Positions 1 to 64,000 of a stretch of DNA of 64,000 nt are shown here, piece by piece. The translations under genes were made by a program, and so were the position numbers. The notes below the pieces were generated by a model, which was not told the origin of the DNA, made no database searches, and saw nothing but the letters and a program-made list of their open reading frames with translations. Numbering within the stretch: the first letter of the stretch is position 1; the number at the start of each line of letters is the position of its first letter. The DNA lies in NCBI RefSeq assembly GCF_011801145.1, contig NZ_CP046172.1:8804001-8868000 (forward strand). Direction: 5' to 3'. The stretch comes from Nocardia arthritidis. Its GTDB lineage: Bacteria; Actinomycetota; Actinomycetes; Mycobacteriales; Mycobacteriaceae.

Positions 1-1
1 A

Positions 2-433
2 TACGAAGACGCCGGGCAATGGAAGACGATCGACGTCACCCGGCAGAACCCCTCCTGGATCTCCGCCGCCGGTGACATGATTTCGACCACCGCGGATCTC
101 CACACATTCTTCTCCTCGTTGGTCGGCGGAAAACTGCTCCCGGCCGCGCTACTGACCGAGATGACCAAGATGCACCCGACACCCCTCCCGACGATGAGCT
201 ACGGCCTCGGGCTGGAGATGTGGGACGTGGGCTGTGGATCCGTCCTCGCCTCCGACGGCGGTGTCCAGGGCTACGGAACGCTGGTGTACAGCACCCCCGA
301 CGGCAGTAAGACCTTGGAAGCCTCGGTGACCTACGTTGACGCCGATGAAAAGCATGCCCCAGTAGAAGCTCAGCAGAAGGCGGTGCAGCGGCTCACCAGC
401 GAAGTGTTCTGTGGCGGACAAGCCGCAGGCTGA
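2..433 (+). CDS. Serine hydrolase, beta-lactamase superfamily (3' part only)
   Basis: This is the C-terminal end of a gene that enters from the left edge; the frame is open from base 2 and stops at TGA 431-433, giving 143 visible residues. The stretch NPSWISAAGDMISTTADL resembles the late region of class C beta-lactamase / D-Ala-D-Ala carboxypeptidase-like hydrolases, where a glycine-rich loop precedes a helix reading TTADLHTFF. The SxxK nucleophile and the YxN motif lie outside the window, so activity cannot be judged. The short linker before the CPBP gene on the same strand would allow co-transcription. Confidence 0.6.
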   Translation, partial: YEDAGQWKTIDVTRQNPSWISAAGDMISTTADLHTFFSSLVGGKLLPAALLTEMTKMHPTPLPTMSYGLGLEMWDVGCGSVLASDGGVQGYGTLVYSTPDGSKTLEASVTYVDADEKHAPVEAQQKAVQRLTSEVFCGGQAAG

Positions 434-519
434 TTCCGCCCGCCCCGGGGGTGTCCGCACCGCGGCGGCAGCTCCCGGGGCCGACACCATTCACGAACAG
501 TTCGAGGAATTCCCTTGTC

Positions 520-1305
520 ATGCAAGCATTCACAGATACTCGACCGAACAGAACAGTCGAGCGGTTGCTGAGCGACCGCCACCCGCTGCCGCTGTCCATC
601 GCGTTGCATCTGGTACCCGGCGCACTGATCGTCGCCGCCTACCTGCTCGTCGGCGAACCATTCGCCGAAGCCATCGGCTACCCGGCTCTCCTGGGTTGGG
701 CGATCGCGCTGTGCCTGATTCTGATCCCGATCCTGGCGGGGCTGCTTTGGTTGGGCCGAAAACGCAACGGACACTTCTCATTTCACGGTGTACTGCACTA
801 CACTGGAAGACCGCTCTCGCGCGGGAAGCTCGTGGCGATGGTCATCCCCCTCATCGGATGGATGCTGGTGGTGGGGTTCGCGCTGGCACCGGTGAACAAT
901 TTCTGCAAAGGCTTCTTCACCTGGCTCCCATACGCGAACACCGGCGACAGCCCGACCTCATATCTCGACGGGTACTCGCATTCGGTCATGCTCACCACGA
1001 TGGCGATAAGCCTGCCGCTGACCGGAATCTCCTTGCCGCTCATCGAAGAGCTGTACTTCCGCGGCTTCCTGCTGCCCCGCATCGCACACCTCGGCAACTG
1101 GGCGCCGGTAGCCAGCACACTCCTGTTCTCGCTCTACCACTTCTGGTCGCCGTGGATGTTCGTGTCGCGCACCATCTTCACCTTCCCAGGCTTCTGGTTC
1201 GCCTGGCGAGACAAGGACATTCGGCTCTCCATCGGAATGCACGTCGGCGTAGACGCCCTACTGGCCGCATCCGGCTTCACCGCCATCGCCCTGAACCTCA
1301 TCTAG
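520..1305 (+). CDS. CPBP family intramembrane metalloprotease
   Basis: The product is a polytopic membrane protein of 261 residues with about six hydrophobic segments. Motif 1 of the CPBP (Abi / Rce1-like) family is visible as EELYFRGFLLPR, motif 2 as FSLYHFW, and a third conserved His as HVGVDA. Members cleave substrates inside the membrane; bacterial substrates are mostly unknown, and some protect against bacteriocins. I start at ATG 520, with GAGGA at 504-508 upstream, not at the in-frame ATG 451, because the first 23 residues of the longer form are polar and repeat-poor. The gene follows the serine hydrolase on the same strand after 86 bases. Confidence 0.8.
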   Translation: MQAFTDTRPNRTVERLLSDRHPLPLSIALHLVPGALIVAAYLLVGEPFAEAIGYPALLGWAIALCLILIPILAGLLWLGRKRNGHFSFHGVLHYTGRPLSRGKLVAMVIPLIGWMLVVGFALAPVNNFCKGFFTWLPYANTGDSPTSYLDGYSHSVMLTTMAISLPLTGISLPLIEELYFRGFLLPRIAHLGNWAPVASTLLFSLYHFWSPWMFVSRTIFTFPGFWFAWRDKDIRLSIGMHVGVDALLAASGFTAIALNLI

Positions 1306-1478
1306 GAAAGCCCCCGCCCGGATACCCGGCCCGCCGAATCCCCACCGGATACACCGGGCGCGCCAGAAGCCACTCTTGCCCGGCGGCATCTACCCCTGCA
1401 TCGCATGACGCACTCGGCGAATTCGGGCGCGTTGCATCCGCACCCCGAATTCGTACGTGTCCAAAGCTGGCGGTGAGA

Positions 1479-1628
1479 TTACTTGTCGCCCTTGACATCC
1501 GCTGCGGTAGTGCGATGGCGGCGAATCTTGATACCCAGCTTCTCGGCTTCGCGCCGCCGTGCATCGCGCTGTTCCGGCGTCAACTGCACCCGGGTCGCAC
1601 GCATCGCTTCCTGCGTCAACGCACCCAT
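1479..1628 (-). CDS. 49-aa basic protein coupled to the ART gene
   Basis: This small gene begins at ATG 1628-1626, which shares one base with the TGA of the upstream gene (TGATG), the usual arrangement for translational coupling. The peptide is highly charged, with RDARRREAEKLGIKIRR in the centre, and is predicted to be helical and soluble. I do not recognise a family. A small gene overlapping an ADP-ribosyltransferase-like gene could be an antitoxin or partner, but that is inference from position only. A longer in-frame start at 1664 would lie inside the upstream gene. Confidence 0.45.
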   Translation of the reverse strand: MGALTQEAMRATRVQLTPEQRDARRREAEKLGIKIRRHRTTAADVKGDK

Positions 1629-2215
1629 CACACACCTCCCGTCACGAATGCCTGGATGCGCCACATATTACGCGCCACATCCCAATCGACACCAACGATG
1701 TAGTAGCTTCGCGCGTCGATGAGCAGAACCTCCCGCTCGGCACGCACTGTGGCGAGCTCACCCAGCCGCAGGGCTGGAATGCCAGCGGGCACGACCAGGT
1801 CCAGAATCACCGGGTCGCGATGGCGCATTGAGCGCGGCGGATACTCTAGACCGCACGTCGACATGAACCCTTCATGTGTGAATTGCTCCTCGACCAGCGC
1901 GTAAGCCGATTCCTCGTCGACAATGCCGTATAGCGCGGCCTCGGATTCGCGGGTCACGCGCACCGGCTCGGTCAGTGGGTACTTCGCTAGACCGGACCGA
2001 ATCAGGCTGATGTACCGCTCCAGGAACGGGGTCATGGGGGCATGCCCCCACAAGGCATCATTTATCAGCTGAAAGAGGTTCAAGGCATACGCGCGGATCG
2101 CTCCGCTCTCCTCCGGTGTGAGGAGAGTGAGATCCTGACCAGCGAGCGCTATCTCCCCCAACCGGATTCTCTCGAAATCGTCATCATCATCCGCCATAGG
2201 CGGTTTGTTCCGCAT
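1628..2215 (-). CDS. ADP-ribosyltransferase-like protein (RSE-type motifs)
   Basis: The 195-residue product shows the three signatures of the R-S-E class of NAD-dependent mono-ADP-ribosyltransferases in the right order and spacing: an arginine in VRVTRES (R89), a strand FMSTC (S119-T120-C121, the STS motif) and ERE (E160-R-E162, the ExE motif) before VLLIDARSYYIVGV. Between them lies a helical region with LFQLINDALWG. There is no signal peptide, so the protein is probably cytoplasmic or carried by another system. ATG 2215 follows a GGGGGG run; ATG 2239 and 2197 are alternatives. It is stand-alone and shorter than toxin fusions. The target is unknown. Confidence 0.55.
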   Translation of the reverse strand: MRNKPPMADDDDDFERIRLGEIALAGQDLTLLTPEESGAIRAYALNLFQLINDALWGHAPMTPFLERYISLIRSGLAKYPLTEPVRVTRESEAALYGIVDEESAYALVEEQFTHEGFMSTCGLEYPPRSMRHRDPVILDLVVPAGIPALRLGELATVRAEREVLLIDARSYYIVGVDWDVARNMWRIQAFVTGGV

Positions 2216-2680
2216 CACTACCCCCCGCACACGCGCCATGACCCCACTTGCACAACGGACGTCGAGCCCTGTGATGTCCTTGCCGCAGAAGCTGATTCGC
2301 TTCGAAACTCGACCACGATCCGTTACGGCGTTGAAGGCTCGACCGGTAAACCTACACCCGCGCCGCCAACCAGACGAAGGAAGTGGTCTGCCCGCTACCG
2401 TCGGCGTAGTCGCCGTTCTACCGCCGGTGCCGCTGTACCTGGAGCGTCCGGTGGCGATGGTCGCGGTGGCACTGGCCCGCGTCCTCGGATCGGTGCGGCC
2501 GAGTCCGCACGGATTTGCTTGGCTCCCCGTGGTTCTCGTCGCCGAGCTGGTGCTCGGCGCGGTGCGCGAGGAGCCGTGCGCCGCCCGCAGGGCTGACCGG
2601 TGAAGGACCAGGAAGGGGTCCTATCGCCCAGATCTGTTGGGCCGTGGTCGTTTTGGTGCTGAATGCGCTATGTCCTGGGC
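2216..2680. other. Intergenic stretch, no convincing gene
   Basis: The 465 bases between the ART gene and the metallo-beta-lactamase gene contain open frames on both strands, but none has the strong third-position GC of the neighbouring genes, a ribosome-binding site or a recognisable domain. The plus frame ending at 2603 has a hydrophobic tail and could be gene debris. No transposase, inverted terminal repeat or RNA gene was seen. Confidence 0.5.
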
Positions 2681-3517
2681 CTAGGTGATCTGATCGCTCA
2701 GCAGCCGCGTCGCGCTGAGCCAGACCGCGCCCGGATTCAGCCGGTCCGGGAAACTGGCCAGCATTGACTCGAAAAAGGTTCGTGCGGAGGGTTTTTCCGA
2801 TAGCAACCGCAGTGCGGTGCGCAGATAGTCGGCCGTTTCGTCCAGGACGCGCGGATCGTCGGCACGCTCGCGGGCCTTGTGACCGGCGACGACCGCGCGG
2901 GGGTGCAGCCGCCGAATGTGCTCGACGGCCCGCAGCCACGCTTCGAGGCCGCCGCCGGCGCCCTCGGCGAGGTACTGGTGCACACCGTTGTAGGCGACGT
3001 CCCCGGCGACCACCAGTCCGATCGACGGCAGGTGCAACACCGTTGAATTGTCGCAGTCGCTGTGCCCTACCTCGACGGCGTGCAGTGGGTGGCCCTCGAG
3101 GGTGAATCCGGCCGCCGGGACAGGCTGTGCGGTTACGGGTGTTTCGCCGATCTGTCCAGGAAAGACGGTGTCCCAGAACAGTTTTCGTTGCGTTATGGAC
3201 TCGTGCATCAGCGCGATGGTCCCCGCGGTGGCGTAGACGGTCGCGCCGGGAAAGCGTTCGACCAGCCGGGCCGTCCCGAACCAGTGGTCACCGTGGCCGT
3301 GGGTGATATAGATGTGCGTGAGGCGTTTGCCGGATCGTTGCACCCAGTCGCCTACTCGGTCGGTCTGTTCCCGGGTGAACGGGGGATCGACGAGTACGGC
3401 GTCGGAGGCGCCGAAGATCAGGGTCGATGCCAGCGGCGACCACATCATCGTCTCGCCGGTCGGCAGCCTGTCCGCAAACGGAATCGGGTCGTTCACGAAT
3501 ACCTCGTAGTCGGGCAC
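2681..3517 (-). CDS. MBL-fold metallo-hydrolase
   Basis: The 278-residue product has the metallo-beta-lactamase signature THGHGDHWFG (HxHxDH zinc motif), a downstream GHSDCDN with the third histidine, an aspartate in VVAGDVAYN and a late histidine in VVAGHKA. It belongs to the broad hydrolase group that includes lactonases and quorum-quenching or glyoxalase II-like enzymes; the substrate cannot be told. I use GTG 3517 (VPDYEVFVND); GTG 3532 is an alternative. Any longer start would run through the divergent HxlR gene. The 5' ends of the two genes face each other with almost no spacer, so the regulator probably controls this gene. Confidence 0.75.
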   Translation of the reverse strand: MPDYEVFVNDPIPFADRLPTGETMMWSPLASTLIFGASDAVLVDPPFTREQTDRVGDWVQRSGKRLTHIYITHGHGDHWFGTARLVERFPGATVYATAGTIALMHESITQRKLFWDTVFPGQIGETPVTAQPVPAAGFTLEGHPLHAVEVGHSDCDNSTVLHLPSIGLVVAGDVAYNGVHQYLAEGAGGGLEAWLRAVEHIRRLHPRAVVAGHKARERADDPRVLDETADYLRTALRLLSEKPSARTFFESMLASFPDRLNPGAVWLSATRLLSDQIT

Positions 3518-3550
3518 GATGCGCTCAGGCACTACGCCGCGGCCACCGAG

Positions 3551-3832
3551 ATGCTCGGCCGACGCTGGGCGGCCACGGTGCTGCGCGCCCTGGTCACCGG
3601 CCCGGCGCGGTTCAGTGACATCGCCGCGGTCATTCCCGGCATGACCGACAAGCTGCTCTCGCAACGGCTCGAGGACCTCGAGGCCGACGGGCTCGTCGAC
3701 CGGCTGGTACACACGGGCCCGCCGGTGCGGGTCGAATACCGGCTCACCGAGAAAGGCGCCGCCCTCAGTGAGGTTCTGCTGGCGCTCAACCAGTGGGCGC
3801 TGCAATGGATCGAGCTGCCCGCCGAACACTGA
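3551..3832 (+). CDS. HxlR-family winged-helix regulator (start unclear)
   Basis: The frame encodes the core of an HxlR-type transcription factor: MLGRRWAATVLRAL (helix 1-2), RFSDIAAVIPGMTDKLLSQRL (helix-turn-helix) and RVEYRLTEKGAAL (wing). ATG 3551 is the only plausible in-frame start nearby and would leave only a few residues before the tryptophan motif. Most family members have another 10-20 residues, often with a redox-sensing cysteine, which is absent here. The gene may be clipped at its 5' end or use a non-standard codon. It is divergent from the MBL hydrolase and likely regulates it. Confidence 0.6.
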   Translation: MLGRRWAATVLRALVTGPARFSDIAAVIPGMTDKLLSQRLEDLEADGLVDRLVHTGPPVRVEYRLTEKGAALSEVLLALNQWALQWIELPAEH

Positions 3833-4032
3833 ACCGATTACAGCTCGATCGGTGATCCCATACCCCTACAAGAAGCCCGGGAAGAAGCCGGACGCAATGG
3901 TCAATGGTGGTGTGCTGCAACAGCTTTACGCCACCGGAGGCGGGGGGTCGAATACGATTGCGGGGTCAGCGGGGGCTGTTGTCAGCGCCGATCGCGGTCC
4001 GCGGAATCTTCGAGGGGAAGCAGGGGATCGTC

Positions 4033-5376
4033 ATGGTCGACAGCATCAGGTACGGGGCATTGGATATCGCGGTGACCGATCAGTTCAACCGCCGGTGGGA
4101 CGATCGCGGGTCGGGTGCCACGATGCACGGCGCGTTCTTCAATCCGAACTGCGGGGGCGCCCTGTTCCAACAGGGTTGGCGGTATCTGGGCAGCGTGGGG
4201 CACAGCGGAGACCATGAAGACATCACCGGAAAGCGCGCGACGATCCTGGTGCGTGGCGCGAACGCCGCGGACCAGATGGTGAAACCGCCGGTGCGGTTCG
4301 AGCTGATCTGGAAAGACCAGGGCTCGGGCGCCAAAGCCAATGGTGCTGTGTGGCGGCCCATCCCGCCGCAGGGGTATGTGGCGCTCGGGGATGTGTGGGG
4401 TTCGTGGAACAGCTGGGATCCGCCGAACCTCGAGTACTACGGGTGCATCCGCAGGGAACTCGCGGGGCGCCGCTACGTGCGCGAAGGCCGGATCGGTTCG
4501 CTGATCTGGTGGGATAAGAAGTCCGGAGCGAAGTCGGATGTGTCCACCTGGCAGATCCAGCCGCTCGCCTACCCCTCCGACAGCACCGAGCGTTTGATCC
4601 TGGGCGCGGATCTGCTACGGGCACAGGCGAATTACGACACTCCCACCGAATCGGTATATGTCCTCGACGTGCCCGCCGCGGTCGTCAAGCGCAATCCCCC
4701 GGCGATCCCGGTACTGACCTCGCATCAGGAGCCCGACCCGATCGCGCAGATCACCGACCGTGCCGTGACGGTGCCGTGCACGGTGGTCACCGACCCCGGC
4801 AAGACCATCGCGTGGCAGATCGCGAACTCCCCGTTCTACACGCTGGAGCGGCGAGTCAACTACTCCTTGCAGATCTTCCGGAACAATCAGAACGGCACCA
4901 CTCCCGCCGAGTCGAGCGTGTCGGTGACCACCGGCGTGACCGAAACCGCCAGCGAGGAGTACAGCAAGCGGACCAGCGTCACGGTCACCGCCAAGGCAGG
5001 CATCGAGATCAAGGGCCTGTCGGCGGGTATCGAGACCAGCGTGACCACCGAACTCGGCTACAGCAGCCGCTACGAGGTCGCACAGCTGCGCTCGGTGACC
5101 AAGACCCACGGTCTCACCACACCGCCGCAGGCGTCGGGCGCGCTGTGGTCGGCCACCCACGAGATCATCGCGATTCGCCGCGACGGCGAAGCCATCGGTG
5201 GTGGCAGCGGCCTCAAGTTCGATATCGACTCCTACGTCACCGGCCAATACCCCTCCGACGCCAGGGTCGTCGACACCGTCGACGGAGCCATCGTCGAAAA
5301 CAGCGATCCCGCCGAGGCATTCGGCACCACCACGCCGAATGTCCCTGCCGCCGAACCGATCCCGCCGATCGACTGA
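4033..5376 (+). CDS. Vps62-repeat protein with aerolysin-like C-terminal region
   Basis: The 447-residue protein has two parts. Residues 1 to about 185 contain three copies of a Vps62-like unit: FNRRWDDRGSGA...GWRYLGSV, FELIWKDQGSGA...GYVALGDV and SLIWWDKKSGAKSD. Residues 240-400 are strand-rich with alternating Ser/Thr (SSVSVTTGVTETASEEYSKR, TSVTVTAK, GIETSVTTELGYSSR), the pattern of the ETX/MTX2 / aerolysin-type pore-forming fold. No signal peptide is visible. ATG 4033 has AGGGGA five bases upstream. The Vps62 assignment is moderately firm; pore formation is inference. The gene occupies the position after ksgA where ispE lies in mycobacteria. Confidence 0.6.
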   Translation: MVDSIRYGALDIAVTDQFNRRWDDRGSGATMHGAFFNPNCGGALFQQGWRYLGSVGHSGDHEDITGKRATILVRGANAADQMVKPPVRFELIWKDQGSGAKANGAVWRPIPPQGYVALGDVWGSWNSWDPPNLEYYGCIRRELAGRRYVREGRIGSLIWWDKKSGAKSDVSTWQIQPLAYPSDSTERLILGADLLRAQANYDTPTESVYVLDVPAAVVKRNPPAIPVLTSHQEPDPIAQITDRAVTVPCTVVTDPGKTIAWQIANSPFYTLERRVNYSLQIFRNNQNGTTPAESSVSVTTGVTETASEEYSKRTSVTVTAKAGIEIKGLSAGIETSVTTELGYSSRYEVAQLRSVTKTHGLTTPPQASGALWSATHEIIAIRRDGEAIGGGSGLKFDIDSYVTGQYPSDARVVDTVDGAIVENSDPAEAFGTTTPNVPAAEPIPPID

Positions 5377-5408
5377 CACCGGCCCACACCCGGCCGCCGC
5401 GCGGCGAG

Positions 5409-6290
5409 TTACCCCTGCGCCGCCAACCGGACGAAGGCGGCGGTGTCCAAGGTTTCGCCGCGGGCGGTGGGATCGATACCCACGGCGACCAGGCGGCGTT
5501 CGGCTTCGGCCGCGGAACCGGCCCAACCCGACAGGGCGGAGCGGAGGGTTTTGCGGCGTTGGGCGAAGGCGGCGTCGACGACCTCGAAGACGCGGGTGCG
5601 GTGGGCGGCGTCCATGGGCCAGGGAGGTTGTGCGTAACGTTCGATGCGGACCAGGCCGGAGTCGACGCGCGGCACCGGCCAGAAGACCTGGGTGCCGATG
5701 GCGCCCGCGCGGCGGACGGTGCCGAAGAAACCGGCTTTGACGCTCGGGACGCCGTAGGTCCTGCTGCCGGGTTCGGCGGCGAGCCGGTCCGCGACCTCGG
5801 CCTGCACCATGACCAATGTTGTTGCGATACTTGGCAATTCGGCGAGCAGGTGGAGCAGAACCGGTACCGCGACGTTATAGGGCAGGTTGGCGACGAGTGC
5901 GGTTGGCGCTGTGGGCAATTCGGCGGCGCGCACCCGCAGCGCATCGGCGAGCACGACCGTCAGCCGATCCGCCAGCTCGGGAGCGCGGTCCGCGACGGTC
6001 TCCGGAAGGTGTTGCGCCAGAACCGGATCGATCTCGACGGCGATCACCGAATCCACCACGTCGAGCAGGGCGAGGGTCAGCGAACCCAGCCCCGGCCCCA
6101 CCTCTAGTACGGTGTCGGCTCGGCCGACCCCGGCGGCGCTGACGATGCGCCGCACGGTGTTCGCGTCGTGCACGAAGTTCTGTCCGAGCTGTTTGGTCGG
6201 CCGCACGCCGAAGCGCTCGGCGAGCACCCGCACCTCGGCGGGTCCGAGCAGCGCGGCGCTCCCACGAGCGGAAACATCAGGTTCGGGCAC
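5409..6290 (-). CDS. rsmA: 16S rRNA dimethyladenosine transferase KsgA/RsmA
   Basis: This enzyme dimethylates the two adjacent adenines near the 3' end of 16S rRNA during 30S maturation, using SAM. The 293-residue product shows [10 protein letters not shown] at the N-terminus, the SAM loop [12 protein letters not shown], acidic motif AVEID, the adenine-binding NLPYNVAVP and the C-terminal RRKTLRSAL. Length and motifs are typical. The start is GTG 6290. It is the last gene of the tatD - rpfB - (lipase) - ksgA series. Loss of KsgA confers kasugamycin resistance in other bacteria. Confidence 0.95.
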
Positions 6291-6320
6291 GCGAAGAACC
6301 TATCAACCCGAGTTCGCGCA

Positions 6321-7472
6321 CTACTTCACCCGCGCCAGGAACGCGTCCATCGCCGCGTACATCCGGTCGTTCAGCTGGGTGTGCCGCCCGGTACCGGTCA
6401 CGGTCTGGAAGTCGACCCCGTTCGCGGCGAACTGCGCGACGAGCGCGGCGTGCAGCGGCGAGGGCACGACGGTGTCGGTTACGTTGAGCAGCAACAGAAT
6501 CGGGCGGTCGTAGCCACTGGTCGGCACGGTCAGATAGTCGGTGTAGGCGGCCCGGATGCGGTCATCGGACAGCGGCCGCGCCAGGATATCGCCGACCCCG
6601 AGCCCAGCCACCCGGTCGATGATTCCGTCGAGGCATTTCGTCCCGATATCGTCGAGCACGGATTTGCCGAGCGGCGTCAGATATTGGTCGACGTCGACGT
6701 CCGGCCGCGCGGCCCGCAGCCCGGCCAGGATGCTGACGAAGAAGCTCATCGCGCCATCACTGTTCGATACCGGCGGGATCCCGGGCCCGGCCAGCGGGAA
6801 CACCTTCTCCACATCGGATTCCGGATCGATCGCGATGGTCCCGCGGAAGTCCAGGTCGGGCGCGTAGGTGCGCTGCAGATGTCCGGTGCCGAGCGCGGCC
6901 TGACCACCCTGCGAGGCGCCGAAAACGCCCCAGGTGCGCGACAATTCGGGATGTGCCGCGCGGGCGGCGCGCACCATGTCGATGGTCGCGGTGGCCTCGG
7001 TGCGCAGTTCGAGATAGGGATGCGGCCCGGTGCCGAAGCGGCCGAGCCCGAGGTAATCGGTGGCCACCACCGCGAAGCCCTGCGACACCACATGCCGGAT
7101 CAACTGATCCTCTCTCGCGCGGATCTCCTGATACGGATGCCCCGCCGGATCGGCCTGTCCACCGCAGCCCGCGCCCAACCCGCTGGTGCCGTGGTCGTAT
7201 GCCATCACCGGCCAGCCACCGGCAGGCGCCGGACCGGGCGGCAGATACAGCGCACCGCTGGCGGGCAACGCGGCACCCGCGGAGTTACTCGTCCAGTACT
7301 CGATGACCGAACCGTCGGACGCGCCGTGCCAGCCGTCCGGCTGCGGCGTCGCCGAGATCAGCGTGCCAGGAGCCTGGACCGGTGCCGGAATTGGTTGGGC
7401 CTGAACCGGATTCGCCTGAACAACCAGACCGACACCGATGGCCGCCGCCACCATCCCACGCAGAACACGCAC
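6321..7472 (-). CDS. Secretory lipase (LIP family), paralogue 1
   Basis: The product is an exported alpha/beta hydrolase of the secretory lipase family (Candida LIP type, common in Nocardia and mycobacteria). Starting at GTG 7472 (GAGG about eight bases upstream), it has a basic n-region, a hydrophobic core MVAAAIGVGLVV and an AQA-like cleavage site. The nucleophile elbow is GASQGG, and the late His lies in GTGRHTQLN. It lies between rpfB and ksgA, which are adjacent in M. tuberculosis, so it looks inserted into a conserved block. A close paralogue sits at 42323-43471. A -10-like TACACT lies upstream on the minus strand (7516-7521). Confidence 0.85.
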   Translation of the reverse strand: MRVLRGMVAAAIGVGLVVQANPVQAQPIPAPVQAPGTLISATPQPDGWHGASDGSVIEYWTSNSAGAALPASGALYLPPGPAPAGGWPVMAYDHGTSGLGAGCGGQADPAGHPYQEIRAREDQLIRHVVSQGFAVVATDYLGLGRFGTGPHPYLELRTEATATIDMVRAARAAHPELSRTWGVFGASQGGQAALGTGHLQRTYAPDLDFRGTIAIDPESDVEKVFPLAGPGIPPVSNSDGAMSFFVSILAGLRAARPDVDVDQYLTPLGKSVLDDIGTKCLDGIIDRVAGLGVGDILARPLSDDRIRAAYTDYLTVPTSGYDRPILLLLNVTDTVVPSPLHAALVAQFAANGVDFQTVTGTGRHTQLNDRMYAAMDAFLARVK

Positions 7473-7566
7473 CGAACAAACCTCACAGACCCCGACACCG
7501 CAACGAACCCGGACGAGTGTACTGATTCCGATCGCCCGGCAACCCCGCCGCAATACCCCTCGGCTA

Positions 7567-8733
<1,167 letters not shown>

Positions 8734-8928
8734 TCAGGGGTGGACAACCGCTGCAACGTCAGCTGCGCATTTCAATATCACGATCAGATATCCCTGGCGC
8801 AGGTAAATCACGAAATGGGTCAATCGTAGTGATGTACACCACACTTGACGATCCAGGGTCCTTACCAATGGGCCCGGCGAGCAAACCCGGAGACGTCGCC
8901 GACCGCGCCGTCTCGAAATGCCAGAATT

Positions 8929-9756
8929 TCAGATTCCGTATATCCGCCGGGCGTTCGCCGTACTGATCTCGGCCAACTCCACCGGGTCCTGACCACGCAA
9001 TTCGGCCAAAGCACGCATGGTGTACGGCAGGCAATACGGTTCGTTGGGCGCGCCACGGAACGGATGCGGAGTCAGATATGGCGCGTCGGTCTCCACCAGC
9101 AGTTGATCGTCCGGCACCACCTTGGCCGCCTCGCGCAATTCATGCGCGTTCTTGAAACTCACCGTTCCCGAGAAACTCAGAATGTACCCCTCGGCAACAC
9201 AGGCCAGCGCCATATTCGTATCCGACGAAAAGCAATGGAAGATAACGGTTTCCGGCGCGCCCTCATCGAGCAGCACGGTGAGCAGGTCGTGGTCGGCCTC
9301 GCGATTGTGGATCATCAGCGGTTTACCCACCTGCTTGGCCAGTTCGATATGCCAGCGGAAACCCTCTATCTGCGTTTCGATATCGGCGCAGCCGTCGAGT
9401 TTGCCCGGCCAGTAGTAGTCGAGTCCGGTTTCGCCGACCGCGACGACACGCGGATCGGCCGCCAGCCTCGTCAATTCCGCCTTCGCCTGCTCGTCGAGCG
9501 CGTTCGCGCGGGTCGGATGCAGCGCGACCGCGGCGTACACCCGGTCGTCCCAGTGCGCGGCCTCAACCGCCCACTGCGCGGCCTTCAGATCGTCGGCGAC
9601 GGTGACCACCCGGCCGACGCCGACCGAGGCGGCACGATCCACCATCACCTCGACCGAACCGGCGTCCGTCGCGCCGCACGCATCGAGGTGGGTATGCGCA
9701 TCGACCAGCGGCGCAAGGGGTTCCGGCAGTTCCGGGGCCGGGCGCTTACTGGACAT
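8929..9756 (-). CDS. tatD: TatD-family metal-dependent hydrolase
   Basis: The 275-residue TIM-barrel protein carries the TatD metal-site signatures DAHTHLD near residue 18, [23 protein letters not shown] and the terminal [10 protein letters not shown]. Family members act as 3'-5' exonucleases or DNases that process DNA ends and have been linked to DNA repair; the substrate here is not tested. It is divergent from metG with 61 bases between the starts and lies upstream of rpfB, as in mycobacteria. Confidence 0.93.
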
Positions 9757-9802
9757 CGGCGCCGACCCGGATATTCACGCGAGCGAAGAATGGCACGCGC
9801 AT

Positions 9803-9808
9803 TACAGT
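9803..9808 (+). promoter_or_regulatory. Candidate -10 element of metG
   Basis: TACAGT fits the actinobacterial TANNNT -10 pattern and ends nine bases before the metG ATG. This predicts a very short 5' leader. No clear -35 is visible. Confidence 0.35.
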
Positions 9809-9817
9809 AGACACACC

Positions 9818-11380
9818 ATGAGCGAGTCTGAGCGCCCCGCCTTTTATCTGACAACGGCCATCGCCTACCCGAACGGTGCGCCGCACATCGGGCATGCCTA
9901 CGAGTACATCTCGGCGGATGCCCTCACCCGCTTCAAGCGGCTCGACGGATACGACGTCTTCTTCATGACGGGTACCGACGAGCACGGTCAGAAAATGCAA
10001 CAGACCGCGGCCGCCGAGGGCGTCGCGGTCGAGGAACTCGCGGCACGCAACTCGGATGTGTTCCAGGCGATGGACAAGAAACTGGACATCTCCTACGACC
10101 GGTTCATCCGCACCACCGACGCCGACCATCAGGCGGCCAGCGTCGCGATCTGGGAGCGGATGCTCGCCAACGGCGATATCTACCTGGACAACTACTCCGG
10201 CTGGTACTCGGTGCGCGACGAGGCGTTCTACACCGAGGAGGAGACGACGCCGCTCGACGACGGCACGCGCATCTCCACCGAGACCAAGACACCGGTCACC
10301 TGGACCGAGGAGTCCAACTTCTTCTTCCGGCTCTCGGCGTATCAGGACCGGCTGCTCGCGCACTACGACGCGCATCCCGAATTCATCGCGCCCGCAACGC
10401 GTCGCAACGAGATCGTCAGCTACGTGAAGGCCGGACTGAAGGATCTGTCCATCTCACGCACCACCTTCGACTGGGGTGTCCCGGTGCCGGGTCACCCCGA
10501 TCACGTGATGTACGTGTGGGTGGACGCGCTCACCAACTACATCACCGGTGTCGGCTTCCCGGATACGGAATCGGCTGCCTTCAAGAAGTTCTGGCCCGCC
10601 GACGTGCACATCATCGGCAAGGACATCACCCGCTTCCACACCGTGTACTGGCCGGCGTTCCTGATGTCGGCCGGGGTGGAACTGCCGAAACGCGTTTTCG
10701 TGCACGGGTTCCTGTACAACAAGGGCGAGAAGATGTCGAAGTCGGTCGGCAACGTGGTCGACCCGCTGGCCCTCGTCGACGAGTACGGCCTGGACGCCGT
10801 GCGCTTCTTCCTGCTGCGCGAGATCTCCTACGGCCAGGACGGCAGCTACAGCCATGAGGCCATCGTCGGGCGCATCAACGCCGACCTGGCCAACGAATTC
10901 GGCAACCTGGTGCAGCGCAGCCTGAAGATGGTGGCGCGCGATTGCGGCGCCGCGATACCGACCCCCGGCGAATTCACCGAGGACGACCGCGCGCTGCTGG
11001 CCCGGGCCAACGATCTGCTGGACCGCTGCCGCACCGAATTCGACGCCCAGCAAATGCATCTGGCGCTGGAGGCGATCTGGCTGACGCTCGGCGAGGCGAA
11101 CCGGTACTTCTCCGCGCAGGCGCCGTGGACGCTGGCCAAATCGGGCACCCCGGAGGATCTGGCCCGCGAGGCGACGATCCTGTACGTGACGCTCGAGGTG
11201 GTCCGGATCGTCGCGATCCTGGTGCAGCCGGTGATGCCGAGTTCGGCGGGCAAGATCCTGGATCTGCTGGCACAGCAGAACCGGACCTTCGCCGATATCG
11301 CGACGCCGCTGGTCCCCGGCGTGCCGCTGCCGGAGCCGGAGGCCGTCTTCCCGCGTTATGTGGAGCCGAAGACCAAGTAG
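9818..11380 (+). CDS. metG: Methionyl-tRNA synthetase
   Basis: MetRS charges tRNA-Met with methionine. The 520-residue protein has the class I HIGH motif in [10 protein letters not shown], the KMSKS loop in [10 protein letters not shown], and the MetRS tRNA-binding helical domain at the C-terminus, without the extra C-terminal dimerisation domain. It lacks the four-cysteine zinc knuckle of the E. coli type, consistent with the short actinobacterial form (metS in mycobacteria). ATG 9818 is chosen because residues upstream in the frame overlap tatD and are not conserved. The gene ends in a strong hairpin. Confidence 0.96.
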
Positions 11381-11390
11381 CGCAAGGGAA

Positions 11391-11423
11391 TTCGGTGGCG
11401 CGGCGGATAGCCGCGCCACCGAA
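11391..11423. terminator. Perfect 14-bp hairpin between convergent genes
   Basis: The arms TTCGGTGGCGCGGC (11391-11404) and its exact complement (11410-11423) enclose a five-base loop GGATA. The hairpin fills the gap between metG and the convergent PEP-mutase gene and probably terminates both. It has no long T tract, as is common in high-GC actinobacteria. Confidence 0.75.
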
Positions 11424-11424
11424 C

Positions 11425-12174
11425 CTACTTCCAGCGGGCGAGCAGGCGCTCGGTCTCGGCGGTCAGCGCGCGCTGCAGGTACGGGCCGAAGCTGATCCGG
11501 CCGACGCCCGCCTCGGCGAGGCGCGCCTTCTCCGACTTGTCCGGCAGCGCGACCACGCTGATCGGACGCGGCAGCTCACCGGTCAGGCGGCGCAGTTCGG
11601 TCTCGGGCTGTCCGGCGGGGAACAGGGAGTCGGCGCCCGCCTCGGCCGCCAGCCGCAGCCTGGCGATGACCCGGTCGGTGCGGTCGGCCTCGTCGCCGTC
11701 CTGACGCAGGTACATATCGGTGCGCGCGTTGATCACCACGTGCACGCCCGCCGCGTCGGCGAACTGGCGCAGGCCGTGCACGAAATCGGCATGCTCCTGG
11801 GCCGCGCGCAGCCGACCGCCCTCGCTGTGCACGGAATCCTCGATATTGAGGCCGATCCCGCCCGCCTCCAGCAGACCCTCGATGAGCTGTGCGGGCTCCA
11901 GCCCGTAACCCGATTCCATATCCACCGAAACCGGCACCTCGACCGCCTCGGTGATCTGCCGGACCCGGGTGAGCAGTTCGGCGAACTTCATACCCTCTTT
12001 GTCGGAGCGGCCGATCGAGTCGGCGACCGGATGGCTGCCCAGTGTCAACGCCGAAAAGCCCTGGGCCACGGCCACCTTGGCCGACCAGGCATCCCACACC
12101 GTCGGGAAAACCCCCGGATCGCCGGGCCGGTGCAGTTCCAGAAACGCTTTCGCCTTGCTTTCCAGTGACGTCAT
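11425..12174 (-). CDS. Isocitrate lyase / PEP mutase-family protein
   Basis: The 249-residue TIM-barrel protein resembles the phosphoenolpyruvate mutase / isocitrate lyase superfamily. It shows TVWDAWSAKVA near the N-terminus, PVSVDMESGYG (metal site; aspartate then glutamate), GGIGLNIEDS and VINARTDMY. The short 'PEP mutase-like' subgroup to which it belongs has mostly unknown substrates. The catalytic Cys loop of true isocitrate lyase (KKCGH) is absent. ATG 12174 is preceded by GGAGG. A longer relative lies at 59125-60012. It is monocistronic and convergent with metG. Confidence 0.8.
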   Translation of the reverse strand: MTSLESKAKAFLELHRPGDPGVFPTVWDAWSAKVAVAQGFSALTLGSHPVADSIGRSDKEGMKFAELLTRVRQITEAVEVPVSVDMESGYGLEPAQLIEGLLEAGGIGLNIEDSVHSEGGRLRAAQEHADFVHGLRQFADAAGVHVVINARTDMYLRQDGDEADRTDRVIARLRLAAEAGADSLFPAGQPETELRRLTGELPRPISVVALPDKSEKARLAEAGVGRISFGPYLQRALTAETERLLARWK

Positions 12175-12275
12175 AGGACGATCATCCTCCGTATCGCCCG
12201 GCGGCACACGGTGAGATATCTCCGCGGTCGGCGAATCCGCGGGTGAATGCGTTGCGGCGCAGGCCGGGCGTGGCC

Positions 12276-13130
12276 TCAGTCCCCGCCGTCGCGGCGGGCC
12301 GCGAGCACCGCGTCGTACAGCTCACGCCGGGAGACACCGGTTTCCGCGGCGACCCGCGCGCAGGCGTCCTTCAGCCGGACACCCTCCTCGGTGAGCGCCT
12401 CGACCTCGGTGACCAGGGTGACCGGGTCGGCCGGTTTCGGTTGGGCCCCTTCGAGCACCACGGTGATCTCACCGCGTGCGCCGTCGACGGCCCAGGCGGC
12501 GAGTTCGGCGAGGGTGCCGCGGACCACCTCCTCGTAGGTCTTGGTGAGCTCGCGGCAGACCGCGGCGCGACGGTCCGGGCCGAGCACGTCGACCGCGTCG
12601 GCCAGGCAATCGGCCAGCCGGTGCGGCGCCTCGAAGAAGACGCAGGCACGCGGTTCGGATACCAAGGCGCGCAACCATTCTCGGCGCTGACCCGATTTGC
12701 GCGGCGGAAACCCGTCGAAGCAGAACCGCTCCACCGGCAGCGCGGAAAGCGCCAAAGCGGTTGTGACGGCGGAAGGTCCGGGCAGACAGGTCACCGGCAG
12801 GTCGCGTTCCACGCAGGCGGCGACCATCCGGTAGCCGGGATCGCTCACCGACGGCATCCCCGCATCGGTGACGAGCAGCACCGTCCGCCCGTCCGCGATC
12901 TCGTTGAGCAGGGCCGGGATTCGCGCGGTTTCCACGTGGTCGTAGAAGCTGACCACCCGGCCGGTGATTTCGACGTCGAGCGCCTTCGCCAGCGAACGGG
13001 TGCGCCGGGTGTCCTCAGCGGCGACGATATCGGCGGTGCTGAGGGCCTCGCACAGCCGCCGCGACGCGTCCCCGATCTCGCCCATGGGGGTCGCCGCGAG
13101 CACCAGCCTGCCCACCGTCTCGTCCGCCAC
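12276..13130 (-). CDS. rsmI: 16S rRNA 2'-O-methyltransferase RsmI
   Basis: RsmI methylates the 2'-hydroxyl of C1402 in 16S rRNA with SAM. The 284-residue protein has the tetrapyrrole-methylase-like fold: LVLAATPMGEIGDAS at the N-terminus (TPIGN variant), AAEDTRRTRSL, VLLVTDAGMPSVSDPG and LPGPSAVTTALALSALP. It starts at GTG 13130, divergent from pmt, an arrangement also seen in mycobacteria (Rv1003 / Rv1002c). Confidence 0.93.
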   Translation of the reverse strand: MADETVGRLVLAATPMGEIGDASRRLCEALSTADIVAAEDTRRTRSLAKALDVEITGRVVSFYDHVETARIPALLNEIADGRTVLLVTDAGMPSVSDPGYRMVAACVERDLPVTCLPGPSAVTTALALSALPVERFCFDGFPPRKSGQRREWLRALVSEPRACVFFEAPHRLADCLADAVDVLGPDRRAAVCRELTKTYEEVVRGTLAELAAWAVDGARGEITVVLEGAQPKPADPVTLVTEVEALTEEGVRLKDACARVAAETGVSRRELYDAVLAARRDGGD

Positions 13131-13263
13131 CGCGCTCCCGTCTCGCCACCACCAAACTTTGTCAGTAGCCTACGGAGTCGGCGAGCAGTGACGGCAACGG
13201 CGTAGCACGTCCCGATGACATGCGTCGTTCTCACCGGTGCACGACCTGCCACCGAGTAACGCA

Positions 13264-13269
13264 TACGAT
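13264..13269 (+). promoter_or_regulatory. Candidate -10 for a leaderless pmt transcript
   Basis: TACGAT fits TANNNT and ends six bases before GTG 13276. That spacing would place the transcription start on or next to the start codon, the pattern of leaderless mRNAs that are frequent in mycobacteria and relatives. Confidence 0.4.
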
Positions 13270-13275
13270 CGGGAC

Positions 13276-14880
13276 GTGACCCAGGTGACCGACCAGCGCG
13301 CGACCGCACCGTTCGGGGCCGTGCCCTCCTGGTCGAGCCCCGCGCCACTGCGACCGACCCCGGACTTCGGCCCGACCGACACCCTGCGCGGCTGGCTGGT
13401 GACCGCATTCCTGACGGCCATCGCCGCCGTCACGCGGTTCACCCTGCTCGACTATCCCACCGATGCGAAAACCCCGGTCTTCGACGAGAAGCACTACGCC
13501 CCGCAGGCGTGGCAGATGCTCACCGGCGGTTGGATCGAGGACAACCCGGGCTACGGACTGGTGGTGCATCCACCGGTCGCCAAACAATTGATCGCGATCG
13601 GCGAATATTTCTTCGGCTACACCGGCACCGGCTGGCGTTTCTCCGCCGCCATGGCCGGAACCATCCTGGTGCTGCTGGTGATCCGGATCACCCGGCGGAT
13701 GGCGCGTTCGACGCTGATCGGCGCGATCGCCGGAATCCTGCTCATCGCCGACGGTGTGACGTTCGTGTCCTCCCGCATCGGCATGCTCGATATTTTTCTG
13801 GCCCTGTTCGTCACCTCCGCATTCGGCTGTCTGATCGTGGACCGCGATCAGACGCGAGCCAGGATGGCGCGCGTCGACGCCGAGGGGCGGATCGGGCAGA
13901 GCCGATGGGGCCCGCGGTTGGGCGTGCGCTGGTGGAGATTCGGCGCGGGCGTACTGCTCGGATTGGCCTGCGGCGTGAAGTGGTCCGGCGTGTACTACGC
14001 GGTCGCGTTCCTGGTGCTGACGCTCGCCTTCGACTGGTCGGCCCGCCGCGCCTACGGTGTGTCGCGTCCGCTGTTCGGCACCGCGATCCGGGACGGCGTC
14101 GCCGGACTCTACGCGCTGATCCTGATTCCGCTCGGCGTCTACCTCGGCACCTACGCGTTCTGGTATTCCAGCGAGGACGGGATCGACCGCTACGCCGTCG
14201 GAAATCAGGTGGGCCGCGGCGGTTTCTTCTCCCCCATCCCCGACGCGCTGCGCTCGCTCTGGTATTACCACGGCGAGGTGCTGAAATTCCATGAGGGACT
14301 GACCAATTCGGCGGGCAACCACCACCCGTGGGAGTCCAAGCCGTGGACCTGGCCGATGGGTCTGCGCCCCATGCTCTACTACTACGCCGATAACGGCGTC
14401 ACCGGCTGCGGCCAGACCAGCTGTGTGAAGGCCGTGATGCTGATCGGCACACCGGCGATCTGGTGGGTGGCCTTCCCGGTACTCGGCTGGCTGCTGTGGC
14501 GCGGCATCACCCGCCGCGACTGGCGCTACACCGCGGTGCTGGTCGGCTACGGCGCCGGACTGCTGCCCTGGTTCCTCACCCTGGACCGGCAGATGTACTT
14601 CTTCTACGCGGTCCCGCTGGCGCCGTTCCTGGTGATGGGGGTCGCCCTGGTGCTCGGCGATGTGCTCGGCCCGGCCAGGCAGGCCGGGGTGCCGCGCAGC
14701 CCGACCGGCACCTTCCTACCCGCCGCGCCGAACGAGCGTTACGCGCTCGGCCTTTTGGCGGTGTGCCTGTACCTGGGCCTGGTGATCGCCAACTTCATCT
14801 GGCTGTGGCCGATTCTCACCGCGCTGCCGATAACGCCGGGCAACTGGCACGACCATCTCTGGCTGCCGAGTTGGCGTTGA
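13276..14880 (+). CDS. pmt: Polyprenol-phosphate-mannose:protein mannosyltransferase (Pmt)
   Basis: Pmt O-mannosylates exported proteins in the membrane, coupled to Sec secretion, using polyprenyl-phosphomannose. The 534-residue polytopic protein has the GT39 signature FDEKHYAPQAW with the catalytic Asp-Glu pair early in loop 1, followed by HPPVAKQLIA, many hydrophobic helices and the conserved HHPWESKPWTWP block. I start at GTG 13276, which sits six bases after a -10-like element; GTG 13285 is an alternative. It lies next to rsmI and near arcA as in M. tuberculosis (Rv1002c). Confidence 0.93.
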   Translation: MTQVTDQRATAPFGAVPSWSSPAPLRPTPDFGPTDTLRGWLVTAFLTAIAAVTRFTLLDYPTDAKTPVFDEKHYAPQAWQMLTGGWIEDNPGYGLVVHPPVAKQLIAIGEYFFGYTGTGWRFSAAMAGTILVLLVIRITRRMARSTLIGAIAGILLIADGVTFVSSRIGMLDIFLALFVTSAFGCLIVDRDQTRARMARVDAEGRIGQSRWGPRLGVRWWRFGAGVLLGLACGVKWSGVYYAVAFLVLTLAFDWSARRAYGVSRPLFGTAIRDGVAGLYALILIPLGVYLGTYAFWYSSEDGIDRYAVGNQVGRGGFFSPIPDALRSLWYYHGEVLKFHEGLTNSAGNHHPWESKPWTWPMGLRPMLYYYADNGVTGCGQTSCVKAVMLIGTPAIWWVAFPVLGWLLWRGITRRDWRYTAVLVGYGAGLLPWFLTLDRQMYFFYAVPLAPFLVMGVALVLGDVLGPARQAGVPRSPTGTFLPAAPNERYALGLLAVCLYLGLVIANFIWLWPILTALPITPGNWHDHLWLPSWR

Positions 14881-14901
14881 ATTGCGATGCGCGGCATTAG
14901 C

Positions 14902-15264
14902 TCAGCCGGATTCCAGCGCGGATTTGACGTAGCGCAGGGCACTTTCGTCATCGAGACCTAGTCGACGGGCCACCGCGACGTATTCGGTGGCCGCCCGGCC
15001 CGCCAGATCGCGGGTCGGGTCGCCGGATGAGGCGATGAAAGATCCCTGCCTGCCCCGGGTTTCGACCACACCGTCCGCTTCCAGCTCGCGATAGGCGCGG
15101 GCCACCGTATTCGGTGCGAGACCGAGTTCGGCGGCCAGCGCCCGGACGGTGGGAATCTTTGTGCCCGCAGTCAATTCGCCCGAACGAACCTGAGCGATGA
15201 TGCCGAGCCGCAGCTGTTCGTACGGCGGTACCGCCGACTCGTGCGACACGGTGATGGTGAACAT
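14902..15264 (-). CDS. GntR-family regulator, YtrA type
   Basis: The 120-residue protein has the GntR winged helix-turn-helix (PPYEQLRLGIIAQVRSGEL, KIPTVRALAAELGLAPNTVA, ELEADGVVETRGRQGSF) and only a short helical C-terminal tail, which is the YtrA subfamily. These usually control ABC transporters and respond to cell-wall or antibiotic stress. It follows arcA on the same strand after nine bases, so the two are probably one operon. It is convergent with pmt. Confidence 0.85.
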   Translation of the reverse strand: MFTITVSHESAVPPYEQLRLGIIAQVRSGELTAGTKIPTVRALAAELGLAPNTVARAYRELEADGVVETRGRQGSFIASSGDPTRDLAGRAATEYVAVARRLGLDDESALRYVKSALESG

Positions 15265-15273
15265 TGCTACCCC

Positions 15274-16599
15274 CTAGTTTTCGCTCCCGACCGCCACCTC
15301 GTCCCTGGCCAGCGGGCACGACAGACACCGCGGACCCCCACGCCCGGAACCGATTTCGGAACCCGGGATGCGCAGTACCTCGATACCGGCGTCTTCCAGG
15401 CGGGCATTTGTCATCTCGTTGCGTTCATAGGCGACAACGACTCCCGGCGCGAGGGCGAGGGTGTTGTTCCCATCGTCCCATTGTTCGCGTTCGGCGGTGA
15501 CGCCGTCGAGTCCCGTATCGATCACCCGCAGCTTGCCGATCCCCATCGCCTCCGCCGCGGCGGGCAGGAACGGATCGGGCCCGCGCATGCTGACACCGCC
15601 GTCCCCGCTGCGCCCGCCGTAATCGTCTTCCCGATGAATCGTGAAGGCGCACAGCGAATCCCGCACCGCCGGATACATCACGACGGCATCGGTGTCGACC
15701 ATGGTGCACACCGTGTCCAGATGCATCGTCGCCCGGTTCTGCGCGATGGGCACCACCAGCACGGTATGCGCCAGATTGTCGTCGAAAAGGCTGCGCGCCA
15801 ACGCTTCCGCGCCCGCCGGCGAGGTACGCTCGCCGACTCCGACCGCGACGACACCGTTCGCGAGCAGCAGCACATCGCCGCCCTCGATCGGGGCGGTATG
15901 CGATTCGTATGCCCGCCGCACGCCGAGGAAGCGCGGATGGAAGGCGTATATGAGGTCGGTGAGCGAGGTTTCGCGGATCCGGGCGGGCAGCGCGAGCGAG
16001 GTGATGGCGACCCTCGGCCCGACCCAGAACGACGAATCCCTGGTGAACAGCAGATTCGGCAGCGGGTCGATGACGAAATCGTTGCCGTGGTGCATCCGCC
16101 GCACCAGCGAGGTGGTGGTGGGGCCGAACGGCAGCTCGTCGAAGGTCATACCGGCCATCAGGATGTCGGCCAGCTCCCCGGCCGGAACGCCGCGCAGGTA
16201 GGCGGCGAGTTCGTCGGCCAGCGCGTGCCCGAGCCTGCGCGCGTCGACGGACGCCGAAATGCCCTGGATGCGGGCCGCGCCGCTGACCGAGAGGGTCTCG
16301 GCGAGCAGGTCGGCCAGCAGCAGCACCTCGACGCCACGGTCGCGCAGCACGCCGGAGAAGATGTCGTGCTCCTGTTGAGCGCGCTCCACCCAGGGGATTC
16401 CGTCGAAGAGCAGTTGATCGTTGTTGCGCGGGGTGAGCCTGCGCAACTCGTCGCCGGGGCGGTGCAGCAGCACGGTTCGCAGTCTGCCGACCTCGGAGGT
16501 CACCGCTAGGCGTACCTCCGCATCCGCTCCGGCCATGCGCGGGCTTTGGACGGCTTCGCCGGCAGCGTCCGATAGCGGAACGTCAGGATCGTCTCCCAT
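15274..16599 (-). CDS. arcA: Arginine deiminase
   Basis: Arginine deiminase converts arginine to citrulline and ammonia, the first step of the arginine deiminase pathway. The 441-residue protein shows [16 protein letters not shown] near the N-terminus, [36 protein letters not shown] (catalytic His) and the terminal CLSCPL with the nucleophilic cysteine. ATG 16599 gives the usual family length; residues encoded further upstream are not conserved. The other pathway genes (arcB, arcC) are not in the window. The gene corresponds to Rv1001 in M. tuberculosis. Confidence 0.93.
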
Positions 16600-16686
16600 G
16601 CTCCGACCGTAGTTCCCCGAGGCCCCCGGAGCATGTAATTCCCACGGTTCGGACCTGAAGTCCGATTCTCGCCCGAGCGCAACCGA

Positions 16687-16706
16687 ACCTGAAGTATTGT
16701 TGAGAT
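16687..16706 (+). promoter_or_regulatory. Possible SoxR operator upstream of soxR
   Basis: The 20 bases ACCTGAAGTATTGTTGAGAT resemble a degenerate SoxR box (consensus arms ACCTCAAG and CTTGAGGT), matching at most arm positions. A second ACCTGAAGT lies 34 bases upstream at 16653-16661. Both are between arcA and soxR. The match is imperfect, so this is a candidate only. Confidence 0.35.
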
Positions 16707-16722
16707 GAATGGAGGAGCGTGC

Positions 16723-17208
16723 ATGTCGACAGCCGATTGGCGAGCGAAAGAGTTGACCCCCGGTCAGCTGTCCGAGCGTAGTGGAGTCGCGGTGTCCGCG
16801 TTGCACTTCTACGAACGCGAGGGTCTCATATCGAGTCGTCGCACGAGTGGTAATCAGCGCAGATACGCCCGAGAAACGTTGCGGCGCGTGGCATTCATCC
16901 GCATCTCACAGCGGGTCGGCATACCGCTCAGCGAAATCCGCGCCGCACTCGATCAACTGCCGGAGGGGCGCACCCCGACCCGCCGGGACTGGGAGCAGCT
17001 GTCCACCACCTGGCGGGCCGACCTCGACGACCGGATAAATCAGCTGATTCGCCTGCGCGACAGCCTCACCGGCTGCATCGGCTGCGGCTGTCTGTCGCTC
17101 GGCACCTGTCGTCTGGTCAACGAGCACGACCGGCTCGGCTCGGAGGGGCCGGGCGCCCGGGTGCTCGACGTGCACATCAACTGCCCACAGAAGCCTGCAG
17201 CCTGCTGA
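16723..17208 (+). CDS. soxR: Redox-sensitive MerR-family regulator SoxR
   Basis: SoxR is a dimeric [2Fe-2S] transcription activator that senses redox-active compounds. The 161-residue protein has a MerR helix-turn-helix ([32 protein letters not shown]), a dimerisation helix and the diagnostic iron-sulfur motif [12 protein letters not shown] with C118, C121, C123 and C129. ATG 16723 has GGAGG at the usual distance. In actinobacteria SoxR typically controls dehydrogenases and transporters. The 3' end overlaps the convergent short-chain dehydrogenase by 32 bases. Confidence 0.93.
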
Positions 17209-18031
17209 ACCGGTCGCTGGCCCGGCGCATCACGTAGTTGTACGGGAACGCGAATTTCCTTGCCCACCAATAGGCGAAGCGAATATCGAACGAGGTGTAG
17301 ACCAGGTAGCGGTTGCGTTCGACACCGCGCAGGATCGAGCGCGCCACCCGCTCCGGCGGCACCGCGTGATCGGTGAACGCCGCCACGAGTCGACGCACCC
17401 GCGGATTGTCCTTGTCGACACCGACGAGTTCGAAGGTGTGCACCAGCGGCGTGTTCACCGCGCCCGGCACCACCAGGTGCACCGAAATCCCATGGCGCGC
17501 AAGGTCGAAGCGCAACACCTCGGAGACGCCGCGCAGGCCGTACTTGGCCGCGCTGTACGCGGCGTGCCATGGGAAGGCCAGAATCCCGGCCGCCGACGAA
17601 ACATTCACCAGCGCGCCGCCGCGGCCCGCGCGCATCATCGGCGGCACGAAATTCTCGATGACGTGGATCGGCCCCATCAGGTTGACCTCCACCATCTTTC
17701 GCCAATGCCGATGCTCCAGATGCTCGACCGTGCCCCATGCGGAGGTGCCCGCCACATTCATCACGATGTCCAGGCTGTCGTGCGCTTCGTGCACCTCGTT
17801 CGCGAATGCGGTGACGGCGTCGTAGTCGGTGATGTCGAGTGCCCGCGCCGCGAGAACCGTGCCGCCCCCGGCCCGGATTTCGGCCACCGTCGCGTCGAGC
17901 CCCTCGCCATTGATATCGGTCAGCACCAGCTCGGCCCCCGCCGCCGCGGCCGCCAGCGCCGTCGCCCGACCTATGCCGCTAGCCGCCCCCGTGACCAGGG
18001 TCTTCGCACCCCGAAACGTCCTGCGACCCAT
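17177..18031 (-). CDS. SDR-family NAD(P)-dependent oxidoreductase
   Basis: This is a classical short-chain dehydrogenase of 284 residues with the dinucleotide loop [10 protein letters not shown], an aspartate in LVLTDINGE that suggests NAD preference, NVAGTSAWG, and the catalytic Ser-Tyr-Lys set in NVSSAAG and [12 protein letters not shown]-terminal extension of about 60 residues rich in aromatic and basic residues ([20 protein letters not shown]) suggests membrane association, as in mycobacterial lipid dehydrogenases. The substrate is unknown. Its 3' end overlaps soxR on the opposite strand. Confidence 0.85.
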
Positions 18032-18409
18032 CTCCGCCCCGGCCTCTCATCTCGTCCATTCGAACTCACCGCAGAGTACTGCGCGTTGCTGTGCGCGCTT
18101 GGATGTTCTGCGGCAACGGCTCCCATGTCATCAGACGGTCCGCTGAGTGAGCTCTTCTCAGCGACTACCTACGCAGACAAAGCTGAAAATAAGGCTGCCG
18201 CGCCCGTCTTCGAACCGCACACCCCCTGCTTCGAATGCTCGGTTCGAAGATGGGGTGCGACAGCCTCGGCCCGAGTCGCGAAACGCCGCCTGTGCGAAAC
18301 CGCCAGCGCCGCATGCCGACGCACCCCGCACCCAGCTCGGGCGATTACGTCGTCGTAGCGACACGACCACGCACCGGCGCACCGATCACTCCCAACGCAC
18401 CCCGAACGA
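18032..18409. other. Intergenic region with interleaved inverted repeats
   Basis: No gene is supported in these 378 bases. The region contains TCTTCGAACC (18207-18216) and its exact complement GGTTCGAAGA (18241-18250), and an overlapping pair ACACCCC / GGGGTGCG, so the stems interleave instead of nesting. GGTTCGAA resembles a tRNA T-loop, but no cloverleaf can be drawn. It may hold the promoter of the SDR gene or debris. Confidence 0.45.
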
Positions 18410-19537
18410 CTACCGCCCCAGCACCGCGAGCATCCCTTGGACCGCGCGGGGCCAGGTGAATTCCTCCGCCCGGCTGCGCGCGGCCTGCCGACGGTCCGCG
18501 GGCGGCAGGGCCAGCACATTCGTCACCGCCTCGGCGAATGCCGATGGGCGGTCGGCCGCGATGGCGCCGCAGTCCGCGGTGACGATATCGGCCAGCGCCG
18601 ACGATCTGCTCGCGACCACCGGAGTGCCCGCCGCCAACGCCTCCAGCGCCGCGAGCCCGAAGGTCTCGTGCGGGCCGGGCGCCAGCGAAACATCCGCGGT
18701 GGCAAGCAGCTTCGCCACCATCGCCCGGTCGGTGATGAATCCGGTGAAACGCACGGCGGGCTGGCCGCAGGCGAGGGGTTTCATGGCCCGTGCCCGCCGC
18801 TCCAGCGCCTCGCGCCGCGGACCGTCACCGGCCACCACCAGCCGCGCCTCGGTCCCCGCCTTGCGCAGTTCGGCGATGGCCTCGATGCTGCGATCCACCC
18901 GCTTCTCCATCGAAAGCCTGCCGCAGTGCACCAGCAGCGGGCGGCCGGGCACACCGAGATCCGCGCGCAGCCGGTGGTCGCGCCTGCGCGGGCTGAACAG
19001 CTCCAGATCGACGCCGAGCGGCACGAGTTCGACATTGCGCGCGCCGATGCGCTGGAACTCCGCACGCGCGAATTCGGTTGTGCAGACCACGATGTCGTAG
19101 TCGTCGGCGGTGCGCCGATTCGCGAGGTCGGCGCAGCGGCGGGCCATCGCGCCCGGCAGCACCTGCCCGAGTAGTCGATCGAGCCGCTCGTGCGAGATCA
19201 TCACCCCGGCCACATCGCGGCGGCGGGCCCAGCGGCCGAATCCGCGCAACGTCAACCGATCCGATACCTCGAGCACATCGGGACGCAGCCCCGTCAGCAC
19301 ATCGGCGACCCGGCGCGGATCGGCCGCCCGATAGCCGCCGGTCCATGGAATCGCCAAGGCGGGCAAGGTAATTCGAACCGCGCCGGTGGGCAGCAACTCC
19401 TCCGCGCGGCGGCGGCCCGGCACGATGAGCACCACCTCGTGTCCGGCCGCGACATAGCCGGCGCCGAGATGGTGCAGTGCGGTGCGCAGCCCGCCTGACC
19501 TCGGCCCGTAGAAGTTCGCCAGCTGAACGATGCGCAC
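18410..19537 (-). CDS. mgtA: GDP-mannose-dependent alpha-mannosyltransferase (MgtA-like)
   Basis: The 375-residue GT4 (GT-B fold) glycosyltransferase starts MRIVQLANFYGPRSGGLRTA, which closely follows mycobacterial MgtA (Rv0557), an enzyme that mannosylates a glucuronosyl diacylglycerol acceptor for lipomannan-type glycolipids. Further matches are LEVSDRLTLR, MISHERLDR, VPLGVDLELF, HCGRLSMEKRVD and the EX7E motif in HETFGLAALEAL. It acts at the cytoplasmic face of the membrane. The gene is monocistronic here. The symbol rests on remembered similarity; a related PimB-type acceptor is possible. Confidence 0.8.
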   Translation of the reverse strand: MRIVQLANFYGPRSGGLRTALHHLGAGYVAAGHEVVLIVPGRRRAEELLPTGAVRITLPALAIPWTGGYRAADPRRVADVLTGLRPDVLEVSDRLTLRGFGRWARRRDVAGVMISHERLDRLLGQVLPGAMARRCADLANRRTADDYDIVVCTTEFARAEFQRIGARNVELVPLGVDLELFSPRRRDHRLRADLGVPGRPLLVHCGRLSMEKRVDRSIEAIAELRKAGTEARLVVAGDGPRREALERRARAMKPLACGQPAVRFTGFITDRAMVAKLLATADVSLAPGPHETFGLAALEALAAGTPVVASRSSALADIVTADCGAIAADRPSAFAEAVTNVLALPPADRRQAARSRAEEFTWPRAVQGMLAVLGR

Positions 19538-19626
19538 AACCGGATCGTGCAGCGAAACAGGTTATCCCAGGAACCGATGCGCTCAACACCGCGTGAACAG
19601 CAGTGAAAGAACCCACGAACGAGGAT

Positions 19627-20619
19627 TTATTCGGCGGGCCGCACCCGGATGAGGCCGTGCCCCGGCACTCCCGGCTGCCCGGCGAACGTATGCCGGAGCT
19701 CGGCATGCGCGCGCAGCCAGCCGGTATCGGCGAACCGGATCCGCAGCACCAGCTCGTGCACGTCGTCGGCGGCGAGTTCCGGATCGGCCTTCAACATCTC
19801 GTCGCAGATGCGCCGGTATCGCGCGGCATCGTCGGGGTGGATTTCGGGACGCTCGGTCGCCCACCGGTCCAGCGGCGGCGGTGGCGGGCTCGGCCACTCG
19901 TAGATCAGGCCGAAGCCGAGTTCGACGAAGCCCACGCCCACCGATGAGCGCCGGGAAACCGCCCGCATCATCGACATATCCGCATCGGGGCGTGGCCTGC
20001 GCACATCGGTGACGTCGTGGATCAGGCCCTGGGTGCGGCGCATCGCCGGATTGGCCCGCGCGATCATCTGGAAGCGGCGCACCCGGCCGTCGTCGCCGCG
20101 CATATCGACCTCGCCCTGCCAGCGGCCGTCCACCCGCATCTCGCGGACCATGGCCATGTAGTCGAGCCTGCCGTCGAAGCGCACCATGGTGCTGAACACC
20201 TCGGGCGGCGTTCGAGTCACCCGGACGTCCTCGGGTGCGCGCGCCCAGGCCAGTTCCTCCAAACCCGGCCCGTGCTTTGCCAATTCGCTGTCGGCGTCCC
20301 AATCCCAAGCTCCGACACCGCGTCTCGGCGGCGGCTGATCCCCCGGCCCGCCGACCCACACCTGCACCGCGTGCGCCGCACCGAACGCGCACGGCACCGG
20401 AATCCCGAGCACGATCAGCGTGTCGTCGGAATATGTTGCGGGCATTACGGATTCGACGCAGCGCCGCACCACGTCGGCGATCCGGTACACCGCGGCGCTC
20501 GGCTCCCGCTGCACCCGGACCAGGCTCACCCAGTCCTTGATCCGGTCGCCGTCGGCGACCAGCGTGGGCTGGCGCTCATGCCCGAGCGTTTCTATCAACA
20601 GCCAATCCTGTTGAGTCAT
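19627..20619 (-). CDS. Unassigned protein linked to the cyclic-di-GMP gene
   Basis: The 330-residue protein has no signal peptide or membrane segment. The middle portion (RFDGRLDYMAMVREMRVDG, MRGDDGRVRRFQMIAR, QGLIHDVTD) looks like a degenerate PAS fold with a PAC-type end. The N-terminal 100 residues (MTQQDWLLIETLGHERQPTL) resemble a DUF5593-type domain known beside diguanylate cyclases in actinobacteria. It follows the GAF-GGDEF-EAL gene by 13 bases on the same strand and is probably co-transcribed. A sensory or regulatory partner role is inference. Confidence 0.6.
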   Translation of the reverse strand: MTQQDWLLIETLGHERQPTLVADGDRIKDWVSLVRVQREPSAAVYRIADVVRRCVESVMPATYSDDTLIVLGIPVPCAFGAAHAVQVWVGGPGDQPPPRRGVGAWDWDADSELAKHGPGLEELAWARAPEDVRVTRTPPEVFSTMVRFDGRLDYMAMVREMRVDGRWQGEVDMRGDDGRVRRFQMIARANPAMRRTQGLIHDVTDVRRPRPDADMSMMRAVSRRSSVGVGFVELGFGLIYEWPSPPPPPLDRWATERPEIHPDDAARYRRICDEMLKADPELAADDVHELVLRIRFADTGWLRAHAELRHTFAGQPGVPGHGLIRVRPAE

Positions 20620-20632
20620 CGGCTTATTCGCC

Positions 20633-22513
20633 TCACCGAGCGGTCTGCCCGCGCCCGACCCTCGGCAGATCGAGATCCAGCGGGATCCGGCCGAGCGCCA
20701 GATGCGCCTCCACCTCGTCGGCGGGCATCGGCCGGGCGATCAGGAAGCCCTGCGCGCGATAGCAGCCGAGCCCGACCAGGGTGCGCGCCGCCACCGGCGT
20801 CTCGACGCCCTCGCCGACCACCCCGAGTCCGAACGAACCGGCAAGGCCGATAATGGATTTCACGATGGCAAGATCATCGGTACTGGCGCCGAGGCGCTGC
20901 ACGAACCCGCGATCGATCTTCACCGCGTCGACGGGGAGCGCCTTCAAATGCGACAGCGAACTGTATCCGGTGCCGAAATCGTCGATGGCGATCTGCACGC
21001 CCATCCGCTTGAGTCCACGCAAGGTGACCTGGGTGCGGGCCAGATCCTGCACCACGACATGCTCGGTGATCTCCAGGCACACCGAACTGCCATCGATGCC
21101 GAACAGCCGCAGGATGTCCTCGATCCGCTCGACGAAATCGAGGCTCACCAACTGCACCGGCGAGACGTTGATCCGCATCACCACATTGCCCGCCAGCCCT
21201 CGTCTGCGCCACTCCGCGAATTGGGCACAGGCCGAGCGGATCACCCAACGGCCAAGTTCCCCAGCGAGATTCGTCGCCTCGGCGACCGTGACGAACGCGG
21301 CGGGCGGCAATAGGCCCCTGGTCGGGTGCATCCAGCGGACCAGCGCCTCCAGCGCGACGATGCGGCCGGTGCGCAGATCGACCTCGGGCTGGTAGTGCAG
21401 CAGCATCGAGCCATCGGCGACCGCGCCGCGCAGGTTCAGCTCCACATCGTCCTGTAGCTCGAACTGCGCGCGCATCGCATCGGTGAAGACCGCGACCCCG
21501 TTGCCGCCACCGGATTTCGCGGACAGCAGCGCGTGGTCGGCGCCGCGCAGCAGGTCGGCGACCGTTGTCTCGCCCGGCATCCCGACCGCGACACCGACGC
21601 TGGCCCGCCTGCTCACCGATTCGCCGCCGACCACCACCCGGCGGCCGATCAGCTGCTGGATCCGCACGGCCTCCAGTTCCGCCGCGACCGCGTCCATCGG
21701 TTTGGCGGGCACGATGACGAATTCGTCGCCGCCGAGCCGGGCGATCATGTCGTTGGGGTCCAGATGCTCGCGCAACCGCGCGGAGAGGGTGCGGATGAAG
21801 TTATCGCCCGCGGTGTGGCCCAGGAAGTCGTTGAGCGCCTTGAGCCGATCCAGGTCGAGGAAGAACGTGGCCACCGGACCGGGACTGCCGGGGCGTAATC
21901 GGTCTTCCATATGTTCGAGCAGGGCCCGCCGATTCGCCAGACCGGTCAGGTCGTCGTGTAGTGCGATGTAGCGCAACTGCTCCTCGGCCACCACCCGGGC
22001 CTGTAGCTGCGCGAACAGTGCGGCAATCGCCTTGAGCACGTTGATCTCCCTGGTGCTCCATTCCCGGTCGCCCGCCTTCACGAAGCCGAGCAGTCCGGTC
22101 GCTTCGCCGCGCGAGACCAGCGGTACCGCGGCGGAGGTGAGGTGCGAGATACCCGGATCCCAGCCAATGGCCTCGCGGATCTGATCACACATGGGCATGG
22201 GCCCGGTGACGATCGGTTCGGTGGCGTGTTCCAGCCCGTGGAAGATGGATTTCGGGCGGTCGAAGTACACGGTCTGCAGCGGGTCGGGATCCGGAACCCG
22301 GGTGCGCCGCGGCCATTCGGCGACCAGCACGGTTGCCCGTAGTTCGCGGTCGGTATGGCGCAGATATGCGTAATCGACATCGAAATGATCGATCAACCGG
22401 GCCAGCACATCCTCGGTTGCCGCCACCATCGTGGTGGCGTCGACACCCATCAGCTCAGCGGCGACCTGGGTCACCAGCGAGTCGAGCGTCCGCCGAGGCA
22501 CCTTATCTCCCAT
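20633..22513 (-). CDS. GAF-GGDEF-EAL cyclic-di-GMP turnover protein
   Basis: This 626-residue soluble protein has an N-terminal GAF sensor (about residues 20-175), a diguanylate cyclase domain with DDLTGLANRR and an intact LGGDEF active site, and an EAL phosphodiesterase domain with EALVRW, DDFGTGYSSL, KIDRGFV and EGVET. Both catalytic motifs are intact, so it could make and break cyclic-di-GMP, as reported for the mycobacterial homologue Rv1354c with the same domain order. ATG 22513 lacks a good ribosome-binding site; GTG 22501, preceded by GGGAGA, is a fair alternative. The GAF ligand is unknown. Confidence 0.92.
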   Translation of the reverse strand: MGDKVPRRTLDSLVTQVAAELMGVDATTMVAATEDVLARLIDHFDVDYAYLRHTDRELRATVLVAEWPRRTRVPDPDPLQTVYFDRPKSIFHGLEHATEPIVTGPMPMCDQIREAIGWDPGISHLTSAAVPLVSRGEATGLLGFVKAGDREWSTREINVLKAIAALFAQLQARVVAEEQLRYIALHDDLTGLANRRALLEHMEDRLRPGSPGPVATFFLDLDRLKALNDFLGHTAGDNFIRTLSARLREHLDPNDMIARLGGDEFVIVPAKPMDAVAAELEAVRIQQLIGRRVVVGGESVSRRASVGVAVGMPGETTVADLLRGADHALLSAKSGGGNGVAVFTDAMRAQFELQDDVELNLRGAVADGSMLLHYQPEVDLRTGRIVALEALVRWMHPTRGLLPPAAFVTVAEATNLAGELGRWVIRSACAQFAEWRRRGLAGNVVMRINVSPVQLVSLDFVERIEDILRLFGIDGSSVCLEITEHVVVQDLARTQVTLRGLKRMGVQIAIDDFGTGYSSLSHLKALPVDAVKIDRGFVQRLGASTDDLAIVKSIIGLAGSFGLGVVGEGVETPVAARTLVGLGCYRAQGFLIARPMPADEVEAHLALGRIPLDLDLPRVGRGQTAR

Positions 22514-23034
22514 CGCGCTAACTACGAGTGTCCGCACCCGGCGTCAGACGCCGCCGATCACGGGCAGTGGCAGCTACCGCATAGCTCGAGCGCGCTACCC
22601 AGGTCATGGTCTCATGCCGGGGCACCGCCGGTAAGTCCAGGAAGCGACTCCGAACCGCCGCCGGGATGCCCATACCACCATCCGTGCCCGAATATCGCGG
22701 CGTCGGAACCGTCGAAGCGCGGAAACCCACCGGCCCATGATGCCGCCGAAATCCGCCGGGGCGACGGTGACCGCTGGCGAAAGTCATGTCTACCTACTCC
22801 ATTACTGCGCGCCTGGCGCGGTCCGCGAGCCGTGCGACCCACTCAGCCTGCGACGCGCGCACGGTGAGGTGCCTAGGGCAGTATCGTTCATCCGGCAGGA
22901 ATTGAACAGACATCCGGCAAATATTCCGAAACCCGATTGCGCGCCCCGATATTTCCCCAGGTCATATCGTCGCTGGCAAGTAACGGGCAAACCGTGACAA
23001 CTGGTCGGTTCACAGTTAGCTAACGGCCAGCAAG
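22514..23034. other. Intergenic region upstream of the GGDEF-EAL gene
   Basis: No gene is convincing in these 521 bases. A minus-strand frame at 22518-22787 (89 codons) has GGAG nine bases before its ATG and ends just before the GGDEF-EAL start, but its third-position GC is near 60 percent, well below the neighbours, and it matches no family. A second overlapping frame is similar. The promoter of the cyclic-di-GMP operon must lie here. Confidence 0.45.
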
Positions 23035-23469
23035 CTAAACCAGGATCGAAATGAACAATTCGACCGATTCCGGACCACGCCACACCTCGACCTCTTCGCG
23101 GTAGGCCCTGGTGATCTCGGCCGACGCCGTCGCGTCGTCCACCTGCGCCCACACATCCTCCACCGGATCGTGGTAGTCGCCGTTCGGTTCGAACCGGGCA
23201 TACACCCCTTTCGGCACCTTGACCAGGACATCGCCCACCGGCACCGCGGCCGGATCCGGATAGTCGAAACACACCAACGCGTTGTAGTTACCCGCTGGAT
23301 CCGGGACGTACACCGTGTACATCGGATGATCGGCCCGCGCCCGGTCCCGCAACCGGTCCTTCAGGAATTCGATGAGGTCGCTGTTGCTCACCTTGAAACT
23401 CGGGCGCACCCGCGGCACCACCAAGCCGCCGTAGATCGCCTCGCCACGCACGACAATCGCATAGGTCAT
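23035..23469 (-). CDS. GyrI-like small-molecule-binding protein, copy 2
   Basis: The 144-residue product fits a single GyrI-like (AraC effector-binding, SOUL/SHOCT-type) domain: YTVYVPDP, VPVGDVLVKVPKGVYARF (the conserved GxYA strand), then VWAQV and an acidic helix with EVEVWRGPESVELFISI. There is no DNA-binding domain. Its ATG overlaps the stop of the preceding related gene (ATGA), so the pair is translationally coupled. Such proteins bind hydrophobic or cationic drugs or gyrase; the ligand here is unknown. Confidence 0.7.
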   Translation of the reverse strand: MTYAIVVRGEAIYGGLVVPRVRPSFKVSNSDLIEFLKDRLRDRARADHPMYTVYVPDPAGNYNALVCFDYPDPAAVPVGDVLVKVPKGVYARFEPNGDYHDPVEDVWAQVDDATASAEITRAYREEVEVWRGPESVELFISILV

Positions 23470-23984
23470 CGCGTTTCGACCGCCAGATACAGGTCGATCT
23501 TGTACGCGTGCGGGTAGCACTCGAAATCTCCGGTGTAGGTCCGCTTGATCTGGTTGTGCTCCTCGGCGTACCCGATCTGGGTCCACAGGTCGGTCATCAC
23601 CTGCGGGAAGTTACCCACCGAAGAGAATCTGGCGTAGGTGCCGCGCGGCAGCCGGGCCACCACATGGCCGCGGGTCACCTCGTCGAACGAGGCGCACTGG
23701 TAGCCGACGATCTGCGTGTTGTAGGTGCCCAGCTCGCCGGTGTAGTCGGTGTACGCGCTGGCCAGCGGGCCGCCGAGCTCCTGATGTAGGACCGCGGCCC
23801 ACGCCGCCTCCAGGTCGTGATCACGCAGTTCTCCGAGCGCACGCTTTGGGCTGCGCACCGGCAGCCCGGCAACCCACGTCTCGTCCCGCTCGACGATTTC
23901 AAACTGCATTGGAAGGAGCTCTCTCGAAGTGAATCCCGGGCCCGCGAGGGGTCGCGGCGGCTCCGGTACGGTCGGAAAGGCCAT
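23466..23984 (-). CDS. GyrI-like small-molecule-binding protein, copy 1
   Basis: The domain begins [20 protein letters not shown], typical of GyrI-like effector-binding proteins, and continues with [23 protein letters not shown] (conserved GxYA), LWTQIGYAE and [15 protein letters not shown]. It parallels its downstream neighbour in order of motifs. ATG 23984 has AGGAAGGG upstream and gives a 25-residue proline-rich leader; the internal ATG 23909 gives the minimal domain. It lies divergent from udgB with about 80 bases between starts. Confidence 0.7.
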
Positions 23985-24066
23985 GCTACCAACCCTTCCT
24001 GGGTGTCAGAGATCACATATTCGGCTCGTTATCCGCCGCGCCACGCCGCGTGGCAGCCTGGATCGG

Positions 24067-24801
24067 GTGTGCCGCAGCATCGCCGAACTGGACAGCGCCG
24101 TCACCGAGTGCCGCGCCTGCCCCCGCCTGGTCGCCTGGCGCGAGCTGGTGGCGCGGGAAAAGCGCGCCGCGTTCCGCGACGAAACCTACTGGGGACGTCC
24201 CGTCCCCGGCTTCGGACCACCGGACGCGCGGCTGCTGATCGTCGGCCTCGCACCCGCCGCGCACGGCGCGAACCGCACCGGCCGCATGTTCACCGGCGAC
24301 CGCAGCGGCGATGTGCTCTACGCCGCACTGCACGCGGTCGGCCTCGCCAACCAACCGACCGCCACCCGAATCGACGACGGCCTACGACTGCTCGGCGTGC
24401 GGATAACCGCCCCGGTGCGCTGCGCACCGCCGGACAACAAACCGACCCCCGAGGAACGGGACCGCTGCCGCCACTGGCTCGACACCGAATTGTCGCTGCT
24501 CGCACCGCATCTGCGCGGCATCGTGGTACTCGGCGCCTTCGGCTGGCAGGCGCTGCTGCCGGTACTGGCCGACGCCGGATGGCAAATCCCCCGCCCCAGA
24601 CCGAAATTCGGCCACGGCGCACGAGTCACCCTGGCGCCCGCGAACACCACGCGAAACCCATTGGAGCTCTTCGGCTGCTATCACGTAAGCCAGCAGAATA
24701 CGTTCACCGGCAGGCTGACCCCGGCAATGCTGGAGTCGGTGCTGACCGAGGCCGGTGCGGCTGCCGGATTGATCGGGCCAGGTCAGAACAGGGCTGAGTA
24801 G
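24067..24801 (+). CDS. udgB: Uracil-DNA glycosylase family 5 (UdgB)
   Basis: UdgB removes uracil, and in some cases hypoxanthine or ethenocytosine, from DNA to start base-excision repair. The product matches mycobacterial UdgB (Rv1259) through [49 protein letters not shown] and [16 protein letters not shown]. Cysteines in ECRACPR, RCAPP and GCYHV provide the [4Fe-4S] ligands. The active-site loop GLAPAAHG lacks the Asp/Asn general base of other families, as is usual in family 5. I use GTG 24067, since no ATG is near. It overlaps the convergent GAP gene by 19 bases. Confidence 0.9.
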
Positions 24802-25463
24802 TGGATCGCGGCATCGGCTACGAGTGCGATGCCGAAGCCGGCGAACAGGATTCGGACGGCGGGTGGGCCGTAGGTGGTGAGGGCTCGGACCAGACCGCGG
24901 TAGAAACGGCGGGCGCGCAGCGTTTTTCGGGTCGAGAGGGCGAGGATCAGGGTCGGCGCCAGCAGGGTGATGGCGCAGTACGCCAGGACGATCGCGGGCC
25001 ACAGCGGCGGTAGCGGATTCTGTGCGGAAAGCATGGCGAGGCCGGCGAGATAGGGCACCGCCGTCGGCGCCTGCCCGAGCCCGATACCCGCGCCGACCAG
25101 TATCAACAGCCACGGCCTTGTGCGGAAAGCCATTGCCCACGGCGGTGGTTCACCGCGTGCGTGCAGCGGCAGGAAGGCGAGCGGAATCAGCACCGTGCCG
25201 AGAATCAGCTCGCCCCAATACCGAATCGTCGGGGTGAGTTCGAAATCGACCAGGCCCGTGAGGAAGTTGAGCCCGAGCACGGTGCACAGACCGAATGCGG
25301 TGGTGACCAGATAGACGCCGAGCAGAAAATTCGCCCCGCCCGGCACGGGCGAGCGTCGCTGCAATCGGCTGTCGGCGACGATGGCGGTGGTGAGCCCGAT
25401 GACCAGGATATTCGGCGAGTCGAGTAGGGCGAATCCGATGAGCGCCAGCAGCAGTGTCAGCAT
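24783..25463 (-). CDS. GAP/Sap-family membrane protein (lipid export)
   Basis: The 226-residue protein has six hydrophobic segments in a LysE-like arrangement. It begins [20 protein letters not shown] and contains [15 protein letters not shown] and [11 protein letters not shown]. This pattern fits the GAP family (sulfolipid-1-addressing and glycopeptidolipid-addressing proteins), which help carry glycolipids across the envelope of mycolic-acid bacteria. No lipid-synthesis gene is adjacent, so the cargo is unknown. It converges on udgB with a short overlap. Confidence 0.7.
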
Positions 25464-25508
25464 CCCAACCGAACATACGGGACGTCCGGTTGGTTGCCGA
25501 CCGAGCGG

Positions 25509-26342
25509 TCAGCGCTTGCGACCCACCCCGCCGACGATGCACTGCCGCACCGTGGACAGCGGCGAAAGCCGTGGACCGTCCGGCCACCAGTCGTCGCACA
25601 GCACGAGCCCCGGGTCCACCATGTCCAGATCACCGAACATGGCCTGGATCTCGTCGCGGGTCCGGAACCGGCCGCTGCGCATCGGGCTGTGGATGAACTT
25701 CTCCTCCATATGCTGGGCCAGTTCGGTCAGCTCGGGCGTCTGCGGATCGTAGAAGTGCGCGATCGCGACATATGAGCCGGACGGCAGCGCATCGATATAG
25801 GTCCGCATGAGCGCGGCGGCATCGTCGCCGAGGTAGTGGTGCAGCGTGCCGATCTGGAACAGTGCGATCGGACGCTTGAAATCCAGGTGTTCCCGCACCG
25901 CGGGCAGCTTCATCACCTCGAACGGCTGGAAGATGTCGGCGGTGGCGATGATCGTGCGGCGGTTGTTGGCGAGCAGCGCCCTGGCGTGCGCCAGCACCAT
26001 CGGATCGTTGTCGACGTAGACCACCGTCGATTCCGGGTCCACCCGCTGCACGACCTGATGGGTGTTCTCCGCGGTCGGCAAGCCGGAGCCGAGATCGAGA
26101 TACTGGTCTATCTTGGCCTCCTTGGCCAGGAAGCGGCAGACCCGGATCAGAAAATCGCGGTTGGCCCAGGCCAGATCGGCGACCTGCGGGGCCACCGTCC
26201 GCACCTGCGCCAGCACCTCGCGATCGATCTCGAAATTGTCCTTGCCGTTCAGCGCGGCATCGTAGACGCGCGCGATGCTGGCGCGTGAGGTATCGACTCC
26301 GACCGGGACCGCACTCGGATAGGCGGCGAATGACTGCGACAT
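25509..26342 (-). CDS. SAM-dependent methyltransferase, DUF574 type
   Basis: The 277-residue protein belongs to the actinobacterial S-adenosylmethionine methyltransferase family formerly called DUF574. Diagnostic strings are DTSRASIARVYDAALNGKDNF, FLIRVCRFLAKEAKIDQYLDLGSGLPT, VVYVDNDPMVLAHARALL and IGTLHHYLGDD. The family is abundant in Streptomyces and Nocardia, mostly without known substrates. It is monocistronic. Confidence 0.88.
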   Translation of the reverse strand: MSQSFAAYPSAVPVGVDTSRASIARVYDAALNGKDNFEIDREVLAQVRTVAPQVADLAWANRDFLIRVCRFLAKEAKIDQYLDLGSGLPTAENTHQVVQRVDPESTVVYVDNDPMVLAHARALLANNRRTIIATADIFQPFEVMKLPAVREHLDFKRPIALFQIGTLHHYLGDDAAALMRTYIDALPSGSYVAIAHFYDPQTPELTELAQHMEEKFIHSPMRSGRFRTRDEIQAMFGDLDMVDPGLVLCDDWWPDGPRLSPLSTVRQCIVGGVGRKR

Positions 26343-26483
26343 CGCTAACTTCCCCTTGCGTCGTTCGGTATCGGCACCCCCGAGTCTCCCGCATCGGCCG
26401 CCCGTCCGTGGCGATACCGCGCCGATGGATCGGCCCCTATCCGAAAGTTCCGGACCGCACCCATCGGCCCGGCCCGGAGCGGT

Positions 26484-27227
26484 TCACTTCACCGCGGCGA
26501 CGATGCGGCGGCGGCCGTACTGCCAGATCGTGCCGACGGCGCGGAAACCGGCCTCCCGCAACAGTTTTACGTGCTGCTCGTAGCCGATACCGTTACTCGC
26601 CGGGTGCTCCCAGCGCCGCCGCTCGCGCTCGGCGACCGCGTGCGCGAGCTCGGGTTCGGCCTCGATCGCGGTCCACCATTCATCCCAAGCCTCGCGGTCC
26701 GCGACGCCTTCGCGTTCGGCCTGGCCCGCCGCCAGCTCGTGTTCCAACTGCTCGATATCCGTTGCGCTCGTTGGCATATCGTCGCCGTTGAGCAGGATCC
26801 CGCCGGGCCGGAGCAACTGCGCCGCCCGGGCGTAGAACGCTGCGAGGTGGTCCGGTTCGAGCCAGTGCAGCGCGGTGGTGCTCACCACCGCGTCGACCTG
26901 GTCGACGGGCAGGGCCGCGAACCAGTCCGGATCGCCAAGATTCCGGTCGACGATTTCGAAACCATAAGTGGCGCGGTTCAATTCGAGCAGCACCGGATCG
27001 GCGTCGACGCCGATGACGCGAGCCCGCGGCAGCCGGTCGCGAATGCGCGCGCCGAGCGATCCCGGACCGCAGGCGATATCGAGCACCACCGGATCGGGGC
27101 GGCCGGTGCGCGCGGCGATGGCATCGGTGATTACGGCGAACATGGTTTCGCGATCGGGCAGGTATCGCTCCTGCTGGCGATCCCAGCGCTCGATCCAGGA
27201 GTGGGCGGTGGCGGTTGTGAGCTGCAT
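26484..27227 (-). CDS. Class I SAM-dependent methyltransferase
   Basis: The 247-residue methyltransferase shows motif I VLDIACGPGSLGARI, VIGVDADPVLLELNRA, the post-I region and STTALHWLEPDHLAAFYARAAQ, a pattern shared with trans-aconitate-type and small-molecule methyltransferases. ATG 27227 has GGAG upstream; the frame is open to 27299 but the extra residues overlap the operator and are not conserved. It is divergent from a CGNR regulator, with a palindrome between, so that regulator probably controls it. Confidence 0.85.
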   Translation of the reverse strand: MQLTTATAHSWIERWDRQQERYLPDRETMFAVITDAIAARTGRPDPVVLDIACGPGSLGARIRDRLPRARVIGVDADPVLLELNRATYGFEIVDRNLGDPDWFAALPVDQVDAVVSTTALHWLEPDHLAAFYARAAQLLRPGGILLNGDDMPTSATDIEQLEHELAAGQAEREGVADREAWDEWWTAIEAEPELAHAVAERERRRWEHPASNGIGYEQHVKLLREAGFRAVGTIWQYGRRRIVAAVK

Positions 27228-27238
27228 GACTGACGCTC

Positions 27239-27270
27239 CGTTACTGTCATACTTGATTACGACAGTAACG
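27239..27270. promoter_or_regulatory. Inverted-repeat operator between methyltransferase and CGNR gene
   Basis: CGTTACTGTC (27239-27248) and its perfect complement GACAGTAACG (27261-27270) are separated by 12 bases. A further partial half-site, ACTGTAACG, follows at 27271. The element fills the divergent promoter region of only about 70 bases and is AT-richer than its surroundings. A regulator dimer is expected to bind here; the CGNR protein is the obvious candidate. Confidence 0.65.
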
Positions 27271-27299
27271 ACTGTAACGAAGGTGAGGTAACTGATCAA

Positions 27300-27872
27300 G
27301 TGCGATTAGACAGTCACATGGTGACGCGCGTGACCAAGGCCGCCGAGTTGGTGAACGCCGTTGTCCCGGGCGAGAGCCGGGGGCGCGCCTTCCCGCCCGC
27401 CGGCGACGACGAGCAATTGCGCGACCGGGTGAACGGCATGATCACCGCCGCCTACCGGATCACGGTCGACGTCGCGGAGGCGACGGAGCTGGCCAGGGCC
27501 GCCGAACAACTGCGCGAGGTGTTCGGCGCGGTCGACGCGGGCGATATGGATTCGGCCGCGGCCAGGATCAACGCGATGGTCACCGAATACGGCGCCCGCC
27601 CGACGCTGATCCGCCGCGGCGACGAACCGTGGCACCTGCACTTCCACGATCCGGACGCGCCCGTCGTCATGGGTATCGTGGCCTCCTTCGCCGGCGGCTT
27701 CGCATATCTGCTCGGCACCGAATACGCCGAACGGGTCGGCGTCTGCTCGGCCGAGCACTGCGACCGCGTGTACATGGACGTATCCCGCAACGGCACAAAG
27801 CGTTTCTGCAGCACCGCGTGCCAGAACCGGACCAAGACGGCCGCATTCCGCGCGAGAAGAGCCGACGGCTGA
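27300..27872 (+). CDS. CGNR zinc-finger protein, probable regulator
   Basis: The 190-residue protein has an N-terminal ABATE-like region (VTRVTKAAELVNAVVPG, LRDRVNGMITAAYRITVD) and a C-terminal zinc finger with CSAEHCDRVYMDVSRNGTKRFCSTACQNRTKTAAFRAR, split here as CSAEHC and FCSTAC with the CGNR-equivalent CQNR. Such proteins are stress-linked transcription regulators in actinobacteria. GTG 27300 follows GAGGT; ATG 27318 is a possible start. The palindrome just upstream suggests autoregulation and control of the divergent methyltransferase. Confidence 0.82.
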   Translation: MRLDSHMVTRVTKAAELVNAVVPGESRGRAFPPAGDDEQLRDRVNGMITAAYRITVDVAEATELARAAEQLREVFGAVDAGDMDSAAARINAMVTEYGARPTLIRRGDEPWHLHFHDPDAPVVMGIVASFAGGFAYLLGTEYAERVGVCSAEHCDRVYMDVSRNGTKRFCSTACQNRTKTAAFRARRADG

Positions 27873-27911
27873 GCCCTTTGCGCCCGGACGACGCTTCGGC
27901 ATACTGCGGAG

Positions 27912-28697
27912 ATGGCGGATAACTACCTGGCGCAACGGGTCGCACTGGTCACCGGCGGCGGACGGGGTATCGGGCGGGCCGTCGCGCGGGCCTTGGCCGG
28001 GCGCGGCGCGACCGTCGCGGTGAACTGGTCGCGCGACGAACAGGCGGCGAAAGATACTGTCGCGCAGATCGAATCGGACGGCGGCCGGGCGATCGCGGTG
28101 CACGCGCCGGTACAGGATTTCGACGCGGTCGCCGCGATGGTCGAGCAGGTGACCGGCGAACTCGGTCCGATCGGGATCCTGGTGCACAACGCGGGCGTGG
28201 CCAGTCGCGGAAATACCGTGGCGGACACGCCGATCGCCGAGGTGCAGAAGCTGCTCGCGGTGCATGCGATCGGACCGCACAACCTGACGCGGCTGGTGCT
28301 GCCATCGATGCGGCAGTGCCCGCGCGGCGATATCGTCATGGTGAGTTCGACTGCGGCACACATGCTTTCGGCGAACGGCGCACCGTACAACATGGGTAAG
28401 GCGGCATTGGAGGCGCTGGCCCATACGCTCGCGAAAGAGGAAGCGGCGCACGGCATTCACGTCAACATCGTGGCGCCGGGGTTGGTCGCCACCGATATGG
28501 GCGATCGGCTCACCACCGCGCTCACCGGCGGTGCGGCGAAGCAGGCCGCCGATCTCGACGCGAGTTCACCGTTCGGGCACGTGTGCCGCCCGGAGGAGGT
28601 GGCCGATGTGGTCGCCTTCCTGGTGTCACCCGCCGCGGGTTACCTCACCGGGCAGCGGATCGTCGTCGACGGCGGCGCGCAACCGCATCGTCCGTGA
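27912..28697 (+). CDS. SDR-family oxidoreductase, FabG-like
   Basis: The 261-residue short-chain dehydrogenase has TGGGRGIGRAVA, an NWSRDEQ segment favouring NADPH, HNAGVASRG, and catalytic Ser and Lys in VMVSSTA and PYNMGKAALEAL. In the last motif the usual catalytic YxxxK is present as YNMGK. It ends with YLTGQRIVVDGG, typical of the FabG / 3-oxoacyl reductase group. It starts 39 bases after the CGNR gene and could be co-transcribed. The substrate is unknown. Confidence 0.85.
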   Translation: MADNYLAQRVALVTGGGRGIGRAVARALAGRGATVAVNWSRDEQAAKDTVAQIESDGGRAIAVHAPVQDFDAVAAMVEQVTGELGPIGILVHNAGVASRGNTVADTPIAEVQKLLAVHAIGPHNLTRLVLPSMRQCPRGDIVMVSSTAAHMLSANGAPYNMGKAALEALAHTLAKEEAAHGIHVNIVAPGLVATDMGDRLTTALTGGAAKQAADLDASSPFGHVCRPEEVADVVAFLVSPAAGYLTGQRIVVDGGAQPHRP

Positions 28698-28710
28698 ATT
28701 GCCCTGATTT

Positions 28711-29502
28711 TCAACGCCGTCCGGATTTCTTGGGCGGCCGCGGCGTCAACGCGCTCGGCAGCCCGAGCGCCTGCGAGGCCTCGCGGGCGGCGGCGGTGAG
28801 CAGCGGGACGCAGGCGCGCACCTTCGCCCGGTCGAGGTCGAATGCCAAGGCGGAGACGCTGATTCCGCCGATCGGCTGACCGTGGTGGTCGAGCACCGCC
28901 GCACCGAGGCAGCGGGTGTGCTCCTCGTTCTCCTCGTCGTCGACGGCATAGCCGCGCTCGGCCACCGATTCCAGGTGCGCGAGCAACAGCTCGGGATCGG
29001 TGATGGTGCGTGCGGTCATGGCGGTCAACGGATTTCGCGCCAGCACCGCGCGCAACTCCGGCCGCGGCAGCCCGGCCAGAATGGCCTTGCCGATCGCGGT
29101 GCAGTGCAAGGGAATCGACAGGCCGACCCGGGAGCGCATCACGTACGCGCGGTCGCCCTCCAGTTTGTCGACGTACACCGCCTCGTCGCCCGAGCGCAGC
29201 GCGAAATGCACGGTGTGGCCGGTGGCCGCGCACAGCCGCCCCAGGATGGGGTGCACGATCTCGGTGATGCTCGCCGACTGCCCGGCCAGCGAGAGCAGGC
29301 GAACGCCGGGCAGATACCGGTGTTCCGAATCGACGCGTACCCAGCCGAGTCCGGCCAGCTCCGACAGGATCCGGTGCACCGTTGAGGTCGGCAGGCCGGT
29401 GCCGCGGCTGATCTCGCTGACCCCATGGCAATTCGGCAATGCCTCCAGCACCAGCACCACCTTGGCCACCGCGCTCGGGTGGCCACTCACCGAGCCAGCC
29501 AT
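28711..29502 (-). CDS. IclR-family regulator of the uronate locus (KdgR-like)
   Basis: The 263-residue protein has an IclR winged helix (AVAKVVLVLEALPNCHGVSEI, GLPTSTVHRILSELAGLGWV) and the C-terminal IclR effector domain with HCTAIGKAILAGLP, RGYAVDDEENEEHTRCLGAAV and ISVSALAFDL. IclR members named KdgR control hexuronate catabolism and respond to 2-keto-3-deoxygluconate. ATG 29502 lies 16 bases inside the 3' end of kduD, making kduI - kduD - iclR one coupled operon. It most likely represses both divergent arms through the palindrome at 31100-31116. Confidence 0.85.
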   Translation of the reverse strand: MAGSVSGHPSAVAKVVLVLEALPNCHGVSEISRGTGLPTSTVHRILSELAGLGWVRVDSEHRYLPGVRLLSLAGQSASITEIVHPILGRLCAATGHTVHFALRSGDEAVYVDKLEGDRAYVMRSRVGLSIPLHCTAIGKAILAGLPRPELRAVLARNPLTAMTARTITDPELLLAHLESVAERGYAVDDEENEEHTRCLGAAVLDHHGQPIGGISVSALAFDLDRAKVRACVPLLTAAAREASQALGLPSALTPRPPKKSGRR

Positions 29503-30245
29503 CCCCCGTCCACCACCAAAACGTGCCCGTGCACATAGGACGCGGCGGGCGAACAGAGGAAGACGATGGCGCCGGCGATATCCTCGGGCGCGCCCCAGCG
29601 GCCCACCGGAATTCGCTCGGTGATGGCCCGGTTGCGTTCGGTATCGGCTTGCAGCGCAGCGGTATTCGCGGTGGTCACATATCCGGGAGCGACGGCGTTC
29701 ACCCCGACGCCCCGCCCGGCCCATTCGGTGGCGAGCGCCTTGGTGAGTCCGGCGATCGCATGTTTGCTCGCGGTGTAGGAGGCCACGTTGATACCGCCCT
29801 GAAAGGACAGCAGCGAGGCGATATTCACGATCCGGCCCGCGCCGCGGTCGAGCATGGCGGCGCCAATGGTCCGGGCCAGCAGGAAGGCCGCGTCCAGATT
29901 CACGTCGAGCACCTTGCGCCAGTCTGCGAGCGAAACACCCACCGCCGCACCGCGACCGATGATTCCGGCATTGTTCACCAGCAGGTCGATCCGGTGCGCG
30001 GCGGCCAGCGCGACAGCCGCGGATTCGACCGCGACGAGGTCGGTCAGATCGACGCCGACGGTGTCGCATTCCCGGCCCAGCGCCCGGATTTCGGCGGCCA
30101 CCGGTGCGAGCCCGGCCGAATCACGGCCCCACAGCACGAGATCCGCGCCCGCGGCCGCCATGGCGAGCGCCGCGGCCCGGCCGATGCCGGTGCGCGCGCC
30201 GGTGACCAGCGCTCTGCTGCCGTCCAGCCGGAACGGGTCCGTCAC
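29487..30245 (-). CDS. kduD: 2-dehydro-3-deoxy-D-gluconate 5-dehydrogenase KduD
   Basis: KduD reduces 2,5-diketo-3-deoxygluconate to 2-keto-3-deoxygluconate with NAD(P)H. The 252-residue SDR has TGARTGIGRAAAL, NNAGIIGRG, catalytic YTASKHAIAG and the KduD-typical ending NTAALQADTERNRAITERIP, GRWGAPEDIAGA, SYVHGHVLVVDGGW. The substrate assignment is supported by its coupling to kduI: GTG 30245 overlaps the kduI stop (GTGA). Confidence 0.87.
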   Translation of the reverse strand: MTDPFRLDGSRALVTGARTGIGRAAALAMAAAGADLVLWGRDSAGLAPVAAEIRALGRECDTVGVDLTDLVAVESAAVALAAAHRIDLLVNNAGIIGRGAAVGVSLADWRKVLDVNLDAAFLLARTIGAAMLDRGAGRIVNIASLLSFQGGINVASYTASKHAIAGLTKALATEWAGRGVGVNAVAPGYVTTANTAALQADTERNRAITERIPVGRWGAPEDIAGAIVFLCSPAASYVHGHVLVVDGGWLAR

Positions 30246-31078
30246 GAGAGTTGCTCCGTCGCAACCAGATCCATGTCGTTGTAGGCCAGGTTCTCACCCG
30301 CCGTGGACCAGACGAACCGATAGGGTGCGGTACCGGCCCCGGTGTGCACGGACCACGGCGGGCTGATCACCGCCTGCCGGTCGGCGACGATGATGCTGCG
30401 GGTGCGGTTCGGCTCACCGCACAGGTGCACCACACGCTCGGCCGGATCCAGCCCGAAGTACAGGTAGATCTCGGTGCGCCGGTCGTGGGTGTGGCAGGGC
30501 ATAGTGTTCCACACGCTGCCGGGTGCGAGTGTGGTGATGCCGAGCGCGAGCTCGCAGGACCGGACGCCCTCTTCGTGCACGTACTTGCGCAGCGTGCGCT
30601 CGCTGGCCCGCTCCGCCGAACCGACCTGGACGACCTGCGCGGCGGATCGCGGAATCAGGGTGGTCGGATGCGCGAAATGCGCTGGGGCCGAGACGATGTA
30701 GAAGACGGCATCGCCCGCGACGGCCACCTCCTCGGTGCCGTGCCCGACGTAGACGATGTCCTCCGCGCCCACCTCGTGCTTTACCCCGTCTGTGGTCACC
30801 GAGCCGCCGCCGGATAGGCAGACTATGCCGAGTTCCCTACGGTCACAGAGCTTTTCGGCCCGGATCTCGGCGGGCGGGTGCAGCGTGAGCTCCCCGCCCG
30901 CAGGCACCGCACCGGCGATCAGGAGGCGGTCGTGGTGCGACAGCGTGTAGCGCACCTCGCCCTCGGCGAACAGATCGGTGACCAGGAAGCGCTCGCGCAG
31001 TTCCGCTGGTGTGAGCGTGACGAATTCGGTCGGGCTGGTGGCGTAGCGGACGTCCGTGCCGCGCGTTGCTGCATTCAT
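30242..31078 (-). CDS. kduI: 5-dehydro-4-deoxy-D-glucuronate isomerase KduI
   Basis: KduI isomerises 5-keto-4-deoxyuronate, the sugar released by unsaturated uronyl hydrolases, to 2,5-diketo-3-deoxygluconate. The 278-residue cupin shows SSE-type N-terminal strands (RERFLVTDLFAEGEVRYTLSH), REDIVYVGHG-like EDIVYVGHGTEEV and the zinc site NTMPCHTHDRRTEIYLYF with later His in SPPWSVHTGAGT. It is the first gene of the minus-strand arm, 130 bases from the divergent transporter operon. Confidence 0.93.
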   Translation of the reverse strand: MNAATRGTDVRYATSPTEFVTLTPAELRERFLVTDLFAEGEVRYTLSHHDRLLIAGAVPAGGELTLHPPAEIRAEKLCDRRELGIVCLSGGGSVTTDGVKHEVGAEDIVYVGHGTEEVAVAGDAVFYIVSAPAHFAHPTTLIPRSAAQVVQVGSAERASERTLRKYVHEEGVRSCELALGITTLAPGSVWNTMPCHTHDRRTEIYLYFGLDPAERVVHLCGEPNRTRSIIVADRQAVISPPWSVHTGAGTAPYRFVWSTAGENLAYNDMDLVATEQLS

Positions 31079-31099
31079 CGGTCTCCTCCGGCAGCGCGT

Positions 31100-31116
31100 T
31101 TCCCGTCTGACGGGAA
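31100..31116. promoter_or_regulatory. 17-bp perfect palindrome, candidate IclR operator
   Basis: TTCCCGTCTGACGGGAA has eight-base arms around a single central T. A third half-site, TTTCCC at 31121-31126, pairs with the GGGAA arm to give a second, shorter inverted repeat. The site lies in the 130-base gap between the divergent kduI and ABC-transporter operons, just upstream of kduI, where one repressor could control both. Confidence 0.7.
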
Positions 31117-31207
31117 GTGCTTTCCCTCACATAGGACGCGGGTGAAGTATGCGGTATCGAGCAGAACGCGACAAGGCGTGAATGTCGCACAGCAAGGAGC
31201 GGTTCGC

Positions 31208-32521
31208 ATGCGAATCAAGTCACGGTCGGTCGGCGCGTTGGTCGCGGGGGTGCTGGCGCTGGCCACGGCCACCGCATGCGCGCCGGGCACGCAGGAATCG
31301 AACAACACCTCGAATGGCCCTGTCACGGTGGACTTTTCCAGCTTCAAGGGCAAACACATGACCTACCTGTACTTCACCGACGGGCCCGACCTGGACGCCA
31401 CCAAGGCCGCGGTCGCCCGCTTCGAGCAGGAGACCGGCGCCACCGTCGACCTACAGGTCATCCCGTTCGCCCAGCTGAACACCGCGCTCACCGCGCGCAT
31501 CACCTCGGGCACCGCGCCGGAGGTGGCCCGGGTACAGGACTGGCATCTCTGGGGCAGCGAATTACTGGATTTCACCAACTATTTCGGCAAGGCGTATCCG
31601 AACGAATTCACCGACGGCGCCGTAGCCACCTCCGTCGACAAGGACGGGCACATGTTCGCGGTGCCGAGCGATCAGACGATCAACGGCCCGTTCGTCAATG
31701 TCGACGCATTCCAGAAGGCCGGCGTCCCGGTGCCCGACGCCAACACCAAATGGACCTGGCAGCAATTCGTCGACACGGCGGCCAAGGTGGCCCAGGAAAC
31801 CCAAATGTCCTCGGCCATCACGATGGACGTCTCCGGTAACCGGTTGAGCACCGTGCTCAGCCAGTTCGGCACCACGCTGATCGGCGCGGACGGTCAGGTC
31901 GCACTCGACCAGGCCAAGACCGAACAGGCGTTGAGCGCGGTCAACGATCTGCTGCAATCGGGCAAGATGTCCAAGGAATTCTGGCTGGGCGCGGGCACCA
32001 ATTATCGCGGCGGCAACGACCCCTTCATGGCGCAGCAGGCTCCGGTATATCTGTCCGGTCCGTGGCAGGTCGGCGCGTTCGCGAAATCCGCGCCGTTCAA
32101 ATGGGCCGCAGTGCCGAATCCGTGCGCGGCCGAATGCGGCGGCTTCCCCGGTATGAAACAGATGGTGGCGTTCCGGCGCAGCAAGGAGCCGACGCTCGGC
32201 GTCGCCTTCGCGCAGTGGATGAACCGCACGGAGAACCAACGCGAGATAGATAAGGTCGCGTTCTGGCTGCCCACCAGGAAGGACCTGGTCTCCGCCCACG
32301 TCGAATACCCCTCGCGCGCAGCCGATATGAATGTGTTCATCGGGCAGATCGCGAGTACGCCCTCGGTCGATTTCAAGACCGCGGCGAGTCCGGCATTCAC
32401 CGGTGCGGCGAACGCGCTGGTGAAGGAATTCGACAAGTACGTCGCGGGTCAGGAGAGCGTCACCGATTGCGTACACAACCTGCGTGATCAAGTGGACAAA
32501 ATCGTGAAAGCGACCAAATGA
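31208..32521 (+). CDS. ABC sugar transporter substrate-binding lipoprotein
   Basis: This 437-residue extracellular binding protein has a signal peptide with a lipobox-like LATATAC at residues 19-25 and a family 1 (CUT1) solute-binding fold: TYLYFTDGPDLDATKAAVARF, VIPFAQLNTALTARITSG, APEVARVQDWHLWG, WTWQQFVDTAAKV and PVYLSGPWQVGAF. ATG 31208 follows AAGGAG. It heads an operon with two permeases, an unassigned enzyme and a GH105-like hydrolase, so the ligand is probably an unsaturated uronate oligosaccharide. That substrate is inferred from context. Confidence 0.9.
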   Translation: MRIKSRSVGALVAGVLALATATACAPGTQESNNTSNGPVTVDFSSFKGKHMTYLYFTDGPDLDATKAAVARFEQETGATVDLQVIPFAQLNTALTARITSGTAPEVARVQDWHLWGSELLDFTNYFGKAYPNEFTDGAVATSVDKDGHMFAVPSDQTINGPFVNVDAFQKAGVPVPDANTKWTWQQFVDTAAKVAQETQMSSAITMDVSGNRLSTVLSQFGTTLIGADGQVALDQAKTEQALSAVNDLLQSGKMSKEFWLGAGTNYRGGNDPFMAQQAPVYLSGPWQVGAFAKSAPFKWAAVPNPCAAECGGFPGMKQMVAFRRSKEPTLGVAFAQWMNRTENQREIDKVAFWLPTRKDLVSAHVEYPSRAADMNVFIGQIASTPSVDFKTAASPAFTGAANALVKEFDKYVAGQESVTDCVHNLRDQVDKIVKATK

Positions 32522-33402
32522 CGGCCGGTTTCCGGATCAACCGGCGCAAGGTCGCGCCGTACCTGTTCATCCTGCCGAATATGGTGCTGTTCGGGCTGTT
32601 CACCATCTATCCGGCGATCAACGGCTTCAATCTCAGCTTCTACGACAGCAATAACGGTCTGACCTTCCGTGCCGTCGGCACCGACAACTACCGCCAGATT
32701 CTGGGCAGCTCGGAATTCTGGGATGTCGCACGGCAGACCGCCCTGTTCGTCATCGGATTCGTCGCGCTCAGCACCGTGCTGGCGACCGCGCTCGCACTCC
32801 TGTTGCACGGCCAGCGGCGCGGGCGGGGCGCACTGAGCGCAGCCTATTTCCTGCCCATGGTCGTCTCGCCGGTGGTGGTCGGCCTGATCTGGAATGCGGC
32901 GCTGAATCGACAGACCGGGCTGGTGAATTCGGCGCTCGCCGCGCTCGGCCTCGGCCATCCCGCGTGGCTGGTCGATCCGCACCTGGCGCTGGTGTCGGTG
33001 ATACTCGTCGGCACCTGGATCCACCTGGGTTTCTACGCCATGATCATGCTGGCGGGCCTGCAGGCCATCGACGAATCGGTATACGAGGCGGCCACCATCG
33101 ACGGCGCCGGCACCTGGCAGCGTATCCGGCTGATCACCCTGCCGCTGGTGCGACCGACGACGCTGGTGGTGATCATGCTGGCCACCATCGCCGGATTCCA
33201 GGCCTTCGACTTCATCTACACGCTCACCGGCGGCGGCCCGGTCGGCGCGACAACCCTTCTCGTGCAATACGTTTACGTCAACGCCTTCCACGCACCGGTC
33301 AGCTACGGCTTGGCGAGCGCCGCGGCGGTGATCCTGTTCCTCGTCGTATTCGCCGTGACTTTTCTCAACTACGTCGTCGGGCGGCGCAGGGAGGCACTGT
33401 GA
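32518..33402 (+). CDS. ABC sugar transporter permease 1 (CUT1)
   Basis: The 294-residue integral membrane protein has six predicted helices and the inner-membrane EAA loop ESVYEAATIDGAGTWQRIRLITLPLVRP that docks the ATPase (shown by its core YEAATIDGAG and ITLPLVRP). It is the MalF/UgpA-type subunit. Its ATG overlaps the stop of the binding-protein gene (ATGA). No ATPase gene is in the operon, so a shared MsiK-type ATPase is expected. Confidence 0.92.
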   Translation: MTAGFRINRRKVAPYLFILPNMVLFGLFTIYPAINGFNLSFYDSNNGLTFRAVGTDNYRQILGSSEFWDVARQTALFVIGFVALSTVLATALALLLHGQRRGRGALSAAYFLPMVVSPVVVGLIWNAALNRQTGLVNSALAALGLGHPAWLVDPHLALVSVILVGTWIHLGFYAMIMLAGLQAIDESVYEAATIDGAGTWQRIRLITLPLVRPTTLVVIMLATIAGFQAFDFIYTLTGGGPVGATTLLVQYVYVNAFHAPVSYGLASAAAVILFLVVFAVTFLNYVVGRRREAL

Positions 33403-34280
33403 TCCAGACCGTCGAACCCGAGCGCACACGTCCGGCCGCCACCTGGACCTCCACCACCGGGCGCACACCGCGGGCCGGCTCGGTGCTGCGCGCGACGGTG
33501 CTCATCGCGGGCGCGATCATCCTGGTCGCGCCGCTCATCTGGGCCGGGCTCTCGTCGTTCAAGAGTCAGGCCGAGCTGGCCGCGCAGCCGCCGACGCTCT
33601 ATCCGCATCACGCCACCCTCGACAACTACCGAACCGGGTTGGCGGCCTTCGATTTTCCGCATTACCTGGTCAACAGCGTCATCGTGACGGTGGCCGCAAC
33701 GCTGCTGACCCTGCTGATCAATTCGATGGCCGCATTCGCCTTGGCCAAGTACAACTTTCGCGGCCGTGACCTGCTGTTCCTGATCACGCTGTCCACCATC
33801 ATGATTCCGCTGCAGGTGATCCTGCTGCCGGTCTATCAGGTGGTTTCCGCCTTCGGCATGACCAATTCGCTGCTGGGGCTGATCATTCCGCCCGCGGCGA
33901 CGCCGACCGGCGTCTTTCTGCTGCGCCAATACATGCTCACGCTGCCCGACGAGACCATCGAGGCGGCCCGGATCGACGGCGCGGGCGAATTCGCCATCTT
34001 CCGGCGCATCGTGCTGCCGCTGTGCAGGCCCGCGATCGCGGTGCTCGCGATCTTCTCGGTCATCTGGCGCTGGAACGACTTCCTGTGGCCGCTGATCGTC
34101 GCGCAGGACGAGAGCAAGCAGACGCTGCCGGTGGCGATCGCGAGATTCAGTGGCCAACAGGCTATTCCGTTCAATCAGATCCTCGCGGTCTCGGTCGTCT
34201 CGATCGTGCCGACCGTGGTGATCTTCCTGATCCTGCAGCGGCAGATCATCGCGGGACTGGTCCGAGGAGCGATTCGATGA
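33399..34280 (+). CDS. ABC sugar transporter permease 2 (CUT1)
   Basis: The 293-residue MalG/UgpE-type permease has about six helices and the EAA loop EAARIDGAGEFAIFRRIVLP followed by WRWNDFLWPLIV. GTG 33399 overlaps the previous stop (GTGA), and its own stop overlaps the next ATG. An N-terminal soluble stretch of about 25 residues precedes the first helix. It completes the importer of the uronate locus. Confidence 0.92.
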   Translation: MIQTVEPERTRPAATWTSTTGRTPRAGSVLRATVLIAGAIILVAPLIWAGLSSFKSQAELAAQPPTLYPHHATLDNYRTGLAAFDFPHYLVNSVIVTVAATLLTLLINSMAAFALAKYNFRGRDLLFLITLSTIMIPLQVILLPVYQVVSAFGMTNSLLGLIIPPAATPTGVFLLRQYMLTLPDETIEAARIDGAGEFAIFRRIVLPLCRPAIAVLAIFSVIWRWNDFLWPLIVAQDESKQTLPVAIARFSGQQAIPFNQILAVSVVSIVPTVVIFLILQRQIIAGLVRGAIR

Positions 34281-36949
34281 GCAGATACGTTCCGGCGCAC
34301 GCCGCACGGGAGCGCACCGTGCACGCGCTCGATCGCAATGGTTACGTCCGGGACTGGTTGATCGCACCCGTCTGGTCGGCGCCGTGCCGGGATCTGGACG
34401 AGGCACTCGCCGCGGACGGCAGCCCGTGGGGCACGGACGGCCGCTGGGTGCTGACCAATGGGCCCGATGTCGCACCGCTGAAAGAGCTGCTGTACGACCG
34501 GCTTCCGATCGATATCGCGGCGGATCCACCGACGGTGTCCGAGGGCGCGGCATTCAGCTGGCGCCCGACGGAGCATGACACCCACGAAACGGCCTGGGAG
34601 CGAGCGCATATCGGCGCGGACGGGCTGCTCGACTGGAGCGAGTTCTGTTTCACGCCCGAATACCGCGCGGCCATCGCCGCCACCGTCCTGGAGGTGGATC
34701 AGGCGGAGGAGCGGACGCTCGAGGTGGCGTGCACCGGGCCGGTCGCGGTCTACCTCGACGGTGAATTACGGCTGTTCACCCGGAATTTCACCTATATGGA
34801 GCCGCGTCGCGAGCAATTGCGGGTGCGGCTGCGTTCCGGGCGCACCGCCGTGCACCTGCTCACCTGGCAGCTGGCCTTCCGCGAATGCAGGCATATCGCG
34901 AGCCTGCGGGTGATCGGGCTGCCGGTCCGGGTGGTCATACCGGCCCGGGGTGCCGATGAATTCCGTTCGGCGGCAGCGGAATCCATACTCGACGCACTCG
35001 GCTGCGCGCCGTGGGCCAGTATCGACGGCACCGTGACGCTCACCGGTCCGGCCGGTGCGCGCTATCTCGTCGAGTCGGACGGAAATCCGCCGACGGCGGT
35101 GACGCTCGTCGACGGCACCGCAAGCCTGACGTTATCCGGTGCGGCGGTGGATGATTCGACCGCTTCGATGCTCGCCACCGGCGAGACCACGCTGACGGTA
35201 CGGGTCGACGATTCCGCCGCCCCGGTGCTGCGGCGGTTGCGCGCGGCGCGCGTACCGGGTGTCCATCGCACGGGCTCCGCCGACGATCCGGCGATTTGGC
35301 GGTCCGAACTGCTGCGGCACGTCGCGGATGGTGTGCCCGGCGTTGCGCGCGCACTGGCCCGGCATGCGCTCGAGCCAGGCGCGAAGCTGCGCGACGAAGA
35401 TTTGGATCCCGCCCTGGCCATGATCGAATCGCGGTCCGACTGCGCCGATTTCGAAGCGGTCGGGCTCGTACATCTGTGGCGGCGGCTCGATGACGCGGTA
35501 TGGGCTCCCACCCAGCGCGATCGGGTGCGCCGAGCGCTGGTCGGCTTCAAATACTGGATCGACCAGCCCGGCCTGGACGCCATGTGCTACTTCACCGAGA
35601 ACCACCAGTTCGTCTGGCATACCGCGGAAACCCTTGTCGGCGACCTGTTTCCGGACGAGGTGTTCGGAAATACCGGCTGGCCGGGCCGACGGCACGCCGC
35701 GCACGGACGCGAACTCGCCGCGGAGTGGATGCGACGCAAGCTGTCCGGCGGATTCAGCGAATTCGACTCCAACGCCTATCTCGCGATCGACGCCCTGGCG
35801 CTGGTGTCCTGGATCGAATTCGGCACGGAGCCGCCGTTGCGCCGTTTGGCGGAGGCCTTGTTGGACAAGGCATTGCTGACGTTGGCCGGCAATTCGTGGC
35901 GCGGGGTGCACGGTGCGGCGCACGGCAGGTCCTATGTGCCGACCCTGCGATCGTCCCGCTTCGAGGAGACCGCGCCGATCATGTGGACGCTGTGGGGCGC
36001 GGGTTCGCTCAATACCGCGGTACTGCCCGCGACCGCGCTGGCCACCGCAAGGTGTTACCGCACACCGGATCTCGTGCGCGCGGTGGCCACCGAACTACCC
36101 GGCGAATGGGACGGGCGGCAGGTGTATCGCGGCGATTATCGCTGGCACCACGATCTCCTCGAGCGACCGTACGGCTCCGATCTGCGGGTGTGGCGCACCC
36201 CCGACGCCATGCTTTCCAGCGTGCAGGACTATCGGCCCGGCTTGCCGGGATTGCAGGAGCATATCTGGGGCGCCACCCTCGGACCCGAAATCCAGGTCTT
36301 CGCAACGCATCCCGCGACGGCGAGCACATCATCGTCGGCCCGGCCCAATGCCTGGGCCGGACAGCGGGTGCTCCCGCGCGCCCACCAGCACCTCGACACC
36401 GTGCTGGTACTGCATCGCATTCCGGAACCGGATCTCCTCGGCACCACCCACCTCTGGTTCCCCACACCCCATTTCGATGAATGGATCCAGCACGGCCCTT
36501 GGCTCTCCGGGCGAGCGGGCAACGGATACGTCGCGGTGGCCACCGAGGGCGGTTTCCGACCGGTCAGCCGTGGCGACGAGGCACGACAGGCCTGGCTGCC
36601 GCGCGGCAGCGGGCTCGGTTACGTCGCGACCGTCGGCAGGGCCGCGACCGACGGCTCGTTCTCGGACTTCGTATCCGCGCTCACCACACCGGATTTCGCC
36701 TCCGATTCGATAGCGGTGACCACCCGCGACGGCCGCGCGCTCGCCCTCTCCTGGCCGGGCGCGTTCACGGTGGACGGCGCGGCGGATTTCGCCGAACCAC
36801 CGCATCTCGACAATCCGGCGCTGCACCTTCCGTTCGGTGCGGACCGGCTGGAGGCCGAATGGGGCGGGCACCGGCTGGTGCTCGACCTGAGCGAGGGTCG
36901 CCGGGTGGAACCGCCCAGCGGCGTGCCGGGGGCGGGCGATGCGGACTGA
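34277..36949 (+). CDS. Large unassigned protein of the uronate locus, putative lyase or hydrolase
   Basis: I do not recognise a named family for this 890-residue cytoplasmic protein; there is no signal peptide. Residues 110-230 look like a beta-sandwich with PVAVYLDGELRLFTRNF and RTAVHLLTWQL. Residues 400-640 are mostly helical and look like an alpha/alpha toroid, with TENHQFVWHTAE (N442, H443), EFDSNAYLAIDALAL (N499, Y501) and GAAHGRSYVPTLR (H549, R551, Y553), the Asn/His/Arg/Tyr mix of toroid polysaccharide lyases. The C-terminal 200 residues look strand-rich. It is coupled to the permease (ATGA) and to the GH105-like gene (11-base overlap), so it probably cleaves imported uronate oligosaccharides. 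Confidence 0.65.
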   Translation: MSRYVPAHAARERTVHALDRNGYVRDWLIAPVWSAPCRDLDEALAADGSPWGTDGRWVLTNGPDVAPLKELLYDRLPIDIAADPPTVSEGAAFSWRPTEHDTHETAWERAHIGADGLLDWSEFCFTPEYRAAIAATVLEVDQAEERTLEVACTGPVAVYLDGELRLFTRNFTYMEPRREQLRVRLRSGRTAVHLLTWQLAFRECRHIASLRVIGLPVRVVIPARGADEFRSAAAESILDALGCAPWASIDGTVTLTGPAGARYLVESDGNPPTAVTLVDGTASLTLSGAAVDDSTASMLATGETTLTVRVDDSAAPVLRRLRAARVPGVHRTGSADDPAIWRSELLRHVADGVPGVARALARHALEPGAKLRDEDLDPALAMIESRSDCADFEAVGLVHLWRRLDDAVWAPTQRDRVRRALVGFKYWIDQPGLDAMCYFTENHQFVWHTAETLVGDLFPDEVFGNTGWPGRRHAAHGRELAAEWMRRKLSGGFSEFDSNAYLAIDALALVSWIEFGTEPPLRRLAEALLDKALLTLAGNSWRGVHGAAHGRSYVPTLRSSRFEETAPIMWTLWGAGSLNTAVLPATALATARCYRTPDLVRAVATELPGEWDGRQVYRGDYRWHHDLLERPYGSDLRVWRTPDAMLSSVQDYRPGLPGLQEHIWGATLGPEIQVFATHPATASTSSSARPNAWAGQRVLPRAHQHLDTVLVLHRIPEPDLLGTTHLWFPTPHFDEWIQHGPWLSGRAGNGYVAVATEGGFRPVSRGDEARQAWLPRGSGLGYVATVGRAATDGSFSDFVSALTTPDFASDSIAVTTRDGRALALSWPGAFTVDGAADFAEPPHLDNPALHLPFGADRLEAEWGGHRLVLDLSEGRRVEPPSGVPGAGDAD

Positions 36950-38069
36950 ACGCCCACATCACGGCCCAGGCAATAATTCGGACTCCGGCGCGGATCTGAC
37001 CTCATCCCGGCAGGCCCATCCCCCGCTGCCGCCTTTGACCGATCTCTCGGCGGCGCGACTCGCCGAGATCGGCGATCTGCTCGTCGCCCGAACTTGGCGG
37101 ATGGGCCTGCCGTCCTGGTTCTGGGGCGAGGGGGTCTGCCTGCTCGGCATGCTGCGGCTCGCGCGGGCGCGGCGTCTTCCGGTTCCCGTCGAGGTGGTGG
37201 ACTGGCTGCGACACCACCGCGAACGGGGCATCGACATCGGCCACGTCAACAACCTCGCGCCGGGCACCGCCGCGGTGCTGGCCGCCGCCGAATATCCGGA
37301 GTTCGCGGATCCGGCCATCCGGCTCGGCGAGTGGTTCAACGAAACAGGCTCCTGCACAAGATCTTTCAACGGCGCGCTGGAGCATTGGCCCGGCGGCGTC
37401 TGGGCGGACACCACGTTCATGGCGGGCGTGTTCCTCGGCCATCTCGGCGCGTACCGGCGCGACCCGGAGCTGCTGGCCGCATTCGGCGATCAGCTGCTCG
37501 CCCACGCCGAGATCCTGCAACACCCCGAGCTCGGGCTGTTCGCGCACGGATCGCACCGGGGCGAAACGCTGTGGAATTTCTGGGGCCGCGGCAATGCCTG
37601 GTGCGCGCTCAGCGCGGTCGAATTCCTGGAGCTCGCCGCGACGGCCACCGTCGACGCCACCCAGGTCCACCGGATCACCGCCGCACTGACCCGTCAGCTG
37701 ATCGCGCTGGCGCAACGGCAACCGGCACATGGCGTGTGGAGCGTGCTGGTTGACGATCAACCGGAGAATGCCGGGATACTGGAGACCTCGGCCGCCGCGG
37801 GCATCGGCGCCGCCATGCTGCGCGCCGCCCCCCTGATCCCCGAGCACACACCGACTTTCACGACGGCGGGCTGGCGGGCAATACGCGGCGCACTGGCCTA
37901 CGTCGATGCCGAGGGCGCACTCACCCGAGTGAGCGCCGGCACCGTCCTGCAACTGATCCCGTTCGGCTACAGCGTAATTCGCGACGACCGCCCGCAACTC
38001 TGGGGCCAGGGCCTCGCCATGCACGCGGTGGCCGCGGCCCTCGAGAACTTGGCTCAGGCCCGCACCTGA
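36939..38069 (+). CDS. GH105-like unsaturated uronyl hydrolase
   Basis: Unsaturated uronyl hydrolases of families GH88/GH105 hydrate the C4-C5 double bond left by polysaccharide lyases and release 5-keto-4-deoxyuronate, the KduI substrate. The 376-residue protein has the (alpha/alpha)6 pattern, GVWADTTFMAGVFL with probable catalytic D157, LFAHGSHRGETLWNFWGRGNAW, and a late ETSAAAGIGAAML block. It has no signal peptide, so it works after import. It overlaps the unassigned 890-residue gene by 11 bases and the convergent MmpL gene by 16. Confidence 0.82.
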   Translation: MRTERPHHGPGNNSDSGADLTSSRQAHPPLPPLTDLSAARLAEIGDLLVARTWRMGLPSWFWGEGVCLLGMLRLARARRLPVPVEVVDWLRHHRERGIDIGHVNNLAPGTAAVLAAAEYPEFADPAIRLGEWFNETGSCTRSFNGALEHWPGGVWADTTFMAGVFLGHLGAYRRDPELLAAFGDQLLAHAEILQHPELGLFAHGSHRGETLWNFWGRGNAWCALSAVEFLELAATATVDATQVHRITAALTRQLIALAQRQPAHGVWSVLVDDQPENAGILETSAAAGIGAAMLRAAPLIPEHTPTFTTAGWRAIRGALAYVDAEGALTRVSAGTVLQLIPFGYSVIRDDRPQLWGQGLAMHAVAAALENLAQART

Positions 38070-40291
38070 ACCTCGGGATCGACCGGTTCGGCCTCGGCCA
38101 GACCGAACCGGGCATGCAGTGCCGCAAGGGGTTTCGGTGACCACCAGTTCCAGGTGCTGAACAGGCGCATCAGCGCGGGAACCAACAGCAGGCGGATGAT
38201 GGTCGCGTCGGCGATCACGGCCAGCGCGAGGCCGATGCCGAAGAGTTTCATGATCGCGACCTCGGAGGTGGCGACGGCAAGCAGCACCACCGCCATCAGG
38301 CCTGCGGCGGCGGTGAAGATCGGGCCGGTCCGTGCGGTGCCCATGGCCACCGCGTGCGTATTCGCCTGTGCCGCACGGTCGGAGGCGAGCCATTCCTCCC
38401 GGATCCTGGACAGCAGGAATACCTCGTAATCCATCGACATGCCGAATGCCAAGCAGAACATGAGGATCGGCATATAAAGGTTGGTGGTGCCGGTCGGGGT
38501 GAAGCCGAGCAGCCCGGACAGATGCCCGTCCTGGAAGACCCACACCATCGCGCCGAAGGTCGCGGTGAGCGATAACGTGTTGAGCAGCAATGCCTTCAGC
38601 GGCAGCAGCACGCTTCCGGTGAACAGGAACAGCACCGCGAGCATGACGACGGCGATCAGCGCGATGGCCAGCGGCAGCCGCGCCGCGATACTCGCGATGG
38701 AATCCGCGTTGATGGCCGCAGCACCGCTGAACTCCACCGCGCTCGGCGGGTGCACCGCACGCAGCGCGGCCAGTTGTGTCTCACCCTCCGGCGCCGACGG
38801 CTCAGCCCGCGTCACGATGGACAGATACGTCCCTGCGGCACTTGCCATTTCGGGAACATCGGCGGCCACGCGCAACCCACCGGCATAGACGCCCCCACTG
38901 GACAGCACCCCGCGCACGCCGTCGACCCGCGACAATTCCGCCGCATACGAACCGATTTCGGCCGAGGGGCCATCGAATCCCGGCAGTGCCGCCACCAACC
39001 CGGCCGCCATATCCGCGTCGAAATCCCGGCGCAGCGCGTCGCTGACGATCCGGCTCGACGCCGACGTCGGCAGGACTCGATCGTCCGGTGCGGCGAATTG
39101 GGCCGACAGGAAAGGAGATCCGAGCAACAGCAGCACCGCGACCCCGGCGACCGCGACGCGCAGCGGCCGCTTCATCACCGCGACGACCAGCCGGTACCAC
39201 CAGCTGCGCTCCGGCGGCACCGCGACCGCGGGCCCGCGACGTAACCACCGCCGCAATGGTTTTCGCAGATCCAGCGCATTCACCCGGTCGCCGAGCAACA
39301 GCAGCGCGGCGGGCAGGATCAGGACCGACGCGCCGACCGCGGCGGCCACGACGGGCACCCCCGCGTAGGCGAACGACCGGAAGAACACCTGCGGAAACAC
39401 CAGCAGCGCCACCATGGCCAGTGCGACGGCGAGTCCCGAATAGACCACCGTCCGCCCCGCGGTCTGCACCGCGCGGATCACTGCGGCCCTGGTATCGCGG
39501 GCCGCCGCCAACTCCTCGCGATAGCGGCTGACGATGAACAGGCTGTAATCGATGGCGAGGGCGAGCCCGAGCGCGGTGGTCATATTCAGCGCGAAGACCG
39601 AAACGTCGGTCATCGCGGTGAGCGCGCGCAGAATGCCGAGCGTCGCCGCCGTCGCGAACAAACCGATCGCCACCGGCAGCAGCGCGGCGATCACGCTGCC
39701 GAACACCAGCGTCAACAGGATCGCCGACACCGGAAGCGCGATCGCCTCCGCGACGATCAGATCCCGTTGGACGTGCGCGTTCACATCGGTGACCACCCCG
39801 GCAAGCCCACCGCCCCGCACCGCGACACCGTCGCGGTCCCGCTCGATATCCGCGGCCAGCGCCGCCGTGCGCCGCTGCACCTGGCTGTCGTCGCCCGCGA
39901 TCTTGGCGACGATCAGCGCACCGCGGCCGTCCCGGCTGCGCAGGCCGAGCGCCAGATCCGGCCGGGTCGACCAAAATGATTGCACGCCGGTGACATTCGG
40001 ATCGCTGCGCATCCGTTGCGCCACCTGCTCGGCCACCGCGCGCGCCGCCGGGCTTTCCACACCGTCGGCCGCGGTGATCAGCACGACGTAGTTCGGGTTG
40101 CCGCCGGGGAAATGGTCCTGGATGAAGCGGTTGGCCCGCACCGATTCCAGATCGGCGGCCAGATAACCGCCGCTGGACAGGTGCCCGGGCACGGTGGCCC
40201 CGAAACCACCGCCGATCAGCGCCAGCAGCAGCGCCACCAGCAGCACGATTCGTGGTCGCGCGGTGGCGAATTCGGCGAATGTGGTCGGCAT
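38054..40291 (-). CDS. MmpL-type RND transporter
   Basis: The 745-residue protein has the MMPL architecture: one N-terminal helix, a periplasmic domain, five helices, a second periplasmic domain and six helices. Signature strings are AIDYSLFIVSRYREELA and GMSMDYEVFLLSRIREEW, the duplicated proton-relay region. Such transporters export lipids or drugs in mycolic-acid bacteria. ATG 40291 is chosen because MPTTFAEFATARPRIVLLVALLLAL is the expected start (cytoplasmic tail then helix); the frame runs further upstream without homology. No MmpS partner or polyketide synthase is adjacent. Confidence 0.88.
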   Translation of the reverse strand: MPTTFAEFATARPRIVLLVALLLALIGGGFGATVPGHLSSGGYLAADLESVRANRFIQDHFPGGNPNYVVLITAADGVESPAARAVAEQVAQRMRSDPNVTGVQSFWSTRPDLALGLRSRDGRGALIVAKIAGDDSQVQRRTAALAADIERDRDGVAVRGGGLAGVVTDVNAHVQRDLIVAEAIALPVSAILLTLVFGSVIAALLPVAIGLFATAATLGILRALTAMTDVSVFALNMTTALGLALAIDYSLFIVSRYREELAAARDTRAAVIRAVQTAGRTVVYSGLAVALAMVALLVFPQVFFRSFAYAGVPVVAAAVGASVLILPAALLLLGDRVNALDLRKPLRRWLRRGPAVAVPPERSWWYRLVVAVMKRPLRVAVAGVAVLLLLGSPFLSAQFAAPDDRVLPTSASSRIVSDALRRDFDADMAAGLVAALPGFDGPSAEIGSYAAELSRVDGVRGVLSSGGVYAGGLRVAADVPEMASAAGTYLSIVTRAEPSAPEGETQLAALRAVHPPSAVEFSGAAAINADSIASIAARLPLAIALIAVVMLAVLFLFTGSVLLPLKALLLNTLSLTATFGAMVWVFQDGHLSGLLGFTPTGTTNLYMPILMFCLAFGMSMDYEVFLLSRIREEWLASDRAAQANTHAVAMGTARTGPIFTAAAGLMAVVLLAVATSEVAIMKLFGIGLALAVIADATIIRLLLVPALMRLFSTWNWWSPKPLAALHARFGLAEAEPVDPEVQVRA

Positions 40292-40444
40292 CGGTGCGTA
40301 CCTCTCGGAACGGCTGCGACGAACGGGTCGATCGTATGGGCCGCCCGCTCCGCGGACCGCAGTGGCCTTCGTCATAATCCGATCCGAGGTACCATTTTCG
40401 CGGTCCGGACGAATCCAGGTGTACCGCTGCGGGATCGGAGACAG

Positions 40445-41014
40445 ATGGGTCTCAACGTCAGGCGTTTTCTCGATATCGTCGGTAGTAGGCGGATGGCCGT
40501 CGCGGTGCTCGCCGCCATCACCGGCTTCTACTACCTGTTCGTCGCCTTCACCAATTGTGTTGATACCGATACCAATCGGCGCGGCGTCGCCGCGGTGCTC
40601 GCCATGCGCTCGACCATCCACAATTCCGGCACCGACTGGCGGGCCATCACCAGCGGCAATATCGCGCTCATCGCCTACATCCTCATCGTGATCTGGGAAT
40701 TCCTCATCGCGTTCGTGCTGCTCGCGGCGGCGGTCGCGTGGCTGCGCGCGCTATCGGGGCGTCCGGCCCGGCTGCGCGCCGATCAGGATATCGCCGAGAA
40801 GCTGTCGAGCCTCGGGTGGACGATGGTGATCCTGCTGTTCGCCGGCGGTTTCCTCACCATCGCGGGCGAATGGTTCCGCATGTGGGCCAACAAGGAGGTG
40901 AACGCCTCCTCGGCCGCGCTGCAGAATTTCCTCATCGCCGCCGTCGGCCTCATCCTGCTGCACCTGCCCGACCGCCCAGTGCCGCCCGATCGCCCAGTGC
41001 CGAAAGGGCGTTGA
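40445..41014 (+). CDS. DUF2165-type small membrane protein
   Basis: The 189-residue protein has four hydrophobic segments and the DUF2165 pattern: YYLFVAFTNCVDTDTNRRGV, ALIAYILIVIWEFLIAF, LGWTMVILLFAGGFLTIAGEWF and a terminal helix. The function of the family is unknown. It is divergent from the MmpL gene. Its C-terminus carries a proline repeat RPVPPDRPVP. ATG 40445 follows GGAG. Confidence 0.78.
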   Translation: MGLNVRRFLDIVGSRRMAVAVLAAITGFYYLFVAFTNCVDTDTNRRGVAAVLAMRSTIHNSGTDWRAITSGNIALIAYILIVIWEFLIAFVLLAAAVAWLRALSGRPARLRADQDIAEKLSSLGWTMVILLFAGGFLTIAGEWFRMWANKEVNASSAALQNFLIAAVGLILLHLPDRPVPPDRPVPKGR

Positions 41015-41112
41015 ACGTTTCGCAGGCACCGCGCGATAACCACGTGGGACTCCCCCTCCGACACCCCATCGGCGTCGAACTACGAAGAACGGCAACGTGA
41101 CTCGAGGGATAC

Positions 41113-41613
41113 GTGGTTATCGACAAGAAGCCCAGGGCATTCCACCCGACACACGGCTCGCTGCTCGGCGGCCTGCTCGGGTGCGCGATCCTGCTGGCCG
41201 GAGCCATCTGGGCGGCTAATACTCTTCCGGCGCACAACTATTCGTCCAATTCCGCACCGCTGCTGGTGGCCGGGTCCGGTGGGCTGATCCTCGCCGCCAG
41301 CGTGTACGGGTACCACACCGGTAGGCGCAGGCTGGAATTGCGCGCCTGGCTGGGCAGGCACGGCCGCTCGGTCTGGGTGCCGTCGGAGCACACCCGGGTC
41401 CGGATCATCTTCCACGATCCCGAGACCAACCGGCCCAGCATCTTCGTCGTCGACGCGCTGTGGACCGATCCGGCCTCCGGCCGCACCCACACCGCGACCA
41501 GCGCGCACCTGCGCGACGATCCGACCACCCACCTGAGGTCGTACCGCCGCGTCCTGGTCCGCTACGACCCGGCCGACCCGGCCCGCTGCCTGGTCGACCT
41601 CGACGCGCCGTAG
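41113..41613 (+). CDS. Membrane protein with DUF3592-like domain
   Basis: The 166-residue product has two N-terminal helices (LLGGLLGCAILLAGAIWA and a second near residue 55) followed by a soluble beta-rich domain ending VLVRYDPADPARCLVDLD, which resembles DUF3592. The start is GTG 41113 with GAGGGA upstream. Function unknown. It sits between two unrelated genes on the same strand. Confidence 0.6.
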   Translation: MVIDKKPRAFHPTHGSLLGGLLGCAILLAGAIWAANTLPAHNYSSNSAPLLVAGSGGLILAASVYGYHTGRRRLELRAWLGRHGRSVWVPSEHTRVRIIFHDPETNRPSIFVVDALWTDPASGRTHTATSAHLRDDPTTHLRSYRRVLVRYDPADPARCLVDLDAP

Positions 41614-41654
41614 TTCCTTGACCTCGAGTGCGGTTGGGGATGAATCCTGGAGTC

Positions 41655-42326
41655 ATGACACGTCCTGCCGAAATGTGGAACACCGCCTATGACAACGACA
41701 CCGCGCCGTGGGTGATCGGCGCGCCGCAACCGGCGATCGTCGCACTGGAAAAGACGGGGCTGATCAGCGGCCGCGTCCTCGATCCAGGATGCGGCACCGG
41801 TGAGCACACCATCCTGCTGACCGAGCTCGGCTATGACGTACTCGGCGTCGATCTGGCCCCGAGCGCGGTCGAGTACGCCCGCCGCAACGCGGCGGACCAC
41901 GGGGTTGTCGCGCGATTCGAGATCGCCGACGCGCTGCGCTTCGGCGAACGGACGGACTGGGCGGGCGCTCCGGCCGGCTCCGCACCGGCCTTCGACACCA
42001 TTGTGGACAGCGCGCTGTTCCATGTCTTCGGCACCGAACCCGAGGCCCGCGCGGAATATGTGAACAGCCTGCATTCGATCCTCAAACCCGGCGGCCTGCT
42101 GCACATCCTCGCGCTCTCCGACACCGAATCCGGTTTCGGCCCGCGGATCAGCGACGCGCTGATCCGCGAATCCTTCGGCACTGGTTGGGAATTGGAGGAT
42201 CTCCAACCGTCCAGCTACCGAGGCAGGCCGATCACGACGGCGCAGGAGGGCCGGTTCGACGGCATCGAGCTGGGCGAGGGCACGATCGATGTCGCGGCCT
42301 GGCTGACGCGGCTGCGCCGGGTCTAA
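41655..42326 (+). CDS. SAM-dependent methyltransferase (thiopurine-methyltransferase-like)
   Basis: The 223-residue protein has motif I RVLDPGCGTGEHTILLTELG, LGVDLAPSAVEYARRNAAD and DTIVDSALFHVFG, as in a large group of small class I methyltransferases. The N-terminal MWNTAYDNDTAPWVIGAPQP is shared with a common actinobacterial subgroup. Substrate unknown. ATG 41655 follows GGAG. It overlaps the convergent lipase by four bases. Confidence 0.85.
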   Translation: MTRPAEMWNTAYDNDTAPWVIGAPQPAIVALEKTGLISGRVLDPGCGTGEHTILLTELGYDVLGVDLAPSAVEYARRNAADHGVVARFEIADALRFGERTDWAGAPAGSAPAFDTIVDSALFHVFGTEPEARAEYVNSLHSILKPGGLLHILALSDTESGFGPRISDALIRESFGTGWELEDLQPSSYRGRPITTAQEGRFDGIELGEGTIDVAAWLTRLRRV

Positions 42327-43471
42327 CGCATCCGCGCCAGGAAGTCGTCGATAGCCGCCCACATCGCCGGGTTCAGCTGGGTGTGCCTGCCGGTGCCGGT
42401 GACCGTCCGGAAATCGACGCCGTTGGCGGCGAACTGGGCCGCGAGCGCGGCATGCAGCGGGGACGGGACCATGGTGTCGGTGGCGTTGAGCAGCAACAGG
42501 ATCGGCGCGTTGTAGCCGCGCGTCGGCACCGTCAGGTACTCGGTGTACACGTCGCGAATCCGCTTGTCCGATAACGGTTTCGAGAGCAGGTCGCCGATGC
42601 CGAGACCATTCACCCGTGCGTCGATGGCGGGCTGGCACATGGTGGCGATCTCGTCGAGTACGGTCCGGCCGAGCGGGCTCAGGTAGTCGTCGACGCCGGC
42701 GTCCGGCCGGGCGGTGCGCAGCCCGGCCAGGATGTCGGCGATGAAACCGGTGGTGCCGTCCAGGCCCGGCAGCGCCGGAAGGCCCGGTCCCGCAACGGGA
42801 AGCCCCTTTTCCACATCGGATTCCGGGTCGATCGCGATGGTGCCGCGGAAATCGAGGTCGGGCGCGTAGGTCTGCTGGAGATATCCGGTGCCGAGCGCGG
42901 CCTGACCACCCTGAGACGGCCCCATCACGGCCCAGGTGCGCGACAGGTCCGGGCGGGCCGAGCGCGCGGCGCGCACCAGATCGATGGTCGCCGTCGCCTC
43001 GGTCTGCCGCTCCAGGTACGGGTGCGGGCCGGTGTCGAACAGGCCGAGCCCGAGGTAGTCGGGCGCCACCACCGCGAAGCCGCGGTCGACGAGGTGACGC
43101 ATCATCGCATCCTCCTCGCCGATGAAGACGGTCTGCGGCCCGGTGCTCGGATCCGATTTACCGCCGCAGCCCGCGCCGAGGCCGGTGGTGCCGTGGGTGA
43201 AGGCGACGATCGGCCAGCCACCCGGCGGCGGCGTACCGCGCGGCACGAACATCGCGCCGCTGGCCGGGCGCGGGCTGCCGTCGGAACCGGCCATCCAGTA
43301 GCTGATCACCGAACCGCCGGGGATGCCGTGGAAGCTGTCGGGCTGCCGAACAACGGAGGTCAGCATCCCCGGAGTTTCCGCCGCGGCCTGACCGGCCTGC
43401 ACCGTGAGCGCGGCACACGCCGATATCGCCCCCATCGCGACAAGACTCCGCCAACCACGGGAAACCCGCAT
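42323..43471 (-). CDS. Secretory lipase (LIP family), paralogue 2
   Basis: This 382-residue exported lipase is very similar to the one at 6321-7472, sharing HGTTGLGAGCGG, VAPDYLGLG, SQGGQAALGTGYLQQTYAPD and FRGTIAIDPESDVEKG. The nucleophile elbow reads GPSQGG and the late His lies in GTGRHTQLN. ATG 43471 has GGAGG upstream and begins a clean signal peptide (MRVSRGWRSLVAM...AQA-like end); the earlier ATG 43498 would fall within a palindrome and is rejected. Confidence 0.87.
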   Translation of the reverse strand: MRVSRGWRSLVAMGAISACAALTVQAGQAAAETPGMLTSVVRQPDSFHGIPGGSVISYWMAGSDGSPRPASGAMFVPRGTPPPGGWPIVAFTHGTTGLGAGCGGKSDPSTGPQTVFIGEEDAMMRHLVDRGFAVVAPDYLGLGLFDTGPHPYLERQTEATATIDLVRAARSARPDLSRTWAVMGPSQGGQAALGTGYLQQTYAPDLDFRGTIAIDPESDVEKGLPVAGPGLPALPGLDGTTGFIADILAGLRTARPDAGVDDYLSPLGRTVLDEIATMCQPAIDARVNGLGIGDLLSKPLSDKRIRDVYTEYLTVPTRGYNAPILLLLNATDTMVPSPLHAALAAQFAANGVDFRTVTGTGRHTQLNPAMWAAIDDFLARMR

Positions 43472-44009
43472 CTGCCCATCCTCCGATTCGAACGACATCG
43501 TTCCTGTCAGGCAGCAGCCTATGCCGTGTTATGCGCGCGCAGCACGTCGACAATCGGGTGACAGCGAACACAAGGCAACCGCATCGGCTATGCGGTCGAC
43601 AGGGCTTCGAGCAGCGGATACCGGCCGTCAGCGCGCGGGACCAGCAGTCGCGGAACAGTCAAGTGTTTCCAGACTCACATGCCGCCGCACGGCCTCGGCT
43701 TCGATCATGAATGGCTCGGCACGCGACTCGCGACGGTCGCCTACCCAACTGGCTGGGGTGCGATTTCTCCGGTTTCCGTTCTTCGACAACCGAATTCGTC
43801 ATCAGCCGGGAAACCCGACGCGGATCGTACGCGTAAAGGCTTGCCGCTCTGCGACACCGGGTACGCAACAGGTAGCACCCCTTCGAATGACTCGCCGCAT
43901 CCGCCCCGGCCTGGCGAAACGATGCGGCTTCTCATCGAAACAACCGGCCCATCAACCCGATTGACACGCGGCCGAAGCATGACCGCGCGCTCGCGCGGAA
44001 GGAGCGAGC
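43472..44009. other. Intergenic region between lipase and SGNH esterase genes
   Basis: No gene is supported in these 538 bases. Several frames are open by chance but lack start sites and coding bias. The left end holds a 14-base palindrome described separately. The right end must contain the promoter of the esterase gene; GGAG-type pairing at AAGGAG just before 44010 is its ribosome-binding site. Confidence 0.5.
43490..43503. promoter_or_regulatory. 14-bp palindrome upstream of the second lipase
   Basis: GAACGACATCGTTC has perfect six-base arms around CA and lies 19 bases upstream of the lipase ATG. A TetR-type repressor site is plausible. No regulator gene is adjacent. Confidence 0.45.
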
Positions 44010-45197
44010 ATGACCGACTGGATCAGCACTCCCATCGAATCCACAATCCTGCGTGGGGTTCTCGAATTGGAGCGCACCGCACGCGGCGTCTTGCCGCACC
44101 GGTTGCCCGCGCGGGCACGCCGCCAATTCCCGAACAGTTCCCTTTCCATGGTCGAGACGCAGCCGACGGGTGTCCGGCTGGCCTTCCGCACCCGCGCCAC
44201 CGCGATCGAATTGGATGTGCTGACGACGCGGGTCACCTGGCTCGGCGCCCCGGCCCCGCTCAACAGCGGCTACGACCTGCGGCTGAACGGCAGCCCCGCC
44301 GGACAGGACGAAACCGGCGCGGGAAATCTGCTGATCATCGACACCCGCACCGGGGCGGGGACCACCGAACCCGGACCGATGGGCACCGTCCGGTTCGCCG
44401 GGCTGCCCGCCGTGGCGAAGGAGGTCGAGATCTGGTTGCCGCATACCGAAACCGTCGAGTTGATCGCGCTGCGCACGGACGCACCGATCGAACCGATCGA
44501 TGTCGGAGATCGCAAGGTGTGGCTGCACCACGGCAGTTCGATCAGCCACGGCGCCAACGCCGACTATCCGACCGGCACCTGGCCCGCCCTGGCCGCCACG
44601 CTCGGCCAGGTGGAACTGGTCAATCTGAGCCTGCGCGGCAACGCACTGCTCGACCCGTTCGTCGCGCGGACCATCCGGGATACGCCCGCCGACCTCATCA
44701 GCGTCAAGATCGGCATCAACCTGGCGAATACCGATCTGATGCGGTTGCGCGGCTTCGGACCCGCGGTGCACGGGTTCCTCGACACCATCCGCGATGGCCA
44801 TCCCGGCACGCCGCTGCTGGTGGTCTCGCCGATCCTGTGTCCGATCCAGGAGGACGCTCCCGGCCCGATCACACCGGACCTCAGCGGCGGGCGGCTGCGC
44901 TTCCGCGCCCCCGACCCACCGGCCGAGCCCGACCCGGGGCGTTTGACGCTCAACATCATTCGCGAGGAACTGGCCGCCATCATCGCTCTCCGGGCGATCG
45001 ACGATCCGGACCTGTACTACCTCGACGGCCGCGAACTCTACGGCGCGGCCGATTTCGCCGAACTGCCGCTGCCCGACGCACTGCATCCCGACACCGCGGG
45101 CCACCGCCGCATCGCCGAAAACTTCGCCAGGACAGCCTTTTCCGCCGATGGACCGTTCGGAGTTCGGACCCGCCGACAGGTTGCCGCCACGGTCTGA
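44010..45197 (+). CDS. SGNH/GDSL-type esterase with N-terminal jelly-roll domain
   Basis: The 395-residue protein has two parts: a beta-rich N-terminal domain (about 1-165, with TRVTWLGAP and VEIWLPHTETVELIAL) and an SGNH hydrolase domain with HHGSSISHGA (nucleophile Ser), NLSLRGNALLD (block III Asn), IGINLAN and DALHPDTAGHRRIAE (catalytic Asp/His). The layout resembles carbohydrate esterase family 2. No signal peptide is seen, so it probably acts in the cytoplasm. It is monocistronic with a start at ATG 44010. Confidence 0.82.
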   Translation: MTDWISTPIESTILRGVLELERTARGVLPHRLPARARRQFPNSSLSMVETQPTGVRLAFRTRATAIELDVLTTRVTWLGAPAPLNSGYDLRLNGSPAGQDETGAGNLLIIDTRTGAGTTEPGPMGTVRFAGLPAVAKEVEIWLPHTETVELIALRTDAPIEPIDVGDRKVWLHHGSSISHGANADYPTGTWPALAATLGQVELVNLSLRGNALLDPFVARTIRDTPADLISVKIGINLANTDLMRLRGFGPAVHGFLDTIRDGHPGTPLLVVSPILCPIQEDAPGPITPDLSGGRLRFRAPDPPAEPDPGRLTLNIIREELAAIIALRAIDDPDLYYLDGRELYGAADFAELPLPDALHPDTAGHRRIAENFARTAFSADGPFGVRTRRQVAATV

Positions 45198-45218
45198 TGG
45201 GGTCTGCCGACCCGCTGC

Positions 45219-45224
45219 TATCCT
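45219..45224 (+). promoter_or_regulatory. Candidate -10 of the trpS operon (leaderless leader)
   Basis: TATCCT fits TANNNT and ends six bases before GTG 45231. Transcription would then begin at or beside the leader-peptide start codon, so the leader would be translated as a leaderless mRNA. This agrees with the absence of a ribosome-binding site before GTG 45231. Confidence 0.5.
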
Positions 45225-45230
45225 GATGGC

Positions 45231-45281
45231 GTGATCTCTTTCCGTCAGATGTGGTGGCGGCCGTCCCGACGGCCCGCGTAG
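45231..45281 (+). CDS. Trp-rich leader peptide of trpS
   Basis: A 16-codon frame, V-I-S-F-R-Q-M-W-W-R-P-S-R-R-P-A then TAG, carries tandem Trp codons at 45252-45257. A short frame with adjacent Trp codons before a tryptophanyl-tRNA synthetase gene, followed by competing RNA stems, is the hallmark of ribosome-mediated attenuation. The start could be GTG 45231 or, less likely, ATG 45249 immediately before the Trp codons. Three arginine codons follow and may add to pausing. Confidence 0.75.
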   Translation: MISFRQMWWRPSRRPA

Positions 45282-45369
45282 AACCATGTCCACGGGCTGT
45301 ACACAGCCCGTGAAGTCCGTTGCGCGGAAAGAGCTTTCGTACAGCCCTCCAATTTTCAGGAGCTGTACC
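45259..45369 (+). promoter_or_regulatory. Trp-responsive attenuator with mutually exclusive stems
   Basis: Visible pairings are: GGCCGTC/GACGGCC (45259-45265 with 45268-45274); CACGGGCTG/CAGCCCGTG (45291-45299 with 45304-45312, loop TACA); GGGCTGTAC/GTACAGCCC (45294-45302 with 45339-45347); and GTACAGC/GCTGTAC (45339-45345 with 45362-45368). The last stem overlaps the trpS ribosome-binding site AGGAG (45358-45362). Stems two and three exclude each other, as do three and four, so trpS translation could be switched by ribosome position on the Trp codons. No T tract follows, which argues for translational over transcriptional control. Confidence 0.65.
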
Positions 45370-46410
45370 ATGAATTCCTTCACCGCTACCAGAGCCCGCA
45401 GCGACCAGCTGGCCGCCGATGTCGCCGCCCACCCGGACCGCTACCGCATCCTCACCGGTGAACGCCCGACCGGCCCACTGCATCTCGGCCACTACTTCGG
45501 CACCATCGCCGAACGGGTACGGCTGCACGGGCGCGGCGTCGACACCTTCATCATCCTGGCCGACTACCAGGTCATCACCGACCGCGACGGAATCGGGCAG
45601 GTCCGCGACAACGTCTACGGCGCGGTTATGGACTACCTTGCCGCGGGCATAGATCCGGAAACCGCGACGATCTTCACCCACTCCGCGGTCCCCGCGCTGA
45701 ACCAGCTGATTCTGCCGTTCCTCAGCCTGGTCACCGAGGCCGAACTCCATCGCAACCCCACCGTCAAGGCCGAACACAGCGCATCGGGGCGGGCATTGAG
45801 CGCGCTGCTGCTGACCTATCCGGTGCATCAGGCCGCCGACATCCTTTTCTGCAAGGGGAATCTGGTGCCGGTCGGCAAGGACAACCTGCCGCACGTCGAG
45901 CTGACCAGGGTGCTGGCCCGCCGATTCAACGATCGCTACGGCAAGGTATTTCCGGAGCCCGATGCGCTGCTCACCAGCGCACCGGAGGTGCCGGGCCTGG
46001 ACGGCAGGAAGATGTCCAAGAGCTACGGGAACGCGATCACGCTCGGCATGACAGCCGACGAGACCGCGGCCGTCATCCGGCGCGCCCCGACCGACTCGGA
46101 ACGCCGCATCACCTTCGATCCCCAAGGGCGCCCGGGCATTTCGGCGCTGCTGAGCACCGCCGCACTGTGCGTCGGCATCGATGAGCACACGCTCGCCGAC
46201 CAGATCGGCGACCGCGGCGCGGGCGCGCTCAAACAGCGAACAACCGAATTGGTGAACGACTACTTCGCCGCCCATCGCCGCCGCCGCGCGGACCTGGCGC
46301 GGCAGCCGGATCTGGTGCGCGACATCCTGCGCGCCGGGAACGGGCGGGCCAACGCGATCGCCGAGCGGACCCTCGACGAGGTGCGCGCGGCCATGGGCAC
46401 CAGCTACTGA
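45370..46410 (+). CDS. trpS: Tryptophanyl-tRNA synthetase
   Basis: TrpRS charges tRNA-Trp. The 346-residue class I synthetase has PTGPLHLGHYFG (HIGH motif as HLGH) near residue 36, the Trp-pocket region LLTYPVHQAADIL, GKDNLPHVELTR and the KMSKS loop in GRKMSKSYGN. ATG 45370 has AGGAG seven bases upstream. It is led by a Trp-codon attenuator and followed 39 bases later by kynA. Actinomycetes often have a second TrpRS that is induced on Trp limitation or resists indolmycin; whether this is that copy cannot be told here. Confidence 0.94.
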   Translation: MNSFTATRARSDQLAADVAAHPDRYRILTGERPTGPLHLGHYFGTIAERVRLHGRGVDTFIILADYQVITDRDGIGQVRDNVYGAVMDYLAAGIDPETATIFTHSAVPALNQLILPFLSLVTEAELHRNPTVKAEHSASGRALSALLLTYPVHQAADILFCKGNLVPVGKDNLPHVELTRVLARRFNDRYGKVFPEPDALLTSAPEVPGLDGRKMSKSYGNAITLGMTADETAAVIRRAPTDSERRITFDPQGRPGISALLSTAALCVGIDEHTLADQIGDRGAGALKQRTTELVNDYFAAHRRRRADLARQPDLVRDILRAGNGRANAIAERTLDEVRAAMGTSY

Positions 46411-46449
46411 TCCGCCGCGCCGAGCCGGAATTTCCAGCATGATCGTCCA

Positions 46450-47262
46450 ATGGCACAAAATGCTGATTCGACAACCACCGCGACACCGGCGTTGACCTAC
46501 GGTTCGTATCTTGCGCTGGACGAACTCCTGAACGCCCAGCACCCGCGCTCGGACGAGCACGACGAGCTGCTGTTCATCGTCATCCACCAGGTGTACGAGT
46601 TGTGGTTCAAACAGCTGCTGCACGAACTGGGCCTGCTGCAGCAGAAGCTGGCGGCGGGCGACACGCCGCACGCGCTGCACACGCTGAAGCGGATCCTGAC
46701 CATCCTCAAGGTGGTCGTCGCGCAGATCGACGTGCTGGAGACGATGACACCCCGGCAGTTCGCCGGTTTCCGCGCCCGGCTCGCCGCATCGAGCGGATTC
46801 CAGTCGGCGCAGTTCCGTGAGCTGGAGGCGGTGCTCGGCCGCCGGGATACCGCGGCGTTCGCGCACTATCCGGCGGACAGCACGGGCCGGGCGCGGATCG
46901 AGGCGGCGATGGCGCGGCCGTCGCTGTACGACTCGTTCCTGCACTATCTGGCTAAGCAAGGCTATCCGGTCCCGGCCGGGTGGCTCGAGCGCGATGTTCG
47001 CGAATCCGCAACGCCCGCACCGGAATTGCAAGAGATTCTGCTGCGCGTCTACGCCGACGACGGCGGCCCGGCCCAGGTGGCCGAGCGGCTCGTCGACGTG
47101 GACGAGGGGCTGCAGGAGTGGCGCTACCGGCACGTGATGATGGTGCGGCGCACCATCGGCGACAAGCCGGGCACCGGCGGCTCCTCCGGCGCGGATTACC
47201 TGCGCGGCACACTTTTCCGGCCGGTATTCGCCGACCTCTGGGCGGTTCGGAGCCGCCTGTGA
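46450..47262 (+). CDS. kynA: Tryptophan 2,3-dioxygenase
   Basis: This haem enzyme opens the indole ring of tryptophan to N-formylkynurenine, the first step of the kynurenine pathway. The 270-residue protein has the TDO signature LTYGSYLALDELLNAQHP, EHDELLFIVIHQVYELWFKQ (substrate-binding region; core FIVIHQVYELWFK), MTPRQFAGFRARL, SSGFQS and the C-terminal IGDKPGTGGSSGADYL. It is downstream of trpS and coupled to kynU by a GTGA overlap. The intermediate formamidase (kynB) is not in the window. Confidence 0.95.
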   Translation: MAQNADSTTTATPALTYGSYLALDELLNAQHPRSDEHDELLFIVIHQVYELWFKQLLHELGLLQQKLAAGDTPHALHTLKRILTILKVVVAQIDVLETMTPRQFAGFRARLAASSGFQSAQFRELEAVLGRRDTAAFAHYPADSTGRARIEAAMARPSLYDSFLHYLAKQGYPVPAGWLERDVRESATPAPELQEILLRVYADDGGPAQVAERLVDVDEGLQEWRYRHVMMVRRTIGDKPGTGGSSGADYLRGTLFRPVFADLWAVRSRL

Positions 47263-48461
47263 TCACGCTCGAAGACCTACGCGGCACCCCGAACGCGTTG
47301 GCCCCGCACTATTCTCGCTTCCGAGTGGACGAACGGGCGCTGCTCACCGGACATTCCCATCAGGCGTGGCCCGATGTGGCGCTGCGCGGGCAGATCGAGG
47401 CGTTCACCGATGCCGCCGATGCGGTGGATGCCAAGTGGGACCGCGCATTTCGCAAGGCCGACGCGGTGAAGGACGGATTCCGGCGGATATTCGGCGATCC
47501 CGCGGCGGAACTCGCACTGAGCGCGAATACCCACGAGCTCGTCGTACGGTTCCTGTCCAGCCTCGACTTGCGCGCGCGACCACGCCTGGTCACCACCGCC
47601 GGTGAATTCCACAGCATTCGACGGCAATTGGCACGGCTCGCGGAGGCGGGCATCGAAATCGTCCGGCTGCCAACCGATCCGGTCGAGACGCTGGCCGAAC
47701 GGTTGGCCGCGGCGATCGACGACCGAACGGCGGCCGTACTCGTCTCGGCGGTGCTGTTCGAAACCTCGCGCATAGTCCCGCAACTCGGCGAGCTGGCCGA
47801 GCGCTGCGCGCACCTCGGCGTCGAGGCGCTGGTCGACGCGTATCACGCGCTCGGCGTCGTACCCTTCTCCGTGCCCGAACTGGGTTTGACCGAGGCCTGG
47901 CTGGTGGGCGGCGGCTACAAGTACCTGCAGCTCGGCGAGGGCAACTGCTTCCTGCGCGTGCCACCGCACGCGCGGGATTACCGGCCGGTGATCACCGGCT
48001 GGTACGCGGAATACGGCGAACTGTCCGCCGGACGCGACGACGATCTGGTGAACTACGCGCCGGGCGGAAACCGCTTCGCGGGCGCGACCTACGATCCGAC
48101 CAGCCACTACCGGGCCACCCAGGTATTCGACTTCTTCGCCGAACACGGACTGGACCCGGCCCTGCTGCGCCGAATCTCGTTGCACCAGAACGAATTACTG
48201 GCGCAGCGCTTCGACGGTCTCGATGCGCCGCCGGACCTGATCGACCGGGATCGCCGCGCGCCCCGCACCGCGTTCGGCGGCTTTCTCGCGCTGCGCACGC
48301 CCCGCGCCGCCGAGCTGCGCAATGCGCTCGCCAAGCGCGGCGTATCCACCGACAGCCGCGGTGATTATCTGAGATTCGGTCCCGCACCGTATCTTTCGGA
48401 CCTCCAGCTGGAATCCGCGATAGCCGCGCTCGGCGACGCACTGCGCACGCTCCGGCCGTGA
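47259..48461 (+). CDS. kynU: Kynureninase
   Basis: Kynureninase cleaves kynurenine to anthranilate and alanine with PLP. The 400-residue fold-type I protein shows GHSHQAWPDVA, LSANTHELVVRFLSS, VDAYHALGVVPF and the PLP-lysine strand LVGGGYKYLQLGEGNCF (core GGGYKYLQLGEG), followed by GWYAEYGE and TYDPTSHYRA. GTG 47259 overlaps the kynA stop. Together kynA and kynU would convert tryptophan to anthranilate, a precursor of tryptophan itself, of quinolines or of siderophore-like products. Confidence 0.93.
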   Translation: MITLEDLRGTPNALAPHYSRFRVDERALLTGHSHQAWPDVALRGQIEAFTDAADAVDAKWDRAFRKADAVKDGFRRIFGDPAAELALSANTHELVVRFLSSLDLRARPRLVTTAGEFHSIRRQLARLAEAGIEIVRLPTDPVETLAERLAAAIDDRTAAVLVSAVLFETSRIVPQLGELAERCAHLGVEALVDAYHALGVVPFSVPELGLTEAWLVGGGYKYLQLGEGNCFLRVPPHARDYRPVITGWYAEYGELSAGRDDDLVNYAPGGNRFAGATYDPTSHYRATQVFDFFAEHGLDPALLRRISLHQNELLAQRFDGLDAPPDLIDRDRRAPRTAFGGFLALRTPRAAELRNALAKRGVSTDSRGDYLRFGPAPYLSDLQLESAIAALGDALRTLRP

Positions 48462-48620
48462 GCACCGGGCCCGGTCGCCACCCGACGGCCGGGCCCGCAG
48501 TCCTCGTCCGCGGGCCGCAGCACGGTCCGGCGCGCCCGCGACCGCCCGAGCGACCGGGAACAACAGAGTTAGCCGGGGTGTTGCTTATAGCCGGAGCATT
48601 GACGAAAGCGAGGGACGACC

Positions 48621-49325
48621 GTGCGGGTCGAGATCTGGACCGATATCAACTGCCCGTTCTGCTACCTGGGCAAACGGCGATTCGAGGAGGCGCTCGCCGA
48701 CTTCCCGGACCGTGCGGCCGTCGAGGTGGTGCACCGCTCGTTCGAGCTGGATCCCGGATTGCCCGCGGACGAGACCGGGCCGGTCATCGCGAAGATCGCC
48801 CGCAAATACGGGATCAGCGAGGCGCACGCCGCGGCCAACGAGCGCGGCATCGGCGCGCAGGCCGCACAGCTCGGCCTGCCGTATCTGACCGATGGCCGCG
48901 ACTACGGCAACTCCTTCGATATGCACCGCCTGCTGCATTTCGCGCGGGAACAGGGCAGGCAGGAGGCGCTGCTCGACGCCCTGTATCGCGCGAATTTCGC
49001 TGAAACGGAACACCTTTTCGGTGATACGGAGCGTTTGGTCGGCGTCGCGGTGGCCGCGGGCTTCGACGAGACCGAGGTCCGCGCGGTGCTGGCCGATCCG
49101 GCCGCATACGCCGACGCGGTCCGCACCGACGAGCGCGAGGCGGCCGAGCTCGGCGCCACCGGTGTCCCGTTCTTCGTCTTCGACAATAAATACGGTGTCT
49201 CCGGCGCCCAGCCGTCGGCCGTCTTCACCCAGGCGCTCGAACAGGCCTGGTCCGAACGCGAACCCGCGGTCCAACTGCTCGCCGAGGGCGACGCCTGCGG
49301 ACCCGACGGGTGCGCGCTGAACTGA
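48621..49325 (+). CDS. DsbA-family oxidoreductase, FrnE-like
   Basis: The 234-residue cytoplasmic protein has a thioredoxin fold with CPFC at residues 11-14 (WTDINCPFCYLGKRRFEEAL), a long helical insertion and the cis-proline loop ATGVPFFVFDNKYGVSGAQP, which is the FrnE / DsbA-like 2-hydroxychromene isomerase group. It ends with a second cysteine pair, CGPDGC, typical of actinobacterial FrnE. Role: disulfide exchange, often in polyketide tailoring or oxidative stress. GTG 48621 is the start. It abuts the convergent SDR gene with no gap. Confidence 0.87.
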   Translation: MRVEIWTDINCPFCYLGKRRFEEALADFPDRAAVEVVHRSFELDPGLPADETGPVIAKIARKYGISEAHAAANERGIGAQAAQLGLPYLTDGRDYGNSFDMHRLLHFAREQGRQEALLDALYRANFAETEHLFGDTERLVGVAVAAGFDETEVRAVLADPAAYADAVRTDEREAAELGATGVPFFVFDNKYGVSGAQPSAVFTQALEQAWSEREPAVQLLAEGDACGPDGCALN

Positions 49326-50048
49326 TCAGCGCCCGCCGAGGCTGCCGCCGCCGTCGACGTCCAGCACCTGGCCGGTGATGTATCCGGCGTCGTCCGAGAG
49401 CAGGAACGCGGTGGCGGCGGCGACATCGTCGGGTGTGCCGAGGCGGCCCATCGGGATGGACGCGAGCGCGGCCGCCTCGCCGGCACTGCCCCGCGGGCGC
49501 GCCCGGTAGAACAGTTCGGTGCCGATCGGTCCCGGCGCGACCGCATTCGAGGTGATGCCGTCCGCGGCCAGTTCGAGCGCCCAGGTTCGGGTGCAGCCGA
49601 CCAGTGCGCTCTTGGCCGCGGAGTACGAGGTGCGCTCTCGCGCGCCGTAAACCGCGCGCGAGACGATATTCACGATCCGGCCGAAATGCCTTGTGCGCAT
49701 GCCGGGTACGAGCGCCTGCACGATCTGCGCCGACGCGCGCACGGTGACCTCCCACACCAGTCGCATGGTCGCCAGGTCGAGCTCATCGATCGGCTGCGGC
49801 TCGGCGATACCCGCATTGTTCACCACCCGGCTCACCGAATACCGCTCGGCGATCGTCCGCAACGCCCGCGCGGTATCGTCGGTATCCGCGAGGTCGCAGC
49901 GCACGAATTCACCCGGGAAATCCGGCCCCGGCGCACTCCGCCCGACGCCGATCACCCGGTAACCGGCCGTGGCGAGCCGATGTGTGATGGCCAGGCCGAT
50001 CCCACCCGTCGCACCGGTTACCAATACATCCGATGAATTGTCGCCCAT
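49326..50048 (-). CDS. SDR-family oxidoreductase, FabG-like
   Basis: The 240-residue short-chain dehydrogenase has TGATGGIGLAIT, VNNAGIAEPQ, catalytic Ser in NIVSRAVYG and Tyr/Lys in SYSAAKSALVG, and ends YITGQVLDVDGGGSLGG. Acidic-residue position after strand 2 (GVGRSAP) suggests NADPH use. The substrate is not evident. Gene tail to tail with the FrnE-like gene. Confidence 0.85.
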   Translation of the reverse strand: MGDNSSDVLVTGATGGIGLAITHRLATAGYRVIGVGRSAPGPDFPGEFVRCDLADTDDTARALRTIAERYSVSRVVNNAGIAEPQPIDELDLATMRLVWEVTVRASAQIVQALVPGMRTRHFGRIVNIVSRAVYGARERTSYSAAKSALVGCTRTWALELAADGITSNAVAPGPIGTELFYRARPRGSAGEAAALASIPMGRLGTPDDVAAATAFLLSDDAGYITGQVLDVDGGGSLGGR

Positions 50049-50203
50049 GGGCCGATTCTGGCACAGCGCAAAGCCTCTCGACCGCCATGGTGACGCGGGT
50101 AACCCGTCTCACGCAGGAGCCCGGCGCGGGCCGACGGCGCCCGAACCGGTCCGTCGGCTCGCTTTGGTCTCCACCGTGCAATAACGACGAAACCCCTTTC
50201 GGC

Positions 50204-50737
50204 TCAACAGGTACCAAGCGCGGCACGCACGGCATCCAGGTGCCCCTGTACGATCGGCCCCGCCTGCTCGGCCAGGATCCGCACATCCGCCGACTGCCCG
50301 GTGGCGACCTCCTGGTTACCGGCGCTCAGCGCGGCCAGGTGGCCGGACTCCTGAGCCCGCAACCAGTTGATGTCGAAATCGCGGCCCATCTTCGGCACCG
50401 TGACCATCAGCGTCCGCATCTGATCGGAATCGGGCATCATCGGCAGCATGACGCCGTACCGTGCGGCCACCGTCGTGACCATGCCGTCCAGCCGAGTGTG
50501 ATCGCGGACCAACATGGGCGCCAGATCCCGGATCGCCGGGCAGGACGACATCGCGGCGGCCCGCGCGCTCAGCGCGATTTCGGCCATATTCGTCTGATGC
50601 GCGGCACTCAGAAAGTTCTGATCCTGTTGCGACACAGTCGGACCGGCGGCCGGACCGGCATTCGCCGCACCGGCGGCGCCGACGCCGACCGCTGCGGCAC
50701 ACAGTCCGACGGCCATCGCCCGTGACAGAGTTCCCAT
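50204..50737 (-). CDS. Exported DUF4142 protein
   Basis: The 177-residue protein begins with a signal peptide (MGTLSRAMAVGLCAAAVGVG, cleavage after ANA) and continues with the ferritin-like four-helix DUF4142 pattern: SQQDQNFLSAAHQTNMAEIALS, LAPMLVRDHTRLDGMV and FDINWLRAQESGHLAALS. The family is extracytoplasmic; function is unknown, with some members tied to envelope stress. ATG 50737 follows AGGAGGT. It is divergent from the M28 gene. Confidence 0.83.
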   Translation of the reverse strand: MGTLSRAMAVGLCAAAVGVGAAGAANAGPAAGPTVSQQDQNFLSAAHQTNMAEIALSARAAAMSSCPAIRDLAPMLVRDHTRLDGMVTTVAARYGVMLPMMPDSDQMRTLMVTVPKMGRDFDINWLRAQESGHLAALSAGNQEVATGQSADVRILAEQAGPIVQGHLDAVRAALGTC

Positions 50738-50888
50738 ACTGACCTCCTGGTGGATAACGGCTCCCCGCGGCGCGATTACCCCACATCCCCCGCCATACAC
50801 CGCCTGCCGAAACCCCTGGCAGACCGCGAACTATCCGCTCGTCCGCTACGGTTGATCCCGAGTCGCACCTGCCGAACAGGAGAGGCCG

Positions 50889-52280
50889 ATGCCGAACGAC
50901 CGGACCGACGGTGTACCGACCGAGCAGACCATCGCCTCCTGGATCGAACAGCTCGTCGAGCTCGGTATCCGCAGACCCGGCTACCCCGCCGACGACGCGG
51001 CGGCCGCGGCGATCGCCGACCACCTGCGCACCTTCGGACTGGAAGACGTGCGCCTCGAACCGATTTCGGTCCCGCACTGGGAGCCGGTCGACTGGTCGCT
51101 GCGGGCGACTCCGGCCGGCGGCGAGCCGCGCGATCTCCCCTGCTTCCCGCTGCCCTTCTCCGCGCCGACACCCGGCATCGAGGCCGAGCTCGCCGCCTTC
51201 GACGCCGAGCAACCACATTCCACCGCAGGCAAAGTCGCGCTCTGCGAGATCGAAATGCTGTCCGCGCCCGCGGATCTGCTGGTGACCGCCGGCAGCGCGC
51301 CCGCCGATCCGGCGGGCCGGGTATACGACCCGGACGACACGCTCGCCGGTACCACCCAGCTCCTCCCGTTCAGCCCGGCATGGCACGACGTCATGGAACC
51401 GGCGGCGGCCGCGGGCGCCGTCGCCTTCATCGGCGGCCTCACCGGCTATATCGGCGACTCGTACGAGTACTACGTGCCCTACGACGCCAAAGCTCGCCCG
51501 ATTCCGGGGGTTTGGGTGCGCGCGTCCGACGCGGCATGGCTGCGTGCGCAACTCGGAGTCGGGTCGGTCCACGTCCGGCTCGAGATCGAATCCAACACGG
51601 GGACAAGGCAATCGAGCAATGTCGTTGGCGAACTGCCCGGCGCCGACGCCGAGCGGGTGATCATCGGCTCGCATCACGACGGCCCGTGGGAGTCGGCGGT
51701 CGAGGACGCGAGCGGTGTCGCGCTGGTACTCGCTCAGGCGGCCTACTGGGCGCGCCGTCCGGCCGAAAAGCGGCCGCACCGGCTGATTTTCGTGCTGCAC
51801 GGCGGCCATATGGCCGGTCTCGCGGGACCGCGCGCCTATGTCGCGGCACATCGCGCCGAACTCGATGCCACCGTGCTCGAGCTGCATCTCGAACATGCGG
51901 CGCTGGAATACCGGCAGACCGCCGACGGCGATTACCTGCCGACCGGCCTGCCGGAACCGCGCTGGTTCTGCACCAGCCGAATCCCGGTGCTGGAACGGGC
52001 GGTATCGGACGCCATCGTCGCGAACGATCTGCGCCGCTCGATGATTCTGGCGCCCGACGCCGTCGGCGCGCATCCGCCCACCGATGCCGGGCACTACCAC
52101 GACGCGGGTGTGCCGGTGGTCAACTTCATCACCACCCCGGCCTATCTGTTCGATCGGATGGATCGCCTCGACAAGATCGATTTCGCGGGCCTGGTGCCGC
52201 TCACCAGGGCCGCCATTCGAATCATCGAATCGACGGCGGGTATCGGCGCGGCGGAAATGCGCGAGCGGATGATTCGCTGA
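50889..52280 (+). CDS. M28-family peptidase-like protein with altered active site
   Basis: The 463-residue cytoplasmic protein has a PA-like insert (about residues 90-240) and an M28 aminopeptidase core. Metal ligands H262 and D264 (GSHHDGP) and D273 (EDASGV) are in place, and a late His lies in AGHYHDAGVPVV. Where M28 enzymes carry the Glu-Glu pair (base and zinc ligand), this one reads VLHGGHMAGL with G306-H307. So either His replaces one zinc ligand and the base is lost, or the chemistry differs. It stands alone, tail to tail with the hydroxyacyl-CoA dehydrogenase gene. Confidence 0.75.
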   Translation: MPNDRTDGVPTEQTIASWIEQLVELGIRRPGYPADDAAAAAIADHLRTFGLEDVRLEPISVPHWEPVDWSLRATPAGGEPRDLPCFPLPFSAPTPGIEAELAAFDAEQPHSTAGKVALCEIEMLSAPADLLVTAGSAPADPAGRVYDPDDTLAGTTQLLPFSPAWHDVMEPAAAAGAVAFIGGLTGYIGDSYEYYVPYDAKARPIPGVWVRASDAAWLRAQLGVGSVHVRLEIESNTGTRQSSNVVGELPGADAERVIIGSHHDGPWESAVEDASGVALVLAQAAYWARRPAEKRPHRLIFVLHGGHMAGLAGPRAYVAAHRAELDATVLELHLEHAALEYRQTADGDYLPTGLPEPRWFCTSRIPVLERAVSDAIVANDLRRSMILAPDAVGAHPPTDAGHYHDAGVPVVNFITTPAYLFDRMDRLDKIDFAGLVPLTRAAIRIIESTAGIGAAEMRERMIR

Positions 52281-53144
52281 TCAGTCTTCCGAATACCGGT
52301 AGAACCCCTCACCGGTGGCTATGCCCAATTTGCCCTTATCGATGTAGTTCTCCTTCAACCACGCCGCGAACCGCCGCCCCTGTTCATCGCCGTGCACCAT
52401 GATGTTGTACGGGGTGGTGAGCCCGATGACATCGAGTATCTGGAAGGGTCCGACGGGGGCGCCGGTCGCGATCCGCCAGGTCTCGTCCACGGTCGCCGGT
52501 TCGGCGTAGCCGTCCGCGCTGAGTTCCATCGCGGCGCGCAGCAGCGGGACCAGCAGCGAATTCAGTACGTAACCCGCCTTTTCCTTGTGCAGCTCGATCG
52601 GCACCATTCCAATCGCCTGGGCGAATTCGGACACCGTACGGAACACCTCCGGATCGGTATCGGGCGAGCCCATGATCTCGGCGGTATTGCGTTTCCACAC
52701 CTGATTCGCGAAATGCAGCGCGAGGAACCGGTCCGGTCGCCCGGTGGCGTCCTTGATCGCGCTCGGCAGCAGCGTCGACGAATTCGTTGCGAAAATGGTT
52801 CGCTCCGGCGCCAGTTCGCTCAGCTTCGCATATATTTCCTGTTTTATCTCCAGTACCTCGGGCACCGCCTCGATGACGAGATCGGCATCGCGCACCGCCG
52901 CGCCGAGATCGGCGACCAGCACGATGTCCGCCGCGGTCTGCTCGGCCTTCCCATCGCCGCCGCCGGGAACCTCCGCGCGATATGCCGCCGCGAGCGCGTC
53001 GAACCGGCTCCGCCCGGCCGCGAGCACGGCGTCATCGATGTCGTATGCGGTCACCTCGAAGCCGTGAAACGCCGTCTGGTACGCGATTTGTGAGCCGAGC
53101 ACCCCGGTCCCCAGCACCGTCACCCGGCGGATCTCCATCGCCAC
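52281..53144 (-). CDS. 3-hydroxyacyl-CoA dehydrogenase
   Basis: The 287-residue protein oxidises 3-hydroxyacyl-CoA with NAD (beta-oxidation or butanoate route). It shows the N-terminal Rossmann loop VTVLGTGVLGSQIAYQ, ADLVIEAVPEVLEIKQ, FATNSSTLLPS (catalytic Ser/Asn), LALHFANQVWK (catalytic His) and a C-terminal helical domain with GYVLNSLLVPLL. The start is GTG 53144 with AGGAG seven bases upstream. No other beta-oxidation gene is adjacent. Confidence 0.9.
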   Translation of the reverse strand: MAMEIRRVTVLGTGVLGSQIAYQTAFHGFEVTAYDIDDAVLAAGRSRFDALAAAYRAEVPGGGDGKAEQTAADIVLVADLGAAVRDADLVIEAVPEVLEIKQEIYAKLSELAPERTIFATNSSTLLPSAIKDATGRPDRFLALHFANQVWKRNTAEIMGSPDTDPEVFRTVSEFAQAIGMVPIELHKEKAGYVLNSLLVPLLRAAMELSADGYAEPATVDETWRIATGAPVGPFQILDVIGLTTPYNIMVHGDEQGRRFAAWLKENYIDKGKLGIATGEGFYRYSED

Positions 53145-53445
53145 CGATCACTCCTTTCGAAAGCCGAAACAACGCTGTCGCCTCATCTTCGTCCATCGGT
53201 CGCCGTCGGCGCAGATCGATCGCCGGCCGTATGAGGGTGTGCCGCACCCGACAGCTGGTGCGTACAGTCAGCTATCGAGGCGCGAAACACATTCGGCCAC
53301 AACATATTCGATCGGATCCCCCGAACGCTGGGGACACTTTTCCCAGTGCCACGGCATCTTCCGGCTGCCTGGTGAACCGGGCCCGCCCATAGCCTTTCGC
53401 GGACCCCGTCGCGATGGCGGGCCTGCGCGAGGAGCTTCGACGAAA
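53145..53445. other. Divergent promoter region
   Basis: The 301 bases between the hydroxyacyl-CoA dehydrogenase and glycosyltransferase starts hold no supported gene. A -10-like TACAGT occurs near 53264 on the plus strand. No clear palindrome was seen. Confidence 0.4.
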
Positions 53446-54282
53446 ATGCTGCTATCCGTTGTCATTCCGGTGCTGAACGAGGAGAACTGCATCGCCGCGA
53501 CCCTGGACCGGCTCACCGCGCAGGACACCATCGACGAGATCGTCGTCGTCGACAACGGCAGCACCGACGCGACACCGCGAATCGTGCGCGAGTACGCGCT
53601 GACCCACCCGCGGGTGGTGCTGGTGGCGGAGCCGAGGCGCGGTGTCGCGCGGGCCCGCAACACCGGATTCGACCACGCGAGCGGCGATTTCATCGGCCGG
53701 ACCGATGCCGATACACACGTCGCGCCCGACTGGGGCGAGGTCGTCGTGCGACATCTGACCGCGCACCCGGACACCGCCGCGCTGACCGGCATCACCACCT
53801 ATTACGACTCGCCAATCGGCTTTCTGTTGAAATTCGGTCTCTGGCTACAGAATCGGCGCGGCAAGCTGGGTGGCCCCGTCGGCAATATGCACGGTCCCAA
53901 TATGGCGATCCGCCGCACCGCCTGGCTGGAGGTCCGCGAGCAGACCGTCACCCGCCCGGATGTCATCGATGATCTGGACCTGGCGCTGTGCCTGTCGAAA
54001 CGCGGGCTGCACATAGAACAGTTGACGGATATGCGCGCCGAGACCTCCGCGCGCCGCCGCCGGACCAGTCCCCGCCGCTGGTGGCAGTTCCAGCTGTCGG
54101 GTCTGCGCACCATCGCCGGCCAGGGTTACCAGGTGAGCCCGCATCACCGAATGTTCGTCGTGGCCGCCTGGCTCGGCCACACCGCGCAGTGGCCGATCTA
54201 TCGGTTCTGGGATTTCGACGGCCGTCGCTTCACCCTCATCCCGGCGAAGGAGCGGCTGTTCCCGCTCAGCGCGGCGAATTGA
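53446..54282 (+). CDS. Family 2 glycosyltransferase
   Basis: The 278-residue GT-A enzyme starts MLLSVVIPVLNEENCIAATL and shows IVVVDNGSTDATPRIV, ARARNTGFDHASGDFIGRTDADTHV (DxD motif as DAD) and IDDLDLALCLSKRG, the acceptor-side acidic motif. No membrane helices are clear apart from weak C-terminal segments. It would transfer a sugar from a nucleotide donor to an unknown acceptor. ATG 53446 follows AGGAG; the open frame further upstream lacks homology. It overlaps the convergent small membrane gene by 17 bases. Confidence 0.86.
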   Translation: MLLSVVIPVLNEENCIAATLDRLTAQDTIDEIVVVDNGSTDATPRIVREYALTHPRVVLVAEPRRGVARARNTGFDHASGDFIGRTDADTHVAPDWGEVVVRHLTAHPDTAALTGITTYYDSPIGFLLKFGLWLQNRRGKLGGPVGNMHGPNMAIRRTAWLEVREQTVTRPDVIDDLDLALCLSKRGLHIEQLTDMRAETSARRRRTSPRRWWQFQLSGLRTIAGQGYQVSPHHRMFVVAAWLGHTAQWPIYRFWDFDGRRFTLIPAKERLFPLSAAN

Positions 54283-54550
54283 CTTCCGGCCGCGCGGCTT
54301 TCGCCCCTGCCGGACGGTGCAGCCAGCCTCCGATGCGCCGGTGCACGGCCGGTGTGACCAGGTAGGTCATGATCGGCACGACGATCAGCACCACCAGCAG
54401 GGTTCGCGCGGGAACTATCCAATGCGGAACGATCATGCCGACGAGCATCGAGACGAGGGTGACCACCGGATACAGCCCGGTGAAGCCGACCACCGCCAGC
54501 TTCCATTTCACCGGAGCAACCGAAACAGGCTGAGCCACAACATCTTCCAT
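54266..54550 (-). CDS. Small two-helix membrane protein
   Basis: The 94-residue product has two hydrophobic helices (WKLAVVGFTGLYPVVTLVSML and TLLVVLIVVPIMTYLV cores) and a basic tail RRIGGWLHR. The same domain occurs at the C-terminus of a group of antibiotic-biosynthesis-monooxygenase-like membrane proteins. Here it stands alone. ATG 54550 has GGAG upstream. It is divergent from a LysR regulator with about 90 bases between, so that regulator may control it. Confidence 0.65.
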   Translation of the reverse strand: MEDVVAQPVSVAPVKWKLAVVGFTGLYPVVTLVSMLVGMIVPHWIVPARTLLVVLIVVPIMTYLVTPAVHRRIGGWLHRPAGAKAARPEVNSPR

Positions 54551-54641
54551 TTCACGAACAACTCCTTGCACCAGATCGAATCTAGTGATCGCGCCGGATG
54601 CTGTGAAAGATCGAAATCCGCGGATTGAGTAATCTGGCGTT

Positions 54642-55526
54642 ATGAATCTGGAGCTGCGGCACCTGCGCTACGTGGTCACCGTGGCCGACGCGCTCAATTT
54701 CACCCGCGCCGCACAGCAGCTGCACATGTCCCAGCCCGCGCTCTCGGCCCGCATCAAATCGATCGAGCGCCATCTCGGCGTCGCGCTCTTCCGCCGCACC
54801 ACCCGCTCTGTCGAGCCGACCGAGGCAGGCGCCGAATTCGCCGACCGGGCCAGGGAAATACTGCGGCTGCTCGACGAGGCCGAACGCGAATGCCGGAATT
54901 CGGTGAACGGCACCGTACTTCGCGTCGGCTACTACGGTGCGGCTGCCCGCGAGTCGACCACCGCCGTCATCGAGCGCTTCCGGGCCGGACATCCCCGAGT
55001 CGAGGTCGAACTCGTCCGGTACGGCTGGGAGGATCCCACCGCCGGGCTGCGCGCCAACGAGGTGCGATTGGCCTTCGTACGGCCGCCTTTCGATACGAAG
55101 GGGCTGCGCCTGCTGACCCTCGGTGTCGAACCGCGCATCGCCGGACTGCCGGCAAACCACCCGCTGGCTACCAGAGCGACCGTCGACGTCACCGAATTAC
55201 TGAGCGACCCAATCGTTTACCGCATCACACCGGACCGGGCCTGGGCCGACTTCTGGTATGGCGCCGAGGCACGCGTGCACGCCCCGCCGCCGCGTCGTAT
55301 CGAGGTCCGCAATCTCGACGACGAACTGCAGGCGGTAGCCGCGGGTCGCGCCATCACGCTGACCACCGCGACCGCCGCGACCTACTTTCCGCGCCCCGGC
55401 GTCACCTATGTCGCGCTCACCGGTCTGCCGCCCAGCAGTATGGCGCTGGCCTGGCGCGCCGATGAAACGGATCCACTCTGCCACGCATTCATCGACGCCG
55501 CACGCGCATACGTGGCGGCCGGATAA
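54642..55526 (+). CDS. LysR-family transcription regulator
   Basis: The 294-residue protein has the LysR helix-turn-helix MNLELRHLRYVVTVADALNF, TRAAQQLHMSQPALSARIKS and a periplasmic-binding-like effector domain with FRAGHPRVEVELVRYGW and VAAGRAITLTTATAATYF. LysR proteins usually control the divergent gene, here the small membrane protein. The effector is unknown. Confidence 0.92.
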   Translation: MNLELRHLRYVVTVADALNFTRAAQQLHMSQPALSARIKSIERHLGVALFRRTTRSVEPTEAGAEFADRAREILRLLDEAERECRNSVNGTVLRVGYYGAAARESTTAVIERFRAGHPRVEVELVRYGWEDPTAGLRANEVRLAFVRPPFDTKGLRLLTLGVEPRIAGLPANHPLATRATVDVTELLSDPIVYRITPDRAWADFWYGAEARVHAPPPRRIEVRNLDDELQAVAAGRAITLTTATAATYFPRPGVTYVALTGLPPSSMALAWRADETDPLCHAFIDAARAYVAAG

Positions 55527-55652
55527 CGTCGTCGATTATTTCGGAAATCCGGGACCGAAAAGCGCACAGGGGAATCCCCAGTTGAACTCGCGTCAATCGT
55601 GGGCCTATGTTGGCCGAAATTATCCGGTCCGGCCGACTTCGCGAGGATTACC

Positions 55653-56528
55653 ATGATATCGATACCCGGAATTTACCGAATGTTTTCCGCCGTTGCCGGA
55701 GCCGCGGCGCTGACCGCCGCCGCGGTGGCCACGCCCGCACCGGCCGCCGCCGCGACCATCCCCAAGTTCGACCACATTGTGCTGGTGATGTTCGAGAACA
55801 CCGGCTACGACAACATCATCGGCAGCCCGGACGCACCGTACTTCAACCAGCTCGCCGATAACGGTGCGCTGTTCACCGACGCACACGCGCTCACCCATCC
55901 CAGCGAGCCGAACTACATCGCGCTGTTCTCCGGCGACACCCAGGGCGTCACCGACGACGGCTGCCCATACGATTTCACCGGCGTCGACAATCTGGGCAAC
56001 CAGCTGAACGGTCACGGATACCGATTCGTCGGCTATTCCGAGGATATGCCGAGCGCCGGATACACCGGATGCAGCGCAAGCGACGGACTATACCGCCGCA
56101 AGCACAATGGCTGGGTCGATTTCGACAATGTGCCCAAGGAATCCAATCAGCCCTACTCGGCCTTTCCGGCCGATTTCACCCAATTACCGACCGTCTCATT
56201 CGTGACACCGAATATGTGCAACGATATTCACGACTGCCCGGTATCCACCGGCGATTCCTGGTTGAAGGACAAGTTGTCCGGCTACGCCGACTGGGCCAAG
56301 GCCAACAACAGCCTGCTGATCATCACCTTCGACGAGGACGAGGGCACCGACGTCAATCGGATCCCGATCATTTTCTACGGCGCCACCGTCAACACCGGCC
56401 AATACGGTGAGCGTATCGATCACTACTCCGTCCTGCGCACCATCGAAGACGCCTACGGCCTGACACCGGTCGGCAATGCGGCGGGCGCCACCCCGATCAC
56501 CGACGTATGGAACACCTCCGCCCGGTGA
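55653..56528 (+). CDS. Exported phosphoesterase / acid phosphatase (PF04185-like)
   Basis: The 291-residue protein has a signal peptide (MFSAVAGAAALTAAAVATPA, cleavage near AAA) and the phospholipase C / acid-phosphatase fold: FDHIVLVMFENTGYDNIIG (metal and nucleophile region), HPSEPNYIALFSGD, VSFVTPNMCNDIHDCP, LIITFDEDEGTDVN and DHYSVLRTIEDAYGL. It would hydrolyse phosphate esters outside the cell. ATG 55653 follows GAGGA. It is shorter than the mycobacterial phospholipases C. Confidence 0.86.
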   Translation: MISIPGIYRMFSAVAGAAALTAAAVATPAPAAAATIPKFDHIVLVMFENTGYDNIIGSPDAPYFNQLADNGALFTDAHALTHPSEPNYIALFSGDTQGVTDDGCPYDFTGVDNLGNQLNGHGYRFVGYSEDMPSAGYTGCSASDGLYRRKHNGWVDFDNVPKESNQPYSAFPADFTQLPTVSFVTPNMCNDIHDCPVSTGDSWLKDKLSGYADWAKANNSLLIITFDEDEGTDVNRIPIIFYGATVNTGQYGERIDHYSVLRTIEDAYGLTPVGNAAGATPITDVWNTSAR

Positions 56529-56545
56529 GTGCGAGCCCGCGCCCC

Positions 56546-57208
56546 TCAGTCGGGGATGTAGTCCCGCAGGGGCGCGGGCCGCAGCCCGGCCGCATCGACG
56601 GCCGCCAGCGCCCTGGTCAGATCGGCGAGCACGGTGTCGTTGAAATGCAGCAGCACGATGTCGCCCGGCCGCAGCACCGGCGTCGGCGGGGTCGCGCCGC
56701 CCCAGGTGGTGAAGTCATAGGTCCAGGTCGCGAGGGCCTTGGCACCGCAGGCCGCGGCAACCGTCCGAGTGGTGTCGTTATACGCGCCGAACGGCGGCCG
56801 GACCAGCCGCGGCTCCTGCCCGAATTCCGCCAATGCTCTTTCCCGCGCCCCGCACAGCTGCGCCCGCTGGCCCGCCGCGTCCAGCGCCGTCAGATCCGGA
56901 TGGTCGATGGTGTGGTTCTCCACCCGCGACGGCCCGCGATCGACCAGCGCGTGAAAGTACCCGGCATCGTAGGAATAGGCGCCGGGCAACAGGAATAGCG
57001 ATGCAGGAATATGCCTGTCCAACAACAACTTTTGCGCGGCCGCATCGTGATTCCAGCCGTCGTCGAGCGTGATGAATACGACCGGATCCGCCGTCGCGAC
57101 ATGTGCGACGACGGGTACCGGGGTGGGCCAATCAGCGGACCGCGCGGGTGGGCCGAATCCGATGAGCAGCAATACGATAGCGGAGAACAGTAGCGATGCT
57201 TTCGGCAT
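56546..57208 (-). CDS. Exported polysaccharide deacetylase (NodB fold)
   Basis: The 220-residue protein has a signal peptide (SLLFSAIVLLLIGFG) and the NodB motifs TLDDGWNHD (motif 1; second Asp is the metal ligand), NHTIDHPDLTAL (motif 2 HxxxH-type), RPPFGAYND (motif 3) and LLHFNDT (motif 5). It would remove N-acetyl groups from peptidoglycan or another envelope glycan. ATG 57208 is preferred; the frame extends to 57265 but then overlaps the operator-like repeats. It is divergent from a TetR regulator. Confidence 0.86.
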   Translation of the reverse strand: MPKASLLFSAIVLLLIGFGPPARSADWPTPVPVVAHVATADPVVFITLDDGWNHDAAAQKLLLDRHIPASLFLLPGAYSYDAGYFHALVDRGPSRVENHTIDHPDLTALDAAGQRAQLCGARERALAEFGQEPRLVRPPFGAYNDTTRTVAAACGAKALATWTYDFTTWGGATPPTPVLRPGDIVLLHFNDTVLADLTRALAAVDAAGLRPAPLRDYIPD

Positions 57209-57233
57209 TCCCGCATGATCGACTTGTATAGCG

Positions 57234-57269
57234 GTTGAAATCAACTGGCGGACAATATGTTTCAACTGG
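57234..57269. promoter_or_regulatory. Repeats between deacetylase and TetR genes
   Basis: GTTGAAATCAAC (57234-57245) is an inverted repeat with five-base arms, TTTCAAC at 57260-57266 gives another partner for GTTGAAA, and TCAACTGG occurs twice 21 bases apart (57241 and 57262). The cluster sits just upstream of the deacetylase start and fits a TetR operator. Confidence 0.45.
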
Positions 57270-58090
57270 GGATCGGCTCACCGCAATGTATCCGCCGAAT
57301 CGGCGGCGTCGAATTGACAGATAGTCGATCGACCGCGATAGGGTCGCACCGTCCCGATCCGCCCGGCGAATTTCGGAGGTGCGATATATCCGGCAAGGTC
57401 GGCTCACCCGGATGGTGGCAGCAGCGGCTGGCGGCCGACGCCGCACCGCGGCTGACCCGACAGCAGATCGTCGCCACGGCCGTCGAGGTGCTGGACGCCG
57501 AGGGCTTGGCCGGATTCAGCATGCGGCGGGTGGCGACCGCGCTGACCGGCCGCCCGGCCATCTCGTCGCTGTATCGGCACGTCGGCTCGCAGCGGGAATT
57601 GCTGCTCGAGGTCTTCGATGCGGTGCTCGGCGAACTGTTCGACGGGCATCCGGAGACGGCGCCACCGAGTTTCCGGCGCGGTAGCTGGCAGCAGCGGGCG
57701 CGCGCAATGGCGACGGCGCTGCGCGATGTCCTGCTGCGCCATCCCGCCGTGGTACCGCTGGCGGTTCCCGGACAGCCGCTCGGGCCGAACGCCATGCGCG
57801 CGCGAGATATCGGGCTCACCATATTCACCGATGCCGGGCTCGCCCCGGAGTCAGCGGCGCTGGCCTATATGAGCCTGTCCCACTTCATAATCGGTGCCAC
57901 CTCGGTATATCTGGCCGCCGATGCCGACGACCGGTCGCGCGCCGAACTGGCCGAGCTCTACCGCTCACTGCCCGCGACGAAATATCCGGCCGTGGTCCGC
58001 CACGCCGACGCGCTCGCCGGGGCGACCAGCGAGGCCGAGTTCGAATTCGGATTGCGCACCCTGCTCGCGGGTATCGCCGCACAGCTCTGA
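57257..58090 (+). CDS. TetR-family regulator (start uncertain)
   Basis: The C-terminal 225 residues form a TetR regulator: LTRQQIVATAVEVLDAEGLAGF, SMRRVATALTGRPAISSLYRHVG (helix-turn-helix), then a helical ligand domain with LLRHPAVVPLAVPG of the TetR_C type. ATG 57257 is the only ATG and gives about 55 extra residues (about 277 in all) that overlap the operator repeats; a TTG near 57314 is possible. It likely regulates the divergent deacetylase and itself. Confidence 0.8.
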   Translation: MFQLGIGSPQCIRRIGGVELTDSRSTAIGSHRPDPPGEFRRCDISGKVGSPGWWQQRLAADAAPRLTRQQIVATAVEVLDAEGLAGFSMRRVATALTGRPAISSLYRHVGSQRELLLEVFDAVLGELFDGHPETAPPSFRRGSWQQRARAMATALRDVLLRHPAVVPLAVPGQPLGPNAMRARDIGLTIFTDAGLAPESAALAYMSLSHFIIGATSVYLAADADDRSRAELAELYRSLPATKYPAVVRHADALAGATSEAEFEFGLRTLLAGIAAQL

Positions 58091-58185
58091 CCGACGTACG
58101 GGATTTCGATTGCCAGCGGCTTGCCCGTATGCGATCATCGATCACATATCGCGATCATTGATCGCATCTCGTGAGGAGTGGATCG

Positions 58186-59115
58186 ATGCCGGAGACACTG
58201 CCGAATGACGGCCTGCTGCCGCACTTCACCCGGCACACCGTGCCGACTGGCGATGTGGCGATCAACCTGGCCACCGCCGGTACCGGACCGCCCGTCCTGA
58301 TGCTGCACGGATATCCGCAAACCCATGTGATGTGGCATCGGATCGCCCCGCGGCTGGCCGAGAAATATACGGTCGTGCTGACCGATATGCGCGGTCAGGA
58401 CGGCAGCGCCAAACCACCGGGCGGCCCGACCCATCGCGAATACGCCAAACGGACCCTCGCCCGCGACAACTACCTGGTCATGGCCGAACTCGGCTTCGAA
58501 AGATTCGCCGTCGTCGGCCACGATCGCGGCGCTCGGGTCGCGCATCGCATGGCCTTGGACTACGCGGACAGCGTCGCGGCCTTGGCGGTGCTCGATGTGC
58601 TGCCCAACCGGTATACGTTGCGGCACATCGACTATCTGGTCGCGCAGAAGTACTTCCACTGGTTCTTCCTCGGCGTCGAGGATCCGCTGCCCGAGCGGCT
58701 GATCGCCGCTATGCCCGAGCAATGGGTTCGCAGCGCAATGACTTTCGCGGCAGGACCGGACTCGCGGGGCCTCGACGAGGCAGCGATTCGCGAATACATC
58801 CGCTGCTTCGCCGATCCGGCCGCGATCCACGCCGGTTGCGAGGACTTCCGCGCCGGCAGCCGCGCCGACCTCATGGACGACGACGCCGATCACGCACTCG
58901 GCAAACGCGTGACCTGTCCGGTGCTCGCGCTCTGGGGCCGGGACGGCTACGGCGGTTTCTACGGTGACGCGGTGCTCGACGCCTGGCGCGAGTACGCGAC
59001 CGACGTGCGCGGCCACGAGATGCCCTGCGGCCACTGGGTTCCTGAACAGGCCGCACCCGAGGTCATCGCCGAGTTGACGGATTTTCTCGACGAACCGATG
59101 TCCGCACACACCTAG
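58186..59115 (+). CDS. Haloacetate dehalogenase-like alpha/beta hydrolase
   Basis: The 309-residue hydrolase resembles fluoroacetate dehalogenases: oxyanion HGYPQTHVMW, DMRGQDGSAKPP, the nucleophile elbow VVGHDRGARVAHR with D113, LAVLDVLP with D137, the KYFHWFFLG segment whose H158-W159 matches the halide-binding His-Trp pair, CEDFRAG and a catalytic His in CGHWVPEQAAP. Such enzymes hydrolyse C-F or C-Cl bonds of haloacetates; epoxide hydrolases share the core. ATG 58186 follows GAGGAG. The next gene starts nine bases after the stop. Confidence 0.8.
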   Translation: MPETLPNDGLLPHFTRHTVPTGDVAINLATAGTGPPVLMLHGYPQTHVMWHRIAPRLAEKYTVVLTDMRGQDGSAKPPGGPTHREYAKRTLARDNYLVMAELGFERFAVVGHDRGARVAHRMALDYADSVAALAVLDVLPNRYTLRHIDYLVAQKYFHWFFLGVEDPLPERLIAAMPEQWVRSAMTFAAGPDSRGLDEAAIREYIRCFADPAAIHAGCEDFRAGSRADLMDDDADHALGKRVTCPVLALWGRDGYGGFYGDAVLDAWREYATDVRGHEMPCGHWVPEQAAPEVIAELTDFLDEPMSAHT

Positions 59116-59124
59116 GAGATCGAG

Positions 59125-60012
59125 ATGACGGACAAGAAATCCCGTATGCGCAAACAGTTCCGGCAAATGCTCGCCGAGCAGGACGGCCCGATCCTGATCC
59201 CCGGCGCCTACGATCCGGTGAGCGCGCTGCTGATCGCCGAAATCGGCTTTCCCGCAGTATATTTCGGCAGCTACGCGGCGTCGGCCACGCTGCTCGGCCA
59301 GCCCGATGTCGGCATCGTCACCATGCCGGAGATCGTCGGGATGACCAAGGCCATCGCCGATGTCGTCGACATTCCGGTGCTCGCCGACGCCGAGGACGGC
59401 TGGTCCAACGCCGCCAACATCTGGCGCGTGGTGCGCGCCTTCGAGGATGCGGGCGCGGTGGCGATCCACATCGAAGATCACATACTCGGTAAGCACACCG
59501 GAACACTCGGCCAGGACGAATATGCCCGCGTCACACCGCGAATCGCGTCGCGCGAAACGCTCGTCGGCAAGATCCGGGCGGCGGTCGCCGCCCGCACCGA
59601 CCCCGGCTTCGTCATCATCGGCCGAACCGACCTCGGTTGGGCGGGCGGCACCGCCGACGAAATCCTGGACCGGCTCAACGCCTGCTTCGCCGCGGGCGCC
59701 GACCTCGTTTTCCCCGCGGGTATCGATCTGGAGATGCTGCGCGAGATCCGACCGAAACTTCAAGGGCCGGTGATGATTACCGAACACCGCGGCCAAACAC
59801 GCTCGGACGAGCAGGCATTGGGAGTCGACATCTCCATCCACACCTCGCTCGCCCTGACCGCCGCCTTCACCGCGGTCAAGGCGGCGCTCATCGAGCTGCG
59901 CGACGGAACCGGCACCCTGTCCTGGGCCGAATACCTTTCCCGCTACATGGAATTCGAGCAGTTCCTGCCGTACGCGGCGTACGAGCAGCGAGTGGCCCGA
60001 TACGTCCGCTGA
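59125..60012 (+). CDS. Isocitrate lyase / PEP mutase-superfamily enzyme
   Basis: The 295-residue TIM-barrel protein is of methylisocitrate-lyase / oxaloacetate-decarboxylase size. It has PGAYDPVSALLIAEIGFPAVY (core), VLADAEDGWSN (metal motif DxEDG), AIHIEDHILGKHTGTLG and IIGRTDLGW. The catalytic KKCGH loop of lyases is replaced by GKHTG with no cysteine, so a non-lyase activity (hydrolase or decarboxylase) is more likely. Nine bases after the dehalogenase-like gene, so the two form an operon and may act in one pathway. Confidence 0.82.
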   Translation: MTDKKSRMRKQFRQMLAEQDGPILIPGAYDPVSALLIAEIGFPAVYFGSYAASATLLGQPDVGIVTMPEIVGMTKAIADVVDIPVLADAEDGWSNAANIWRVVRAFEDAGAVAIHIEDHILGKHTGTLGQDEYARVTPRIASRETLVGKIRAAVAARTDPGFVIIGRTDLGWAGGTADEILDRLNACFAAGADLVFPAGIDLEMLREIRPKLQGPVMITEHRGQTRSDEQALGVDISIHTSLALTAAFTAVKAALIELRDGTGTLSWAEYLSRYMEFEQFLPYAAYEQRVARYVR

Positions 60013-60041
60013 TCGGTCTCGAAAGCCCGCCGGATAGCGCC

Positions 60042-60158
60042 TTATCTGCCCCACTTCCACGCGACAACGATCAGCGAGATATTCACGGCGAACGCCGCCG
60101 CGATCAGCACCCACTGACGGCGCGGAGACCACTTGCGCTTCAACTCGGCCCCGACCAT
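60042..60158 (-). CDS. 38-aa single-helix membrane microprotein (tentative)
   Basis: ATG 60158 to TAA 60042-60044 encodes a basic start (ELKRKWSPRRQW) followed by one hydrophobic helix (VLIAAAFAVNISLIVVAW) and a short KWGR tail: an N-in single-span protein. Its 5' end overlaps the opposing TPR remnant by 29 bases and no clear ribosome-binding site is seen. It may instead be the surviving C-terminus of a larger membrane protein. Confidence 0.3.
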   Translation of the reverse strand: MVGAELKRKWSPRRQWVLIAAAFAVNISLIVVAWKWGR

Positions 60159-60350
60159 CCCGACACCCTTCGCACCCTCGGCAACCTCGCCTCCTGCCGG
60201 GTGGACACCGGCGATTTCGCAGGCGCCATCAAGGATTACGAGCAGCTACTCGCCGCACGAATCCGAACTCTCGGCCCGGATCACGAGGACACCCTGCGCA
60301 CCCTGGGCGACCTGATATACACGCACAGCCAGCAGGACTCGAAGCCATAA
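60130..60350 (+). pseudogene. Remnant of a tetratricopeptide-repeat protein
   Basis: The frame ending at TAA 60348-60350 encodes LQLGPDHPDTLRTLGNLASC, then DYEQLLAARIRTLGPDHEDT and LRTLGDLIYTHSQ. These are one and a half units of the NB-ARC/TPR-type repeat LGPDHPDTLRT found at the ends of large actinobacterial regulators. There is no start codon or upstream domain, so this is the broken C-terminal tail of a lost gene. Confidence 0.65.
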
Positions 60351-60683
60351 CCCGAGTCCGTCGCTGAATACCTTGCGCGGCAACGATTCTGCGGCATACG
60401 ACGTCGAGCGAATCACCCACTCTGCACGGACACCAACGGCTACCTGTTGGCTCGCCGACAGAATCGACAGCGTCGCACCATCGTATTCGGTGCCCGGGCA
60501 ACGATATTCGCTGCGACACACCCCGGCATCGTCATCATCGCGCAAACCGGTCCGCTGGCTTGGAAGCCAGCAATCCCAACAATCGACCACGGCGTAACGG
60601 TCTGGCGGAACCGGGCGCGAAGGGGAGGCGCCCGGCCGCACTGTCCTGACGGGTAACCCGTCAGGTTTTCAAATACTACGCTT
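60351..60683. other. Intergenic region after the TPR remnant
   Basis: No gene is supported in these 333 bases. Short frames on both strands lack coding bias. The region ends in the terminator hairpin at 60645-60669. It probably represents decayed sequence together with the 3' flank of the beta-lactamase-family gene. Confidence 0.45.
60645..60669 (+). terminator. Rho-independent terminator
   Basis: CCTGACGGG (60645-60653) and CCCGTCAGG (60657-60665) form a perfect nine-base stem with loop TAA, followed by TTTT. It terminates plus-strand transcription entering from the left; the stem also follows the minus-strand esterase stop but there lacks a T tract. Confidence 0.75.
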
Positions 60684-61874
60684 TCACAACGGTTTTCGGG
60701 TTTCGAAGATTTCGCGCAACGCCGCGAGCCAAGGCAACCAGCGCGGGTCGGGGCCCACACTGTCATCCCCGGTCATGTTGGTACAGCTGTAGGCGACCGC
60801 GACACCCGATTCCGGGTGGGCGAAAGCGAGCCGCCCACCGGTGCCCAGGTGCCCGAACGATCCGTCGCCGAGCATCGGGCTGACGGGGCGGGTCAGCTCA
60901 TAGCCGCAGGCGAAGCGATGGGTCACCGGCAGTACGTTCAGGGGTGCGGGATGGCTCAGCCCATCGGTCTGCGGTTGCCGTGCCCGGTCCACGGTGTCGG
61001 GCGACAGCAGTCGGACCCCGTCGACCTCGCCGATCGTCGCCGCGTACATCCGGGCAAGGGAGCGTGCATTGCCAATTGCGTTGCCGGCCGGTACTTCTGC
61101 CGCGTGCCCCGCGCGGGTGTTCAGCAGTTCGATCCCGGCGTCCCTGGTGGCAACGGTGCCCAGCGTCGCGCGAACCAGGCGCGCCGTGACATCGATCCCC
61201 ATCCCGGCCAGCGCCGCCTCCACTTCCGCCGCCCCGGGCCACCGGTCGCGGTGGAACTGCGGGACCACCCGATCCTCCTCGGACTCCGGCAGACCGATCC
61301 ATAAGCTCAGCCCGAGCGGTTCGGCGATTTCGGCAGCCAGAAAGTCGCCGACGCCCTTGCCACTGACCCGCCGGATGAGCTCACCGGCCAGGTAGCCCCA
61401 GGTGATGGAGTGGTAGTAGATCGCGGTTCCCGGCTGCCACAGCGGAACCATCGGCTCCAACGCGGCCACGCACGCCGACCAATCCGTCAATTCTTGAACG
61501 CCGATACCCGCCTCTGGATCGAAGCTCGACAGGCCCGCCCGATGCGACAGCAGCTGGGCGACGGTGATGTCGGACTTACCCCCCGCCGCGAATTCCGGCC
61601 AATACTCCCGCACGGGGGCATCGATATCGAGCTGCCCCCGTTCGACCAGCATGTGCACGCAGGTCGCGGTAACGCCTTTCGACACCGACATCTGCACCGC
61701 CAGCGAATCCCCATCCCATATCTTCCCGGATATCGGATCTTGTCCGGTCCATAGATCGACAACAGCCTCGCCGCCGCTGTACACGCAAAGTTGCGCGGCC
61801 CCCTCATCGCCGTTCTGCGCGAGCGCGAACGCATCACGCACCGGCTCGAAGCCGTCTTCGACAAATCCTTCCAC
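60684..61874 (-). CDS. Beta-lactamase-family serine esterase (EstB-like)
   Basis: The 396-residue protein is a class C beta-lactamase-fold esterase. It has the nucleophile motif S63-V-S-K66 in QMSVSKGVTATCVHML, TVAQLLSHRAGL, a YHS triad (YYHSITWGYLAG, in place of YxN) and GHLGTGGRLAFAHP near the C-terminus (HxG in place of KTG). GTG 61874 has AGGAGG seven bases upstream, so longer forms are unlikely. No signal peptide, so probably intracellular. It lies 64 bases after the membrane-protein gene of the ImmA/IrrE cassette and may share its transcript. Confidence 0.85.
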   Translation of the reverse strand: MEGFVEDGFEPVRDAFALAQNGDEGAAQLCVYSGGEAVVDLWTGQDPISGKIWDGDSLAVQMSVSKGVTATCVHMLVERGQLDIDAPVREYWPEFAAGGKSDITVAQLLSHRAGLSSFDPEAGIGVQELTDWSACVAALEPMVPLWQPGTAIYYHSITWGYLAGELIRRVSGKGVGDFLAAEIAEPLGLSLWIGLPESEEDRVVPQFHRDRWPGAAEVEAALAGMGIDVTARLVRATLGTVATRDAGIELLNTRAGHAAEVPAGNAIGNARSLARMYAATIGEVDGVRLLSPDTVDRARQPQTDGLSHPAPLNVLPVTHRFACGYELTRPVSPMLGDGSFGHLGTGGRLAFAHPESGVAVAYSCTNMTGDDSVGPDPRWLPWLAALREIFETRKPL

Positions 61875-61938
61875 CGCCGCCTCCTGGACGAGATTCGCAC
61901 GAAACCAGTTCGCCGCCAACAGTATTCGATCTATGAGG

Positions 61939-62901
61939 TCACCGCGACAGCGCCACTCGGTGCCGGTGGTCGGCCAATTCGATCTGGAGCCGGTACGCGG
62001 CCTGTGCCGAGCGGGCGGCGTTCCAGCACGCCCGCCGGGTCGGCCGGAATTCGTAGGTCTGGTCGAGTACGACTTCCGGGCTGGACTTGCGCGCCTCCAT
62101 CCAAGTACGGCCGTGGCGTCGCAACAGCACATAGCGACGCAGCCGATCCCGCAGGGTGTACCACGCGTAGGTCGCGGCCGAGAATCCCGCGGCCGCCAGC
62201 GACGCGAGCCCCAGCGAATTCTCGATGGGTTCGGAATGCCGGAAGAAGAAAGAATCCGTATTCGTATACTTCAACGCCAGATTCGCCACGTTGAAGACAC
62301 AGTAGGCGAATCCGAGGAAGTATGCCGTCGCGACGCCCGCGAGCGCCCGCGCGAACGGACCTCGGCGCACCCACGACAGTTCACGGGCGGTATACGCGAA
62401 GCCGACGAGCGTGCTGATGGTGAGCGGAGCGATGAACGCTATCCAGAACGCCAGCACCTTGCCCGTCACTTCGAAATGGTTCTGCAGAAACGGCACCGCT
62501 TTATGAGCCATCGGCGAGCGAAGGTAGGTCGCGATCATCGCAGACATGATCACGACGGCCGCCGAAACCTGAACCTTCGCGGACAGGTTCCGGCCGGTTA
62601 TATACGAACTGAACGCGAGAACCGGTATGGCCGAAAGTGCCCCGAACGTCATCCCGGCCAATGTCATCAGGTTCGTGACGCCGGTCAATCTTTGCAGTGC
62701 CGGGCTGAGCACATCGTCGGTGATGTACGGGACTCGGCATAGTTTCGCCAAACCCAGGGTCAACAAGATCTGAGTGAACGGATTCCGGATTCCCGTCGAC
62801 CGGCCCGGCCCGGCTCGGCCGCCGGACCGGATGCGTTCGGCAGCAAGTACGAGCAGAAAGATAGGTATGAGTGCGGAGATCGCAATTTTCACATCGCCCA
62901 T
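61939..62901 (-). CDS. Polytopic membrane protein of MAB_1171c/DUF6545 type
   Basis: The 320-residue protein has about seven hydrophobic segments in the first 235 residues (KIAISALIPIFLLVLAAE, AIPVLAFSSYIT, VLAFWIAFIAPLTISTLVGF, ALAGVATAYFLGFAYCVF, LASLAAAGFSAATYAWY) and a basic cytoplasmic tail of about 85 residues. I recall this layout as the MAB_1171c-family putative transporter, often found next to ImmA/IrrE and XRE genes. Its ATG lies 13 bases inside the peptidase gene. A sensor or substrate role for the peptidase is inference. Confidence 0.65.
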   Translation of the reverse strand: MGDVKIAISALIPIFLLVLAAERIRSGGRAGPGRSTGIRNPFTQILLTLGLAKLCRVPYITDDVLSPALQRLTGVTNLMTLAGMTFGALSAIPVLAFSSYITGRNLSAKVQVSAAVVIMSAMIATYLRSPMAHKAVPFLQNHFEVTGKVLAFWIAFIAPLTISTLVGFAYTARELSWVRRGPFARALAGVATAYFLGFAYCVFNVANLALKYTNTDSFFFRHSEPIENSLGLASLAAAGFSAATYAWYTLRDRLRRYVLLRRHGRTWMEARKSSPEVVLDQTYEFRPTRRACWNAARSAQAAYRLQIELADHRHRVALSR

Positions 62902-63452
62902 CCGAAGGTAGCGGCGGCACGTTCCAGCATCAGACGTCGCCGAGGCGTGAGGTTCTTGTCGGGAAACAAAGGGCGACTGAGGGATTCGGCGGCTTCCATC
63001 AGCAAGGTGGCGAACCATTCCGCCTGGCGCTCCAATGGCAGATCGAAATTGGAACGTAGACACGCCTGCTGCGCCAAGAGCCGGGCGACCACCGCCGTCG
63101 GGATCGCCGGTGCGGTACGGGTGAAATACTCGAGCCGTTCCTCGGCCGAGACCTCGTGGCCGAGCACTATATGCCCGAGCTCATGTGCGATGATGCCGTC
63201 CCGTTCGACCGTGGCCACCCCGGCCCGATGCCGGATGATGTCCTTCTCGGGCAACGGGATCCAGATGCCGGAGAAGTCGATGCTCTCGTATTCGCCTAGT
63301 CCTTCGACGATTTCGATGGGCCGGTCGCGCTGAAGGCTCAGTTCCTCCACAAAGCGTTGAATCGACCACGGACGACGCAAGGTGAAACTCGCGATAGCCC
63401 GCTCCGCGACAAGGCGATCCTGATCTACATCATCACTGGCCGAGGGACTCAA
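62889..63452 (-). CDS. ImmA/IrrE-family metallo-endopeptidase
   Basis: The 187-residue protein has the zinc motif H90-E-L-G-H94 in IIAHELGHIVLGHE and a third ligand Glu in RQAEWFATLLM. ImmA of ICEBs1 cleaves a phage-like repressor (ImmR), and IrrE of Deinococcus cleaves DdrO. Here an XRE-type regulator gene overlaps by 20 bases, so the regulator is the likely substrate. The best start is TTG 63452; no ATG or GTG is in frame before the conserved region. Confidence 0.85.
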   Translation of the reverse strand: MSPSASDDVDQDRLVAERAIASFTLRRPWSIQRFVEELSLQRDRPIEIVEGLGEYESIDFSGIWIPLPEKDIIRHRAGVATVERDGIIAHELGHIVLGHEVSAEERLEYFTRTAPAIPTAVVARLLAQQACLRSNFDLPLERQAEWFATLLMEAAESLSRPLFPDKNLTPRRRLMLERAAATFGWAM

Positions 63453-63825
63453 GGTAGTTCGTCAACTCCTGTAATGCGTCGTCACCCAGATGGTCCGCGC
63501 TCGGCCGCAAGGCGACGAAGGGAATTCGCTTGTCCCGCTGCGCGATCAGCAGACTCAGCTGACGGTATGGACTGTGGTACTCGTCGGGGTCGTCGGAAAG
63601 GAAGTTCCCCGGCATATCGAAGTAGCGAGCCAACGCCGTGAGCAGGTGCTCGTCCGGCCGGTGCGCACCCGGCCGCCGCAGCGCATCGATATCCGCTTCC
63701 GATACCGAAAGTGCTTGCGCCACAGTCGCCGTGGCAACCTCGACGCCATTGCTGTCGACGACCGTCGCGAAAAGTATGTTCACCCGATCTTCCAATGGCA
63801 CAACGCGGCTGCTGCTCCGGCTCAC
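63433..63825 (-). CDS. XRE-type regulator paired with the ImmA/IrrE peptidase
   Basis: The 130-residue protein has an XRE-like helix-turn-helix core (VATATVAQALSVSEADIDALR, HLLTALARYFDMPGNFLSDD) and a C-terminal helical tail (DALQELTNYLESLG) that could be the peptidase-recognition or oligomerisation region. GTG 63825 overlaps the stop of the upstream gene (GTGA), and its 3' end overlaps the peptidase gene, so all are translationally coupled. Confidence 0.75.
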   Translation of the reverse strand: MSRSSSRVVPLEDRVNILFATVVDSNGVEVATATVAQALSVSEADIDALRRPGAHRPDEHLLTALARYFDMPGNFLSDDPDEYHSPYRQLSLLIAQRDKRIPFVALRPSADHLGDDALQELTNYLESLGQ

Positions 63826-64000
63826 CGGCCTTCTCCCTCGGTCAGGCTGATCCGGTCCAGCTTAGACCGCCACCGCCTGGTGAAGGTCGCTTCCAGAGCA
63901 GGATCCAGATCCGTTGCGACGCCGGCGAGCCACCGCCGATACTGCTGGTTCTCCCGCTCGATTCCGGTCGCGGTCGGCGGCGTCGCCAACAGCGCACCGA
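63822..64000 (-). CDS. C-terminal fragment of a gene running off the window
   Basis: The last 58 codons of a minus-strand gene are visible, ending ...RRWRSKLDRISLTEGEGR with TGA overlapping the GTG of the XRE gene. The sequence GIERENQQYRRWLAGVATDL suggests a helical charged C-terminus. No family can be named. The overlap puts it in the same coupled operon as the XRE and ImmA/IrrE genes. Confidence 0.55.
   Translation of the reverse strand, partial: GALLATPPTATGIERENQQYRRWLAGVATDLDPALEATFTRRWRSKLDRISLTEGEGR

Follow-up and report, generated by a model that had tools for sequence, protein, structure and literature searches.

An operon that encodes a GH105-like hydrolase together with KduI and KduD depends on a supply of unsaturated uronide. 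In the 64,000-nucleotide window of the Nocardia arthritidis genome analysed here, an 890-residue protein is the only operon enzyme without an assignment. Could this protein be that source? The ATG of its gene shares four bases (ATGA) with the stop of the upstream permease ORF and is preceded by a GAGGAG stretch resembling a ribosome-binding site, and the gene runs 11 bases into the GH88/GH105-like ORF. The ORF is thus real, and the view of the initial annotation that it is coupled to both neighbours was confirmed. The frame is open upstream to a GTG at 34022, which would give a 975-residue version; the alignments of most homologues start at about residue 1–18 of the 890-residue version. Because we identified 72 related loci, most of them matched across nearly the full length, the ORF is far from a chance reading frame. 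Inspection of the N-termini by hydropathy and by eye did not clearly reveal a signal peptide, and from its sequence the protein appears to be cytoplasmic.

Features of the operon and of the 890-residue protein (positions in the window)
Feature	Residues	Position	Strand	Basis or remark
IclR-family regulator, nearest KdgR; start codon provisional		28711..29484	-	PF01614/PF09339; PRK15090 KdgR best, 147 bits, below cut-off 275
KduD-like SDR, 2-dehydro-3-deoxygluconate 5-dehydrogenase		29487..30245	-	TIGR01832 307.8 bits, below cut-off 338.9
KduI, 5-keto-4-deoxyuronate isomerase		30242..31078	-	NCBIfam PRK00924, 340 bits vs cut-off 250
Perfect palindrome TTCCCGT-CTG-ACGGGAA, candidate operator		31100..31116		Divergent promoter region
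Lipoprotein-like sugar-binding protein of ABC importer		31208..32521	+	PF13416/PF01547; start and LATATAC (lipobox-like) taken from the sequence
ABC sugar permease (first)		32518..33402	+	PF00528
ABC sugar permease (second)		33399..34280	+	PF00528
890-residue protein	1-890	34277..36949	+	
N-terminal β-sandwich part	1-330	34277..35266	+	Predicted model
Helical toroid domain with proposed active site	332-605	35270..36091	+	Secondary structure, fold matches
TENH	440-443	35594..35605	+	Invariant in 67/67 rows; N442/H443 proposed carboxylate neutraliser pair
SNAY	498-501	35768..35779	+	Invariant in 67/67 rows; Y501 proposed catalytic base/acid
HGRSY	549-553	35921..35935	+	H549, R551, Y553 in 67/67 rows; R551/Y553 proposed substrate or charge-handling
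C-terminal antiparallel β domain	606-890	36092..36946	+	Secondary structure, fold matches
H662, candidate β-domain catalytic His by spacing	662	36260..36262	+	52/54 rows; 7/12 remote homologues
H725, alternative β-domain His	725	36449..36451	+	53/54 rows; 12/12 remote homologues
GH88/GH105-like unsaturated uronyl hydrolase		36939..38069	+	PF07470 E 3.5e-32; nearest PDB sequence 3qwt, putative GH105

The candidate operator is the sole exact site of its kind in the 10-Mb genome. With at most three mismatches, the palindrome recurs within 5 kb upstream of a homologue of the 890-residue protein at nine of 17 hand-chosen loci, eight of these nine having at most two.

The related loci comprise 57 from actinobacteria and 15 from Chloroflexota, with best-segment identities to the 890-residue protein of 47–76% and 30–43%, respectively. 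Overall, the family ranges over Actinomycetota, Alphaproteobacteria (on plasmids) and Chloroflexota; a Bacillota and three haloarchaeal plasmid records also contain it. The protein had been described as belonging to no recognised family, and this held in our searches: Pfam returned no family at E ≤ 1, NCBIfam no match at E ≤ 0.1, and hmmsearch of PDB sequences no significant relative. Pfam E-values for 54 family members went no lower than 0.012, with three unrelated models matching one member each. The PF07470 domain of the downstream neighbour is absent from the 890-residue protein itself. Phage records contained no match, no characterised non-carbohydrate family turned up in the close family, and the literature consulted, CAZy apart, yielded no account of these proteins.

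The structure model of the 890-residue protein is confident (pLDDT 91.5) and consists of a β-sandwich, a helical toroid and a C-terminal β domain, in agreement with the three-part architecture suggested initially. Residues from about 20 to 216 resemble the jelly-roll domain of GH2 β-glucuronidases. GH2 membership was rejected: the resemblance is confined to this part, GH2 Pfam models gave no match, and the remainder is a toroid plus β domain rather than a catalytic TIM barrel. As GH2-type enzymes also swamped the full-length Foldseek search, at TM of about 0.1 and uninformative for the active half, residues 332–890 were folded and searched alone. Toroid lyases then came first, accounting for all eight matches at E ≤ 1e-3; VIA, run on the toroid and C-terminal part, listed proteins with a toroid followed by an antiparallel β-sheet in each of its first 32 rows. 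This is the fold of the toroid polysaccharide lyase superfamily (PL8/12/15/17/21/33/35/39 type), and the predicted structure shows it. The nearest solved structures to the active half are PL35, PL17, PL12 and PL15, then PL8, which answers the fold search that the initial annotation had proposed.

Residue conservation was counted over 67 rows, namely the window protein and 66 homologues out of the 72 loci; L052, L055, L058, L067, L073 and L074 (partial or possibly frame-broken), the self match L001 and the paralogue L002 were left out. Alignment A1 holds 54 of these rows, picked to thin near-duplicates. The TENH, SNAY and HGRSY clusters singled out initially lie where described and are conserved, including H443, H549 and Y553, on which that reading depended. 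The proposed Asn/His/Arg/Tyr active site fared well, with one exception, among 12 remote homologues. These do not count as independent: two come from Rhizobium and one from Neorhizobium, and a single genome supplies two rows. The set also includes the own-genome paralogue, and L107 and L108 are incomplete. E441, N442, H443, S498, Y501 and R551 are kept in all 12 and Y553 in 11. Since only three retain H549, an essential catalytic role for this residue across the whole superfamily is unlikely. The distance from N442 to Y501 is 59 residues. For the lyase families listed in the part of the published record available, the Asn-to-Tyr distance is 53–57 in most, 59 in a PL8 and 63 in a PL23. By sequence, N442/H443 and Y501 would thus correspond to the Asn or His neutraliser and the catalytic Tyr about 50–63 residues further on that are typical of toroid lyases.

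Comparison with characterised systems was consistent with this assignment at the level of fold and motif. The PL35 glycosaminoglycan lyases (GAGase II/VII; PDB 8khv, 8khw) share the toroid and antiparallel β-sheet domain with our model. PDB 9o3q is presumably BcPL35. In the portions of the literature available, the PL35 active site is given as Asn, Tyr and a β-domain His, and the Bacteroides caccae PL35 (B. caccae) is described as working together with a GH88. The 890-residue protein has the Asn and Tyr alike, whereas its β-domain His is uncertain (candidates H662/H725); unlike PL35, it carries a 330-residue N-terminal β part and appears cytoplasmic, and sequence similarity is not significant. 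The PL15/PL17 exo/oligo-lyases (3afl, 3a0o, 7bm6, 4nei) also match in fold and, as far as their descriptions were available, have Asn/His and Tyr at comparable spacing; again sequence similarity is not significant, and their substrates (alginate, heparin) find no support here. The N-H ... E-x-S-x-x-Y spacing of the family resembles heparinase-type lyases, and ten of 14 PF07940 heparinase II/III proteins examined carry N-[NH] ... E-x-[SA]-x-x-Y. Yet hhalign against PF07940 proteins was null in both attempts, and the PF07940 model matched none of the 54 members. Together with the Pfam and PDB searches, this leaves no credible sequence-profile similarity to any established PL family represented by a Pfam model or a solved structure.

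Based on these results, we propose with reasonable, though far from full, confidence that the 890-residue protein is a cytoplasmic β-eliminase of the (α/α) toroid plus antiparallel β-sheet kind, most likely an exo-acting oligosaccharide lyase, from a sequence family absent from the libraries searched. A uronic-acid oligosaccharide would be brought in by the ABC importer, and its uronate carboxylate would be neutralised by N442 and H443. Y501, aided by R551/Y553 and a β-domain His (H662 or H725), would remove H5 and protonate O4, with breakage of the C4–O bond and formation of a 4,5-unsaturated uronyl end. The neighbouring GH105 could split off this end as 5-keto-4-deoxyuronate, which KduI and KduD would convert to 2-keto-3-deoxygluconate. 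Of the earlier suggestion of a new lyase or hydrolase family, the first part is thus supported by predicted fold and motif, whereas the evidence from sequence and model favours β-elimination, by a lyase or a dehydratase, over hydrolysis. Rhamnose-glucuronate lyases of PL27 and PL42 would give the same unsaturated end for GH105 from Rha-GlcA caps, but the PL42 fold is different and rhamnose genes are not established in this operon.

Gene neighbourhoods in other genomes bear on the choice between these reactions. A GH88 gene lies directly 3′ of the homologue at 45 of 55 actinobacterial loci and at five of six alphaproteobacterial plasmid loci examined. The GH88/KduI linkage is seen in two phyla. 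GH88 is not a universal requirement: among 24 selected genomes, the PF07470 cut-off was passed in seven (three of ten actinobacterial genomes without GH88 in the locus and four of 14 from Chloroflexota). PF04962 matched in 24 of 26 genomes; because many of these matches, which we infer to be IolB-like, scored far above the window's own KduI, the model was unusable as KduI evidence and the window's KduI served as query instead. A survey of 53 large neighbouring proteins out of 202 candidates (at least 380 residues) found, among the 25 commonest of 128 families, an α-L-rhamnosidase domain in two proteins, every other CAZyme occurring once at most. Individual neighbours include a GH30 with ricin domain (Kutzneria), GH43/AbfB (Saccharothrix) and GH28 (Nonomuraea and Rhizobium), which suggest plant cell-wall glycans but point to no single substrate.

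The main rival, possible if somewhat unlikely, is a uronide dehydratase, which would take water (the C4-OH) rather than a sugar off a saturated uronate at the non-reducing end and so prepare this uronate for GH105. PDB 9o4u and 9nwf we take to be BcGDH. According to the accessible part of the published work, BcGDH (GH154) and P29_PDnc are dehydratases of this type, and the GH154 glucuronate dehydratase shares with the 890-residue protein the toroid and a GH88/GH105 gene partnership, and may share an Asn-Tyr-Arg-Tyr set; its N-N/W, Y and R-x3-Y are alike in kind to N442, Y501 and R551-x-Y553, though not identical in spacing. The 890-residue protein differs in its extra β domains, the second of which is found in lyases, and lyases head the Foldseek ranking, where 9o4u does not appear until rank 45. 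A BcGDH-like match to the family was absent at E ≤ 10 from the PDB sequence set, which may lack 9o4u. The gene is also kept in five genomes that lack both GH88 and a KduI match, a point against our preferred reading; a dehydratase would be useless there without GH88, whereas a lyase would still free a neutral sugar. A C5-epimerase comparable to dermatan sulfate epimerase, which would stop halfway through the elimination, is hardly probable at all: a second aligner did match the active half to human dermatan sulfate epimerase, but such an enzyme would leave the adjacent GH105 without the unsaturated end it requires, and Pfam and NCBIfam recognised no further lyase family in the nine operon proteins scanned.

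The Chloroflexota loci, whose neighbours include GH4, Gfo/Idh and SftI-like genes, raise a further alternative, which we consider improbable: the protein could be a glycosidase, or an enzyme of some other kind, for sugars that carry an anionic group at C6, with uronate as the substrate in some lineages and sulfoquinovose in Chloroflexota, and its mechanism would not involve C4 elimination. Five of the 15 loci look sulfoquinovose-like, which counts against the lyase reading. The homologues of L062, L066, L067, L070 and L072 lie among genes for an SftI-like isomerase and an esterase, some of them also with GH4, Gfo/Idh/MocA or SsuD-like genes, and all but L072 with a transaldolase, the L062 copy being closest to BmSF-TAL (E 5e-74). 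A sulfo-TAL pathway has been reported in Chloroflexi, in the part of that study available (PMC12890257), and at L004 and L006, whose operons lack GH88, the gene has just a regulator or importer beside it. Against this, the catalytic-looking residues are identical in Chloroflexota and actinobacteria, and linkage to GH88 and KduI is a repeated finding in two phyla. A GH31-like gene in L062 and L073 could already be the sulfoquinovosidase, and the SftI-like copy of L062 scores below the NCBIfam cut-off (320 of 700) and is without a PDB relative. A wider and unlikely scenario would combine these themes in an intracellular eliminase superfamily that primes sugars with an anionic C6 group. Its actinobacterial and alphaproteobacterial members would add to GH154 and P29_PDnc a third kind of uronide dehydratase, unrelated to them in sequence, and its Chloroflexota members would have been drawn into sulfoquinovose catabolism.

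If our proposal of a β-eliminase is correct, the 890-residue protein would represent a new lyase (or dehydratase) family spread across Actinomycetota, Alphaproteobacteria and Chloroflexota, with a lyase-type active site missed by the sequence libraries used here. It would also give a function to proteins now annotated as hypothetical on rhizobial plasmids.

The ORF described in the initial annotation as encoding a large enzyme of 890 aa within a uronate operon proved to be real, and overlaps both of its neighbours (see the table). The absence of a recognised family was borne out as well: searches of the protein against Pfam (E ≤ 1) and NCBIfam (E ≤ 0.1) returned no match, and the best hit among PDB sequences (E 1.5) was unrelated and not significant. 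A genome scan identified homologues at 72 loci, the nearest among the matches listed being that of Nocardia pseudovaccinii (76% identity). Searched with the profile of alignment A1 (54 rows), the sampled genomes gave 1 match among 151 of the taxonomic family and 4 among 296 of the phylum, both counts including the own genome; of these four, just two (the own genome and genome G371) matched over nearly the full length. Matches were also found in 199 of 72,556 plasmid records, 123 of them from Rhizobium and 40 from Pseudosulfitobacter, the latter at 28.9% identity throughout among the matches listed. The L058 homologue (Nocardia aurantia) is broken into three matching segments, possibly through a broken frame or sequencing error, and was excluded from the conservation counts. 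The species label of L025, a Bifidobacterium breve MAG record, looks doubtful because its homologue clusters closely on the tree with that of L022, an unclassified actinomycete.

Positions and composition of the target gene, associated features and alphaproteobacterial plasmid loci
Feature	Position	Strand	Description
Target ORF	34277-36949	+	890 aa; ATG within ATGA overlap with permease stop
GH88/GH105-like ORF, downstream of target	36939-38069		11-base overlap with target end
Perfect palindrome	31100-31116		between divergent KduI and binding-protein genes
Own-genome paralogue	L078:7296-12443; C1 about 7495295-7500442	+	1715 aa
L103, L104 (Pseudosulfitobacter, Salipiger plasmids)			compact module GH88-TRAP importer-KduD-LacI-KduI-target homologue
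L105			GH88, KduI, target homologue, ABC importer
L075, L106			target homologue, GH88, GH28, ABC importer
L107			GH28 and importer genes; annotation gap at target gene itself

Over 67 rows (the window protein and 66 homologues), 54 columns are invariant, including T440-E441-N442-H443-Q444, W484, E495, S498-N499-A500-Y501, H549, R551, Y553 and E563. We also assembled 12 remote homologues, from plasmids of Rhizobium, Neorhizobium, Pseudosulfitobacter, Salipiger, Pannonibacter, Subdoligranulum and Haladaptatus, together with three rows from two actinobacterial genomes and the own-genome paralogue. All 12 keep E441, N442, H443, W484, E495, S498, Y501, R551, Q660, W693 and H725. Of the active-site residues first proposed, H443 (12/12) and Y553 (11/12) hold up because they are kept in both the close family and the remote homologues, whereas H549 (3/12) holds only within the close family. 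In a 23-row alignment without the paralogue, E-N-H, Y501, R551, Y553 and H725 are invariant. The paralogue itself carries SENH, FNSSGYY and GRSQ within the toroid region and adjoins a 982-aa ORF of no assigned nature; the 1138-aa part scanned gave no Pfam match above cut-off.

A catalytic set of Asn/His, Tyr and mostly a His is described for PL8, 12, 15, 17, 21, 23, 35 and 39 (PMC12088678), and an alike set for PL33 (PMC11848413). The 161 residues from Y501 to H662, a candidate β-domain histidine, fall inside the 130–166 (Tyr to His) of PL12, 15, 17, 21, 33, 35 and 39, where residues are listed; the 59 residues from N442 to Y501 exceed the 53–57 (Asn/His to Tyr) of these families but equal the spacing in a PL8 enzyme, that in a PL23 enzyme being 63. 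The motif N[HN]-x(42-54)-E-x(1,2)-[SA]-x-x-Y is present in 54/54 A1 rows, 22/23 rows of alignment A4 and 10/14 PF07940 proteins, compared with 2/574 neighbour proteins (one being the L058 target ORF itself) and 11/2800 and 2/2000 shuffled PF07940 and target sequences, respectively. The pattern was drawn up with both groups already in view, so its sharing lends support without being a formal test. Profile methods detect no relation of the protein to PF07940 proteins or PDB sequences.

At the home locus, two ABC permease genes and a lipoprotein-like binding-protein gene lie 5' of the target, and the divergent genes encode KduI, an SDR resembling KduD and an IclR regulator closest to KdgR. The nearest PDB sequence to the downstream GH88/GH105-like product is a putative GH105 protein. 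The palindrome has its sole exact copy here in the 10.0-Mb, single-contig genome. In 9/17 chosen loci, the 5 kb before the target contain a version with ≤3 mismatches, which in seven of these lies ~3.1–3.3 kb upstream and has ≤2 mismatches, against a chance expectation of 0.25 per 64 kb; the palindrome is a candidate operator for the IclR-family regulator.

In 45 of the 55 actinobacterial loci whose sequence continues for 1 kb or more past the target gene, GH88 follows it immediately and on the same strand (median offset 5 bases), and PF07470, the GH88 model, scores above cut-off in 5/198 sampled Actinomycetota genomes, own genome counted. Of the 41 loci flanked by 5.5 kb on each side, 32 contain GH88, 24 KduI (within the locus always together with GH88), 23 KduD and 33–35 importer genes. 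Six alphaproteobacterial plasmid loci were examined (see the table); rhizobial GH28, GH88 and target N-termini look cytoplasmic by eye. Related loci also carry KDPG aldolase and a PfkB kinase, and GH28, GH43/AbfB and GH30 neighbours hint weakly at plant cell-wall glycans as substrates. Two KduI-like genes flank the target on both sides in L034, L040, L043 and L045.

Some results count against the uronate reading. The L004, L006, L021, L029 and L053 genomes retain the target gene and importer, with no match to PF07470 or to the window's KduI and one PF04962 match each, scoring like IolB; L033 has marginal short matches only, L037 has KduI without GH88, and L009 and L055 have GH88 but no match for KduI, absences that are not certain because all these genomes are drafts. 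On a quick midpoint-rooted tree, GH88-less rows are scattered (4 changes) in a GH88-linked background, which reads as GH88 loss. None of 15 Chloroflexota loci has GH88 or KduI nearby; a PF07470 gene occurs elsewhere in 4/14 of the genomes. Five of these loci (Anaerolineae L062, L066, L067, L070 and L072) encode an SftI-like isomerase, and four of them also a sulfofructose-transaldolase-like protein; the L062 copy comes closest to BmSF-TAL. From gene content, these clusters look to be of sulfoquinovose type rather than uronate, and a report places the sulfo-TAL pathway in Chloroflexi (PMC12890257). The SftI-like protein of L062 scores below its NCBIfam cut-off and lacks a relative in the PDB. 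An esterase gene is also among the neighbours of all five homologues, with GH4 or Gfo/Idh genes in some. As a side observation, the homologue in L076, a haloarchaeal Haladaptatus plasmid, is surrounded by many genes for Gfo/Idh/MocA oxidoreductases and sugar phosphate isomerases/epimerases, and the nearest 12 kb or so carry no GH88 annotation.

The protein is on balance probably a lyase. A uronide dehydratase would yield the same unsaturated product for GH105, and precedents are described: the GH154 members BcGDH, a toroid with an Asn-Tyr-Arg-Tyr site, and BT_3677 dehydrate terminal glucuronate (PMC12269599), as does P29_PDnc in ulvan breakdown (PMC8511951). We nevertheless consider a dehydratase rather unlikely, because the protein has a second domain, the Foldseek ranking favours lyases and the gene survives in genomes without GH88.

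This real and conserved protein is best read as a new sequence family of toroid-type β-eliminase in a uronate operon. Operon linkage, the plasmid modules and the shared palindrome indicate that it either provides an intracellular unsaturated uronide or acts together with one.
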